Source of the DNA: Chalara sp. BL73
Taxonomy: Eukaryota; Ascomycota; Leotiomycetes; Helotiales
Length of the DNA: 64,000 bases
Reading direction: 5' to 3'
NCBI GenBank assembly: GCA_918026815.1
Contig: CAKJVC010000092.1
Coordinates: 1 to 64,000, forward strand
Position numbers and translations under genes: made by a program. Below the pieces are notes generated by a model, which saw nothing but the letters and a program-made list of their open reading frames with translations, had not been told where the DNA came from and did no database searches. This document shows, piece after piece, positions 1 through 64,000 of the stretch (its first letter is position 1; the number at the start of each line of letters is the position of its first letter).

Positions 1-678
1 CGATTGTACCTTTCAGTACTAAAGGCGCCGTACCAAGTTGTTTGGACATCGCTGCCGTTGGGATTATCTTCTAAATAATCTATCACTGCAAAGGACTTAT
101 TAGTGGCCCGTTCGATAGCTGTCTCAAGTGTGGCTATCTGCGGAATTGGTACATGACTTGAAAGTCACTGCCCAGCTTCCAGAAAGCAGGAAAGAAGACC
201 AAACAGATGAAGGCTTCGCATCGTGATTGATTATGACCGTAGTTAATAGAATTTGTGGAAGCAAGTCACGATTTAGATATACCATTTTAAAGTTGGCATA
301 CCTTACCCTTGTTTCTTGGCATGCATCTTTTAGGAAGGTAAACAAGTTGCATTTCCTTTAAAGGGTTACTTTGAATTACCTTGTATTAAAAATTGTACGA
401 GCTACTTGGCAATAGTTGTTTTGGTAAGATAATAGAGCCAAAATCCATGCAACAGTCCAGAGGGGCAACTGCCAGCGGCTAAGTGAACCAGGCTCGTTAT
501 GCGAGCGGTCCCCCGAAGCCTTGCCGCGCCCGAACCACAATGCTGCCGGTATCTGGACCCAAATACCAGGGGATAAGCAAATTTTTCTTACACGAATGCG
601 CCCGGTGTTTAAACCGAAGACTTTAAATACTAATCAGTATGCTTAAATGGAACTCGTTTTTCGAGCCCCCGAAGCAGT
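1..678. other. No gene seen
   Basis: I see no convincing coding stretch or RNA gene at the left edge. Open frames here are short, lack family resemblance and are interrupted on both strands. The DNA leads directly into the foldback element at 679. Confidence 0.5.
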
Positions 679-880
679 GTTCTCAATAGTATTTGCATAA
701 TACTATGCAACGTAAGCAAAGCCCAGAATATGGCCCGTGTGCGATGGTTGCTGTAGCATCCGGATAAGTAACCCAACAACGCAATATTTGTTATCGTCAA
801 AATTACTTTATTAGGGCAAGCACGGGCCTTATACTAGTCTTGCTTAGATTGCATAGTATTATGCAAATACTATTGAGAAC
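679..880. mobile_element. Foldback/MITE-like element with perfect 32-bp inverted ends
   Basis: The 32 bases at 679-710 are the exact reverse complement of 849-880. Each end also contains its own short palindrome (TTGCATA...TATGCAA). Inside the perfect arms the complementarity continues in patches, for example a taagcaa block and a ggcccgtg block on the left matched on the right. There is no open reading frame inside, so this is non-autonomous. I could not find a clean target-site duplication, so the transposon superfamily is unknown. A structured non-mobile palindrome is the alternative. Confidence 0.65.
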
Positions 881-1993
881 GGAGCGGAGCCTCCTGCCTC
901 CCGCCTATCGAGGGAAGGCTCGTCAACGCTACGCGACCTACGGGCTGCATCACCTCGCATGTCATAGGTAGCGATTTTCATGGCACTACGTTTGCTCTTC
1001 TCGATCCCTGGGAGAAGAATCCTTCATTTGTGCGAACTGGTATGGCTTTTATCATTCGGGGATGTTGTGACAGGGAAGATCAAGTATGATCAAAAGAACG
1101 CTAATGCAGATGTCAATAACGCAGAAGGACTTGTACAGCAGCCGGCTTTTAAACTTGACGACGCAAACTTCAAGTCCAAGCCAGTTGCCACAATGGATCA
1201 TCATAAACGTCAGATGAAACCTAAATAGAAATAGTTGGAGCAAGGCAAAGTTGGTTGCTGAGCTTGAGCGTCGGAATCGAGCGGAAGATCTGTTATGCTG
1301 GCTCTGGGTTGATGGGTGATGCCACTTTCCTGGCAGATGATAAAAGAGGGCGAGTACTCTGAAAAGGAATGCGGTTAAGACGAGGAGCGGTGAATATATA
1401 TTGCATCCAAGCCTGGACTATAAGTTAATCTCAAGAACCTTTACATGTAAGCAAGAAATTATAGTCCATCTGCCTTAACCCTTTTCTAGTACGCCAAGCT
1501 CGAATGTTAAGCGAGAACAACAAAAGTATCCCTGAGCGACTGATTGACATTTCACAAGCTTTGACGCTATATTTGCTGCTTTGATTATACATACAAGTGT
1601 TGTATATGCCAAACTACCGTCTTACAGCGCCAACCCTCCGATTCGGTACAAAACTTCGAAGGCAGTGCTTTAGAGGCTGTTGTCCAATCACAATTGCTCT
1701 GGGTCGAGACAGGACCCTGGCTCATTTAGTAATTTTTGGACGCTTGGCATTCGGTCAAGATCCTGTGTGGGATCCGGACAAGCTCGATCAGACGTTACGA
1801 GCACTGTGTTTTCCCTCCACTCCAAACTCTCCTCTCTTGAACAGCTCTCCAAGGTCCATTTTACCTGTCGCGGAGTTCCGTAATATTTAAGATTGCCCAA
1901 ATTCTTTCTGATCAACAGGGATGTCATCACATCTACGTGACTGCCTGAGAAATCAATAGAACGCCGGAAGCGAGCGCTTGGAAACCTGTCAAT
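881..1993. other. Gene-poor spacer
   Basis: Short open frames occur at about 980-1228 and 1597-1890 (plus), but neither resembles a family I know and neither has splice or codon support. I treat the stretch as intergenic upstream sequence of the decayed regulator gene. Confidence 0.45.
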
Positions 1994-3723
1994 ATGACGC
2001 CTAGCGATTCCCAGACTGGACCAGAGCTGGAGTTCTTGACTTTCACCACGATACCGGCTCGAGATCGCCGTGGCGCGGACGACGAAGAAAATCGTAGGAT
2101 CGTTCGTTCACACGCTATTCGAGACGCGAATAGGCGGAAGAAGCTTGCATCAGGAAACAATCTTAATAATGTGCCTATCAGACCTCCAAGCAAGCCTAAA
2201 CCTCAGTCAACTTTTACTGCAAGGTTCCGTCTAGATTCACATTCCAAAAAGAGTAATTCTTGCTCACGTGACCATGATGTTGAGAGAAATATCAAGGAGC
2301 TCTCAAAACAGATTCAGACCGTGCCGCAGCACTCGGTCCGAGTCCATATGGGTCCTTCAGGCTCAAAGTTTGATCCTTTTGATACACTTCCCGTAGCGCT
2401 TGGTCCTCGGGCCAGAGCCGTGGTAGAGTTCCGTGAGTGTCCCTGGTGTAGGGCGTTAAATAGCTTAAACTGACTACGAAGACAGATAAACTCTCAACCA
2501 AAAAGCCGTTTTCCACTTTTACTCTCGTGATAGGTTGTTTAACGCGGCCGCAGGATCCTGCATGGTTTAATGCTACTTTAGCGCTGATCTCCTTGAACTA
2601 CGATCTCAAGGTTGGGGGCGCGGTTTCTCCGGAGTGTCTTCTGTACAGAGGTGAAGCTTTGAGACTCGTGAATGAGCGTCTCAATACTACGCCTGCTATC
2701 GTGGATGACTACACAGTTGCAGCAATTGCCTCACTGGCGAATTTTGATGTGAGCAGACCTCGGCCATTTCCACTAGAATTGTGTTGACTGATTACTCGGG
2801 TAGACTACTAATGGATCAAGAATCAATGCAAAAATGCATGTTGAGGGACTTCTAGAAATTATGGCCTTGCGAGGAGACCTCGAAAGGGGGCTTTTGCACT
2901 GGAAGGCAACCACGTTTTACAGAAAATTGTGGCATGGTATTGCCCTAGACTCATTTCTCTAGTATATGGTTAGTAAGAGCACACTGACATTCACAAATAG
3001 GTGTGATCTCAGCTATGCAACACTTTACGACGTCTCTCCGAATTTCGCAATTCTGCAAGTCGATGGATGCACAGCCTCTCTCACTACTTTCATTGAAATA
3101 TTCTCTCCTGGAATCACATCAAGAACAGACTTTTCAAGTCCACACGACCTCTTTGGGGAAATGTCCGACATCTTCCAAGTGTTACGTCTGCTTTCCATAT
3201 GTATGACGAAGGATAGCATCACCGCTAGTGACCAATACCTCTTCGCTCGTGGAATCTACATCACCGAATACAAACTTTTGACAGTTCTTGACCAAATCGA
3301 TCCGTACGAGGACGATATCATGATCAGCCGCAATTCCCATATATATGGCTCTTGTCGCTTGGCTGCATATCTCTATATCTACTTCATCTTGAGGGAACTG
3401 CCCCTTCTGCAGAGATCAACCGTACTTTGGCGCGGCGACTGAAATTTCTCCTGGGGACCAACCATGCGAACCTGCTGGACATTTGGAAAGATGATCTGTA
3501 TCTTCTTCTCTGGATTGTGTCTATGGGTGCTATCGCAACACTTTTATCAGCTGAAGCGAGTTATTTTGCTGGCATTTTGGGGAAGTTGATCGCCCACATT
3601 GGGTTGGAAACTCCTGAACAATATAGAGATGCCTTGCAGGAGATTGTTTGGATTGACGACACTTGCCGACAGCGGGCTATATCCGCTTTATGGTCCAAAA
3701 TTTCGCCTATAAATATGCCTTGA
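1994..3723 (+). pseudogene. Decayed fungal-specific regulator (DUF3468/'tachykinin family'-like)
   Basis: The deduced protein opens with an Arg/Lys-rich segment (RSHAIRDANRRKK), followed by a DPFDTLPVALGPRA block and helical segments (DPAWFNATLALISLNYDL; VNERLNTTPAIVDDYTVAAIASLANFD; MHVEGLLEIMALRGDL; SCRLAAYLYIYFILRELP; LLLWIVSMGAIATLL). That order matches the fungal transcription-factor-like DUF3468 proteins that lack an N-terminal zinc cluster. A first intron (2433-2533) joins in frame. After the donor at 2749, the only plausible acceptor (2820) leaves the next homologous stretch out of frame. The homology then hits a stop near 2960-2962 and changes frame again at about 3400 in a CCCC run with no room for an intron. 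These breaks suggest a pseudogene, or uncorrected homopolymer errors. No DNA-binding domain is visible. Confidence 0.6.
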
Positions 3724-3861
3724 TGATCGAGACTGCGATATATACATTAATACTTCAACAACCTCAAGGCATCCGTGCGAATAGGTATATCAGCCTCAAT
3801 TCGAAATCGCTATCAATATTACCTAAAACATGGCACTCAATGATAGGCACAAACTCCTCAG

Positions 3862-4132
3862 GTCAAACCATTCCTCATTCTTCCAGACACCTTCCACTCA
3901 GTCCCCGATGTTACCCTCGAACTCCTCATCACGCAATCCTTTAACACCAACTCATCACCCACAAACAAGCTCTTCTTCAACATGGCGGCTTCGCCTCCGA
4001 ATGGATCCCCTATAGACCTACTTCTCCCGAAGTTTCCCCGGCCACGCTACGAGATGGCCAGGCGAGAGTTGGAAACCCGGGTGTCTGAGAAACGGTATGG
4101 GTGTATGGCAAGGCTAGCTTCGCGGAAGATGT
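3862..4132 (+). other. Coding-like exon remnant, unknown
   Basis: After a pyrimidine-rich tract ending in CAG there is an open frame of about 90 codons to a TAG near 4132. It contains VKPFLILPDTFHSVPDVTLE, and near its end RYEMARRELETRVSEKRYG. The composition looks like real protein, but there is no start codon or upstream exon I can tie to it and I do not recognise the family. It may be the last exon of an unresolved gene or a relic. Confidence 0.25.
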
Positions 4133-5523
4133 AGGATATCCGGCCAAAGCTTGTGAGTGGTGTTGAGAGTGGGTTACGAGGAATCGCGGCCGGGTAATCC
4201 AAAGCCGCATTGATTGTTGATGGGGCATCCCGGTGGCGGTGCGGTATTTCTTCGGAGAAATATGGTAGCGCTGCACGCTAGGGACTTGGCGATACTTGCT
4301 AGGTCTTCTTAGTTTTGTGGGGGCGGGGGGTCTGTCCTTTCTAAGTGCTTCATCTCAGTTGTTGGGATCTACTTTCATATATCCAAAACTATTAGCAACG
4401 GAAAAGCCTTTCGTCTAAGGGTCAATGGCCCCAGGGTCACCGATAAGCGTGCAGCATCGTCCTCGCCACAGAGGCTCCATTACTAATAATTTTGGCCCTG
4501 TCCAAAAATATACCATGGGCTTTCTAATTCGGGTAATCAGAAATTACGGCACTGAAATATGATATACACAGTTAGGGCCTCTACTGGGCGATAGTTCAAG
4601 ATGGACTCCTGCTCTATCCCACTCTACTACATCCGCGACCCGTAGCAACGCTCAATCCTCACCGTCGCGCACAACACTCATGCACAGTCCCTTTCTTCTC
4701 CCCGATCCTTGCCACACTCCAAGTTGCCAAAATCCGAGCATTGTCTGACCGGGCATAAGTGAACCGGGCATAAGTGACCGGACATAAGCGGCCAGACATA
4801 AAGAGCATTCCATAGGTTCCAGACATGATATCCCAATTCGCCATATGCGGAGCGTAATTGCAAACATGCTAGGCTGGGAAACCGGCAAGACTAATTCGTC
4901 CGTTGCGGCATGTGAGCCGGATGCGCCCTAGGTGCCAGATCAACAGAGAAAACGGAAGGGATACCGCATTTTCTCTAGAACGACCGCAAGCCATCGAATC
5001 AATTTACGATGCATGCCCGTTCAAAGACGTAAAAACGCGCACGGGTATTCAGCAGCCGTGCATGTTCCGGTTTCCTCGACACCGCCTCTTCCAGCGTCGT
5101 TAAGGGGGGAAAAAAACTACTTAAAAACTTTCGCCTTGGCTTTAAAGCTGTGGCTGAGAATTCACCATGACGGCGTCAGATCACCTGACTGGGAATTTTC
5201 CAGAAGGGCGGAGGCGTTCTTGAATGGCGTAGGTGACCAATCAAGCTAGCGGCGTATGCAGCCATGCTAGAAAATCTCCCCAGCCCGATCAGCCACGGCG
5301 GTGCGGGAATAAAAATAGGAGGGTTGAGAAGCACAGCGACTTCCTTGAAGGTTGCTGTTCCGGACATATTCGCAGCTGAATGGGGGAGAGTTGCGTCGGG
5401 TAGCATAGGAATCTGATGCATAGTACACAGTTGGTGAGGCTACGTTGAAGTCATGAAGGTAGGAGAAGTATCATCAAGAAAATTTATTATTGCTTCTAGA
5501 TATCATATATTATCAAATGTTTA
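4133..5523. other. Intergenic spacer
   Basis: No supported gene. The stretch contains a short tandem repeat (4749-4805, listed separately) and the downstream flank of the minus-strand MFS gene. Open frames at 4652-5249 on both strands overlap each other and the tandem repeat and look spurious. Confidence 0.5.
4749..4805. repeat. Four-unit 14-15 bp minisatellite
   Basis: Four consecutive imperfect units start at 4749, 4764, 4778 and 4792. The shared pattern is CCGGGCATAAGTGA. Later units differ by single changes (GGAC for GGGC, AGCGG for AGTGA). No gene spans it. Confidence 0.8.
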
Positions 5524-7057
5524 CTACATTGCCTCGGCTTCCGCAGCCACTCTCTCTGATCTCTCTTGCAAAGCTCGCTCAGCCTGCGTTGGCGTATTTG
5601 GAACGAGCTTGATAAAAATTGGAATCAATACGGCAACACAAGCCCCAAGGCCTAGAAATCCAGCAGTGATACCCCAACCGAGCGTGTAACCAGGAGCGCT
5701 CTTGGTAGGCCAGATCTGACTTCCGTATACCGAAGACAGGTTGCCAACGGCGTTAATCATCGCGATAGCAATAGCCCTCTTCTCGGCCGGCAGATCGATG
5801 GTCTTGGATGCCCAGGCCAGGATGAGTGGGAGCGCGCTCCAAATTCCCGAAGCCACGAAGCAGAGCATGACGTATCGCACCACCGGCTTCTCAACAATTG
5901 CGCAGACCATAGCGCAGATGAATCCAAGGGTGAGGGCGCCAGAGATGTGCCATCGGCGGTCGTTTCGTCGATCCGCAGAGTAGGCGCAAATATTGAGACA
6001 CACCGTTGCAACTGCGTACACTGGTACGGTCATATACTGGGCGATAACAGTTTTGTAGCCAAGTGATTTAGTGATGGTAGGAATAAAGTACGAGATCGTT
6101 CCGGCACCAACATCAAGGACGAACAAGAACATGAAGGCATAAGTTCGGGGATCGGTAGCTGCGGCTTTGAATGCTTCCCAGTGGCTGAGTCGTTCACCAT
6201 TGGATGATCCAGATGCCCGGCTGTCGGCCATAATCCGGACAGTGGCCAATTGGCGTTCCTCCAAGCTGAGAACGGAGGAAGAGTGTGGGAAATCAAGGAG
6301 GATGAACTTTGCGATGATGGCAACCCCAACAGTGGCAACACCTTCAATGATGAAGAGCCATCTCCACCCACTGATTCCGTGAGCATTGTGCAGCCCCCCA
6401 GTAATACCACCAGCAAGCAGACCCCCAAAAGCTCCCGACAGGACAGCAGCACTGTAGAAAATAGCAAATCGCTTTCCAATTTCAGCAGTCGTATACCAGC
6501 AGCTCATCACGAACAGGACACCAGGGAAAAATCCGGATTCGATGCATCCCAGGATGAATCTGAACGCAAGCATCGATGAGTAGTTGGGAGCAGTAGCCAT
6601 GACGGCGCTCAACGCGCCCCATGTCAGCATAATCGACGGTAGGAAGATGGATGGACGCGTGCGGCTTAGAATCATATTGGACGGGACTTCGCATATCAAA
6701 TATCCAAAGAAGAAGATCGAGAGGACCCATGCGTATCTTTGGGCATCCAATTTAAGATCAACATCCATTCCAGCAATTCTTGCATTTCCCTGGATCTGTT
6801 AATGTAACTTCTTGTACAACCTGCGCTCTTTGACTTACGATATTGGTCCGATCAATATAATTTAGAATGTACATGACCCACAAAATTGGCATCAAGTGAA
6901 GGTCAATCTTTCGTCGAAGCTTTTTCTCAGCTTCGGTACCTGGTACATAGTTTCTCAATGCTTGTTGGATTTCGAGCTCCTCAGCGGTCACACCGCTCTT
7001 TGTTGCACCGGCATCCATTTCGATGTGGGAAGAGTCTTCTGCCTTGATATCTCCCAT
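5524..7057 (-). CDS. MFS carrier, anion:cation symporter (Dal5/TNA1-like) family
   Basis: Two exons (7057-6839 and 6789-5524) join in phase across a 49-bp intron to give about 494 residues, the usual length for this family; an in-frame upstream ATG at 7072 would add five. The first exon has the cytosolic N-terminus and first membrane segment ending in the family motif DRTNI, and the second begins GNARIAGM. The motifs EVPSNMIL and GCIESGFFPG and about twelve hydrophobic segments fit fungal ACS-type transporters of the plasma membrane, which carry organic anions such as allantoate, nicotinate, pantothenate or sugar acids. The substrate cannot be read from sequence. Its neighbours, a Zn2Cys6 regulator and a threonate-type dehydrogenase/kinase fusion, make a four-carbon sugar acid a reasonable inference. 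A MITE lies about 345 bp upstream of its start. Confidence 0.9.
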
Positions 7058-7892
7058 TTTTGCAGGTGGCAATTGATTTTGGAGAGGGTGGAAGCTGGCC
7101 CTTGCTGGTACCCAAGTTGTGATTTAAGATATGAGTGATGCGAGATACGACTGAGTGGATTGGAAGGAGCTCGATGGTCGATATTAACTGGCAAGCATCT
7201 ACATCTTTATATCCACTCTGGGGTGAGGGGTGTTCTGGGGACTGGGGTAATAATTCAACAATTTCATGAATGCCCAGCCTTCAAGGCAAGCATTTGCGCC
7301 CAGAACCGAGATCCAAGCCATGATCCAGGGCGGCCTGGGAAGAATGGGGGGGACCGACGGACAGAAGACCGCGGTGCGCATTTCTTTGCGCGATCTGCTT
7401 AAAGTGATATTCCAATTCTGCAATTTTTTTTTCCAGGGAGGTCCCAGAATGCCTTATTTAAAAACACACATTCTATAAGCGTTTTTACGCTTGATCGAAA
7501 AATCAAAAACTTGTTTAAGCCTGCAACACTTATATATGGCCTCAAGGCTTTTAAGAGCTGTCAGCTGAAAAGTATCGTTTTTAAAACTAATGATTCTTAC
7601 GAACCCCCGGAGGAAAAAAAAAAGCAGAGAATTGGAATATCACTTGGCGCCACACTTCGTTCCCGCACACCACAATGGAGCACCTGCTGAAAGCCATTTT
7701 TGGTACTCCTTGCCTCATATAAACAACGAGTCTGGGGAGAGTAAAAGCTGCAGACCACCAATCCCACGAATCATGGAAGTCCTCCATGTTGGAGTGGGTT
7801 AATCCCTGAAAGATGAATTGATGCTAGAAAAAGTGATATCACAATTTCGCGGAAAGCGTAAGGAAGCAGATAGTATCCTTGATCACAATTAA
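7058..7892. other. MFS promoter and regulator 3' flank
   Basis: This is the spacer between the start of the MFS gene and the end of the regulator gene, both on the minus strand. It is largely occupied by a MITE (7402-7645). I see no additional gene. Confidence 0.6.
7402..7645. mobile_element. MITE, copy 1 (244 bp)
   Basis: The left end AAGTGATATTCCAATTCTG recurs inverted at the right end (GAATTGGAATATCACTT, ending 7645). A clearly related sequence with the same outer ends and a shared inner block (ttaaaaacacacattct) lies at 40461-40610. There is no coding capacity. Shared ends plus shared interior at two loci identify a non-autonomous repeat family. I could not define a target-site duplication with confidence. 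Confidence 0.75.
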
Positions 7893-10127
7893 TTATCGAG
7901 TCCGAGAATAATTATTATCCAGTGCAGCAGCCGGGGCTACGTCGAAATAACCTAGCGGAAAGAACTGCTCATCATAAAATGGTACCGAGTCATCAAACAT
8001 ACGCATTATCCCGTTATCAGCTCCTCCGTACAAGTTCTGATCCCACACTTGACCTGCTGATTGGCTCGGATCATGACTGAAGTGGTTTACGTCGACATTG
8101 GGCGGCGGCTGCTGTTTCTCGCCCGTTCCCCAGGAGTTGACGCGATCTAGCATTTTGTGCAGGCCTGTTGCGATATAGCAAGAAAGATGTCTGTCCCCGG
8201 CTCTTGCATCAAGTAATAAGCGTACAATGCGGGTCACAAGTTCCCGAATCAATTCAGAATCCGTACCCAATTTGTAGCCTTTCCACCTGTGCTGAACCTT
8301 TAATAAGAAAACTGCAGAGCAAGTTATCATTGTGTGGAGGTAAATGGGAACTCCAACGACCGAGTTTCGAATGTCAGGTTCATCTAACACAGTCTGGAGA
8401 ATTGATGTTGCACACGCAATGGCAAAGTTTGCTAGCTCTCGCCGTTCTAGTGACAGCTCAAGCATGACTCCTTGTTGAATGCCACGCAAGGCAAGAGAAT
8501 TCACCTGTAATTTGGCAAAATGGAGATGAAGACTAACACCCTTGGATGGATAGGTCGCGACATAAGGGTTTGGAGCTAGCTGCGGTTCCCATTTCATGCG
8601 CCATGTATCAAGGGCAACATTAAAATGCCGTAATCGAACGAGATCATCTTCTGCGACCATCTGGTGGATATCTGGTCCGAACGTGTTGTAAACCCTAGTA
8701 AGAATAATGAAAATTGACACTTGACTATGCAATCGAAAGTCGGCTTGAGAGATTCCTGGTAACGACAAGAACTTTTCATGATTTGTAATCGTTGAGTCTT
8801 CTTGAATTACAGGTGGCCGGCCATAAGCGATACTGAAGTGGTGATCACAGACGTATAAGAAGTACCATAGTCTAGCGCCTTCGAAGTGTTCTCTTGAACC
8901 TCGCATTACTCGAGCATAATTCTGATGCAAGTGCAGTTCTGTCGCAATTCTAACAGCGTGGCCAGAAAGTTTCCCTGCGTCAACGTGAGTATGCTACAAG
9001 AATATACGTTTCGGATAGACTCACAGCTGACGTCTGAAAGCCAAAATGCTCCAACACAGAGAGCTCGAACTCCATCTAGGCTGTGATAGCGCTCGAACAT
9101 AGAATCACAAACGAGTGCGATAAATTCCTTGTAGCAAATATCGAAGACCTTCTCCTTTCCCGGTATGTGCAGAGCGGTCACAGTAAGAATGGCCGCCAGC
9201 AAAAGGGAAGAAGACTGCCGTACAGAGGTTAAATTATCATGAGCGAGAGCGACCCCTCCCCATAAATAATGATTGAGTGACGTGCTAAATACCCGGAAAA
9301 GTTCATCAGCATCAGCCTCACTAACCATTCCTTTCGAGATAAAGTCGTCTTCTATACTTGTGGGGCGAGGTGCATGAAGATGTCCGTAAGGATAACTCCT
9401 AAGATTTCGTAGTTTGGTCACTTCGTATAAAGTGCCCATAGGATCTGTGACGAGCGCATCATTTGTTCTATCCGGGTCAGGCTCTTGGGAGTTCTCCCGT
9501 GTCATGGCCATTCCTGAAGTTCGAGCTGGCCTTGATGTATCGGGACTCTCCGCATTCTCAAATCCGACTCGCTGACTTATCTCTTTGTTGTACTGGAGTT
9601 GCGCAGCAAATGATTCCAAAGCGGGGAGGTCCAATACCCCTAAGATCTTCGAGACGGCCAGAGACAAAGCCTCGGCTTTCTCTTCCATGGAAGACCTCCA
9701 TCTGAGGTAGTTAGTAAAGTGAGTGTAGTTAATAAACGACAAAATCTAGACGCCAAGGAATCGACTGGGCTCATATAATTGATGGAAAAGGACTCGAACT
9801 AGGGCGCTTGAAGCTGGGTAGGGAGGGGTGGGGGATATTCACAAGAAAGACTTACTCTGTGCCTTCCTTCAGGAGGGACTGTAAACTTTTATTTATTACA
9901 CAACGTAACCCTTTCTTCGAGCACCGAGAACAGATCTCTCGCTGTGGGGGATCAAGATCGCACTTAATCTTTCGTGTTTGACACTCCGTACACGCGTGGA
10001 TCTTTCTCGAAATCTTGGGGATTCGTGCCAAATCACCATCCAGACCCGTACTCACGTGAGTCCCTGATGCAGGTGATTCGCTGTCCACCTCAGTCCTGCG
10101 GCGCTTAATGCCTGCCATGCCCAGCAA
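7893..10127 (-). CDS. Zn2Cys6 transcription factor with fungal-specific TF domain
   Basis: Three exons (10127-9856, 9701-9025, 8974-7893) join in phase to about 676 residues. Exon 1 carries a binuclear zinc cluster with Cys at 46, 49, 56, 66, 69 and 76 (C-x2-C-x6-C-x9-C-x2-C-x6-C), preceded by a basic KRRR stretch. After a coiled linker, the middle region has the fungal_trans hallmarks: LLAAILTVTALHIPG, then LSGHAVRIATELHLHQNYA across the second junction, then RLWYFLYVCDHHFSIAYGRPP. It is nuclear by family. It is divergent from the dehydrogenase/kinase fusion (798 bp between starts) and follows the MFS gene on the same strand, the usual place for a pathway-specific regulator. The first intron is long (154 bp); the second is 50 bp. 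The inducer is not known. Confidence 0.9.
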
Positions 10128-10390
10128 TGCATTGTCGTCTCCAAGTCAGCGTTGCAAATGCAGTCCGACTGCGTTTGCTGCTGCTGCAGCAGACCCTAGC
10201 CGAGCCTGATACCGATTATCAGGGAAGATCACAACAAGTTGCCAGGTTCTTTGGTCTCGGTCCCTGACTCCAAAATGCGGGGGAAGGGGAAGGCGCGTTA
10301 TCCTTGACCTGGGGAAAGGCTTCTCGTCGGAGACAAGTGCGAGGGTCGTCAAGGAGAATACTGTAGGAATTATGCCAGAGCGAAATGGCG

Positions 10391-10409
10391 TGGTGGTGGT
10401 GGTGGTGGT
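10391..10409. repeat. (TGG)n microsatellite
   Basis: About six uninterrupted TGG units sit in the divergent promoter region. Confidence 0.9.
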
Positions 10410-10428
10410 TCGAGTGTGATAGAGAGGA

Positions 10429-10442
10429 CGGAAAGAAAGCCG
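10429..10442. promoter_or_regulatory. Candidate Zn2Cys6 site CGG-N8-CCG
   Basis: Inverted CGG triplets eight bases apart are the classic half-site arrangement bound by dimeric Zn2Cys6 factors. This one lies between the regulator gene and its probable target. A match this short can occur by chance. Confidence 0.3.
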
Positions 10443-10924
10443 CGGGTTGGAAGGGACATTTGGATTGGTAAATTTTCGCTTACTAAGCAGTTCCTCGGCT
10501 CTTCCCCCGCACATCAAAGTCATGGGAGTACAGTATAAACTTGAAATAGAGAGAAAGAAAGTTCAATCCTTGTTCGCATGTTACAGACCTGCCACTACGG
10601 AGAGAAGACCGCATGTTGTGTGCAATCGGTAGGGGCAATGGCACAGAACGAGGGTTGAAATCAACGTATTGGAAGCAAAGACCTAGATCTAAACCCATCT
10701 ATCAAAAAGCAAATGCCGAGTCCGGTAAATATATATCTGTGAAAGGTATTTGTATCCGTTAGTTTCATTTTTCTTTTCCGTTTCCAATTTCGAGAGTGTC
10801 AAGCACAGATTCCGCTCAACTCCGCTTCTCCTTCTTCTAGAGCATATTTGTTGATTTAATCGTTATTTGCACGTAGATGAATTGAACAATTTACCTGCAT
10901 TTCAAACACATATAATCCGCCAAG

Positions 10925-13900
10925 ATGGCGTCAAGCAAAGCTCTTAACATTGGATTTGCCGGTTTGGGTGCGATGGGATTGGGAATGGCATCACACCTGG
11001 TAAAGGAGGGACATAATGTTACTGGCTTCGACGTGTACGAACCATCCCTCGAGAAATTCAAAGCAGCGGGAGGACAAACGACGACATCGCCAAAAGACGC
11101 TGGAATAGCAAAAGAATATTTTATCTGTATGGTGGCCAACTCTCAACAGGCTGAGACAGTGTTATTCGACCGCGAAAATGGCGCAGTTCAAGGTAAACAC
11201 CAGTTCATCATATTAGACGCCAGTCCTAATTACAAAATCAGCACTACCATCTAATTCAACCATTATCTTATGCTCAACAGTTCCTGCAGCTTTCTTGAAA
11301 TCTGTGCGGCAAAAGTTAGACGATCTCAATCGATCGGATATTTTCCTGGTTGACAGTCCTGTTTCTGGCGGAACCGTTCGAGCCGCACAAGGAACACTCA
11401 CAATACTTGCATCAGGGACCGAACCAGCACTAAGGCAGGGCAATGAAGTTCTGAAACTTCTTTCCGAGAAGCTGTATATCATTCCGGGTGGTGTGGGAGC
11501 TGCCAGTAATGTGAAAATGATTAATCAACTCCTGGCAGGAGTACATATAGCAGCTGCAGCTGAAGCCATGGGCCTTGCAGCAAAAGCCGGACTTAACACC
11601 CGACAGGTCTATGAGATAATATCTGGGGCTGCCGGGAATAGCTGGATGTTCGAGAATAGAGTACCCCATATGCTGGATCATGATTTGACCCCATACTCAG
11701 CATTAGACATCTTTGTCAAAGACATGGTAAGTTTAATTTCACTTCCCATTTGCATTCACTCTAACGTATCGCTAAGGGTATTGTTACATCTTCTGCAAGA
11801 TCCCATGGCTTTCCTCTGCCAATGTCAGCTACAACAGAACAACTTTATCTTTCTGCTTCAGCGCAAGGATTCGGACGACAAGACGACTCTGGTATAGTAC
11901 GGACCTTCAACCCCTCAGCACCCACATTAGTCCACGAGCAAGCAAAAGCATCAGCAATAAAGTCTGACGTCATTACACCATCTGTCACCCCTATAAAAAT
12001 ATCCAAAATTGGTTTCATTGGGCTTGGAGCAATGGGAGTTGGAATGGCCACATCTCTAGTGAATGCAAATTATGATGTTTGTGGCTACGACGTGTATGAG
12101 CCATCCATTCAAAAGTTCCTTTCAATCGGCGGCAAGGCAACCTCCGCCCAATCGCCATCTGAAGTAGCGAATGGTGCAGAGATTCTGGTACTTATGGTCC
12201 AAAATGCTGTACAAGCGGAAGACGTTTTATTTGGAGCTGGAAAAGCGGCCGAATTTCTACCTAATGGATCAATTGTCATACTCAACTCGACAGTCTCTCC
12301 ATCTGCCGTTAGAGGTCTTTCGGAACGGCTGTCATCACTGGGCAAGAATGTGGAACTAATTGATGCTCCGGTCAGTGGGGGCGTATTAAGAGCTGCCCAA
12401 GGTCAACTGACTGTAAGTCGCCTCTCCCCAGGTTGAGAATCCATAACTCACAATTTACAGATCATTTCTTCGGGTAATGAAATTTCTTTATCAAAAGTAC
12501 GCCCAGTTCTTGCTGCCATGAGTGGCCCTGCGAAGAATCTCCATCGTATCGCAGGTGGTGTAGGCGCAGCATCCTCAGTGAAATTAATCAACCAACTTCT
12601 CGCAGGTGTGCATATCGCCGCTGCAGCTGAAGCGATGGCCTTTGGCGCAAAGATTGGTTTAAATACTACCAGCCTTTACGAAATAATCAAGAACGCTGCA
12701 GGTGGGAGCTGGATGTTTGAGAACAGGGTACCAGCGATGCTGAATGCAGATTGGACTCCACACAGTCAACTCGCAATCTTTGTGAAGGACCTGGTATGTA
12801 AGCCATTTACACCCTAGAAAGTCGAGCTAACTTGTCAGGGAATTGTTCTTGATGAATCCAAGCGTTTAGGATATGCCGCTCCTCTCACTGCGGCAGCTCA
12901 TCAACTTTATCTGATGGGAGCCGCACACGGTTGGTCAAAGGATGCTGACAGTGGAGTTGTGCGAGTCTGGGAATTAATGGCAGGAGTTTCAGTTTCTGCA
13001 AGCGCAGTTCCGGCTAAGAAACCGTTTATACCAAGAGAATACCCAAAGCTACCCGTCAATGAAACCCTAGAGTCTCTACCAGTAGCTTCCAATCAGGACA
13101 TCCTTAAAGACATCCGTGTCCAAGTCGACAGCGACACGACACCACTTCTCATTGCTCTAGACGATGATCCCACCGGTACACAAACATGTCATGACATCGC
13201 TGTTCTGACAGTTTGGGACCATGAAACGCTCTGCAAGGAGCTCTCGACAGCCAAGGGTGGCTTCTTCATCCTGACCAATTCCCGTGCATTACCCGGCCCA
13301 GAAGCTAAAGAACTCATATCGACAATCTGCAAAAACCTAGCAATAGCAGCAAAAGAAACGAACAAGAAATTCCAAATTGTTCTTCGTGGCGACTCTACCC
13401 TTCGAGGGCACTTTCCAGAAGAGCCTGAAAGTGTTGAAGAGACACTCGGGAAGTCTGATGCTTGGATCCTTGCACCTTTCTTCTTTCAAGGTGGAAGACA
13501 TACTATCGCGGACATTCATTACGTTGCTGAGAAAGGTGTATTGGTTCCAGCTAGCCAGACACCTTTTGCGAAAGACGCTACGTTTGGATACAAGTCCTCG
13601 AACCTGCGAGACTACGTTTTAGAGAAGGCCGGCGACAAGTTCACAGAGCAGGACATATTTTCTATTAGCATCGATGACATACGACTTGGAGGGCCTGAAA
13701 AGGTAGCCGAGCGCTTGCTTGCAGTTCCAAGAGGAAGCGTAGTCATAGTCAACGCGGCAGTTGAATCTGATATGGCTATCTTTGCAGCAGGCGCCATTGG
13801 GGCCGAGCAAAAGGGCAAGAAATATCTGTATAGAACAGGCGCGGCATTTGTCTCTTCTCGTTTAGGTATTGAGGGAAAGGCACCCATGTCCGCTGAAGAG

Positions 13901-14527
13901 CTCGATATGGATTACCGTTCTGGCTCGAACAGCGCCACAGGCGGTTTCATCATCGCTGGCTCCTACGTTCCTAAGACAACTGCCCAACTAGCATCGCTGA
14001 AGGAGAAGCGGGGCGATAAATTACATGTTATCGAGCTCGATGTCGGCAAGTTGATTAAGTCTGATGCGGAAGCAGCACGGGTCATTTCCAACGCTTACCA
14101 GGAGTCGAGTGAGAAATTAAGGCAAGGACAGGATGTTCTTGTTATGACTTCACGCAACCTGATTACTGGATCAGACGCTATTTCAAGCTTGAAGATTGGA
14201 GGGGTAGTAGCTGCGGCACTGGTCGACGTGTTGCAAAACATCTCCGTCCGGCCAAGATATGTTATTGCAAAGGTAAGCCTTCATCAACTATTTGCCGCGA
14301 CATTGCTGACTCAGGTTTAGGGGGGGATTACTTCTTCAGATGCAGCAACAAAGGGACTGAGTATGAAGCGAGCCATGATCCTGGGTCAAGCTGCGCCGGG
14401 AGTGCCGATCTGGAGATGCGACGAAGAGAGCTCTCGCCATACCGGCGTTCCCTATATCGTGTTTCCTGGAAACGTGGGTGGTGATGATACCCTCGCTGAG
14501 GTGGTTGAGCGATGGGCCATCCAATAG
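10925..14527 (+). CDS. Fused double hydroxy-acid dehydrogenase plus four-carbon acid-sugar kinase
   Basis: Six exons (10925-11192, 11242-11726, 11777-12412, 12461-12793, 12839-14272, 14321-14527) join in phase to about 1120 residues. Residues 1-310 and about 325-610 are tandem NAD-binding beta-hydroxyacid dehydrogenase modules of the 3-hydroxyisobutyrate/L-threonate dehydrogenase family. Each has a GLGAMGxGMA nucleotide motif, an APVSGG- or SPVSGG-type motif and the catalytic-Lys block GGVGAAS-VK-IN. From about 675 a DUF1537/OtnK kinase begins (LIALDDDPTGTQT) and runs through VLRGDSTLRGHFP, APFFFQGGRHT and VIAKGGITSSD to the ATP-binding end (FPGNVGGDDT). In bacteria these families oxidise L-threonate or D-erythronate and phosphorylate the 2-keto product. 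Here one cytosolic polypeptide would do both steps. The aldolase or decarboxylase expected next is absent from the chain and from the window. Confidence 0.9.
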
Positions 14528-16022
14528 CTTCTCCGTGCACATTTCATAAAGCGTCGGAGTTGGGGTTGAATAATCTATAGAATCTTGGCGTATGCATTGG
14601 GATTGGGAGGTTGGAGCACCATCTTTTAGGGGTTCTTGGGCCATTTCCTTGAGAATAATTTACAAAAAGTATATACATGATATAATTTCATCATCATGCC
14701 AATGCTCAGGTTAGCTGGATTAGTTTTGATCGTACATGGGAGAAATGATAGCTATTGCTTGGCTGAAGCCTCGTTGCTAAGTAGTCCGAGGTCTTGATCT
14801 GAAAAACAGCGGCTCTCTGACCAGTTTAGTAGCTTTTAGAGCCGGACACCTGTAAAAGTTTCCCCATACTACTGCATTGTGTAAGCCGAGGGGCACATAT
14901 AAACATCGATAGTCAACAGAACGCTCGCTAAACCGACCGCCAAGAGCCTATGGCTGTTGGAAGAGAACTACAGAGTCGCATGCTCAAGCTGGGAAACCGC
15001 AAGCAGATTCTAAATTGGATGTTCCAGAAATATCGGTCACGCTGGCGAACTACAGTGACCTGATGTTTGGTTGTCCATTCCCCCTATCTTTATCGGGGGG
15101 GTGTGGTGTTTGCTCAGGAGCCTCGCCAATGTGACGCTGTCACATGTCAAATAGGTGAGCTACCCCAAATCGTGTGATATAGAAGGTGACAGATGGTTTT
15201 TGATGGAAATAGACATGCTGTCCTTATCTATAACAAAGAGTTAGGTGTCTTGTATCAGATATCGCTCCTGCCTGGAAGGCTTGCGTCAACGGGGAGATTG
15301 ATTCACAGCGTCGTGCGGCGTGATACTTGATAACTACGTACGTCGGGTATCGATCTACAGGGGCTACGCATCAGTATAGCGAGGAATGTTGTAATCGGTA
15401 TATATATATATATATATATATATAAGTTAAAAGAAAAGGTAAGTTTATAAAATAAATGTGGTGATCTAAAGCATGATGATGTTATCCCTTTTTTGATGGG
15501 TGTGTCCAGTGTCATGGTAGTAATTTCAAGACGCCACACGTCATCGCTCATCATTTTGCGATACTTCTTTTGCTCAAGCCACAAAAAAGCACAAAAGCAG
15601 GAAACCAAAAAGAGGCACACGACTCTTTTCTGATTGGTCCGCACAATCACCCAGGTACCCCGTACCTCCCTTTTTTAAATAAATTCACAGGTGATTGCAC
15701 TGACTGAACACCTCCCCTACCTACAGCATCCTTCTCCAAGATTCCAGACGAGAAACCACCACCACCACCTCCATCATCATCATCACCCTCCTCCTCCTCC
15801 TCGTCACTTGTACTCACTTGTAATTGTGCCTTAATCAACGCAACACAACACAAAATCACAAACACAAACAATCATCTTTCGTCTACAAGATTAATTTCCT
15901 GCATTCCCGATCAGCAAACCATAACAACCGAAAAAGCTGTTTTGGCAGATTCTCTTTTCGTTGCTTCTTTAGCCCCTCTCCCGCACAATCACCTCATTTC
16001 ACCAGCTCCAAAAACAATCAAC
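14528..16022. other. Intergenic, long leader of the reticulon gene
   Basis: No supported gene. It holds a TA dinucleotide run (15399-15424) and, from about 15753 to 15802, tandem CCA, ATC and TCC runs typical of pyrimidine-rich fungal leaders just upstream of the reticulon start. Confidence 0.55.
15399..15424. repeat. (TA)13 microsatellite
   Basis: Uninterrupted alternating T and A, 26 bases. Confidence 0.95.
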
Positions 16023-17270
16023 ATGTCCGACAGCCTTGATACCGGCGTCGTCCCTTCGATCGAGAAGGATACGAACACCAGTGCTCTAAGCTTGGATAGC
16101 GCAAAAAACACCGTTGTCAACAGTGAGGTGAGCTTCATCTTCTTATCAACAGCTTCCGTCATCCCACCCATTGCTAACAGCTGAAACAGTATCTCGCCTC
16201 CTACCTATCCCTCTCCCACCTAACAAGCTCTCGCAGCTGCCAATGCAGTTCAAAATCACCCCATCACTCAGAACATCACCAACGGTATGCCTTTCACACC
16301 TTCCGAAGCTTGCTTGCGAAGCTGCCGCTAATCCTACAACAATAGGGCCTGTAGCTACAAATGTCAAGGATCAAACCGCAAAGACCCAGTCCGAACTTTC
16401 GAGCCTTGCCGCATCCCGCACAACACCTGGAGCTCCAGCTGCTACCGGTCAACAACTTACACACTATCACTCCTTCTTCACCCGTCTCTTGTCATGGGAG
16501 CACCCTCGGGCTTCCGGTATTGCTTTTGCTTCGGTAGTTGCCTTCATCTTTGCAGTCCGATACCTTAACATCCTCCGATATGGATTGAAGCTTACATCGT
16601 GGACTTTGGGTGCGACTGTTTTGGCCGAGGCCGCTGGAAAGGCAGCGTTCGGCAAAGGCTTGATCACACAAATCCGCCCAAGGAAATACTACACAATTCC
16701 AAAGGATAGCATTGACCGTCTTACTGGGGATATTACCGAGCTCATCAACTTCTTCGTAATCGAGTCTCAACGCATCGTCTTCGCAGAGAACGTTTTTGCT
16801 TCTGCTGTGGTAAGTTCACATCCCTCTGCAGAATTGCGCCATCCGCTGACCAATGGCAGGCTTTCCTTGGTGCTTTTATCTCATACTATTTGATCAAGAT
16901 TGTCCCATTTTGGGGTCTCACTCTCTTATCGACCAGTCTCGTTTTCCTCACCCCCCTTATCTACAAGACCAACAAGGAGGTTATTGACGCCCAAATCGCC
17001 AACGTCTCCAGCATAGTCAACCAGCAAACCGAGCAAGTCAAGCAGCTTGCCAGCCATCACGCCGCCCGTGCTACCGAGACCACAAAGGCATATGCCTCAG
17101 ATTACTCTGCTAAGGCCCAAGAGATCATCGGTAATGCTCGTGGCCGTTCTTCTTCCCCATCCGTCGAGAAGAAGAAGCCTGCATACAAGAGCGAGGACTT
17201 CCCAACCGCACCAAAGGAGGGGTTCAAGTCTGAGTCTCTCCACGAGAACGAGCCTTTAATCTCCACATAA
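16023..17270 (+). CDS. Reticulon-domain ER membrane protein
   Basis: Four exons (16023-16122, 16228-16284, 16346-16809, 16860-17270) join in phase to about 343 residues. The polar N-terminus leads to the reticulon homology domain from about residue 95: the LLSWEHPRASGIAFASVV block starts the first long hydrophobic hairpin, a connecting loop (RPRKYYTIPKDSIDRLTGDI) follows, then a second hairpin across the last junction (AFLGAFISYYLIKIVPFWG, LLSTSLVFLTPLIY). The tail is helical, Ala/Gln-rich and charged. Reticulons shape tubular endoplasmic reticulum by wedging such hairpins into the membrane. The first donor (GTGAGG at 16123) was chosen because the stronger neighbouring GTGAGC breaks the frame, so the first junction is the least certain. 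Confidence 0.88.
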
Positions 17271-18586
17271 ATAGCCACATGCCCCTGCTCGGCCGAGCAT
17301 ATCAGTGAAAAGGTGTTATGGCGGATGAATTGCAGAAAAGCACTATGGCGGTGGAAGTTTTAGAATGGCGGAAATGGCAGATGATAATGAGCGATGACAC
17401 AGTCATGGGGAACAACGCATGAATTTGGGCACGACCTCATGACGCTACTGTATTATGTGTGATGGTTTCCTTATTTCCTATCTTTGTTGCGAGAATTTTC
17501 CTTCGGCTCTTCAATCTGCCTGATATTTCGAGTACCGGAGTGTTGCGGCTCTCTACATCCTTTTGTGGCTTCATTTGCATGGCGTGGCGGGTTGTCAAAC
17601 AAGTAGCGTCTAGGAGAGAATACAAAAGGCGAGATCAATCGGAGTAGTGTTTTTACTTCTACTGTGACGTGCTGATAACTGATTGAGCATCAGAGCAAAG
17701 GAACTGTCAGTCCAAGTCATTTTCGCCATCTCAATTCTTCTAAACCAACTCCATTATCCACTCCATTTCACCTAAATCCTTTTCCCTACATAACCAAACA
17801 TTCCCATCATTGTTTAGCGCAGATGCTGGTTAGCAAGTGCTTCCAACTATTCTATTCTATCCCGTTCCTTTCTTACTTAAGTACTTTCTTCTCCGATCTC
17901 TTCCGCCCCATCTATCTCATCTCATCTCCTCTCCTCTCCTTTCTTTTAAGGATTCGCCGTACTTGTTCCTGCTCGTTTAGTTTTGGAGATGGTTATGGTG
18001 TTGTGATGTGGTTTGTTATTCGGGGTTGGTTCGGGATATTTGGGAGTGGAAGTGTAGGTGTAAGTGCAGGTGCAGGTGCATATGCTGTGTTGCTTTGACG
18101 AGTTGTGCGGTGAGGATTGGTGCGTGACTGTAGGAGGTATTGTTGGGAATAGTGGCTTTTTTGGTGGTTTTCTTTTTTTTGCTTTCTTACGCTATTTTTC
18201 TGGTGGTGAGGTATATCTATTTGGTCGGTTGGCCTGCGAGACGTCCCTCCATTTGCTTTTTCACTCCTCTGGAATTTCGGTGTCTCGGAGTCGGCTCATC
18301 AAGCATGTCCGTAACCTATGGCTGGCCAGATCATGAACGGTCAAATGCATGTACGCCATCGAACCACTCAACGCTTCGTGGGCTGCAGATGACCGTGCGA
18401 CGTCGAACATGAAAGAATGAGGTGCCTTTCCCCTCACTCTGCTTCTTCAAAAATCGGAGAAGCGCCCTCCTCGTGTAAGCTTTGAAGTAAAATCTACTCA
18501 GTGCATATCCCACAGCCGTGGTATAACAAGAGATTATACGAGATCCGAGGCGTGCACTGCACAGCTTCGAAAATCGATATTAAGCC
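17271..18586. other. Intergenic spacer
   Basis: About 1.3 kb between the reticulon and J-domain genes. A T/C-rich tract (about 17740-17945) is followed by a G/T-rich stretch (about 17980-18180). Open frames here lack family resemblance. I see no RNA gene. Confidence 0.5.
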
Positions 18587-19793
18587 ATGGCAAGTGCTCA
18601 GACGACGCATGATTATTATGCTATTCTTGAGGTGTCGAGCGCGGCGCCTGTTGACACCATAAAAGAAAACTACCGCCGCCTCTTGAAGGAGCGTCACCCG
18701 GACAAAAATCCGAATGTAGAGACTGCAACGGCTAGCTTCCAATTGGTGAGCGTCATTCTTCTAGGCTTGGGGATTGGTCTGGTTTGCGAACTGACGGTTG
18801 CTGCGTTTTCAGTTACAGGAGGCTTGGGATACGATCCAGGACTCGGTTCGCCGACAAGATTATGACAGGATATTGCCTGATATTAGAAACCGTGCACAAA
18901 AGCAAAAGGAAAATCTGAGAAGGCAAGAAGAAGAGAAGTTCCAGAAGGGGCAGAATAAAGGAATATGGTCCCTGGATGCTACAGCATCAGAACATGCGCG
19001 GCAGGATCGAATTGCTGCTATGAAGAGGTATCGGGCAAATTTGAATGATATGAAACAACCCGCGAAGCCGAGAGCAAAGATGATGAAGAAACAGGAGGAA
19101 GTAGCCGCTGAACGGGCACGATTCAGCGCTGATTTGCTCAAGGAGTTCAAGGCCGACCAAGAAAGGAAACGGCGAGAAGAAGAAGCTTTGCAGCAGAGAC
19201 GTCTTGCTGCGGAACTGAAACGAAAGAAGTGTGCACAAGCGAGACAAGCCAAACAAGAACGAGAGCTAAAAGAGCAAGCTGAACAGCAACGCGCAGCTGA
19301 CAAGGCAGAAGCCAAAAAATTGGCGGAAATTCGGCGGCTAGAGAATCTGAGAGCTGGGTGCAACCGAAAGCTATGTGTAGCGAAAAGCGCCGTGGGTAAT
19401 TTGAAGGCCGAACTGGAAGAAATAAAGAAGCTCAATGACGAGGACAGGGATTGGCTCGAGAAGAGGAGTCAGAGCCTGTGCCGCTTGCTTTCATCATCGC
19501 TCTCCCATACCGCCAGGGAGAAGCACGAGCGGGAGATCCGTCAACGGGAGGCGGCCATCATTGGACGGGAAGCGGCGGGCGGTGTCCTAAAACGACGGTT
19601 GGATGGCCGGCGGGCGGTGTTCAGGGAGCTGAGGACCGAGCTGAGGATCCTTGAGGAGCGTCTTGCGTCTTTCCGTCCCGATGTTCCTGCGGAGACGGTG
19701 TGGGTATCGGAATACAGCTCGGTCTCGTTTTTGGGTGTGAAGGTGAGAGAGAAGCTTGTTATCAAGGTGAGCAACTTTAAGGTGACCCGGTGA
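18587..19793 (+). CDS. J-domain (DnaJ/Hsp40) coiled-coil protein
   Basis: Two exons (18587-18745 and 18813-19793) join in phase across a 67-bp intron to 379 residues. Residues 8-70 form a J domain (HDYYAILEVS..., helix II KENYRRLLKERHPDKNP) with the catalytic HPD at 37-39, which stimulates Hsp70 ATPase. The rest is highly charged with long Glu/Lys/Arg/Gln coiled coils (about 95-235) and no Gly/Phe or zinc-finger region, so it is a class C (type III) J-protein. Many ascomycetes have one like this, function unknown. The C-terminal 60 residues are less charged and end VSNFKVTR. No membrane segment or signal peptide is seen. Confidence 0.88.
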
Positions 19794-20494
19794 TATATTA
19801 AAATATGCTGCTATCTCTATAGTCCGGCTGCTATTGTGAGAATACCGGCGCGGGCCGCAGCATTCATGAATTCTCCATGCTTTGATGCATACATCGGATG
19901 CCCCTAGATTTGTGTAGTCAATCAAGGTCACGATAGAATGATTCATTAACTTGCCGTGAAATATATCATAGTACTTATTGTTGGCTGTGGAGTACAACTT
20001 TTTAATCTCACAGCTTCTTGTAAATATTGGACTTTAACAATATTGTTCGATTCCGACACGTCTCTTTGCTGATTTACAGCTTTAGGCGTAACGGCAAGGC
20101 TAACTCTCACTGCATCGCTAGCTGGTCATGATTTTACCAAAGTACATCCCTGGGCAAAATGGCGAGGCTAACTTTGGGTCCATCGCTGGTCAATCATGTT
20201 TCTTGTATTCTGTGTAGAGTGGTTTCTGTAGGAAAGCCTGGGGCATTGCTCTGGCCTTGGTGGTTACACAGTTTTCGTGGCTTGATTTAACTCGTAGTTG
20301 AACCGTGATCGAGGATGAGATGCAGCAAAGCCTAGACCTAATCATAATCTCTGTGGCTATAATTTTCTACCTTCAAATCCTCAACGGGCGCCTGGACCTG
20401 TTGTAGACTTTTATTCCGTTCGTTTGGTGTATTGCATCCGTTCTATGTATGCTATTCTTCTTCTGAGAAGGCAATCCTGATTTTTATAATCGTA
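19794..20494. other. Intergenic spacer with a short direct duplication
   Basis: No gene seen. It contains two imperfect copies of a roughly 38-base segment (20093-20130 and 20161-20198). Confidence 0.5.
20093..20198. repeat. Imperfect direct duplication, about 38 bp x2
   Basis: Copies at 20093-20130 and 20161-20198 share GGC(A/G)AGGCTAACT and then CATCGCT-CTGGTCA with small differences. The spacer is 30 bases. Confidence 0.5.
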
Positions 20495-22857
20495 ATGTCC
20501 GGCCTTGAAGTAGCAGCCGCAGCGGTGGGCATTGTATCTCTTGGCGTGCAGATTGGAGAAGGAATCTTGAGGCTCAAGGCTTTTGCGAGCTCGATCAAAG
20601 AAGCACCGAAGGACGTTCAACGTTTCATTGACGAGCTGGACCTCCTAAATCACGTTTTCGCGGAGATCGCGACAGCCCACAAAACGGGACAACTTGATGA
20701 TCTTCCGGGATCATCAGCAAAGGAGTGTTTGAGCCTTTGCCAAAATGCAGCAGATATTCTTCACAGGGTTGTCAAGGAAGTTAACAGTGACATTGAGAGG
20801 CGGAAAGTCATCGGATCTATGAAATTTGTTTTAAGGCAGGGCTCGATCGATCGTATGAGGAGTAGCTTACATAGCGCTCAGCTTATGCTTATACTTTCCA
20901 AGCAGACACTTATGGAGTATGTACTCAGATTAGTGATGAAAGCACTTCCATTCTTAATGCCCCAAGGTCTATAAAATTCTAACTGACCAAAGGGCACGGA
21001 ATCAAGCTGCGCAGGAAAAACAACGTTCTTGGGAATCAAGTCTTGAGAAAGAAGTCCAGTATTTACGGTCAATGATGTTACTGCCTCCAACTCCTGCCAC
21101 ATTCTCATTGCTCTCACACCAATGTCAAACGCAAGACCTGAGTCATGATACAAGGATACTGGACAACTTCGAAAGATCCCCCAAAGAAAAGCATTGTGGA
21201 ACGAAGGAACATCACAGAGTGGCTAAAACGCAGAACAGACTTATAGCTCGGATCGGCTTCAACGCAACATCCTGGTTCAATGGCCATGTTTGGGAGTTAC
21301 ATTACAGCAAAACTTTTTCTTCTATTAATTTTAGCCTACGTTACCGTAATATTGTTCCGTTGGACTCGCCAATTATGGAATCAGCGAGGAGCGGTGATAT
21401 TCAAGAAGTTAAAAGGTTGCTCCGAAGCGGGCAAGCTACATTATATGACACAGAACCTGATGGGTCTTCACTATTTTCGGTATGTCATGCGGTCCTCCTC
21501 AGCTATCCCCAACCTTAACCACTGTCGAATCTGCAGTATGCAATAGAATGGTCCAATATTGAGTTTTGCAAATGGCTTATAGATGCCGGAATGGATCCAA
21601 AATCCACAAGCGGGAGAGTGTGCGTTGGTGTAATGGCATTTTATCATTCTAACGTACTAACGTGTAGAAAGACATGCCGCAATTAACGCCACCGCGGTGC
21701 GCCAACTACCCTATCGCCTCTCCGGAGATACGCCAGGTTACAACTCCCAACTTGAAACGCTCAAGTTCTTAGAGAATTATATCGATATAGATAGAATAGT
21801 AGATTTTGAAGAGGATCTCCTAATGAGATTCGAGGATAGTCAAACACTTGAATGGATCACTCGAAGATATATTCCCAGGCATACAATCCACGATGTGAAA
21901 TATCGGGAAAAACTTGCTTTCAACCAGTCCTGCTATTCGCAATGGAATATGGGCTCATTGATAAGATCTGCTCTTGGGGGTACTAAGATAGGGGCTGAAA
22001 TTTGCCATATGAAAAGCTCTTTGGGACGTAGTCTTCTTCATAATATTCTTTATAATTTCGGACGCTTCTATCATGCCTATCTCTATTACAAAGGCTCAGA
22101 AGGAATTTCTGAATGGGAGCTATGGACTGAGGGGAATCTAGTCGCGATCGATAGCGAACTGCATCGGCTTATGGATATTATCCATGAACTGGTCATGGTA
22201 GAATCTCCACTGCATGAGCTGTCAGCACCATTTTGTATATGGCGTCCTCTCATTGGCTCTTGGAGAACTCCTCTATTGGCCCTCTTGGATGCGTTCCTCC
22301 GTCACTGCACTGACGTAAATATCTACACATGCGAAAGACCCAAATACCGACGATTCAACGTGGAGCAACCCTTTTGCGTGTTAGAGTGGCTGCATCATCT
22401 TAAAGCATGTGGGAAGAATCTTGTGGAATACGGAACTGATGAACAGATGTTACATCGTAAATATAATCTTGAGTCAATATTCAATCTCGGTTTAACTACA
22501 AATAAAACAGCGGCCTACCGTTACCGGATGCAAAGACTGCTCGGGTTCACTTTCGGGCCGGAGCCAAGAGACTGGAAGTTCTACTTCACTGAGGAGATGG
22601 ACTCATCATTTGTTGAGTTCTGGGATATAATTGACCATCCCGAACGTGGTATGCCTGGGGCATGGAGTTCATACGATCCTAGAGACTACTTAGATGATGT
22701 CTATCGCATGGAGGAGCTCCCGTGGGGGCCATGGCACAATGTGTACGATGGAAATATTCCCAAAGCTTACGAGGAAACTTTTGGTAGGAAGTTTCTGCAC
22801 CCCAAGCTTGGAAGTATGCTTGATGTGGGGACAGGAAAATGGACGACAACTATATAG
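20495..22857 (+). CDS. STAND-type N-terminal domain protein with ankyrin-like segment
   Basis: Exons 20495-20916, 20993-21479 and 21537 to about 21630 join in phase. The next junction is uncertain (donor about 21620-21630, acceptor at 21667 or 21671), after which a frame runs from about 21668 to 22857. Total is about 720-730 residues. Residues 1-140 (GLEVAAAAVGIVSLGVQIGEGI..., helical, QRFIDELDLLNHVF) resemble the fungal N-terminal domain of STAND/NOD-like proteins. The middle has one recognisable ankyrin-like pair (MESARSGDIQEVKRLLRSGQ ... FCKWLIDAGMDP). The remaining 400 residues, rich in Trp, Tyr and Arg, match nothing I know. No NACHT or NB-ARC ATPase motif is visible, so the nucleotide-binding engine of a STAND protein is missing. 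A role in fungal self/non-self sensing is possible but only by analogy. Confidence 0.65.
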
Positions 22858-25469
22858 CAGACAACTTCCACAACATGAATGACACAGCCACAAATGACTA
22901 CAAATAATTGGTTCCTAAGCTTTGTATTTTGGAGTTTCTTAGAGTTCAAGATATTGATACATTTGACGGTGGTGGCTGAGAGCATAATTTTCCTTCATCG
23001 GCTGTAATGTTAAAGTTTCTATCACAGCATTTGAATTTTGCTTTGCTGTTGGCTTTCAGATATGACAAACCTACAAGCTAATTTCGGGCATATTACATAC
23101 CTCAATACATCAAATACGGTAACTAAGACATTCTTAATGTGCCCAAGATGACATAACATCAAGGAAGATTGTCATGTGGAAGTTCAAGTAGGCATATTTA
23201 CACGGCCAATTACGGTTCAATTAATCTCTAGGCTGGACACAAAACATGGACGAGCAGAAAAGTCGATCGAATATATTGATCTAGGAGGTGAAATATCTAT
23301 ACAAAGAATTTTGTGAAGAGCGGCGCACAAGGTAGCCTGTGTACCGAATGAGGAAGCCATGGCAATAAGTTTATTTTCCCTCGAACTAGCTAATAATATG
23401 TGTAATCAATACTGACAATCAGTTCCTTTCTAGCGGTTCTAAGTGCCTTCTAATTATTGGCGACAGTGCGTATGCCTTGAACATGGATGATCTCCCGTCT
23501 CTTAGGTAGCGATGTTTTAATTTTTTAAGCACCCTGTCCATTTCTCATTCCTTTCTCCCTCCTCATAGGGTCAGGCCTTTGAAGGCCATGCCTCGAGAAA
23601 AGGCACTGGTGTAAAGCTAAGGACAGCCCATGAATGATACATATTCTATTAAAATAGCTGCAGTTTCCAAGCTTCGAAGTTACCTGTCGATCTCTTAATA
23701 ACGGCGCCACAATTAGAAGTATGGGGAGTGCCATTGGAAAAAAGGAGGGTGTTAAGACTTGATTTGGGGAAGATAGGCAGGGATGGCGTTGGGTAAGTTA
23801 GAGAGAGTGTCGATCTATCTATGACAGTGTATAATGGCATCTTAAAAAAAGGCAGCTTTAATAAATGGGAAACATGTAAAAGATGTACATAAACAGATCA
23901 GCTATTCCTATTAATAAGTAAAGTAAATTCCAGGTTTAGGGTGGTAGATCCAACTCTCATCCCAGTATTAAATGATAACCGTAGAAGCATATTCGAATTC
24001 CAGTGAGAGGTACGGAATTTACAATTCGTGATATAGTAGATACCGAGGCTTTATGCAATACTATACACTAAGTTAGGAGTCTTGAGGGTGTTGTGATGAG
24101 ATGTTTCTTGAAGTAGACTCGGGGCTGAAAATCTGCTCCACAGCTGTGGTCAGCAGTGATGATTATTCAGGGATGTTGTCACCCTGAGGCAGATCATTAT
24201 CTATAAACATAGCATTGTCTGATTCTCCCGCCTATCGTAATTTGTTCATCTCCACTTGTACCCTGCATGATTCGAGAATTTGTTCCCTCTTCATTCCCTG
24301 TTGTATGATAGTTCACACGTGACTATTGTATTATCACATCCCAATTTGGAATTGATCACATTTTGATAGAATCTCTCCCTCTGGGAGACAAGGAGTAAAA
24401 ATAAATATACATTCAAGAAAAAGAAGAGTATGACAAAATAAATCTAGAATCAAGCATCGCGGGTGTGGTCATGTAAGCACTATTTAAACATCGCAAGTTG
24501 TAAACGAATATGCAGAATGCCATATTCGGAAAATGCTAAAGTCCAGTCAAACAGTCTCCCAACTTTCACATAAAAATTCTTTAACACCCGATGCCAAATA
24601 CTTTTTTTCAGGTTCTGCATCATACGTTGTATTTGGCGTTAAGAAAGAGATCTAGATGGCTTCCTCAGACTTTACAAAGAATGGCCAAGCCGCCATTCGG
24701 TAGGGATGGGAATGCATAGGGCTGAGTACACAGGTACCTAAGCTGCGATTCTCCTTTGCAATGATTATGTGATGGATTATTAACTGCAAAGAAATCGCGA
24801 ATCTTGCGGGCCCTCCCCCGCCCTCGTGCACTCCGAAAATAGAGCGGGAGACCCAAAAGCTTAGCGCAATACGAGGTTACACTAGCAGAAACGGAATTTG
24901 CTTGATGCCATTCAGTGCTAGCGAAAAACAAAATAGGATTCACGAATGTTACTGAAGTCATAGGGGCATGGGCCACCCCAGCCCAGGAAATGCTGAATCA
25001 TCACATACGAGCACTTAACATTTTCTAGAAACAGGCGCAGAGCCGCGATCTATTCATTGACCGGTGGCTGGCGCCACTAACGGGCGACAAATCTATAGTT
25101 TACCCCAGGAAAGCTTGGCTTCGCCCTTTCCGTGGCGCTTCTTGTGCTCGTGTTTGACAGCGACTGAACTTGGGAATGTCGTAGTTGTTGCTGACTGTAT
25201 ACCTGAGAAATCTCGTGATGCTGCGAGAAAGTTCTGTTTCTGTACTGGTTGTGATGTAGCTCGTATCTGCCTGTATCGTGAGATTTTGGGAAGAAAAGGC
25301 AGAGCTGCGAAAAGTATAAAGAGGACGGGAAGACACCCTCTGTGTTACTTTTCCTCATCGCAGATCAGCATCTTCACAGCTTCACTACCAGCTTCAACAC
25401 ATTCTCGCTCCAACATCAACTTTCAATCAAATCTCAAAGTTTTCGAACTTCTCACTCAAATCCTACAAA
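22858..25469. other. Gene-poor AT-rich spacer, 2.6 kb
   Basis: I find no conserved coding stretch on either strand and no RNA gene. The last 150 bases before 25470 form the promoter of the secreted-protein gene. The rest could be decayed repeat DNA. Confidence 0.5.
25315..25320 (+). promoter_or_regulatory. TATA box of the secreted-protein gene
   Basis: TATAAA in the context aaagTATAAAgagg, 150 bases upstream of the ATG at 25470 and followed by a C/T-rich leader, as in strongly expressed fungal genes. Confidence 0.5.
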
Positions 25470-26138
25470 ATGGTCTCCTCAATCTTCAAAGCTGCCAGCG
25501 CCTTGGCCCTTCTCTCAACTGCCTCCGCAGCTCCTACCACTCGCCAAGTCCCTAACTACCCACCCACCTCCCTCTCCTCCAACTTCCGCCTTGTCGCCAA
25601 CGTCACTGGCGCCGATCTCAGCACCCCAATCAACGACTATGTCCTCACCTCCTACCACACCGGCGCCGGAACTGGCTATGCTGTTCTCGTCCCAGCCGCC
25701 ACCGCAACTGAGGGCCGCATCTTCTACGTGAACGGCACCGCAGAGGAAGTCCGCTACAACAACGCCAACCTGCTCTCCGACTCCGGCGCGCAACTCTTCC
25801 CCTCCGGCGTAAGCATCAACGCCGACTCCACCATCTCCATCAACGCCGGCGCCGGCCAGGCCGGCGTGGGACTGAAGCGCTTCCCGGTCCCCGTCCCCGA
25901 GCTCGCATATCTTGGAAACGGCGAGTTCTACGCCTGCGTCGAGGACCTCGTTTTCGGCCCCGCCGTCCAGCTTTTCTACAAGTCTGGAACGGATGTCGCC
26001 ACCCCCGCTGGATGCGCGGATGTTAGCCTCCTGCCCCAGTGCAGCGAGGGAAGCGGCGCCGAGGATGAGTTCGCCAATACGGTTAACTGCTATGCCGATG
26101 TTGCTGGCATTGACTGGAGCGTCTACAGCGCAGCATAA
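25470..26138 (+). CDS. Small secreted protein (DUF7907-like)
   Basis: A single exon of 222 residues. Residues 1-19 form a signal peptide (MVSSIFKAASALALLSTASA), probably cleaved before APTTR. The mature part is about 200 residues, with the opening SNFRLVANVTG typical of a fungal secreted family often labelled DUF7907 and related to proteins described as IgE-binding-like. It has four Cys near the C-terminus (CVED, GCADV, QCSEG, NCYAD), probably two disulphides, and potential N-glycosylation sites (NVTG, NGTA). Codon use is strongly C-ending and GC-rich compared with neighbours, and a TATA box precedes it, both signs of high expression. Exported by signal peptide; molecular function unknown. 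Confidence 0.82.
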   Translation: MVSSIFKAASALALLSTASAAPTTRQVPNYPPTSLSSNFRLVANVTGADLSTPINDYVLTSYHTGAGTGYAVLVPAATATEGRIFYVNGTAEEVRYNNANLLSDSGAQLFPSGVSINADSTISINAGAGQAGVGLKRFPVPVPELAYLGNGEFYACVEDLVFGPAVQLFYKSGTDVATPAGCADVSLLPQCSEGSGAEDEFANTVNCYADVAGIDWSVYSAA

Positions 26139-26545
26139 GAAGCGAATGCACGGCTTTCGTGACGAAACATATGCAGAACGGGGAGGAGGTGAGACTGGAA
26201 GGAAGATCGGTGTGTCGTGGTGGGTTAATGGTAATTTTTTGTACATAGAGGAAAAGCAGGTGGCAGTGTTTATATGAAGCATCTTAGATAGTGTACTTAA
26301 TTTCATAGAATGCATTTTTGCCGTCAATCTTAGTAGACTATCTCTCTGATATATCGCGTATAGGAAGAGAAAGCAGTGGCATGACTTCAAATGAACCACT
26401 AAACTTGTAGTCAGAAAAGGTAGCTTTAAAATGGTGCTAAAAAAAATTCTAGCCTTCGGCACACATTTCTTTTCTTTTCTGCAGCTAATGTATCCTCTGC
26501 TTCAGCCGCCCCAGCACTTGGATACGGCAAAAGATTCGGACAGCA
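26139..26545. other. Convergent 3' spacer
   Basis: Short spacer between the ends of the plus-strand secreted-protein gene and the minus-strand RRN11-like gene. Nothing else seen. Confidence 0.6.
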
Positions 26546-27998
26546 TCAAAACGAATCATCTTGAGCACTATCATGACTCTCCTCATCATCTCCTGCAAGC
26601 AGAGCACTAATATTCCCTCCCACAAAGCCGCCATCGTCACGAATCTTGGTGAAGAATTCCTTCGCTCGTGATCTCTCTTCATCTTGCCGTTTCTTACCCT
26701 GTTCATGGTCGATTTGACGCTGACGATGTAGCAGCCTCCTCTCAGTATCCTCCCCGTGCCTTGAACGGATATTCAGCGAAGGACCGTCATCAGTATCTTC
26801 CTCTTCAAGTTCGAGTGGAGGCGCAGGCACACTCAAATCTCCAATGTAGAGAGCCAGCATGCCGCGCAACCTGAGCAGGATATGACTGTCGGAATAGGGC
26901 AACGGATTCATCATCACATCCATCCTTGCTGCCAACTTTTCCGAAGCCTGTAAAGCGCTAACTCGCAGATCTTCTCTCTGCTGCCAAAAATCTTCCTCCT
27001 TCCGGCGTCGTCTACGGGCTTTCCTTCTCTGTGAAGCAGTAAATCCTCCGTCATTCGCAGCCTCCTCCTCGTCTTCTTCCTCATCCTCATTCGACGACTC
27101 AGTAATGGGTTCATCATCATTTGCAAGAAGCTCTTCGGCTTCTTCGATTTTCTCTATCCCTCTGTATGATCCTGCTGAATCCCATAAATCTCGCATGATA
27201 ACATCGCAGGCCAGAAATCAATTGCAGTGACCGAGTTATTCCATTGCCTTTTGTAAGGGTACTGGAGGATCAACCATTCGTAATACTCTTTAGCCTTCTC
27301 CAGACCTTCCTTCGTTCCCCACCTCGTACGCCTGCGCTTTTGGTAGCATCGTCTGCAATGTTGATATTTCCTTGCTCATTTTCTGCCGCTAACTCTTCTT
27401 CCTTTCGGTGGTCCATACTTCTGACTAGCAACTCAGCCCCAATAGCCCAATAACCACTGCTTCTTATATCGGTCGCATGACCGCCAAATTGCATACGGAT
27501 CAGCATGGCGAACGCACGAGTGGCTCGCGGTATATCTCCCTCCTTCAAACATCTCTGCAATATAGCCGTCAAAACACCAAGGTGCTGCAATCGTAACGCA
27601 GGTCCCTTTTTATTGTATCTTCTTTTCCCATCTTCTTCATCATCCGAATTTATATCAGCATCTGTACTAGCTTTCTCCTTTCCTTTCCGTGATGGCTTGG
27701 CTGCTTTTTCCGCTGTCCGTATGGGGAGGCCACGATGAGGGAAGTCCTTCACTCGCGGTATATCCTCGTCTATGCTCAATCCTGCTAGCTTGTACTGGGC
27801 AATCTCCGCAGGCGTAAGGGAAAGAGGGTTTGTTGATGCAGGGGCCGAGAACAATTCCTCATCGTCAGATTGATCATCTCCCTCGGATTGTTGTGGTGAT
27901 TCAGCCCGCGAGCTCTTTTCGCGCGAGATGGAGGAATATTTTAATCGAGAGTTCGTGGCATTGGAGGTGTCTGCAAGTGGAAGAGCGAACAGGGGCAT
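26546..27998 (-). CDS. RRN11-like RNA polymerase I initiation factor, frame interrupted
   Basis: Exon 1 (27998-27394) encodes an acidic N-terminus, then LTPAEIAQYKLAGLSID and DFPHRGLP, then a TPR-like helical block (LTAILQRCLKEGDIPRATRA..., RSSGYWAIGAELL) as in fungal Rrn11, a core factor subunit that recruits Pol I to rDNA in the nucleolus. The next homologous stretch (RWGTKEGLEKAKEYYEWLIL, DFWPAML) lies in another frame. A 41-bp GTTAGC...TTGCAG intron (27393-27353) would restore it but has no branch-site consensus. A second frame change at about 27145-27170 leads to the C-terminal half (GIEKIEEAEELLAND to 26546), which is acidic then basic (RRKARRRRRKEEDF). I find no convincing intron there. 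A one-base sequence error is likelier than loss of an essential gene. About 480 residues in all. Confidence 0.65.
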
Positions 27999-29796
27999 TG
28001 TTCAGCCAATTTTATCGCATGTGCATTATTGCTATGGCGAATGCTATAGTGAAGTGGATTTGAAGTGTTGTTGCCAGACAAGCAAGGCTGTGAGATCAGC
28101 CTTGTGGGCCAAATGAAGTAATCAAAGTTAAAATAAAACTAGGCACTAGCTTGTTCCCACAATATGGCTGGGTGTCTTCCTCTATTGTTTACCAGGGAAT
28201 CCCATCGAGTATGTAACTCTAGTCTTGCCAACGGTGGGAGTTTGGAAACTACTGCTTGCCCATCTGGCTATAAAGGTTGGAAGGCTTTCAGTGTTACAGG
28301 CTTGTGATCAAATCACTCAAACAGAGAAACTTACTTATTTTCCGACATCAAGTGAGCTATAGCTGTGGGGGTTTACTACTGTACAATGTCAATTTTCAAT
28401 AATATTCAGCATGTGCGGCTTCCGTGTTTAGACTCTTCTTTCAAGCTTGGCTATCATCTTTGGGAACTGCAAGATTAATTCTTGCAACATGATCGGCGTC
28501 TAATCTATAGGAGATCAATGGCATGCTAATTATCTGTATCGGGGCGATATATGGTATGCTGCAACCGACCTAGAATAAGCTCAAGATCTGATAGAAAGTG
28601 ATACAATGCCAATTCTTCAAGCAATACCTCAATGGCTTTCCATTAGAAGCCTTTGCGCTAAATTCGGCGCAGTTAATGGTTCAATGGCAATAACTCTTAC
28701 ATCCTCTTCACGGACTCAGCCGCTATCCTGTGCACTGTACGAGAATGGCTTGAAATCCTTGTGAGGACGAAAACGCCACGGCCATGTGTACTTGCTGTGC
28801 TGGAGAGACTTTACGAAGCATGATTTTGGGCCTCTTGGGTTGAGCTGGAGGTAAGTTTCAAGACTTAGAGGTTGCTCAGCTGTATCTTCCTTTCGGTCGA
28901 GAGTCAAGATGGTCGGATGAGGATGGGGGCGATGCCAATGGATGCCACGAACGATTTGATGTTTCAAAGTTTGAACGTATAGTCATGATGATTGGCGGAG
29001 GATCTGCCCCGCAATTGATCTCATGAAGTGTTCAGCTTCATCTCGAAGACGCTAATGAGGGACAGTCCTGGAGTTGACTATCTAGTTGGCTCCAGCTTTG
29101 GCCAGTATCAATTGCGATGCCGCAACCCCAGAGAGGTAGGTCATCATCGTGAACAATGAACATCAAGCACGAAGCGAAACTCTGTTGAACGGCTAAACAT
29201 GGTTAAATGCAAACAACACTTGACCCAAGATATGTTCGTGTATGGCAAAAAAGTTACCAAGTTTCGAGTGTGGGATGAAGCTTATTTGAATGTGGAATAA
29301 TAAATTGGATACTGAAACCCTACGACACGCGCTTCGGCTCGTAGAGCTGCAAGTGGAGTCGGAATGGTTGTTCAGACGGCGGCGTCATTACTTGGGTAGA
29401 GATGAATTATAGCGGTATCATTGGGGAGGGGTTGTGTTGTAACAGTCCACGGAGGCGGCCAATTTCTTCAGAGGATTCTACGATCATCTGGCCACGGCAC
29501 GTTTGAGGTCTGTGTTGAATTAAACGGGTAATAATGTCGATCTTATCATTGCGAAGGAAAAAAAAAATAGTACTGTAAGTATTGGACTGCACAGTAACTG
29601 TACTGTGAGTAGTGGCAAGATTTCGGAGATTTGTTTGATAGGCAAAGGGGTCGCCTTCCTGATCACAATCCCACCTTAGAGTTGGTGGTGGTGAGTGAGT
29701 GAACTGGATAGGACTTCGTATGTTTCTGTGTTTGCAAAAGGGAATTTGCTCAGGATGGAAGGATTCCCAATAGAGATCGCTATGGAAGTAAGTGTT

Positions 29797-29817
29797 TCTC
29801 TCTCTCTCTCTCTCTCT
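29797..29817. repeat. (CT)n microsatellite
   Basis: About ten uninterrupted CT units. Confidence 0.95.
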
Positions 29818-30807
29818 TGAAACGCTCTCAGGTGAGGAGACTCGAGGCTCGAGCCTGGGGAAGGGGGTGGCAAGTTCGGTAAGCCCGCCGAGTGCCACGT
29901 TTTTAGGGATACACTGCACACAACCCTCCACTCCACTGCGCTGCACTCCACTACACTACACTCCACCACTGTACAAGAAACTATGCTGTCCTATGCTTCA
30001 GGACTGTCTTTGATGATTCTCGACTCCCCTGCTTCGAACGATAATCCCCAATCAATGCTTCTATAGTCCAGCACGGTTCAGTCCAGAATAATGGTGGTTG
30101 GCTCATAATTCCTGCTTCTTTCTCCCCTGTCACCGCCAATTAATTACCTGAGATGTTGTCTTCCCCTCTACACACCACCAGTTACACAACTTTTCCGTGC
30201 TGACCACCGTCGTTTTTTCTATTCAGGAAAGTAACCATACTCGGCAATTGACCCTGCTCCGCAGATTTCTTTCTTTAAGTACCTAGGTGTCAAGTATTGT
30301 TTTGCTCGCACGCTCAATTCTGTTTGATCCATGACAACGATGATGATAATGATGGGATTCACCTGAATCGTGAATGCATATTGCCCTAGCCGCCTTAGCC
30401 CGCAAGATCCATAGGTTGTGGGTTTGGTTTTGTTTCTATTTTATAACTAACTAGCCTTCAACTTTCTGGATGTCAAAGGACGGGGGTAAACCCACCGCTT
30501 GTGGCTGAAAACAGGCTTCAGGCCGTCTCGAGATTACACTACCCATTGTTGTACACCGCTTCCTCGCCGATGGAACCGTCGTCTGTACTGTACCCGCGAT
30601 GAGCCTATGAGGCACACAGCTCAATAATTCTTGTTGCTTTTTATTTTTGAACTGTTTTATGATGAAGCTTGTATCTTGCCGATGATGACTTGTCGTTTAT
30701 GCCGTTCTTGTCGAGCAATATGGCAGGCTTCCTTACCCGTTGATATGATATTTTTCCAAACCGCTTTTTCCGGACGAGATGATCGTACCATCAAAGTGGT
30801 TGTAGTT

Positions 30808-30840
30808 CTTTTCTTCTTCGTCTTCTTCTTCTTCTTCTTC
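30808..30840. repeat. (CTT)n microsatellite
   Basis: About eleven CTT-type units with one interruption (TCG). Confidence 0.9.
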
Positions 30841-31828
30841 TGCCTCTTGGTGAACCCCAGGTGGTGGTCCCATCGCATTTGCAACCAGGGCCAGGGCATG
30901 CCACGACACTAATGCCAGCCAAGAGGTGTCGCCAGCAGGTCAGGCCAGGAACCGAAGTCAGCAAAAAGGCTTTTAGGTGACCATGACCACACCATCTCCC
31001 CCTCAAGCCTGCTGGCATGAAAGTTGACAGGCGAATGATTCGCTCTAAATAATAGTCTCCGAAGCTGGCCAAAAGCTGGTGCTTATCGATAGTCAGGGGT
31101 AGCAAATCAAATTCCATCTCGTTGTCAACAAAATCCTGGGATGTACCCGTCGCATGCAGCACTCGACCGTCAGCCTGCAAGGGGAGGAAGAGGCTACTGT
31201 ACGGTATACAGTAGCGTAGTTACTACCATACGATACAATACAACACAATTCAATACTTACTACTACTAGTACAGCACAGGAGGTTCTAGCGCCGGTCAGC
31301 GAACGAGGGGTTATTCCCGCTCCACCAAACGCGCCACCCCTCCTCTCCAAGAGCTGCTCAACCTGCTCCGAGCCTGTGCGTTTCTGCTCCTGCTGCCAAC
31401 TGCCCACAACCCACAGACTCCCTCTACTAGTTAAACCATGCAGAAGGTGATACCGATGGTTAATCATATCCATCCAGTATACGTATGCCATCCTTGCTCT
31501 TACGGGTGACATGGCCGGAGTTGCACGGGATGAGGCAAGTGCCGTTGATCATCTTATATCAGAGCTTTGGCCCTGCACATCTACACACCTTTTTTGTCTG
31601 CTCGCCGTCTTCGTTGTCATCCTAAGTGTACTGACTGAGCTGGTCTGACGGTCACTCGGTCTAGCAACCCGTGTTGCTGTTCTTCTTTGTGTTACCTGTC
31701 TTCCATCGTTGTGTTGCCTTTGCATCGACGCCTTGCTCTCTTTTGGTGCAGTCGACACAGCTTCAGATATGTGTTGAGCAGTTCACCTTTTGCCGATCCT
31801 GATCCTCATCTGAATTCGTCCTCTGGAG

Positions 31829-32881
31829 ATGAGGGGTGTCCAATATGCTTGGATGATATGGGTTTTGTGTTTTCCGGCTTCTATTCTTGCTGCAACACCG
31901 CTACCTCTGGTTCTGGTTAAGCACAAAGGCACTTTGGGATTGAGGGCAGCTCAAAGATTGGACCTGCCAGCAATTCAGAGCAGATCAACTTCGTCGACTG
32001 CTGCACCCTCGCAAGCTTCTTCCAAAAGCTCGAACCTTGCTTCGCCCACGTCAACGAGCCATAGCGAGTTGGGAATCGACTCGGACGCAAGTGCTATGTC
32101 GGACGCTAATTCTAGCAGTATGTCTACACGACAAAGAAACCTAATCATAATCCTCACAACTGTGCTTGGATCCGTGGGAATTATGTCGCTGGTAGTGGCT
32201 GTCTGCCTTGTATGTCGATACAAACGAGGCAAGACACCTTTCCGCAATCGAGGCGTCACTCCTATAGATGATGAAGAGATTGAGACATGGAGGGAGCCAA
32301 AACAGAGCCCGACCATGGGGGCATCTTCTCCGCACACCCCTCGTGGCATGAGTATCGATTCCATTGCCCTTAAACATTCCCCGCAATTGGCCTGGGCACA
32401 TTCACCAAACTCGATGCAATATCCCCCGCCAGCACTGGTGGCACAAACTCCTGATTTTATGGCAAGAGCACCAAATTCAAGGGTCGGCCTGACAGACGAA
32501 GCTATCCCCGGAGCCGCACCTTTCATAACGCCACCAAAACGTCAAAGTTCACGCCTTTCCAAAGCTCCTCCAGGGCATTCGCGAACGAAGAGTAGGAGGA
32601 GCAGTATCAGCGCAAAAAGCGTGCGGAGTTTCACTGGCGGGACTATAGTAGGGCCAAGAATAACTACCAGGATACCAATGTGGTATGATCCAGACGATAG
32701 CTCTGTTGGCATGGACCGGAGAGACACCGAGCACAGCTCACCTGGAACATCAATATTTGATGGGCTATCAGTTGGGGGAGGCTTATCGCCAAGACCAAAA
32801 TCCAAAACTCAGTCGCGGCCATGGGATCCGGATTATGCATGGGACAAGGAAATAGGCGGTATTGGACGAGCTATTGCATAG
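31829..32881 (+). CDS. Single-pass membrane protein with signal peptide, Ser/Pro-rich
   Basis: A single exon of 350 residues. Residues 1-22 look like a signal peptide (MIWVLCFPASILAA). A Ser/Thr/Ala-rich, probably O-glycosylated ectodomain follows to about 100. One membrane helix at about 104-129 (NLIIILTTVLGSVGIMSLVV) is followed by the stop-transfer CRYKRGK. The cytosolic tail is rich in Ser, Pro and Arg, with repeated SxxR and RxxS patterns (KSRRSSISAKSVRSF) that look like phosphorylation targets, and ends YAWDKEIGGIGRAIA. The layout resembles fungal wall-stress (WSC/mid2-like) or other mucin-like surface proteins, but there is no WSC cysteine domain. Family not recognised. Confidence 0.78.
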   Translation: MRGVQYAWMIWVLCFPASILAATPLPLVLVKHKGTLGLRAAQRLDLPAIQSRSTSSTAAPSQASSKSSNLASPTSTSHSELGIDSDASAMSDANSSSMSTRQRNLIIILTTVLGSVGIMSLVVAVCLVCRYKRGKTPFRNRGVTPIDDEEIETWREPKQSPTMGASSPHTPRGMSIDSIALKHSPQLAWAHSPNSMQYPPPALVAQTPDFMARAPNSRVGLTDEAIPGAAPFITPPKRQSSRLSKAPPGHSRTKSRRSSISAKSVRSFTGGTIVGPRITTRIPMWYDPDDSSVGMDRRDTEHSSPGTSIFDGLSVGGGLSPRPKSKTQSRPWDPDYAWDKEIGGIGRAIA

Positions 32882-33485
32882 CATTAGGTGAAGGTTTTAC
32901 TTGTGGTGTACAACAACACTTTAGAGCCGGATCGAGCACAAGTTGAGCATTATCACATGAACTCAATCGACATTGATTTTTCTTCTGTTTGTGGCGCTTC
33001 GACGCATAGGGAAATGGCGTTCAATGACTGAGATTCTTGTCCACCATACCGGACATGTATATACCCACTCAGTATGTTTTATTACCGCCAACAAGGCGCA
33101 CGTGTAGTTGTACGAATTGGACAGTGGATCTGAAATCCATTCGTCATCTGCTTTGGTAGCTAGAAATATACACAAGATTTCCCATACTATACTTCAACCT
33201 GTCTACCTCGGATCCTTAGTCGTGATTCTCGCCGCGGGTCCCCTCAAAGTGAAAATTGTTCACTCGAGTCCTCTAACATCACCTCCCTTTCTTAACTCCA
33301 ATGAGCTCTTCATGTTCTGTCTCCTTTCTATGCTATGCTGTCTTTCCAAGCTTGTCGTACAGAAGACCATTATTGGAGTAGACGAGTCGAGTTAGCAGCT
33401 GACACCACTATCACCCTAACATCTTCCATGATACAAAAAACCAGAGCCTCCAGCTTCTTCAAAATCAGAATTGATTCCTCATAGA
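32882..33485. other. Convergent 3' spacer
   Basis: Spacer between two convergent genes. No gene seen. Confidence 0.6.
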
Positions 33486-34518
33486 TTAAAAGTCCTCTCC
33501 AGGATTTGCCCCATTCAAATGATTGGGATTCACCATATCCGGCAAAAAGTACTTGTAATAATCATCCGGCGCCTTCAACTCCTTGACCCTCCCTTCCTTT
33601 TTCTGCATCTTCTCCACGTACTTATCCAAATCGATCGTATTTTTCAGCCGCCACTCAGTCAGGGCATCGAAATCAATGCACTCTCTATTTACGCTCATAT
33701 CTGGAAATGGGTAAGCCTGTTGCTCTATCCAGTGCATAGTTATTAAATTAACATTGCCCGAACACTGGATAGTCTGCATAAGCATGTCCGCGCAGTGATT
33801 TATGTGTATTTCGTACATTTCGCCTTTTTGGGTATGGTGGTGGGAAGAAGCAGTGCTGGTGTTATAGTAAGTGCTGTATGCAATGCGGCGGAACATGTTT
33901 AGGCAGTGGAGTTGGTGATAGACGTCCAGGATCGTGGCATAAGCATCGTCGCCGAGCCCCCAGTCTTCATCCTCGAGCTTCGCGACGGTGGAGGGATCTT
34001 TACCCATAGCTCGGATCTGGTCGGCTGTCACTGGAAAATAACGTGTGAGCTCCCATTCGTCCCAGACCTTGTCGGCTTCTGGGTTGGGCATTTGGCGCGC
34101 GATAGAGGGATCTTTGGGAACGAAGAGTGTGCCATTTAGTGTTTTTGGTGCCATTTTCAGGTCAATTAGGTCGTGAATGGGACCTAAAGTGCCAAATTAA
34201 ATCCATAGTCTTAAAATGTTTGGTGATTCTAAGGTGAAACTCGAACCTACTGTACGTGGATGTTCGTCGTAGGGCAGCATTAAGCTGCCAATGAGTATTA
34301 TAGTACCATACTCCAAAACAACTAAGTGATACTGCACAGAGCAAGATATTGAGACCGGTGATCAGATACAGCTTGATTTCTCGAGATTTCGAAATTGTGT
34401 CCTGAGGATGGATCTTCTCACCCAGGAAACCTGCGCGCTCTTGGTCTTCAAACTCTGTTGACGCCTTAGACAGAGCTGGCGAGATGGGGGTATACTTGGC
34501 CTTGAGGAATAATGCCAT
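33486..34518 (-). CDS. UstYa-family (DUF3328) oxidase of RiPP biosynthesis
   Basis: Two exons (34518-34251 and 34183-33486) join in phase across a 67-bp intron to 321 residues. A cytosolic N-terminus is followed by one membrane helix at about 50-72 (LYLITGLNILLCAVSLSCFG). The lumenal domain contains NGTLFVPKDPSI and both UstYa signatures, HxxHC at about 179-183 (YHQLHCLNMFRR) and at about 216-220 (HINHCADMLMQ), with a Cys ten residues further on (IQCSG). UstYa-type proteins cyclise or oxidise dikaritin peptide cores in the secretory pathway; the His/Cys motifs are thought to hold the metal. All key residues are present, so it looks functional. It is divergent from the repeat precursor gene at 35697 (1.18 kb between starts), a probable enzyme-substrate pair. 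The start was chosen as the first ATG giving the normal short N-terminus. Confidence 0.92.
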
Positions 34519-35696
34519 GTTGATCTTATGGTGTGATGGCAGCGAACCCAAAAGCGACAGAATGATTGATCAGGTCAGAGCTGTGAGACTGGCATCAGAG
34601 TTAGGAAATTGAAACAACGGAATTCGGACGTCTCTCTGAGGTCAAGAGGGTTTGAAAGTTCCGGAAGTTTCAACGCCTTACAGATTTTGGCATTCACAAG
34701 AGTTCTAATCGTTCTGAGTATCCTGACCGCTATTACGGCATAGAGAATGTGCCATGGTTACGCAGGGCCAAGAGGATTAGGTTTGCATCCTAGGTGCAAG
34801 CAGATATGTAGGTTGTATATATTCTACGCCTTGGCTTGATTACCAAAGGCCCTGAGACCTTTGCCTAGACATTTAGACGCAATATCAGTAAAGGAAATTC
34901 CTTTTCAAGAAGGCCAAGATCATGTACAGAGGCGTGATCACTGTCGCAAATGGCGCAGCCGCGACCCTCAACGTCTGCATGACATTCTGGATAAAAGAAT
35001 GTTCGTACTGAGAACCACTCAAGACATGGAAGGATATGAAGTTGATCGCTGTCAGAGCCGGCTTAGGAAGTTGCTTAGAGTACTAAAGCTTTTGCGCCAC
35101 ACCCCTACATCTTTAAAGAGTCTGGTTATCGCCGAGCTAGCCAATAAGAGCCTGAATATGCTCGCCAAGCGAGGGGCAATAAGCGAGCCCCTTACCTCCC
35201 CACTTCGCTCAGGCACGACAGGATATACACCCAATATCTATATATCACGTTCGTGTTGACTGAGGACCTTGGTAATCCACAAGCGCTGGATCCGGTACAG
35301 GCGATCTACGGACGACCAACGGACATATTTAGCGCACATGGTGACTACTTCCAAGACATGCATGAGTGTTCTGTGCAGTAGCTTTCCCAGCATCTAGCTC
35401 AATGAACCACTCGGAAACATGAAGATGGGAAGATACCTTCACCGAGCGGTCAGAGAATCCGCGCTCATATTTGGTGATTGTCTTACAAGCGGAGTACTAC
35501 CTGCCAAAAATTATCTAGCTGTATTATCGTCCGTAGACATTTTCGCCCGACAGCACCCATCAAAAGCCCTCCCGAGACCGTGCAAGAGCTTGATATATCA
35601 GACTTCGTTCCGCATCAGCAAATACTCATTAAAGCTACCTATAAATCTTGTTTCTCCGCCTCTACAGAAGAATATTCGTCAGATCCTATCGCTACG
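34519..35696. other. Divergent UstYa/precursor spacer with coding-like relics
   Basis: This holds both promoters. It also has two open stretches on the plus strand that read like protein: about 34861-35259 (Arg/Leu-rich) and, in another frame, about 35225-35381, which includes EDLGNPQALDPVQAIYGRPT and ends in a TAG. I recognise neither. A lost gene of the cluster or chance open frames are both possible. Confidence 0.4.
35640..35646 (+). promoter_or_regulatory. TATA-like box of the precursor gene
   Basis: TATAAAT lies 57 bases upstream of the ATG at 35697, close for a fungal TATA element. Confidence 0.4.
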
Positions 35697-36106
35697 ATGC
35701 GTTTCCAAATCCTCGCAACCATCACTTTCGCCACCCTCACTATCAGTGCTCCTGTCAAGGTATATCCAAAAGAGCCCACCAAACGTACGACCCAAAGGCT
35801 AATATCAGACTCCAGCGCAGCGAAGCCGTATATGACAATCCCAAAACCGCCACTCTTCCTTATGGCCTTAATGAGCTCGTGAAGAAAGGCGAGGCTGTCT
35901 ACGATAATCCAAAGACAGCGACGTTGCCATACTCCCCAAATTCCCTGGAGGCAAAGCGAGGAGAAGCTGTATATGATAACCCCAAAACCGCCACCCTTCC
36001 ATATGCCCCTAACTCCCTGGAGGCAAAGCGCGGAGAAGCGGTTTATGACAATCCCAAAACCGCTACCCTTCCGTATGCTGTGAACTCTCTCGAAGCGAAG
36101 CATTAA
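35697..36106 (+). CDS. Dikaritin-type RiPP precursor (UstA-like), four core repeats
   Basis: Two exons (35697-35759 and 35816-36106) join in phase across a 56-bp intron (GTATAT...CTAAT...CCAG) to 117 residues. Exon 1 encodes a 21-residue signal peptide region (MRFQILATITFATLTISA, then PVK). Exon 2 encodes four tandem units of 23-24 residues, each with the invariant stretch EAVYDNPKTATLPY, a spacer (GLNELV, or x-x-NSLEA) and a dibasic end: KK in the first, KR in the second and third, KH at the C-terminus. Splicing places a Lys immediately before an Arg, making a further dibasic site just ahead of unit 1. The architecture of signal peptide, repeated core and Kex2 sites is that of UstA-type precursors, which are secreted, cut by Kex2 and cyclised by UstYa proteins. 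Such products include mycotoxins and host-active peptides; bioactivity here is unknown. The core matches none I know. Confidence 0.9.
35822..36103 (+). repeat. Four in-frame precursor repeats (69/72/72/69 bp)
   Basis: Units are 35822-35890, 35891-35962, 35963-36034 and 36035-36103. The first 14 codons of every unit encode the same residues, yet each of the 14 codon positions differs synonymously in at least one unit. Spacers vary in protein sequence, most in units 1 and 4; units 2 and 3 share the spacer apart from one residue. Confidence 0.95.
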
Positions 36107-38834
36107 TATTTTGTCTTCTACTGCTCTTCGCATCAACAACAGGTCTGGGGTGGTGGGTTGATGGTGGACGCGATTCGATACTTGTCGAGGCCATTCGTAT
36201 ACACCTAGCTTTGGAGGCATGGATACGGTTGATCGGCTAGATATATCCTTAAGCTCTAGCAACTGAAAAGCAGATACAAGCTTTAATTGACAATATCTTG
36301 ACAAGTGATACACTACTTAGTTGCCTCAGGACTTCCTTTATTGCTTAAAGTGCTGCCACACAATCAAGTCCTTTGATAACAAAATTTGGAATGTAGAACG
36401 TCTTCATCTGCGTCTCGGAGAATGGTTGTGGGAGAAATTGAGCTCGGGAAGCCTCTCAATGGCTAAACAGCAACTTCACTATATCTACGTTAGTATTAGA
36501 TCCTGTTTTATGCAGCACCAAAACTTAGCTCGTCAGGGTAGAAGATACTATTTTTTTTTTCAATCATCTTACCTTGGTTTAGATATATAGAAAATGTTTA
36601 CCATCCAATTCTGTTTGGCTTTGTGGGAGATAAATGTCGGGATACATGAAGCCCTCGAGGGCAGTCTGCAGTGGTGGACTTCGCTTGCCGGAAAGAGCGA
36701 GGCCCAACCTAAAATTGAAAGTAAAGTGTAATATTTTCTTATAGCATTGGATTTGGAGAAATCCCCATGAAGTCACCATTAAATTGTGGCTGCTGATGTT
36801 TAGGGTGTTTTCCCTTGAACGAGAGCATAGCTTTGTAATAAGCCATAAATTTAATCTTGTGTAATCCACACAGCTAGCATGCTCACATTAGCCTCCATAC
36901 CACTGTTTACTGACGTTCTTCTGAGACCGGATGCTGTGTTGCTCGGGGCTTTATCTGAAGTTAGCTCAGCTGAATAGCAAAGCCCTTGCCAAACTTTGCT
37001 TGCCCTGTGTCTCGATCGTCCCTTCTTTAAAAATTAGGTTATCTCTCCTCTGTTGTATAGAGTAACAGTTCTGCTAATCAACAAAAGCTTCTATGGACCG
37101 GCTAGATCTCAAACTAGTAGCTAAGCTCCTTCGAACCTCTTCTCGGACTACTAATATTCAAGGAAACAGGATTGTGCTTCACAATGGCTTCTAGGACCAT
37201 TCTCTTGAGCTGCAAGGCTATCTAGAGCCATGTGATGCCCTCCAATGCCAGATAACGTTCGAAATAGAAAACACTTATTACCTGGCTTGGAGGTTGTCAT
37301 ATAGGATACAGAGTTCTGCCTCTCTATCTGCCATGTGTTGTGCATAGTGTGAAGCTATTCAATTTGGTATATTTGTTCCACTAGACGACGATAAGAGGGG
37401 TATTTGTGAAGATGTCTGATCCAGCCCCAATCGCTGAGATATGAGCAATCTCACAGTTGATACTTAATCAATCATGTATCTCTGCCACTAAACTGGAATG
37501 TGCAGGTTTCTATTCCCAGAAGCAAGAGACGATAGGTTGCTTGTCGAGGCTTATGAGGAGACTCCTTTTTATTTCAAAGCTGTTCACCGCAGTATAACCA
37601 TCCAAAGGATCCTTGGTTTGGTTGGATCGTCAAATCCTGCATGGGTTTGACGACAGTTGATGTCTTAGAGTGTCTTCGCATGGCATTACGGCATAGGTCG
37701 TCATCAGTGGTATGCTTTGGCAATCCTCTGATGCTGGTTTGCTATACCACCAACATGTCTTTTGGATTCACCATTACGGTTCAAATATTAGATGTGTTTG
37801 TGATCCTTAGTGCATAAATGTTGACGACATGCTTCAACTCAGACTCAGCACCTCTGTTAATATCTAAGAGAGACTGGCCATCTTTTTCTCAATCACCACT
37901 TTTTCCTTTCTCACTATCGTCATCGCAGTCAGGATCTTCGCCGTAACCTAGCAGCCTGTAGTGTAGCATCTCCGAACCCGCCAGTCTAATCTCGCCGAGG
38001 AACTAATTCGAAATTTCTTCCCATGCTCCCGAATGCCTCTGCATCCCATTTGGCTTCAAAGACCTGCTTGAAACCACATTCTTCGCCACTTGAATCTATT
38101 CTCCGTAGTGAAGTTCTTTGTAAACCCAGATCCATAGACTAACTTACCACTTTCTGGCATCCAGATATGTAACAGGCGGCCAGGGAGACAGGCCCTAGGA
38201 AATCTAAGATTTCACGTTGGATCTTAGCGGGAGAAGTGAGGAGGAGTAAGAACGCCATCAGCACCGTAGCGAGGTCCAAGGACACTGTATGCAAAGTCAG
38301 CAAGTTCTTAGGATAGTGAGGTAAAAGAGATTTACAAATTGCCATTATTTGGGTACTACAAAAGAGGTACGTGAGCCAGTGCCTTAACGGAGAGGACACC
38401 TCTCAGAGGGTATGCTCTGAACTATAGGTATCCAGCCGAAGGACTCACTTCTTGGTCGAACGAGTAGAGCTGTTTGTTTATAGGTGAGTCTCAGCTGCTT
38501 TAAGCAAGAGCTATCCAAGAACGGTGACCAGCGGTCGAGCCACAGTGGGCAATTCTACAGCCAACAAACACCACAGGCGAGAGAGATGAGAAGCTATCTA
38601 GTGAACAAAGCTAGTGGTATGAACACGCAAGAATAAACCATCCAGCCAACTACATATGATAAATATTATAGTACGGTCTTCAAATAAGTATTATGAAGAG
38701 TTAGTCCTACTTCGACAGACATTCCTCATCTAAAATATATGGCCTAACAGGGGGTATGTATCTCGGGAAAACTTTTCGTGTATATTCCCTCTCAATAGCC
38801 TACCCCAGGGCACTTGAGATGGATTGGTAAGTCA
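36107..38834. other. AT-rich gene-poor spacer
   Basis: No intact gene seen. Several stretches read like decayed protein, for example about 37505-37650 on the plus strand (EARDDRLLVEAYEETPFYF), but stops interrupt them quickly. Probably old repeat DNA. Confidence 0.45.
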
Positions 38835-39298
38835 AGCTTCTGAAGACCAAAGAAATCCGTGAGCTTGTCCCAATATTCCAACATTCCCACTTCAAACTCG
38901 CATGCCTGGGTCCAAGCCCTTATAATAAGAAGCTACTTTTGATACCAATTCTTCCTCTCAGAAATAAGCCTATCTACCGTGGCGAATTGCCAGATACTAT
39001 ACGGGATTTCAGCTACCACCTTCGCACCTTCCCGTCTTCAGACCAGTAAGCAACTCGTTGGGCGTATTTTCTTACAGCACTGGAATCCTCCATCAGGTGG
39101 AGAGAATATGACCTCGCCATCGCAAGGACTGTACTCAAGCGATAAGGTTCATATTTTTGACAGTGCACAGTACCTTTACTTGCACATGGGTCTGAGGCAA
39201 GCCGGAGAGACAGGCCTCGGATTATCGATGGCCACGAGCTGGGTCTCTGGTGGAATGGCGGCTAGAGAAGGCACTACAAAGAGGATATTAGCATGATA
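38835..39298 (+). pseudogene. Degenerate coding stretch, unknown
   Basis: From 38835 one plus-strand frame reads as plausible protein for about 120 codons (KLLKTKEIRELVPIFQHSHF, RGELPDTIRDFSYHLRTFPS, LTALESSIRWREYDLAIART) and is broken only by stops where a Gln codon would become TAA by C-to-T change. Similar text continues in a second frame (HIFDSAQYLYLHMGLRQAGE) to about 39298. The family is not recognised. It may be a repeat-induced-mutated relic. Confidence 0.35.
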
Positions 39299-40460
39299 TT
39301 CATATGGTTACTTTAGCTCCTAGAGGGTTAAACTCACTGATGGCGGTGGCATGTATTTTTGGCCTTTGGCTTGGTATAAGGTAAGCCTAATTATTTTGCT
39401 CTTGGATGATACCTCTGAAGTGGACTTCAATGCTTAACATATATATATATATATATATATGAAGGGAGTCGAGGATGAGGGTAAAAGAAGGGTCGAGAGT
39501 AGCTAGATTTCTACACGGTAAGGCGGTGGGCTCAAGTAACTCTAGCTCAAAGTGAACCAAGCAAAGAAGGTGTAGGCATAGACTTGATTCTGGTAGTGGA
39601 GATGAAACATGATGGGAAACTGAGATGAGAGTTGTGTCCTTGTCTGCAAAGCAAAAGTAAAGCCCGCCTCTGGACAACAACTCTAGAGGTGTGTTTGATG
39701 ATAATCTATAATTGATCGCTGCAACAGAGATCTTGGAAAGGTCATTGCCTTGACGCAAACTTATGTCAAAAGTTGCGGGTTGATAGTTGACCTTGCATTT
39801 ACTCCTTTACTCATAATTGAATCGCACACTATCTCTCAATCGTTCCATCACAGTCTACTTAAGCCCCATCACTTTCCATAAATCCACCCCCCGCGAGCTC
39901 TCATCTTAACAATACCTTCCTTCCTTGGATCTTTTTACAACTTTTATAAGGCTTGTCGCGGAACAGTTCGAAAAAACCATCGCGTCCACCATATCAGCGT
40001 CAGGGTGCAATTTACGTTCTGCATATCTAACTCCCTCACGCTTTTCCCTAAAGAGCAGCTTCACGGCTCTAAGCTTTACCCTCTTCCCTTTTGGTCAGCT
40101 CCTTTCCGGCACAGAATTTAGAATGCAAACAGGCCTAGGCAAGTCACAGCTTTTCCCGCATCCAGTTCTGCCAAATGAATGATGCAGCGGAACACAGTTG
40201 TTTTTCTCGCATGACCGAGATGACTAGTCGAGTTTCTTCATTGAAAGAGCAAACTAGTATAGATGATTGACGCTTGCGGTGCCGCGTTTCTTCCTGCGAA
40301 TTGCATATAGGGTAAGGCTAACGCAGGTCGAGGAGAACGGGTTGAGCTCACAGAAATTTCTAAATTGATGCTCGAGTGGAAGGCACAAGAAGAATTCAGT
40401 TAGAGATGAGGTACCAGATGTGGGTTAATACTTACTACATCAGGTACAGCGAGGCTTGGT
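39299..40460. other. Spacer
   Basis: Contains an AT microsatellite (39439-39460) and no supported gene. Confidence 0.5.
39439..39460. repeat. (AT)11 microsatellite
   Basis: Uninterrupted alternating A and T, 22 bases. Confidence 0.95.
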
Positions 40461-40610
40461 AGTGATATTCCAATTCTCTGCTTTTTTTAAGGGTCCCTAG
40501 AATGTCTAGTTTAAAAACACACATTCTGTTAGTGCTTTTACCCTCGGTCGAAAACCCAAAAGCTTGTTAAGGCCTGCAATGCCTGTAGCTTCAGAGAATT
40601 GGACTATTAC
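40461..40610. mobile_element. MITE, copy 2 (about 150 bp)
   Basis: It begins AGTGATATTCCAATTCTCTG, the same end as the element at 7402, and shares the interior block ttaaaaacacacattct. Its right end (TTCAGAGAATTGGACTATTA) is a diverged inverted copy of the left. It is shorter than copy 1, so one of the two carries an indel. It lies just upstream of a gag-like relic. Confidence 0.7.
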
Positions 40611-40729
40611 TTTTATGTGCTAATGGTATGCATTCCAAGTGTGGCACAAGCGAAGACCGTCACTTCTAACCAACACCGTGACGCTACTGTCTCATCACCA
40701 ACAACCCAAGTCAAATTGTCAATATTGAC

Positions 40730-41600
40730 CAAGTTCTTTCCGATGTACGCAACCATATTATAGGTCAAGAGATAAAAATCAATCGGTTAGAGGCCGCCTT
40801 AAGCAAAGCTCAATCCAACCTAGATAACTCTCAAATAAATCTTAAGTCGGAAAAAAGAAGCAAATATCAAGGCTCAAGCTGCATTTCTTCGAACTAAACA
40901 GGAGCTCGATCATGTCTTAGACGCTATAGATGAACCGTTAGAAGTATGCGCCATGCTTATGGCATCTTTCTTTTGGTATTCTACGTTCCACAGTATTCCA
41001 GAACTTCAAAAAACGACAGACAATGGACAAATCATTACGTATTGAGTTATTAACAAAATTAATATCGCTCGCATTTACTCGCCGCAAATGCCTCCTGCTA
41101 TTCTTCCCAAGCCTTTACCAGATTTCGGCGTCAGCCAACTAGACTAACGCAATGGCTTTATCAATCTAACTAAGTTTTTTGCTCAAATTGAAAGTAACCC
41201 AGCAGATAAAGAACTACTGACTTTGGAACAAGCAACTAGAATGGAAGAAAAGGCTCGTACTACCAATATTGTATAATATGACTCGTATTAGCCTATGAAT
41301 CCTTCCGGTATTGGCATTCTTCCCGATAGAGGGGAAACAGAGGCAATAGCCAAAACACTCAGCACCAAGGAGAGGCGATTGAGTTATCAAAACCCCAAGA
41401 TGAGCAACCCACCGGTATAATCGAACCAAATCAACTAGAGAACGGCTTAGGACGCAACGGTTTAACAAACACAGAGTTGGTATCTCTAGTAAGCGGATGG
41501 AGTGGAGGACAAGAATTACCGGAAGCAAAGGAAGCGAAAGAGTGAGACGGCGTGCTGTATATTTGGGGAGGTGGATCGGCAACAGCAATAGCTACAGATA
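40730..41600 (+). mobile_element. Gag-like retroelement relic
   Basis: Plus-strand text resembles fungal LTR-retrotransposon Gag: a coiled-coil stretch (RLEAALSKAQSNLDNSQINL), a middle part readable across two frames, then FAQIESNPADKELLTLEQA followed by MEEKARTT and MNPSGIGILPD. It is riddled with stops, many of them TAA/TAG at expected Gln positions, as expected after repeat-induced point mutation. No reverse transcriptase, integrase or LTR is seen nearby, so it is a fragment. Confidence 0.55.
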
Positions 41601-42286
41601 ATAAAATTTATTGCTTTTTACGAGTTTTACTTTAATTGCACTTTGTAAGCGAGCGTTTCGCATCTTGCTCTTTAATAAAAGTTGAATTCTATACAGGTTG
41701 TGCTGATCTACATCAGTATGAAAGGGCAAGGACATGCGTATCTAATTGGAGAAGACTGAGCGAGTTAACAGAAAGCACTGCACCGGGGAAAACTTAATAG
41801 GGTAAACTATGGATTTGGGAACTAGAGGAGGCAAGCCAATAAGGTAAAATGAAGCCATGCGGGCCTTCTGACAGCCACTGCCATGGAGGCCGTTCAAAAT
41901 TGGGTGGCAGTCGGAAAACATATTTCCACGACAGCGATAATGTACTTTCGCAGCTGCGCGCGGTATGTGGTAGGCTAAATGCAGCCCCGGAGAGCGAGAA
42001 GGTGAGCAGACCTATACGTTCAAATTTATATTTCCCTGGAGATTTGTGTTCAAGAAGAACAACACGAGGCTATTCCATCCTTGAGCAGATGTGGAACCCA
42101 CTGTTCTTTGGCACATGGTCTCGTGTAACGTTTGATACACTTGAGATCCGCCTTTAATCCATTTTTATGGCCATTGTGCATAACTGCAGTTGCGCGAATA
42201 TACTCTCATCATATACAGAGCCTCCGGAGAGGTGTGGAATTGCAAATTCCCAATCATATACAAGAGTGCCATTGAGCAACTCTTCC
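41601..42286. other. Spacer
   Basis: An open frame at 41849-42157 (plus) has no recognisable family. Otherwise this is the downstream flank of TMA20. Confidence 0.45.
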
Positions 42287-43036
42287 CTACTCCGTGCTCA
42301 ACTTCCACAACCCATCTCCCAAGTAATGGCCGTCCTCCACCACCGGGCCCTTACTCTTCTCTTTTGTCTCCTTTGTTCCCATGCTCAACAGTCCTACTGC
42401 ACACGCCTCCTCCTTGCCCTCTGCGCATACGACTACGGGTTCTCCTGCCTCTAACTCCCTTCCTCCATACCATCCTTCTCTATCCTCCCCGATCTTCGGC
42501 TCGCCATATATTCCAATTTCGCTAGCATCACCTGAAGGCAGCCGCCCCCCTGTAGAAGTGAGACCAGGAGCCATAAGGGTGGCGCCTGAGAGCACGAAAC
42601 GGATAGCGCCACGATCGATGCGAATGCTGGGAAAGCAGGTTGGAAAGCGGTGTACGAGGCGGAGGTGTGGGAGGAGGGCATCAGTCATATGTTGGTAGAA
42701 GAGAGGAGTTGAGCCGATGAGGTAGAGGGTTACTCTGTCTGGTCTGTAATTTAAGGGTCAGCAAGCAATCCTTCATTATGGGCCTAATTGAGAGGTTGGC
42801 TGGGAAATAAAGACAGCACATTTTCATAGCATCCAGTTGCTCTTTTTTGGGTATTATTTCATCGATATGAGGGGCGAGTAATGGATATGTGGTTACGATC
42901 TGTGTTCTGATGGCTCGCTGAACGGAAGATTTTACTTTTGACTTAGAGCCTGGGGAAATGCTATCAATTTCCAGATTAGTACACGAGCATGGTGTATTGG
43001 GAGCTTTCGGGCTTTGAATTACTCTTTCTTGAACAT
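42287..43036 (-). CDS. TMA20: TMA20/MCT-1 homologue, ribosome-associated PUA protein
   Basis: Three exons (43036-43023, 42960-42820, 42743-42287) join in phase to 203 residues. The tiny first exon encodes MFKK. The N-terminal domain follows (SSVQRAIRTQIVTTYPLLAP, IIPKKEQLDAMK), then PDRVTLYLIG and FYQH, and then the PUA domain (IRIDRGAIRFVLSGATLMAPG, PVVVCAEGKEEACAVGLLSM, DGHYLGDGLWKL). Tma20 with Tma22 (MCT-1/DENR in animals) binds the 40S subunit, recycles post-termination ribosomes and promotes re-initiation. Length fits the family except for an insertion of about 28 residues (SGDASEIGIYGEPKIGEDRE...) inside the PUA domain. The second intron starts GTGCTG, a weak donor, but phase supports it. 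Confidence 0.9.
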
Positions 43037-43376
43037 TTTTACTACAGATTTTGAAAATTGCTGTTGTTGCACGGAAAGGTTGATGTTTTGCGTGAAGTTG
43101 GCTTCGAAACATAAAGTTATGATTGCCCCGCAATTCGGGTGCGCAGGATGACCTTCGACGCAATTCGCATGGAGGGGTAATTCGCGATGTGTAACCAACC
43201 CACTTGGAGCCTTCAAATTCAATCACTTATAGGCAGGCATGTTTTCTCTTTTTCTTTTACCCTTTTCTTCTGTTTTGCAGGTGGTCATCGTTTTATTGAA
43301 TTCATAAACCAGCCCCTATCCATTGTCCTATCCATGATCCGTAACTCCATCCTAGTCATGTTTCCAACCAGGCAGC

Positions 43377-43733
43377 CTATTGATGATTCACATGCGTAAC
43401 TGTGCCATCTTCTCCAACGTGGATATTCAGCCTGTGGCATTATTAGCTTGTCGTCGAAGATTTGCGTACACAGGCTTGGATATGTTACCTCTCCGGTCTG
43501 AAGTCCCTGGTGACTATGGTTCCCGGCTCAATGATGCGAGTCTCCTTTGGTAAATCTGCCTTTGCGAAAGTCTACAAACAAGTCAGTACATAAATCATCC
43601 TGTAATCTTGAGACTCGACGGAACCCACCACTTCATCAGAAACCTCACCAAGCTTCTTGCCAACCAGCTTATTCTGCCATTCTTGAGTCTTGTCGCCGCC
43701 AGCGCTGGTGGTAACGGGATCGACGAGAGGCAT
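43377..43733 (-). CDS. I78-family peptidase inhibitor, 80 residues
   Basis: Three exons (43733-43629, 43571-43489, 43431-43377), with two 57-bp introns, join in phase. The protein starts MPLVDPVTTSAGG and contains the family blocks TQEWQNKLVGKKLGEVSDE, TFAKADLPKETRIIEPGTMV, TRDFRPER-LNIHVGEDGTV and the end THVNHQ. This matches the small inhibitor I78 family, related in fold to potato inhibitor I (chymotrypsin inhibitor 2), which blocks serine endopeptidases through an exposed loop. There is no signal peptide, so it probably acts in the cytosol, perhaps on the cell's own proteases. The first donor could be three bases earlier, changing one residue. Confidence 0.85.
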
Positions 43734-45061
43734 GCTGAGAGGCTGTGGTTGTTTGATAGTATGGTCTTGGTGGTTATATCTGTTTGGAAAGCTCTGCTGG
43801 GAAGGTCTTGATGATTTTGATAGTAGGTGTGGGAAGGTTTTGTAGCGTTTGATGGTGAGCATGCAGCGGAGAAGAAATCCTGTTATAAAGGTGACAAGAA
43901 GTTGTTGCCTCCTCTCTGGGACGCGCAAAGGCTATAAAGTAGCTAGGCATGTGCATGCACAAAAGTATGTAGGTAGCTAGCCAAACTGGATAACTCCTTC
44001 CTGATTCCCCTCTAGTATGACGTATCACACCATCATTCCTCATCCTTCCGGTTAACACGTGACCTGTGCCAGTTTTCTTATTTGCCCGCTTGCCTTGCTG
44101 CGTCAGACATTACCTAATCCAAACCCATGTCAGGCTCCATCTATTCCTAATACGGTGACTGATTGTCAGTCGTACAGGGTCAGCACACACCAAGCCTGGG
44201 GAATGTCTGAGGGAAAAGGATGGTACTTGTACTGTAAGTAAAGTACTTATCTAACGGTGCAGTAAATCAAAAGTCCGCCTCACTTTGCTTTCTCTTTTTT
44301 TCTTTTCTTTTTTTTCCCTCCCTTATTTTATATCTACCATCCACCGTCTGGCTACCCATATTGTAACAACACCATCTGCTGTATCTCTCGCTTGCTGTAT
44401 GACCAGTCCCACGTCTCAATCTCCCCTCCTGAATTTCCTGAGTTTTGGCTTTGGCAGGCCTAAGCCCAAAGGCTCCAGCCACGCCACAATTCATATCGCC
44501 ATGCAATCAACTAGCTGTCGCAAGTGCTGAGAAGCAATTGAGAGCGATGGACATTGCGCTGCGATTCTGGGCAGAAACAGATCCGAAAGAGCGGTATTCC
44601 TGCATGACGACGGTACACAATAGTTCGTTTTTGATTACTTGTGCGCAGACACAGACAACTACAATCGGAATAATTGGAAATGAAGTTTCAGAATCCCCAT
44701 ACCGCTCCTCGGCTACGCTAAGTCCTTCTGGTGCAGTCTGCTCATTTTTGACCGAAAGATTTGCTGCAGGGCTGAGGCTTCGACCTGATGGTGGGCCTAT
44801 CACAAATGTATTTCCAGTGAGGCCTGGACCCCTAACCCCGGACACAATAGGTGTCCAGCTTCAGCCTATGAAGCTACGCCTCTGCACTTAAAATAAGCAT
44901 ACTGTTCGATGGGGGCTTTCCTCCTTTCTCCTGTAGGTACTTCCTAATCTCTATCTGCTCGTCCTCTCCGTTCTTCTGTTGATCTATTCCCCATCTCTTA
45001 AGATACCCTGCCGATTTTATTCGTGCTACTTGAGTTCAGAATAGCTGCTTCTACTACCATC
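43734..45061. other. Divergent intergenic region
   Basis: Promoters of the I78 gene and of the gene at 45062 lie here, with C/T-rich tracts (about 44285-44330). Overlapping open frames at 44445-44891 (plus) and 44507-44845 (minus) have no recognisable family and I do not call them. Confidence 0.5.
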
Positions 45062-46135
45062 ATGCGCTCAATTATTCTACGGCTCCTTGCAGCCTCCCCC
45101 CTGGCTGCTACGTTGACGACCGACTGCGCGGAGAACAATCTCGAGGCTCTCGCTTTTCAATCGTCTTGTGGATGCCCGAAGAAGTTGACTGAGTGTCTGC
45201 GGGCCAGAATTAGCCTAGAACGGCTCGATCAAGTCCAAGCATGTTTTACCGCGAGTGGTTGCGCAGAGGAGGATGCCTCTACTAGTGCAGAATGGTTTAC
45301 ACGAGAATGCCAGAAAGTCGCTGTACAGGGCGAGTTGCGCAAAAGGCAAAGGACCAGTACCAGCAATGACGATGACGAGGACTCGGCCACAAGCGCCGAA
45401 GAGGACAAAACTAGTGCTACACCGAAACTGACAACAGAAGAAAGGACTTCGGAACAAAAGAAAACCACTACGGCTGCGGCAAAAACCACTGAGGCAAAAG
45501 AGACAACATCTGCTCCTGCAAGTACTGACGCTGCAACAACGGCAGATACTGCTTCAACAGCAGCAGCGGCCACTACAACGAATACTCCTCAATCCACCAC
45601 CATCTCAGACGCAACATCTACACAGGTGACGGCCCTGAGCCAGACGGGAACCACGACTTCATTAGAATGCTCTGTCACAAAAATGGTTACCACAACTGCG
45701 TGCTCCTATTCTGCTGGAAAGAAGGTCACCTGTACGCCGACTGTCACAGCTAGTGCGACATGCGCTCCAGGAGTGATCTGCATGGACGACACGCTCGGTG
45801 CAGGTATCTGCATGCGGCGTGACAACCATCTCACCACCTCCGGGCTAGCTGTAACAGTCATTTTCGCAGTTGGCATAGTCGGCGTGCTAATTGCCATTAT
45901 TGTTGCTCTGCGACAGAGCAGTAATGCGGAGAAACGCGCAAAGGCTGAACGAGCAGCATTGCTTGGAAGCAGCAAGGGATTTGGGAATGGTGACGTCGAA
46001 AATTTGCAGTCCTATGAGGGAAGGGCAAATGCAAATGTCTCCGAAGTCCACATTCCTCTCATTCCTTCTGGAGAAGCTAGCAGCCACGGACAGTATGGCC
46101 ATCACCCAGCTTCGCGTGCTCTAGGACAGGATTGA
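45062..46135 (+). CDS. Cys-rich N-domain, Ser/Thr-rich, single-pass surface protein
   Basis: A single exon of 357 residues, starting at the ATG that gives a clean signal peptide (IILRLLAASPLAA). Residues 22-83 hold seven Cys (22, 36, 38, 45, 61, 67, 83) in a CFEM-like spacing, one short of the usual eight. A long Thr/Ser/Ala/Lys stalk follows (about 95-210), then a second Cys cluster (LECSVTKMVTTTACSYSAGK, TCTPTVTASATCAPG, VICMDD, GICMRR). A membrane helix lies at about 263-285 (LAVTVIFAVGIVGVLIAII), followed by a short cytosolic tail with RQSSNAEKRAKAERAALL. CFEM-like proteins act in haem or iron capture or surface signalling; with a non-canonical Cys count the assignment is tentative. Confidence 0.75.
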   Translation: MRSIILRLLAASPLAATLTTDCAENNLEALAFQSSCGCPKKLTECLRARISLERLDQVQACFTASGCAEEDASTSAEWFTRECQKVAVQGELRKRQRTSTSNDDDEDSATSAEEDKTSATPKLTTEERTSEQKKTTTAAAKTTEAKETTSAPASTDAATTADTASTAAAATTTNTPQSTTISDATSTQVTALSQTGTTTSLECSVTKMVTTTACSYSAGKKVTCTPTVTASATCAPGVICMDDTLGAGICMRRDNHLTTSGLAVTVIFAVGIVGVLIAIIVALRQSSNAEKRAKAERAALLGSSKGFGNGDVENLQSYEGRANANVSEVHIPLIPSGEASSHGQYGHHPASRALGQD

Positions 46136-47009
46136 GGATGTTATATAAGAATGAAATGACAATTTCTCATTTCACAGGCGCCCGGGGTTGCCAAGGGATA
46201 TCAGCGTGTTAAAAATTTGGCGGCGGCAGATCTAGTTCGTTAATGACTTATGATCTATTGACCGAATATCTGGTGGATATTGTATTATTTGAACAGGGAG
46301 TTTTGATGTGCCGTGGAATATTATATTGTGTACAAAAATAGCATTCGGGATGCAGTTTTCGAGGCCAAATGACTAGTTCCCATATACTTGGATGACTTTG
46401 AACATGAGGGCGGAGTTGTGTTCAGTGAGTCAAGGACAAGCTTTCTATAGCGGGAAGTCCAACTTCCTGGAAACTACATGTGAAGTAAATGATATCCAAG
46501 ACCACATGTTGGTGAGAAGCCTGTTTTAAGCAGTATCCGCTAGATTGCACCATGGTTTTCTGATGTGAACTTGGTCTGGTACTGTCAACTTAGGAGTCCT
46601 GTTCTGTTATATATGCTCCATATGTCCAGTAGCTAGATTTGTTAGAGGCACTTTTGCGCTTCGTCTACTATTTTTGTTGTTTGTGAATCACAAAATTGAG
46701 CGGCCGTCACGATGAAAAGCGTGGTCTCGTGTCCACTTGCAAGACCTCAAATGAGATCCAGCCTGGTGAAGTCTTCTCTGTGGTCCCGTGGTTGATGAAT
46801 AAGTGGCGCGTAGTGGGGGAGTACGTATGGCACTGTTAGAAGTCTTCCGGAATTGATTAATAACAACTTGAACTTGCCCTCTCCTTAATGGTACTAGAGC
46901 CCTTGAGTGATCTTTATATACTTTCTAAATTGTTGCATATTATGGGTATCATTATTGTACACTTCATCTCCAAATCATTAACCTCCTTTCCTTTGTTTCT
47001 TCTGAAATG
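46136..47009. other. Convergent 3' spacer
   Basis: Spacer between convergent genes, AT-rich. No gene seen; one small hairpin (TTGTGAATCACAA near 46680). Confidence 0.6.
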
Positions 47010-49781
47010 TTAATCACCGTTCACAACCCGTAACGTCCGTCTCGGATTCAGTACAACGCTGAAAAAACTAGGCTCCTGTCCACTGAGCAGATCATCCATC
47101 GAACTATGTGCTGTCGTTATACTTGGCGTCGCTCCATGGTATGCTATATCTCCGCCTTCCTCGCTCAATCTCTCATATGGTCCGAACCTGCTTGCTCCTG
47201 GCATCAAACCGCCTCCATACACGTAGTTTCCTGAGCCTCCCGAACCTGGTGTAATTGAATCTTGTGGTGTGAGATTCGAGCCCGAAGTGTCCCCAAGAGA
47301 ATTACGACCAGCGCTCCCACTCCCTCGAATAGCTGTCCCGAATGGTCCTAACGTTGGTACACCGCTACTGCCTACTTGAGACATGCGGGGGAGGCCACTG
47401 CTATTGCTGTTCTCGGCCTCGTTGGTAAAAGTCCAATCATCAGGAGTCGTTGCTCCACCAAACCCGGTTCGCTGTGCCATAGCGACATGGTTCTTATACA
47501 TGGTCACACGTCTCCTATATAACCATGTACAGAATGCAAGATATGCTGCCAGTAATGCCAACCCTCCAGCCACTACACCAGCAACTGTGGTGCCCACATT
47601 CCGCTTCTTCTCAGCTGCTGCATCTTTTGAAGATTCGCCAGGGGGCACAGTGGAAGTGGAATGTGCGGTTTGAATAATGGTGCTTCCAGGCTGGGTTATT
47701 GTGAAGGTGGGCGGTTTCCCTGTAGCTATGGGTCCTGCAGTTGCGGAGCCTGCTGCAGGCTGTGTTGCTGTGGCTCCTCCTCTGGATGAACCACCGATGA
47801 CAGATTGTATTATGGCTGGGACTTGGTAGCCATAAGACCCTTGAAGAATTGATGAATCTGAAAGCATTAACGAGCCGGGAACTGAGCTCGCCGATCCTGG
47901 GGGTGAATCCGAGCCGGGGTTGTCAGAATTTGAGCCACCGGAAGTCAAATCACCACTTGATCCAGAGCCTGAGCTTGGTTTTTGAAGAGCTATAAAGGTG
48001 TTGGTCCATTCTAGTGAAGAGACATTGAAAACATAAAATCCTGGATCGCACAAGATGTCTTGCCCTACATATCCACCCATCACTACCATCTGTCCATCCC
48101 ACAATGTACATCTATGCCCTGCACGCGCTGGAGGGTTGGATTGTCCATCAGTATCCACCTTTATCCACGTGAATGATGGTATAGTAAGGATCCAGATATC
48201 GTCGTATTGGATTTGAGAGCCAAACGGGATCAAATTCTGACCACCATATAGGTATATATTGAAAGATGAACCATCTGGGGCGGCTGCTACCACTGCACAA
48301 GGGTTTACTCTGATCTGAGGGGTCTCTCCCCAGGTTGCTTGTTTGTACCATGTGCTGTTGGCGATATCGTATATGTCGATTATGTTCATCTCTGAGAAGG
48401 TCTCATTTGTGCCCCCTGCTAGTCCAAGAATGATACCTGATTCTCCCCAGCCAGGTATGTAAACTAGGACACCATCCGCCCTTTCCGTAAAGCCAGCTTC
48501 TGCTTGTATCCCTCCCTCTGTTATATTCCTATAGACTCCCCCTGCTGGTGCAGCCTTGGCGAGGCCGAGAGATTCAACGCCGGAGTTTGCATATCCAGGA
48601 TGTGTGAACTCGAGCAGACTTCTTAGATATACCCTGGCGATCTGATTTGACCATTCTTGCGTTGTGTATAGATCAAGATGTCCGCCAAAATACCAACTCT
48701 TCCCTAACTCGGGAACACTCAGCCCTGCACCTTCTGCTGAGCGCTGCACGGGCACATTTCCACTGTCTGAGAAGTTTCCGACAGAGGTCTGTGGGTCTGG
48801 CCATTCCGCCCATGTGGAGGATTTGATGTCGTACTGCCATGTTGAGACAGGGGAAGGTAACGCGGGAGGGTTGTCGGAGAATTGCCCGCCGTAAAGAAAC
48901 AATGAATCATAAGAATGCCACAAATACCCCTCTGCAACCGCAGGTGGTCCATTAGGTAGTGGAAGCGCGGAAAGTGCGGGGGAGGTAATTTGCCAGGTTC
49001 TCATCAGATCTAGTTTGAGAAAATTGTTGTCTCGCATGAATTAGTTCTCAGTCCATAACTTCGGTGATTGGAAAATCTTACTCCACCTGTTTTCCTTCTG
49101 TCCGATCTCTGTGCTAGCTTGTCCACCATAATAATACAGAGTTCCGTTTACATTTGCTGCCTGCCCACTCCATCTTGTACACACATCAATGGAACTATCC
49201 TCTCGTCCTTCAATCATACTTCCATTCTCGACCAATTCGGCTCTCGTGATCACACCAGCCTCCGCGATACTCATATTAATTTTGTCATTCCCTGTGCCAT
49301 AATGGATACCAGGAACCACAAGAGCTATCAGGAACACGATCATCGCCGTCCTGGGGATCGTTGAGAAGGAGCTCGGCGGAGCGCTAGCGGCGGTTGCGAT
49401 ACGTGGCCGCGCTCTCCCTAATTTCGAAAACCACGGCGGACTACTCAATTTTTTAACTTCATCGTGGCTATCCTTATAATCGGTATCCTTGAGTGTACCA
49501 TCAAAAGATATATCTGGGCTTCGGGAATCCCTGCCTTGGGCAATTGCTACCGACTGCTTTCTCTCATTTGGTGGGTGGTGCGATGGATGAACAGTGTGAT
49601 CAAGGTCATCTAATCCTTCTTCTCTGAAGACCGACCTCCTGGGCTGCAATACAGATTTTGATATGGATGATCTTCGGCCATTTTCTTTTAATGATCGCAT
49701 ATGGTTGAAACTGGCCCGTACCCTGGGTTGGTCAGAGAAGGATGTTCGTTTAGATGGGGCCTCGTGCTCAAATGCCGCCAT
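47010..49781 (-). CDS. Kelch-repeat membrane protein
   Basis: Two exons (49781-49082 and 49030-47010) join in phase across a 51-bp intron to 906 residues. The N-terminal 140 residues are Ser/Arg-rich and cytosolic. A first membrane helix lies at about 145-162 (MIVFLIALVVPGIHYG). A large kelch-type beta-propeller follows with repeated G-G blades (LYYYGGQAS, LFLYGGQFSD, WYFGGHLDL, IYLYGGQNLI, MVVMGGYVGQ) and N-glycosylation sites. Next is a Gly/Ser-rich linker, a second helix (about 715-740, GVVAGGLALLAAYLAFCTWLY) with stop-transfer RRR, and a Gly/Ser-rich tail. Two helices with the propeller between them imply a lumenal or extracellular propeller. Family members are uncharacterised surface proteins of filamentous ascomycetes. 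Confidence 0.85.
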
Positions 49782-50699
49782 GACTTGCACGGTCGTGTGA
49801 AATATAGCGTTGAGGGGATTTGAGAGTAATAGACAATCACTAATTCATTGTGAATCTAGGGGGGTTTGGAAATTTGGCGCTCGTAGGTGATAAAACACCT
49901 TGAGGCGATAGGAACATCAGGAATAGTAGAGACTGACATCATACAGAACATGGATGAATCTTGGCCCTGGTCATGGAGATAGGGATTTGCGACTCCTGAC
50001 AGGTTGGGTAAATTTCCACGCCAATGGTAGATAAAGTGGGATCCAAAAGTTGGCTCGTCATCATGATTGGCCGAGGAGAATACAGAGACTAGTTTATGGA
50101 CCATCTTGATGTGCTGCCATGCCTAGGTTTGGACTTTTAGATAATAAAGTCTTCAACGATTGATCTCATTGATTCGATTTGCGTTTATTTCAATTCTTAC
50201 AAGTCTTGCCAGACTTCACCGCAATATTGAGAGCACCATTTTTCAGCAAAAGGTGATTCCTCAAGGTTTAAGTCGCAACTGAGGATGGGAGAGCGAAGAA
50301 GACATGGATGCATAGAACATGTACATGAATAGCCGAGTGATGGCCTTCCAGGGCAATGGAAATGATATTCTATCCACAGTGATGCCGCCAAAACGGCAGC
50401 CTCTCGTTCGAGCCCCTGCACACTACCATCAAGCGATTCTTTCCATCAAAGAACGTAATTAACATATCCAAGTAGCTAAACGTATTGCCAGAAATGAGTC
50501 ATTAACCAAGCAGAAGCGAGATGGCTGAAAGGCACAAGCTGCAAAGAGCCACAGAACCAGCTGTTACGGGGAGTCTGCAACTGGGCTGTATAATCTGACA
50601 TCTCGGTGCAGACATAGGTAGTTTCATAGATATTGTCCGCCATGAGCTGTGAGTCTAATCACCGTCCCCAGAAAAGGCCTTGACGGGCAACCAATCATC
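49782..50699. other. Kelch-gene promoter and spacer
   Basis: No supported gene. An open minus-strand frame at 49856-50104 has no recognisable family. Confidence 0.5.
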
Positions 50700-51484
50700 T
50701 CGGCATACCTTAAATCTGTCTGGTAGCTTATCTAATTGCTTAACCTCCTCATCAGTCAAGTCCTAGCAATCCAGCTCGAAATTTACCTCAATATGGTTCT
50801 TGTTTGCAGACTTGGGAATGACTGCCCATCCATTTCGAATGCCTCACTCAAGCAAGACACGAGTACCCGGTGGTGTGAATGCCGCTGTTGTATGCAACCA
50901 ACTTTGGTGATGGGTTATTTGGATGCAATTCAATTTGGTTCACGGCAGGAATGATCTTCGACGGGTCAGTACCACACAAGTTTTTGGAGTGGCAAGGCAT
51001 ACGAACCGCTGTAGAAGGATCATTTGCCAATGTCTCCTAATTCTCAATGGCGAAGTTTGAGACCCCAACGCTGCGGACCTTGCTCGTGGCATGCAGTTTC
51101 TGCATTTCTTGCCATGTCTTGAAGTCCCAATCTCGAAGATGTTTCGGTGGATCACCAGGATCAGTGCTCGAAGGCCAATTCATGGGATACAGATCAACGT
51201 AATCCGTACCCAACAACGACGAGTCTATGCCATCGGCAACTCGATGGTGCCAGGTGTTTTCAAATTTCGTGGCTACCCAGATGATCTCACGCGGAACACC
51301 TGAGTTCTTGATTCCAGTACCGACTCCAGCTTTGTTTCCATATGCAAAAGCAGTGTCAACACGGGAGTATCCCTTCCACAAGGCAATCTCTACGACCGTC
51401 TCAACTTCAATAGGCTGGGACTGCCTAGTCCCGAAACCCAGAGCTGAAATACCAGAGCCAGTATTGAGTTTATATGCCTTCCTG
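50700..51484 (-). pseudogene. Aldo-keto reductase pseudogene
   Basis: From an acceptor-like CAG near 51485 the frame reads KAYKLNTGSGISALGFGT, WKGYSRVDTAFAYGN (catalytic Asp and Tyr kept), VATKFENTWHH (Lys kept) and TDYVDLYPMNWP, where the catalytic His of the usual LMHWP has become Asn. After VRSVGVSNFAIEN there is an in-frame TAG (51037-51039). Homology continues in broken frames: IIPAVNQIELHPNNP, then a stop, then NGWAVIPKSANKNHIEV, another stop, and DLTDEEVKQLDKLP near 50700. Loss of the catalytic His plus three or more breaks make this a pseudogene of a NADPH-dependent oxidoreductase. No C-to-T bias is obvious. Confidence 0.85.
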
Positions 51485-52037
51485 CAAGGGGATAATTATT
51501 TAGCCAATGAACAGCTAGTAATGCGATCAAATGGTGGCAGATGGGTGACCCGAATCTTTGGAAGAAAAACTAAAGATTATTCGGGCCCAGGATTGGCAGG
51601 AAGTTCCAAAGCAAAGGGCGCCATAAGCCCGTAAGTCCACGGCCTTTGCGAATGCAAGCAGGCCAACGCTACATTATCCCAATATGTAGAGGAGAGGAAA
51701 CCCAACTCTGTGACCTTAGTCGATGCCTTTCTTTCCACTCAATTTTGTGAGCGAAAGGGTGTGAGCTAAGGGAGGGGTATATTAATTTACTGGAGAGGTA
51801 AAAGTGACACACTTGAAAGATCCAGAAGAACTTGAACAGCAACCGAGGGGAGAGATAGATAAGGACTGTAGTCGGGCTTCATACATGTTGGTGGGAACTA
51901 TCCCAGGAATTCTGTAACGTGGGCGTGATTGAACAAAGATGCGAGGTGCAACTTTAGCTAATAAGCTATACCACCCCAGTCTTGGCTTGTCCACATCGAC
52001 CCATCACAAAATTCCGTCTTCCAAATTAACCACAATC
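51485..52037. other. Promoter of the NIP30-like gene
   Basis: Spacer between the pseudogene and the gene at 52038. Nothing else seen. Confidence 0.5.
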
Positions 52038-52837
52038 ATGTCTTCAGGGTTCATCTCTGGTGGTACAAATGACAATCCGATCGAGCGCGATGATGCCTGG
52101 CATGCTGCGCACAAAGAAATAGAAGCTAACCGTGCTCGTAAGGTCGCAGAAACACAACCCATGGACGGACGCAGCCTTTTCGAAATTCTCGAGGCTAACA
52201 AAGGTATTTCCTCCCATTTGTGGTTTGTGATACGAGTCTTTCAGAGAGAGAGGCACCTAGGCTGATCACGTAGGGGTGCGTTGGATAAATAGCTGCCAAG
52301 CAAGACGCATTTGAGGAAGCCAATCGAATCAAAAACCAATTCAGAAGCCTAGACGAGGATGAGATCGAGTTTCTGGACTCGGTGCTCGAGAGCACAAGAA
52401 AAGAAGAGGCGAGGGTAAAGGAGGAGACGAGGGAAGGGTTGGAGGCGTTTCGGAGACAGCAAGAGGAGGCTGATAAGAGAGCAAGGACAGGAGATGCTGT
52501 CGCGGAGGAAGGCTTCCTTATTGGAGAAGAGCAATGGCCTGCCGGTGGACGAAAACGTAAACGTGTAAAGGAGAAGGAAGTCTTGAAGGGAGTGAAGCTT
52601 CGTCGGACTTCAACTGCTGGTGATGTCGCCAAGTTCTCGATTCCCGTAACAGCCTCGTTAGCCAACTTGCAGGCTGCCACCATAAAAGATAAGAACATAA
52701 AGTCGAGCAAAGAGCCGCGGGAAAGGATCCGAAAGTCAGAAGCTGGAAGCACCATTGAAAAGTCGAACGCCAGTATTACCAACACAAAAACTGGTCCTGG
52801 CTTGGTGGATTATGGCTCGGACGAAGATGAATGGTAA
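52038..52837 (+). CDS. NIP30/FAM192A-domain nuclear protein
   Basis: Two exons (52038-52203 and 52293-52837) join in phase across an 89-bp intron to 236 residues. The N-terminal 110 residues carry the NIP30 (FAM192A/PSME3IP1) domain: MSSGFISGGTNDNPIERDD, DGRSLFEILEANK, then KQDAFEEANRIKNQFRSLDE and DEIEFLDSVLEST. A charged helix follows, then a basic patch (GGRKRKRVKEKE) that would serve as nuclear localisation signal, and the acidic end DYGSDEDEW. In animals the family member binds the PA28-gamma proteasome activator; the distant yeast protein Fyv6 is a splicing factor. The fungal role is likely nuclear, in RNA or proteasome biology. Confidence 0.88.
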
Positions 52838-53572
52838 ATACATGCTTTACGTGTCTAATCCGGGGTTAAGTGTCCTGGCAGAGATGAGCCATCAAGCACT
52901 CCAAGGCATTACAGACAGAATCTCGTGTGAAGGAGCCATGAAGAAGACGTAGGCTGCCTCATAGTTGGCTTAGAAGTCTCTCTGATTCTCTGCAGTGTTC
53001 AGCTTCACCACAGGGTCATAGCAACCATCAGCGCAGAAAGTAAGCTCTGCTAAAGTGCGTTGAGCAAACTCCCAAGTATCTACTAGTCAATTTAAAATCT
53101 GATACCTTTGCTTTGGACGTGTTGAGCGTGTAATACCGTCCGATCATTGAAAAAGGCTTAGGGACCTGGGCTTGTAGCCTCCGCCAGTGTGCCTCAAGAA
53201 TATTGATAGCAGGGGGCTACACCGCCATCTACTAATGGCTCACTTGCTTTGTCCTACAGCGGAAACCCGACAGTGAGGCGCATTCCGACCTATTTACTTA
53301 GCGAGCTAATAAATGGCACAAACTGGGGAACGTATTATGGTATTTGGGTAGTAAACGTATCGTCTATGAAGGCGATGACCAGAAGGGTTAGTTGCCTGCT
53401 CAGCCATATAACATTATAAATGTTCTAGGCTCGCAGACAATCCACACAACTCAAAGCTATTGTATAGTGAATCTAGCCTGCTACGCCACCAATAACATGC
53501 GCTCCTATAGCATTCACTATTCCAGGTATTCCCAACCAAGTTCCGTACCGAAACTCTACCCGTTATGTTCGT
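52838..53572. other. Convergent 3' spacer
   Basis: Spacer between convergent genes. No gene seen. Confidence 0.55.
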
Positions 53573-55635
53573 TTAGATGCCATTACTAGCACAGGTAAAC
53601 ACGCCACCGACTGCACCGGCTTTGTAACCATCAATAATACTCTGCACGCTAGTGTACGTCCCGGCTGATAGAAAGAAGAATCCGATGATGATAATGCATA
53701 CATTCAAAGCGAACATGGTATATCCATATGGCGTCTTTGGATATATGAGTCCGTTATGGTTGCCATCTACACGTCTCATGCGAATATAGGCAACGCCCCA
53801 GAAGATGAACCCAAAAAAGGAATCAAAGAGTGAGGACATGAGGGACAAAAGGTCCGAGAAGAATGGAATGACCTCGGCCTAGACTAGCTGTTAGAAGTGA
53901 GATAAAACTATCGGTTGATTCGCACCCACGATGATGAACGCTGCGACCCATGTGGCAGCAAGGATGCCAGCCCATGAAGCCCAGCCTACGACGGTGTGAC
54001 TAGTTTTATGGCGGGTTCCTTCGAAGACTCGGAAGAATATGAAGCGTGAGCTAACAGATGCGTAAAGAACACCAAGGAAGATTAAGGTTGGGATCATGAA
54101 AGAGAATGCTACTTTCTTGTAAACCTGGCGATACAATTGTTAGCAGAAAATTTACTCATTCCTCGTAAGACCGGCGGAGCAGAAATAGACTTGCCTCATT
54201 TCCAAGAGAGCCAAAAGCAGGAGCAGTCATATATTGATTTCCTGTAAAACCGTAGACCACGCCCCCAACAATGCTGAAAACAATGATTTCGCAAATAGTG
54301 ACAGCCCAAAGTGCCTTGGGAAAGTCGCGAGGATCTTTCATCTCTGCAATGAAGGATGGTAAGGTGATTTGACCAATGAAAGTATAGCTTATGTTGAGGA
54401 AAGCGTTCATTCCCATAACAAATGTAGTTCCTGCAACGGGAATTGCGGTTACAATTGGATCGCCGCTCGGAACAGGCAAGCCAGTTTTAGGGTCAACAGC
54501 ATTGGGGTTTGGGTTGTACCCCAATGGGTGTGATTCCACTCCAGCAAAGACTGCAGCTAGAAGGACAGAGATGAACGTGAAGAATGCTGATGCAGTAGCC
54601 AGCCTTGAGAGGGCACTGAAGGTTCGTGGTAGAGAACACAACCAGCAAATGATTGTCGACACGACTGCAAACACGACGGTGCACTGACTATGGTTGGTGA
54701 TTGTGTTTAAATACTTGGCAGTAACAAGAACGTGCAAAGCCTATGGCCATTAGGAAAATGAGTTATCTCGCAAGAGATGGGAGCTCGTACTTGAATGAAG
54801 CAGTTGTTGAGAATGAACATGACGGCTGTTGCATACCACGCCCATGTTTTGCCCCAGAATAGCATCTGGCCAATATCGCAGACGTCACGGACCTCTGGGT
54901 GGCGGAGGCAGAATTCCCTGGGTCTCCGTTAGGGCAAACTTAGAGAGATTGACATAGAGTTGCTTACCAGACAATGAGAGAAGTGTAGAGAACGACAGCA
55001 GCCACAAATACGGTCAAAATGAGGCCGGGAACGAGTCCCAGGATGCTATAAGACCAAGGGAATGACATAATAGCTAAGCAAATGTATTCGGAGAAGAGCA
55101 AGGCGGCCGTCTGCGAGATGTAGGTCAGCATTCGTTTGTACGAGATGATAAGTGGTCAAAATAAGCAAGTGCATGTGATAAGCTATTTCGCATGATCCTA
55201 CTGAGCTTGACAATTTAGATTATAAATTTGATCTATTGCCAGTAAACTATTCCTCGATCCGAATTTCCGTGTCATCATGGTCCTCTGTACACTAGGAGCA
55301 TGTGGAGAGGCAGCTGCAAACCATATCTGACCACCTGAAAGTTAGCTTACCTTTTCCCACGAACAGGTCCGGTACTGGATATCATTGCCTACTTCCAGTT
55401 CGATCTGTTTCCCAAGAATATCAGAGCCAGAATCGTCTGAACCGAAATCGTAACCGCTCAGATGTGGAAGGACGGGGGCGATTCGGCCCCCAGTAACTGT
55501 GTTGCTTGACCCATATCTAGCTTTCTTGCCATCTTCCACATCAATGTTATTGCCGTTTCTAGAGATTGATGTATTATCAGGTGTCTGCTTGAGATTCGCT
55601 TCATCGGTAGACGAGTGCTCTTCTCTCAACGCCAT
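53573..55635 (-). CDS. Amino-acid transporter (Aa_trans; neutral amino-acid permease-like)
   Basis: Six exons (55635-55351, 55110-54968, 54917-54791, 54740-54195, 54124-53930, 53878-53573) all join in phase to 533 residues. The hydrophilic N-terminus (about 95 residues) is followed by about eleven membrane segments. Family marks include TAALLFSEYICLAIMSFPWS early, SLPRTFSALSRLATASAF, NAFLNISYTFIGQITLPSFI then AEMKDPRDFPKAL, and the end ICE..VGGVVYGFTGNQY. This is the pattern of fungal N-system/Mtr-like permeases moving neutral or aromatic amino acids across the plasma membrane. Intron 4 (54194-54125) appears to use a GC donor (GAG|GCAAGT) with acceptor GCCAG; the flanking exons fit the family and phase. 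Specificity cannot be read from sequence. Confidence 0.9.
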
Positions 55636-57394
55636 TCTCTAGATGGGAAATGGATGATTGGGCAATAAGGAATAGGGTGAGCTGGAGATAGACGTTTCGG
55701 TGGCAGCATTAATGGCGATTCGACGAACTCTTACAATCGAATTCCGTTTGCTTCGTCAGCTGTCTAATTATGGTATGAGTTACAGAGAAGATGCAATGTA
55801 GGCAGGACAAGATAGAGATGAGAGGATCAGAGAGAGAGAGAGGGAAGGTGGAAGCAGGACGGGGTGGCCGAACGGGGCAGGAATTAATAAGACGAGGAAA
55901 AAGAAAGTTGACCTCGAATGTGATTGAAATGCCTGGATGTAGTGCACTAAGGCAAGGTGGGTTAGACGGGCTGGACGGACTGCACATGGGGATAAGATGG
56001 GATAGAATGGGATTGGATGGGGAAGGGAATATATAGGACAAGGTCGCTTGCAAGCAACCATGATATCTAGAGCTACTACTACTGTCCTGCTATTGCCCAC
56101 AGTACCGCACAGTACTGTATATTTTTGTACGTACGCTACAGGACTAGAACAGCCTATCAGACGAGCCAGTGATTAGCTCATAGAAAATGGGGCGCGGGCG
56201 CCGAAGTTGCTTGAACTTAGTATGCCATAGGCAAAGACTGAGTGGGTAAGTACTGTACCTAGAATGCCTGCAAGAAGGGGCCGGAGAGGGCCTTACTCTG
56301 TAAGGTCCCCACAGACTTGAGAAAATCCTCGCTCGGGCGGATGGCGTCATTCCCATTTTGTTACTTAATTGTGGCGAGTAAACAAGAAAACTGTGCCGCG
56401 CTAAGGTGTATGGGACTGTCGAGGATACCGTTCCATTACGGTCCAGGATGTTAGTTACCTTTCGTAGTTCTCTCGAATGAAATGAAGAGAAACCATGGGA
56501 GACTTTACAGGACTAGACCACAAGGACGTCATGTTTTTGTGGGGGAGGCGCTGGGCCTGGTGATTTATGGAGGGGATCCCCCTAGAATTAACCAGTGTTT
56601 CCCTGTATCAAGTCCCAGGTGAAGGAAGCACCAGTGTATCTCTCCCATCAGGAAGATTCAATGGGGATCCTTATAAGAATAGCGTTTTGGTTTGCGAAGT
56701 AATGAAAATGCAAAAAGCCAAGATAAAGGGTTGAGATAAGGCGCCAAGTTTCGGGGCCCAAGGACGCCCATACTCTTAAATTTCCCGCGGCTGGATCTTG
56801 GATCTTGGAACATGATCTATACTTACTTACAGTACAGTAACGTGGACAGGACTGGTGGGAACAGTGTAGTAGTACGTAAGGTGGGGTTGGACCAGTAGCA
56901 TTCAGCCTGAGGGTTCAGGCCACCAACTCATCATTCATGTTATTAGCAAGACAGATGGGGCATCCCATTGCCGGTAGAGTAAAAAAGAAAAGTGATATAT
57001 GATCATAACGTGACAAAGGAATGGTTACGCAATCTCAAGTCGCCACCGGTCATGGGTACAATTTAAACCTGAAAGGAATAAGAAGCCTCTTCTCTTGAGC
57101 ATGCGATTACTTAAATGAACTTTTTTTCCGCCCCGAAAGCACGGTTGGTGATGAAATATGTACTTACGTGATCATCACGTGCCTCCATTAGTGGGCATGA
57201 TACGTACGCCTCTCATTCTCATCAAGAGGCACCCCGTTTGAATCCTTGCATCCTAGCCACGTTTCAACCAGCAATGCGAGATCGTATCTCTGAATTTCTG
57301 GAGTACACCTCGACAACTGTGCTAGTACATCCATGGTTCTTTTCGTCCTCTCAGCACAATTTAAATCAAGTGCTCGCCTGACGCAGCTTTAGCC
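55636..57394. other. Divergent intergenic region, 1.8 kb
   Basis: Holds the promoters of the transporter (minus) and the DUF6604 gene (plus). It includes a GA-rich tract (about 55830-55850) and a 10-bp tandem repeat (55989-56018). No gene supported. Confidence 0.55.
55989..56018. repeat. 10-bp tandem repeat, three units
   Basis: GGGATAAGAT, GGGATAGAAT and GGGATTGGAT lie end to end. Confidence 0.7.
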
Positions 57395-60300
57395 ATGTAT
57401 CAGATTTTTGATACATACAGAGCATACAAAGCCAAGGAGCAAAAGGTTCTTTCTTGGCTGAAGGATCGTGTAAAGGATATTGGAGGGAACAGCTACATCA
57501 AGAAGGCGCCGGACCATGAAATCCCCATCAACAGAATTCCAAATATTGTAGAGGTTTGTGGGCATTTTTCAAAGATTTCTTGGCTTAAGGATGGCGCAGG
57601 TTGTTGTCCTTGAGCAATATAGCGATCTAGTACTGCACGGTGATGGATCAAGTTCGTGCCTGGCCTGCTTTCTTCCAGGTCTCATGAAATAAACAGCAAT
57701 TATACAGACTACCATAGGCCTCATTTATTTCATGGGGCATATCTAGCTGCTGGCATAGACCTTTCATATGAGTTTCGAACCACATCTAGTTCTACTGACG
57801 GCCTCTAGTTTCTGATATCTCATGGGCAGTTGTTACCAACATACCTTCATGTATTGCTTCGAGACTTAATCGTTCAAAGAAAGGAAGCCTCCGCTTACTA
57901 CAAAGCAACCGGCTCCGGGAATGCGAAGGCTGAGGCAGGTCATGCTCACTACTTGGTGGTATTGGAGGGCGCCTTGAACGCGTTCGATAAAGCTGCAGCG
58001 CTTTGCAAGGGTAGCGTAAAGACTCGTGTAGTCAATAAAGCTGCCCCTGCCCACAGCCGCTCAGACGTCGCCTTCAACAATCTCTTTATTTCTTTAGAAG
58101 TAGAAGGGTCTTCTACTCCCGTAAATGATCAAACTTGGACGAGCAACGAGGAGAGCGACAAGGAGGATGTGGGCTTGAACGAGGCAACGGAATCCAAGAA
58201 CGGCAATGGAAAATGGAAAGGGAAAGGGAGTAAGAGCAAGGGAAAGGGCAAGGGAAAGGGCAGGGGTAAAAACACCTTAAAGTCATCTCAGGAAGCTACA
58301 ACACCTGATGCATGGGACTTCCAGCTGAAAGGAACCGATAAATCTGATCTGAATAGCGACGACGATCTCTACTTCATGATCTACTGTTTCTTCAAAGATT
58401 TCAATTCTGTACGAGAATACATTCAGGAGCGGTGGTGCGATTACCAAGATGGTCTCTTGGCTTTATCCGCGGTGTCTCTTGTTACAAACACTGCTTTTGA
58501 ATTATTCCAAAGGGCGGAAAAGGAACTTCTATCGCAGATCCCGAGTAGAGACCCTCTTCGGCAATATCAAGGAATGGCGCATTTGCTTTTTTTCGACCGT
58601 GGATTGGCCCAGTAAGCAACTCGGGTGGAGAGTAAACTTCCTATTCCGAGACTTTTTCATGAACAACTCTATTTGTCTCGGGAGAGAATCTCCTCATTGG
58701 AGTTCTATCTCTCAGCAATATTATGGAGATAAAGAGACACCTCATGAATCATGTCTTAGATTCAGAGACCTTCTTTGTTAGACAAATCTAACTTGCCCAT
58801 GTTGTAGTGTGGATTATGCCCAGGCTGAAAAACGTTATGCAGACAATATTGAGGTCATGGATGAGCAATTCTATGATGAGATGCAGTGGGTCTGTATGGA
58901 TATAAACAATGCCCTGGAAGCCTGGTTAGTTCTTCCCGTGGCACCCTAACGAAGGGAGCTTCGAGGATGAATGCTGCTAACAAATATCAAAGGCTCCATC
59001 TCTGCCCTCCGGGCAAGGTTCCCACTGTAGTAGATTTCTTACAAGAGAATGTGGACTATCGGCCTAGCGACGTTAAAGGCAAGATGCTTCGGGATAAGCG
59101 AATAGTGCATGAACTCTTACAAGAAGGCACAATGATGAGAGCGATTAGGAAGTATAATGAGAATTTCTCCATTCCTGGTGAAGACGAATTTACTCTTGGA
59201 ATTATTCGAATGATGACTACGAGACAGGTTCCTATATGGCTGGTAGGATCTCCCATCATCATGACCCTTAACATCTATGAATGCTGATGCTTGATCTACA
59301 GATCTTTGCAACCAGGGTTCAGGTTGATATCCGCTGTATCTTAGAAAATGATGCCATTCGTTGCCACGAAGAGCTTCAGATGATGGGAAAGCGCATCAAT
59401 TTCACCCTGGGAAGCTATTGCAACTTTACAAAAAACACTTTCTTACCGCACCACCCAGCTATTAAAATAACCCTAAATGAAATTGCGTGCTGGATCACAT
59501 ACGATTTCGCAGAGCCGGATCGCAGAAATCTTTTCCGCAGAAACGGTATCGATCAAGAACTGGAGCCATTCTATTATTTGCGCCGGAATCCCACCCTCTG
59601 TGGCCTTATGATATTCCGATTCTCTTTGACCATGAATGAGCTTGGGCTAAAAACTGCAAATCAGTGGGGATCAACGAGTAAGCGAGATTTCTGAAAGATG
59701 TATGTCAATTAATCTATTTGAGCTGACATTGAACCTTCTATAGTTGCTGTCGCTCATCTATACAACGCCCTAACGCATGAGGTTGACGATTTCCCTCAAT
59801 GGCCAGATATGGAAGCTCTAGTTTTGATTCACTCGAATCAACGCATATTCTGGCTAGATCGTCTCCCTGAAAGTCCTGCCCAGTATTCCAGCTCATATGA
59901 ACGTGCCACAGGCGTCACTTCAATGATAAAACAGCGCAGAACCACCACTAATGGATCCATGATAACACCCAGTGAAATACGGTCGCGGGGTATTGCTCCT
60001 GTCTCAGTGGTGTCAAAAATCTTCTGGGAGCGGTTCTGTTTTGATCACGGCCATTCAAAGCCTACACTCCCTGAGATCGAGCAAATCCTCAACTCCACGT
60101 CCCAGGCAGAGCTAGAACTATCACTCTCGGGCCTTACGGTTCTCAATATCACCGGAAGAGCTCCTCAGTTCCAGTCCATGGTTGCGAAAGATTCGTGTCA
60201 AAATGCATCGCAGAAAGAATTGACAAGGCAGTTCGAAGAAACCCGTGCATTGACAAACATACAGCTTCTAGATACCCTGAGTACTCTTGTCTCTCAGGAG

Positions 60301-60606
60301 GCATACGCGCTCAACTTTGACTACTTCTCCTTCCACATTCGATGCACTCTCATATTGAAGGCGATCTACGCAGAGTTTGTGCCTGAAATTGATGACATGG
60401 GAGAGGAAGCGTTGGACTGGGGGAACGGCGAGCTGCCTCTTATCCCACACTATGTGTTCCAGCTTCTGCTTGATGAGCAGAAAAAAGATGATGCATTTGT
60501 CAAGCTCAGTGGCGCCATGGAGCGTATTTTAAAAGACGAGGGTAATCGGGAAATTATCGCCGTGCGAGAATTTGTTGGAATCGACCCAGTGGATATAAAA
60601 TATTGA
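57395..60606 (+). CDS. DUF6604-family protein, 864 residues
   Basis: Six exons (57395-57553, 57809-58611, 58808-58924, 58966-59242, 59302-59677, 59744-60606) join in phase. The N-terminal DUF6604 domain starts MYQIFDTYRAYKAKEQKVLSW and continues after intron 1 (LHVLLRDLIVQRKEASAYYK). Residues about 165-225 are low-complexity and charged, including a run of Gly/Lys dipeptides (GKGKGKGRGK). Helical regions follow (RYADNIEVMDEQFYDEMQWV; HLCPPGKVPTVVDFLQENVD), and the C-terminal 290 residues are helical without known motif. DUF6604 proteins are common in filamentous ascomycetes and uncharacterised. Intron 3 (58925-58965) is only 41 bp but has a perfect CCCTAAC branch site. The first intron is long at 255 bp. 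Confidence 0.82.
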
Positions 60607-62157
60607 TGGAAATACAAATAGTGGCATCTTAGGAGCATTCTAAATCGCTCACCTGCCAATAAACTAAATACACAGTAAACTCCACTGACCGGTTTCTCCT
60701 AAAGCGGCGGGGCTTTCTTTCTCATATTACAGGATCTCATCTACTACGGACAGATATTACCACTTTTGGTAATTGATCATAGAAAGCAGAACAGTAGTAT
60801 CATGATATAAGCTACAGCAGCTAGCCAGCGAAGTCGGGTCAGCCTGCTTGTATGTGGCGCTGGCTACGAACCTTCTAGCTATACTGCGGCTACAGCCAGA
60901 GATACAAAGAGGAGCTCGATCACAGCTTATAGTTGACTCACTTTACAGTCTTTGATGGTATAGATTGCGGGCGTCCGATGAAAGCCAGGGCCATTACTGA
61001 TCTTAAAATACGTCCACGCGTCGATAATATCTGATGATTAAGATTACCTCCGATTTTTCAACATAAAAGGTATCGACACGAGGAAGGCAAGTCGGATTTT
61101 GCTCTACACGTTTCCTTATACACATCAAACTCAAGACTACGAACCGGTGACTCGAGAGCTTCCTCTCGATTCACAACGTACGATATACTTCGACGCGACA
61201 CGCTGTACCGGGTGTAGGATCGAAAATTTACGGGCAGGATAAGAGCTTCTATATTGGTTTACTACGACGCTTTGGACAAGAGAATTGCTAGATAGGGCGG
61301 CTGTATTCTTCTCAGTGTGATCCTCCAGCGATAGTGGCGCGTGATACGGAAAGACCTTAACACACAGATACAAAGAGTATAGGACTGATAAATAGACTTA
61401 TGACGAGCAAGGAGGGTTTTTTTTTAGTAGACTATATCATAGGATGGTGGCCGTGAGCGTGCAAATCGATTCTGTGCAGAACGTGACAATCAAGTCTTTA
61501 TGGACACTGACACGAAGCCACTACCACAAAGAGGCTGAATGAGTAAAAGCCAAAGTTCTGGATTAGAATTGAAGATACCCGGGTTCTTTTATTCATCCTT
61601 TACTAACTGGAGCTTACAATAACTAAGCTGGGGACTTGTATAAATGATTATGTGAGATAGCGCGTTACGCAGCTAAAATGACCACGGATTTTTGTTTTTT
61701 TTTTCAAATTAAGAAAAGCTACAGCAGCTGAGTGTGTCAAATATGAAATAATGAATGGGCTAATGCGTGTTTATAAAGGCGAACCAACAGCATAAGTAAT
61801 ATAATCGCTCTAGCCTACGCAACTTGCTCATAGCTTATCAAGGTGAAAAGTTATGTCAAACTCCCTGAAATGGTAGTCCTTTGTTATCATTAGATACGAT
61901 ATTTGATGATTGCTATGACATCGCCTCGCTTTTATGTAGCCATCACCCTATCAGCAAACATCCGGCTAATATGCTTCCATGGTCCGCTGTTGTATGCATT
62001 CAATATGTACCCTAGAAGTAAGAGCATCCTTAAGTATTCTTTCCTATGCAGATTAAGAATCGCTGGTCTCGAAAGTTGAAAGACTAATGCAACGCCAAAG
62101 CACCAATAATTTAACACCCCAGTAATCGCGCCCGTCATGATTATCATTCATTAAGAC
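60607..62157. other. Gene-poor spacer, 1.55 kb
   Basis: AT-rich convergent spacer between the DUF6604 gene and the right-edge gene. No coding stretch or RNA gene recognised. Confidence 0.5.
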
Positions 62158-64000
62158 CTAGGTGGCCTCAAGGTGTCGAACTAGGAGCGGACTTCCGTCG
62201 CGAAGGATGACACTTTCGCGCATGTGCAGCGAATCATAAAGTTGATCGCTTATTTTTGCGTTATACTGCACGTAAGCTAGCGCCTTCACCCTGCGCCGCT
62301 CTCGTTCCTGTACGATAGAGTCCATTACTTTCTCCCTTATGATAGACTTTTGGTTGACCCAACCTTCAAACGACCCCAAGTGATCATTTTCAAGAATATG
62401 CTTGAGTAACTGGAATGGCAAGTTCAGAAAGATTCTCGACAGAATGGATGAAGTAGAAGAATTAAGCCCTGCTTTCCCTCCTTCGTGATCGCCTGGATGA
62501 TCTCCAAATTTTAGTAAGCTTAGCCGAGGATTCTGTGCAGGAGGGCGATCTTGAGGCATAGCTGGAAGCCTACGGTTATGTTGTGGATCGGGGGCCGAGA
62601 TATCAAGCTGGAAACCGGCTGGAAAATGGGTACAGACGAAGTCCAAAGCACTGTGAAGTATAATATCAACAATAGGACCATATGTTGGAGATCCATCCAC
62701 CTGTCCTAAACCTCTCCAATTAGGCCCAAGGCCTCCATCGAGAGCAAAGTCAAGAGCCTTTTCTATCGTGTCCCAGTTCAATAACATTGACGCAACTTCA
62801 ACGCCACGCTTTAGTACGGGAGGTACTTCTAATATATGGCCAGCAGCTGCGTATCCCAGTGCCTCATCAAAACGTTCCGCATGGGTACCGAGGCTTGGTG
62901 CAAGTGGATGTATATTCTTTGGTATATGTGGCATGCCGACATTAGGAGTTAAGAGTGGTCCACCGTAAAGTCTTTGCATAGCCATCCAAAATCCATCAGA
63001 GCGAAGGAAACGATCGTTCGATTCGATTAAGAGAGATTTCCCGTCAGTACGTTGAATCTGAGGATTCTGAGCTCGCATAAGGGCCTTCAATTTTGGACTG
63101 CGAGCAAGAATGAGATTGTGGCCAGGGACCCTCAGTGGACGAGCACGGTCATCTGAGTAGCGAAGTTCAAGCTCCCAATCGGCAAATTCACAATCGGAGA
63201 ATTGGCTTTGTAAGTAGAACACAAGCCCATCGTAGTGATCTACGTCGGCTGGACCTTGTATAGGATAGCTGAGCCTGGAAGGTGGAGGGATATTTGTATT
63301 GTTAGCAGGATGAGGCCTTGGCTGATAAGGATATGTACGGCCATCTTCAACGATCCCATTTCGTTCCTTTGGAACACCTGTATGAATATGTTGACTATGG
63401 AAACCGGATTCCTGCTCGTTGATGGCAGGTGACTGCGAACCATGGAAACTATGTGGTGTGGGTGGATCATAGGTGGCTGGTCGAGAGTTGTCGGTCCCGA
63501 AAGGCGTAGGGGAAGGTGAATAATTATCCATTACGCCATGTGCCACTTGACTTTGAACGTAGTTATCTAAGCCCAGACCATTGTTGATCAACTTCTCCTG
63601 TTGTTGATGCATGCTTGGTGGAGGCAGCGGTCCCATCACAGTGTACCCGTTCGGGATATGCTGTACAGGTCTTCCGTCAGAGAGAGAAGGATTCGTTCGA
63701 GAATGTGACAGAGATTGGTATGGGTGTGGAGGAACATTGCCTGCAGATACAGGAGGAGCTGGTGACGAGTTGTTGGACTCAGGATACCCACCAAATACGA
63801 GGCTTCCGGTGCTTGGATGGGCTTGGTGTATCTGGTGCCACTGCTGCTGCCCATCCAGAGTGTTTTGAGATGGAACTGAAACATGCCCTGTCGTGATATT
63901 AGGTCGAGTTTGGCTTGCGGGGACAAACGCGGGTGGCATATGAAAGGCTGACCGCGAAGTTGACGTTGAGGGATCAGAGAGATCAGCTTTGCGTTCTGGT
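62158..64000 (-). CDS. BTB/POZ-like protein, 5' end beyond the window
   Basis: The frame is open from the right edge to the stop at 62158 (at least 614 residues). An ATG at 63939 is internal or a possible start; upstream codons stay open to the edge, so I treat it as partial. The N-terminal 225 residues are Pro/Ser/Gln/Asn-rich and disordered. At about residues 235-330 (from that ATG) lies a BTB-like domain: DHYDGLVFYLQSQFSDCEF, WELELRY, LRVPGHNLILARSPKLKALM, with the H-x-LILARSP core typical of BTB folds. The helical remainder (AAAGHILEVPPVLKRGVEVA; QLLKHILENDHLGSFEGWVN) resembles the C-terminal part of fungal BTB-like proteins of unknown function. Probably a nuclear or cytosolic adaptor; function not known. 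Confidence 0.75.
   Translation of the reverse strand, partial: PERKADLSDPSTSTSRSAFHMPPAFVPASQTRPNITTGHVSVPSQNTLDGQQQWHQIHQAHPSTGSLVFGGYPESNNSSPAPPVSAGNVPPHPYQSLSHSRTNPSLSDGRPVQHIPNGYTVMGPLPPPSMHQQQEKLINNGLGLDNYVQSQVAHGVMDNYSPSPTPFGTDNSRPATYDPPTPHSFHGSQSPAINEQESGFHSQHIHTGVPKERNGIVEDGRTYPYQPRPHPANNTNIPPPSRLSYPIQGPADVDHYDGLVFYLQSQFSDCEFADWELELRYSDDRARPLRVPGHNLILARSPKLKALMRAQNPQIQRTDGKSLLIESNDRFLRSDGFWMAMQRLYGGPLLTPNVGMPHIPKNIHPLAPSLGTHAERFDEALGYAAAGHILEVPPVLKRGVEVASMLLNWDTIEKALDFALDGGLGPNWRGLGQVDGSPTYGPIVDIILHSALDFVCTHFPAGFQLDISAPDPQHNRRLPAMPQDRPPAQNPRLSLLKFGDHPGDHEGGKAGLNSSTSSILSRIFLNLPFQLLKHILENDHLGSFEGWVNQKSIIREKVMDSIVQERERRRVKALAYVQYNAKISDQLYDSLHMRESVILRDGSPLLVRHLEAT

Follow-up and report, generated by a model that had tools for sequence, protein, structure and literature searches.

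Two divergent genes within the window, by which we mean the whole 64-kb stretch of DNA that was analyzed (the first 64 kb of contig C86, itself 1.3 Mb, in an assembly of 58.7 Mb and 199 contigs), very probably make up a minimal pathway, of these two genes alone, by which a ribosomal peptide is modified and secreted. One of them, on the plus strand at 35697..36106, is a RiPP precursor gene of two exons and 117 aa, assigned on the basis of its translation and its database relatives. The other, on the minus strand at 33486..34518, encodes a UstYa protein (PF11807/DUF3328) of 321 aa with one TM-like segment and the motifs HQLHC and HINHC. Between their start codons lies a region of 1.2 kb (34519..35696), upstream of both genes, which includes an ORF at 34840-35256 for which no Pfam match was found. 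An earlier note on this DNA had claimed a UstA-like precursor layout, with a leader followed by cores between dibasic sites and a UstYa gene adjacent, and that layout was borne out.

The precursor gene model was reproduced from the sequence, including the exon that the earlier note had read as encoding a signal peptide and the intron that it had placed at 35760-35815. Exon 1 (35697..35759, plus strand) encodes a signal-like peptide, MRFQILATITFATLTISAPVK, this designation being based on hydropathy (up to 1.84 over 11 residues) and on a similar start in relatives, in that M[RH][FPS]Q opens nine of the 11 precursor relatives. The predicted intron of 56 nt (35760..35815, plus strand; GT...CTAAT...AG) reads GTATATCC...CTAAT...CTCCAG, with the branch-like CTAAT ending 12 nt upstream of the acceptor. 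Exon 2 (35816..36106, plus strand) contributes the R that completes the first KR, the four units with their dibasic boundaries, and the stop. When read unspliced (35645-36106), the repeat frame contains no Met, so an intron is needed unless a non-ATG start is used. Nine AG acceptors were tried and five of these kept the repeat frame, but the acceptor at 35815 was the sole frame-keeping choice that placed KR at the junction, the first KR of the precursor being formed by the splice itself. The acceptor at 35797 would give a 38-nt intron and a junction without a dibasic site, and those at 35875, 35884 (with KK at the junction) and 35893 keep the frame at the cost of the first core. The 56-nt intron is thus the best, though not the sole, frame-keeping splice predicted. 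In agreement with an intron at that point, two A. arundinis entries among the relatives differ by 17 residues directly behind the signal peptide.

The spliced precursor consists of a leader and four units, MRFQILATITFATLTISAPVKR|SEAVYDNPKTATLPYGLNELVKK|GEAVYDNPKTATLPYSPNSLEAKR|GEAVYDNPKTATLPYAPNSLEAKR|GEAVYDNPKTATLPYAVNSLEAKH, the units being 23, 24, 24 and 24 aa long when counted after KR and bounded, in order, by KR, KK, KR and KR, with EAKH at the protein end. Translation of 35697-36106 therefore confirmed the claim of four 23-24 residue units separated by KK or KR. All four units share an identical stretch of 14 aa, EAVYDNPKTATLPY, encoded on the plus strand at 35822..35863, 35891..35932, 35963..36004 and 36035..36076, which is followed by GLNELV, SPNSLEA, APNSLEA and AVNSLEA, respectively. 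The codons underlying the identical stretch differ among the four copies in 14 of 14 columns and every difference is synonymous; at the nucleotide level there are 15 variable columns (14 third-position and one first-position), again all synonymous. When 15 nucleotide changes were placed at random on the core, an all-synonymous outcome was obtained in 0 of 200,000 simulations, and when the codons of exon 2 were shuffled, any 6-mer was present three times in 0 of 10,000 shuffles. Chance is therefore excluded as the source of the repeat, and the synonymous-only divergence of the cores shows strong purifying selection on the peptide. The fact that 13 of 14 codons differ between units 1 and 2 suggests that the repeats are old and have been held by selection at the level of the peptide.

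The precursor occurs in its own genome at this place and in a duplicate on contig C60, and nowhere else. A segment of 7.8 kb carrying both genes (28764-36598) recurs at the end of C60 (C60:1-7847) with one mismatch and 20 gapped positions, 14 of the 17 gap sites falling in single-base runs. The segment's left flank is found again, at 98%, on contig C199. This duplication and its indels would suit an assembly artefact, a non-expressed relic or a random repeat as the explanation of the locus, but the precursor (35697-36106) is identical in both copies, the core divergence is synonymous-only and relatives are present in other fungi, findings that contradict the artefact and random-repeat versions and leave this explanation as a whole extremely improbable. 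The copy on C60 is probably either assembly redundancy or a sign of two nuclear types. The UstYa match in the C60 copy crosses a stop, and the two copies also differ at the C-terminus of UstYa (33486-33500), which reads GEDF-stop here and GEDFNL-stop in close relatives.

The nearby UstYa gene, which the earlier note had placed at 33486, was supported by a PF11807 match of 156.5 bits for the minus-strand ORF 33489-34196, by the presence of both HxxHC motifs and by its distance of 1.2 kb. It comprises exon 1 (34251..34518, minus strand), encoding the N-terminus and TM-like helix, a predicted intron of 67 nt (34184..34250, minus strand; GTAGGTTC...CACTTTAG) and exon 2 (33486..34183, minus strand), which carries the domain with both motifs and the PF11807 match. 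The protein is 97% identical over 100% of its length to one from Bisporella sp. PMI_857 (Helotiales, Leotiomycetes), which served as a stand-in for that of the window in an alignment of 30 UstYa relatives picked from 120 listed of 211, and both HxxHC motifs were invariant in all 30. Judged by this one gene, Bisporella sp. PMI_857 may be closely related to the fungus studied here. A structure model of the Bisporella protein, built using the UstYa relatives alignment, had a mean pLDDT of 77.3 and a pTM of 0.67, with 43 of 323 residues below 50. In the model there is a long confident N-terminal helix (43-77), and the motif residues (179-183 and 216-220) are located on helices 176-191 and 208-231. 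This modelled placement agrees with the description available for CctR, a characterized UstYa member in which the motifs bind two copper ions and mutation of the motifs abolishes activity (PMC12435403). A search of the PDB for sequence relatives of UstYa returned none at E up to 10. In a tree made by a quick method from the window protein and 71 of the 120 listed relatives, many of them without an organism name, the window and Bisporella proteins fell into a group of 18 rows (support 94) with sequences from Pseudomassariella, Apiospora and Thozetella. Two further sequences from Helotiales, one of them a flagged long branch, were separated from this group by a supported branch. Helotiales are thinly sampled in this tree, and we do not claim horizontal transfer from it.

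The pairing of precursor and UstYa is unlikely to be due to chance, given how little of the genome is this close to the start of a UstYa piece (0.55% within 3 kb, 0.39% within 2 kb); the precursor start is 2.06 kb from the low coordinate of its own piece. The genome holds 89 UstYa domain pieces in about 58 places, some of which are assembly duplicates. A search of 32 loci (30 UstYa pieces with 1.5-kb flanks, and 20 kb of C60) for other Kex2-repeat precursors beside UstYa returned only the C60 copy of the present one, and a search of three further 10-kb stretches returned one more.

That further precursor, on the minus strand of contig C184 (~112613-112096), has the same layout, with an ATG reading MKSIIFALVGVALLQ and seven SWYYD copies between KKR/RKR sites, presumably behind an intron. 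UstYa pieces lie at 113884-115043 and tyrosinase pieces at 116315-117021 and 106504-107159, such that the locus looks like a fuller dikaritin cluster; adjoining UstYa and tyrosinase pieces were also seen on contig C82. SWYYD-type letters were absent from searchable open papers.

The precursor and its linkage to UstYa were both found again in other fungi. A protein search gave four precursor relatives and an alignment search, which scored the 8000 candidates sharing most words, gave 11 that included those four: nine from Apiospora (Amphisphaeriales, Sordariomycetes), annotated as hypothetical or uncharacterized, and two from metagenomes. The Apiospora proteins (PG986_001080, PG997_013023 and seven more) are related precursors with the same unit as that of the window, carrying a YGNPETATLPYNVNSL-type core, but they have one or two cores versus the four of the window. 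Whether a UstYa gene is paired with the precursor could be read from the tables for three of the nine. In A. aurea (precursor PG986_001080, UstYa PG986_001081) and A. hydei (precursor PG997_013023, UstYa PG997_013022) the locus tags are consecutive and contigs of equal size are listed, and for A. saccharicola one and the same longest contig, of 7,585,161 bases, is listed with the precursor (PG988) and with a two-member UstYa cluster (named after PG996). The Apiospora UstYa proteins next to precursors are close relatives of the one in the window.

Among the 11 relatives, two cores are present in seven and one core in three (P0128, P0129 and P0130), the single-core precursors being those of A. 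aurea, A. rasikravindrae and A. hydei; the fragment P0131 has two cores, one of which was overlooked by the search pattern. In 10 of the 11 (eight by pattern and two by eye) there is a C-terminal stub, GEAAYGxDSL or similar, that looks like a unit without its middle. A pattern of Y, five residues and ATLPY identified 22 units, 13 of them different and the four of the window included; Tyr1 and ATLPY are fixed by construction in this search, and among the positions left free Leu16 was present in 13 of the 13 different units and Asn14 in 12. When the window protein was aligned with four of its relatives, the first unit proved invariant at A25, Y27, N29, P30, ATLPY, N40 and L42, and by eye every unit of the 11 relatives except the stub has Tyr and ATLPY, with two Tyr per unit. 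The earlier note had named homologues with unconserved repeats and no UstYa gene nearby as grounds against its reading; the motif was found in 11 of 11 relatives, with UstYa adjoining in two Apiospora species, and the reading thus withstood this check. What is conserved is the unit motif YxNPxTATLPYxxNxL and not the number of repeats, which varies from one to four cores. Likewise, the core that had been delimited as YDNPKTATLPY is conserved, but it need not end at the second Tyr, as conservation reaches Leu16.

Close conservation of the peptide across two fungal classes would also suit a linear signal released by Kex2, for example a mating pheromone or a hormone acting in development, with UstYa as a chance neighbor, and the precursor plan is the same as that of alpha-factor as described in PMC6339444. 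In addition, two alpha-pheromone patterns, which may misfit this fungus, revealed no pheromone repeat elsewhere in the genome (strict pattern, no matches with up to two mismatches; loose pattern, one single match versus two in a reversed control), leaving a pheromone gene unaccounted for. Ascomycete alpha-pheromones have a Trp/Cys core, but the present core contains neither residue, and they usually, though not strictly, have no DUF3328 neighbor. The survey reported in PMC7329392 places a DUF3328 neighbor beside 0 of 227 yeast alpha-factor-type and three of 216 pheromone-type precursors, and UstYa linkage was seen again in two Apiospora species, so we consider this alternative very unlikely.

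The genes recognized around the pair are ordinary ones. The Pfam search covered 31 of the 72 ORFs of at least 120 aa in the window, together with nine shorter ones; among these, 10 ORFs flanking the pair (two at 28.7-33.4 kb and eight at 36.3-42 kb) gave no match above the cut-off and one below it. Pfam identified an MFS transporter and a fungal transcription-factor domain at 5.5-9 kb (~25 kb before UstYa), a DUF7907 protein (25.3-26.1 kb), an Rrn11-like protein (27.3-28.0 kb), PUA-domain exons (42.3-43.2 kb), a Kelch protein (47.0-49.0 kb), an aldo/keto reductase exon (51.0-51.5 kb, 15 kb beyond the precursor) and an amino-acid-transporter exon (54.2-54.7 kb, 18 kb beyond it). The distant transporter, reductase and regulator exons were not counted as cluster members because other genes intervene, among them the Kelch and PUA genes on the precursor side. 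The ORF at 11217-14317 has 6-phosphogluconate and 3-hydroxyisobutyrate dehydrogenase domains and is followed by an SBD_N/NBD_C ORF. There were no Rfam families or tRNA genes within the window. In six-frame searches made exon by exon, neither a tyrosinase (39 matches genome-wide) nor an S41 peptidase (one weak match genome-wide, on contig C82) was found on C86.

Ustiloxin and phomopsin, of which the latter has the core YVIPID, are like the present system in their signal-like leader, KR-bounded cores and UstYa proteins. Their precursors have 16 and eight repeats, respectively, the ustiloxin core is YAIG, and PMC6514808 gives a tyrosinase, an S41 peptidase and a regulator as their conserved set. 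Since no tyrosinase or S41 peptidase match is present on C86, the locus does not conform to the dikaritin gene set in this narrow sense, and the dikaritin-type assignment of the earlier note stands in the broad sense, in which UstYa lies beside the precursor with its motifs intact. On sequence grounds, the locus is best described as a minimal asperipin-like pair, i.e., a UstYa-type RiPP in the broad sense. By analogy, the closest working model is asperipin-2a of Aspergillus flavus (aprA/aprY), for which published accounts likewise describe a repetitive precursor, a single UstYa homologue and no tyrosinase (PMC6514808, PMC9233826). The systems differ in their cores, FYYTGY in asperipin-2a versus YxNPxTATLPYxxNxL here, and in that the four-gene apr cluster has a transporter and an isoflavone reductase, the nearest such exons here being 15-18 kb away. 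The epichloecyclins of Epichloe (gigA), which have a Tyr-based ring, are also similar in having four repeats after a signal sequence and KR sites (PMC6514808, PMC9233826).

From the anatomy of the locus and from characterized relatives we infer secretion, Kex2 cutting, copper binding and UstYa action on the present peptide. The precursor would enter the ER via its signal peptide, and Kex2 in the Golgi would then cleave it at KR/KK, giving four peptides of 21 to 24 residues that are nearly identical (GEAVYDNPKTATLPYxxNSLEA once the basic pair has been removed). The neighboring UstYa, a membrane-bound copper enzyme presumed to face the lumen, would oxidize the conserved YxNPxTATLPY segment, most likely by linking the phenol of a Tyr to a second side chain, and unlinked proteases would trim the peptide to its mature form. 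Candidates for the mature core are YxNPxTATLPY, ATLPY and the entire unit as far as Leu16. What type of bond is made, where it is placed and what the product does are guesses on our part; the two conserved Tyr make a Tyr ether cross-link the first guess, though the oxidation may be of another kind. The computed [M+H]+ for YDNPKTATLPY is 1282.631 when linear, 1280.616 with one cross-link and 1278.600 with two, and those for whole units are 2321.130/2319.114 for GEAVYDNPKTATLPYAPNSLEA and 2337.125/2335.109 for GEAVYDNPKTATLPYSPNSLEA.

A variant of the two-gene pathway, in which the peptide has no macrocycle and UstYa hydroxylates, desaturates or otherwise oxidizes a side chain, agrees with the absence of a tyrosinase partner from C86 and with reports that implicate DUF3328 members in hydroxylation, halogenation and other reactions (PMC12435403, PMC12048977). 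We regard it as rather unlikely, as the two Tyr in every unit fit the ether-forming members of the family, and the rings of asperipin-2a are credited in PMC6514808 to the single UstYa homologue of a cluster that has four genes and no tyrosinase. Clusters for nonribosomal peptides and polyketides contain UstYa-family proteins as well (PMC12048977), so adjacency to a precursor is no proof of action on it. Supporting a link between UstYa and a Tyr-containing repeat peptide is that, as reported in PMC7329392, DUF3328 genes peak beside Kex2-repeat genes and repeats containing Tyr make up 65.6% with a DUF3328 neighbor versus 38.2% without.

The letters of the core and of its Apiospora variant were found nowhere in the searchable text of 5.39 million open papers, consistent with the earlier claim of an unrecognized core, and the locus probably makes a small modified peptide without an earlier description. 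It may be one of the two RiPP clusters that the A. arundinis genome paper predicts (PMC10999098). A new core is not in itself rare, considering that 7878 Kex2-processed repeat proteins (KEPs), sorted into 838 types and 2560 stand-alone proteins, are reported from 1345 of 1461 strains and that 22% have a DUF3328 neighbor (PMC7329392). To count as a KEP in that survey, a protein needs three or more tandem repeats, each 8 aa or longer and flanked by KR, KK, RR or RK; with its four units of 23-24 aa, the present precursor comes within this repeat rule. KEPs also have a signal peptide at the N-terminus, for which the hydrophobic start of the precursor, similar in nine of 11 relatives, is a candidate. 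Both published surveys demand at least three repeats (PMC7329392, PMC6339444), a floor that leaves the one- and two-core Apiospora relatives outside them, and a single core peptide is raised as a mere possibility in PMC12048977. The single-core relatives therefore mean that three-repeat mining rules miss part of the UstYa-type peptide class.

We put forward, with considerable doubt, a broader proposal: that the locus belongs to a repeat-optional UstYa family which spans Leotiomycetes and Sordariomycetes and is built on a unit of 16 residues, Y-x-N-P-[KE]-[TM]-A-T-L-P-Y-x-x-N-x-L, near-fixed in a hormone-like rather than toxin-like manner; that one UstYa on its own may link the two conserved Tyr into a ring larger than known dikaritin rings; and that three-repeat survey rules would have hidden the single-core members of this family and perhaps of others. 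In view of the description in 2025 of UstYa (DUF3328) proteins as binuclear copper enzymes (PMC12435403), the question on which such a locus bears is how UstYa chooses its substrate and its reaction. One precursor and one UstYa, present in two fungal classes and in natural versions of one to four cores, offer a clean system in which to test it.
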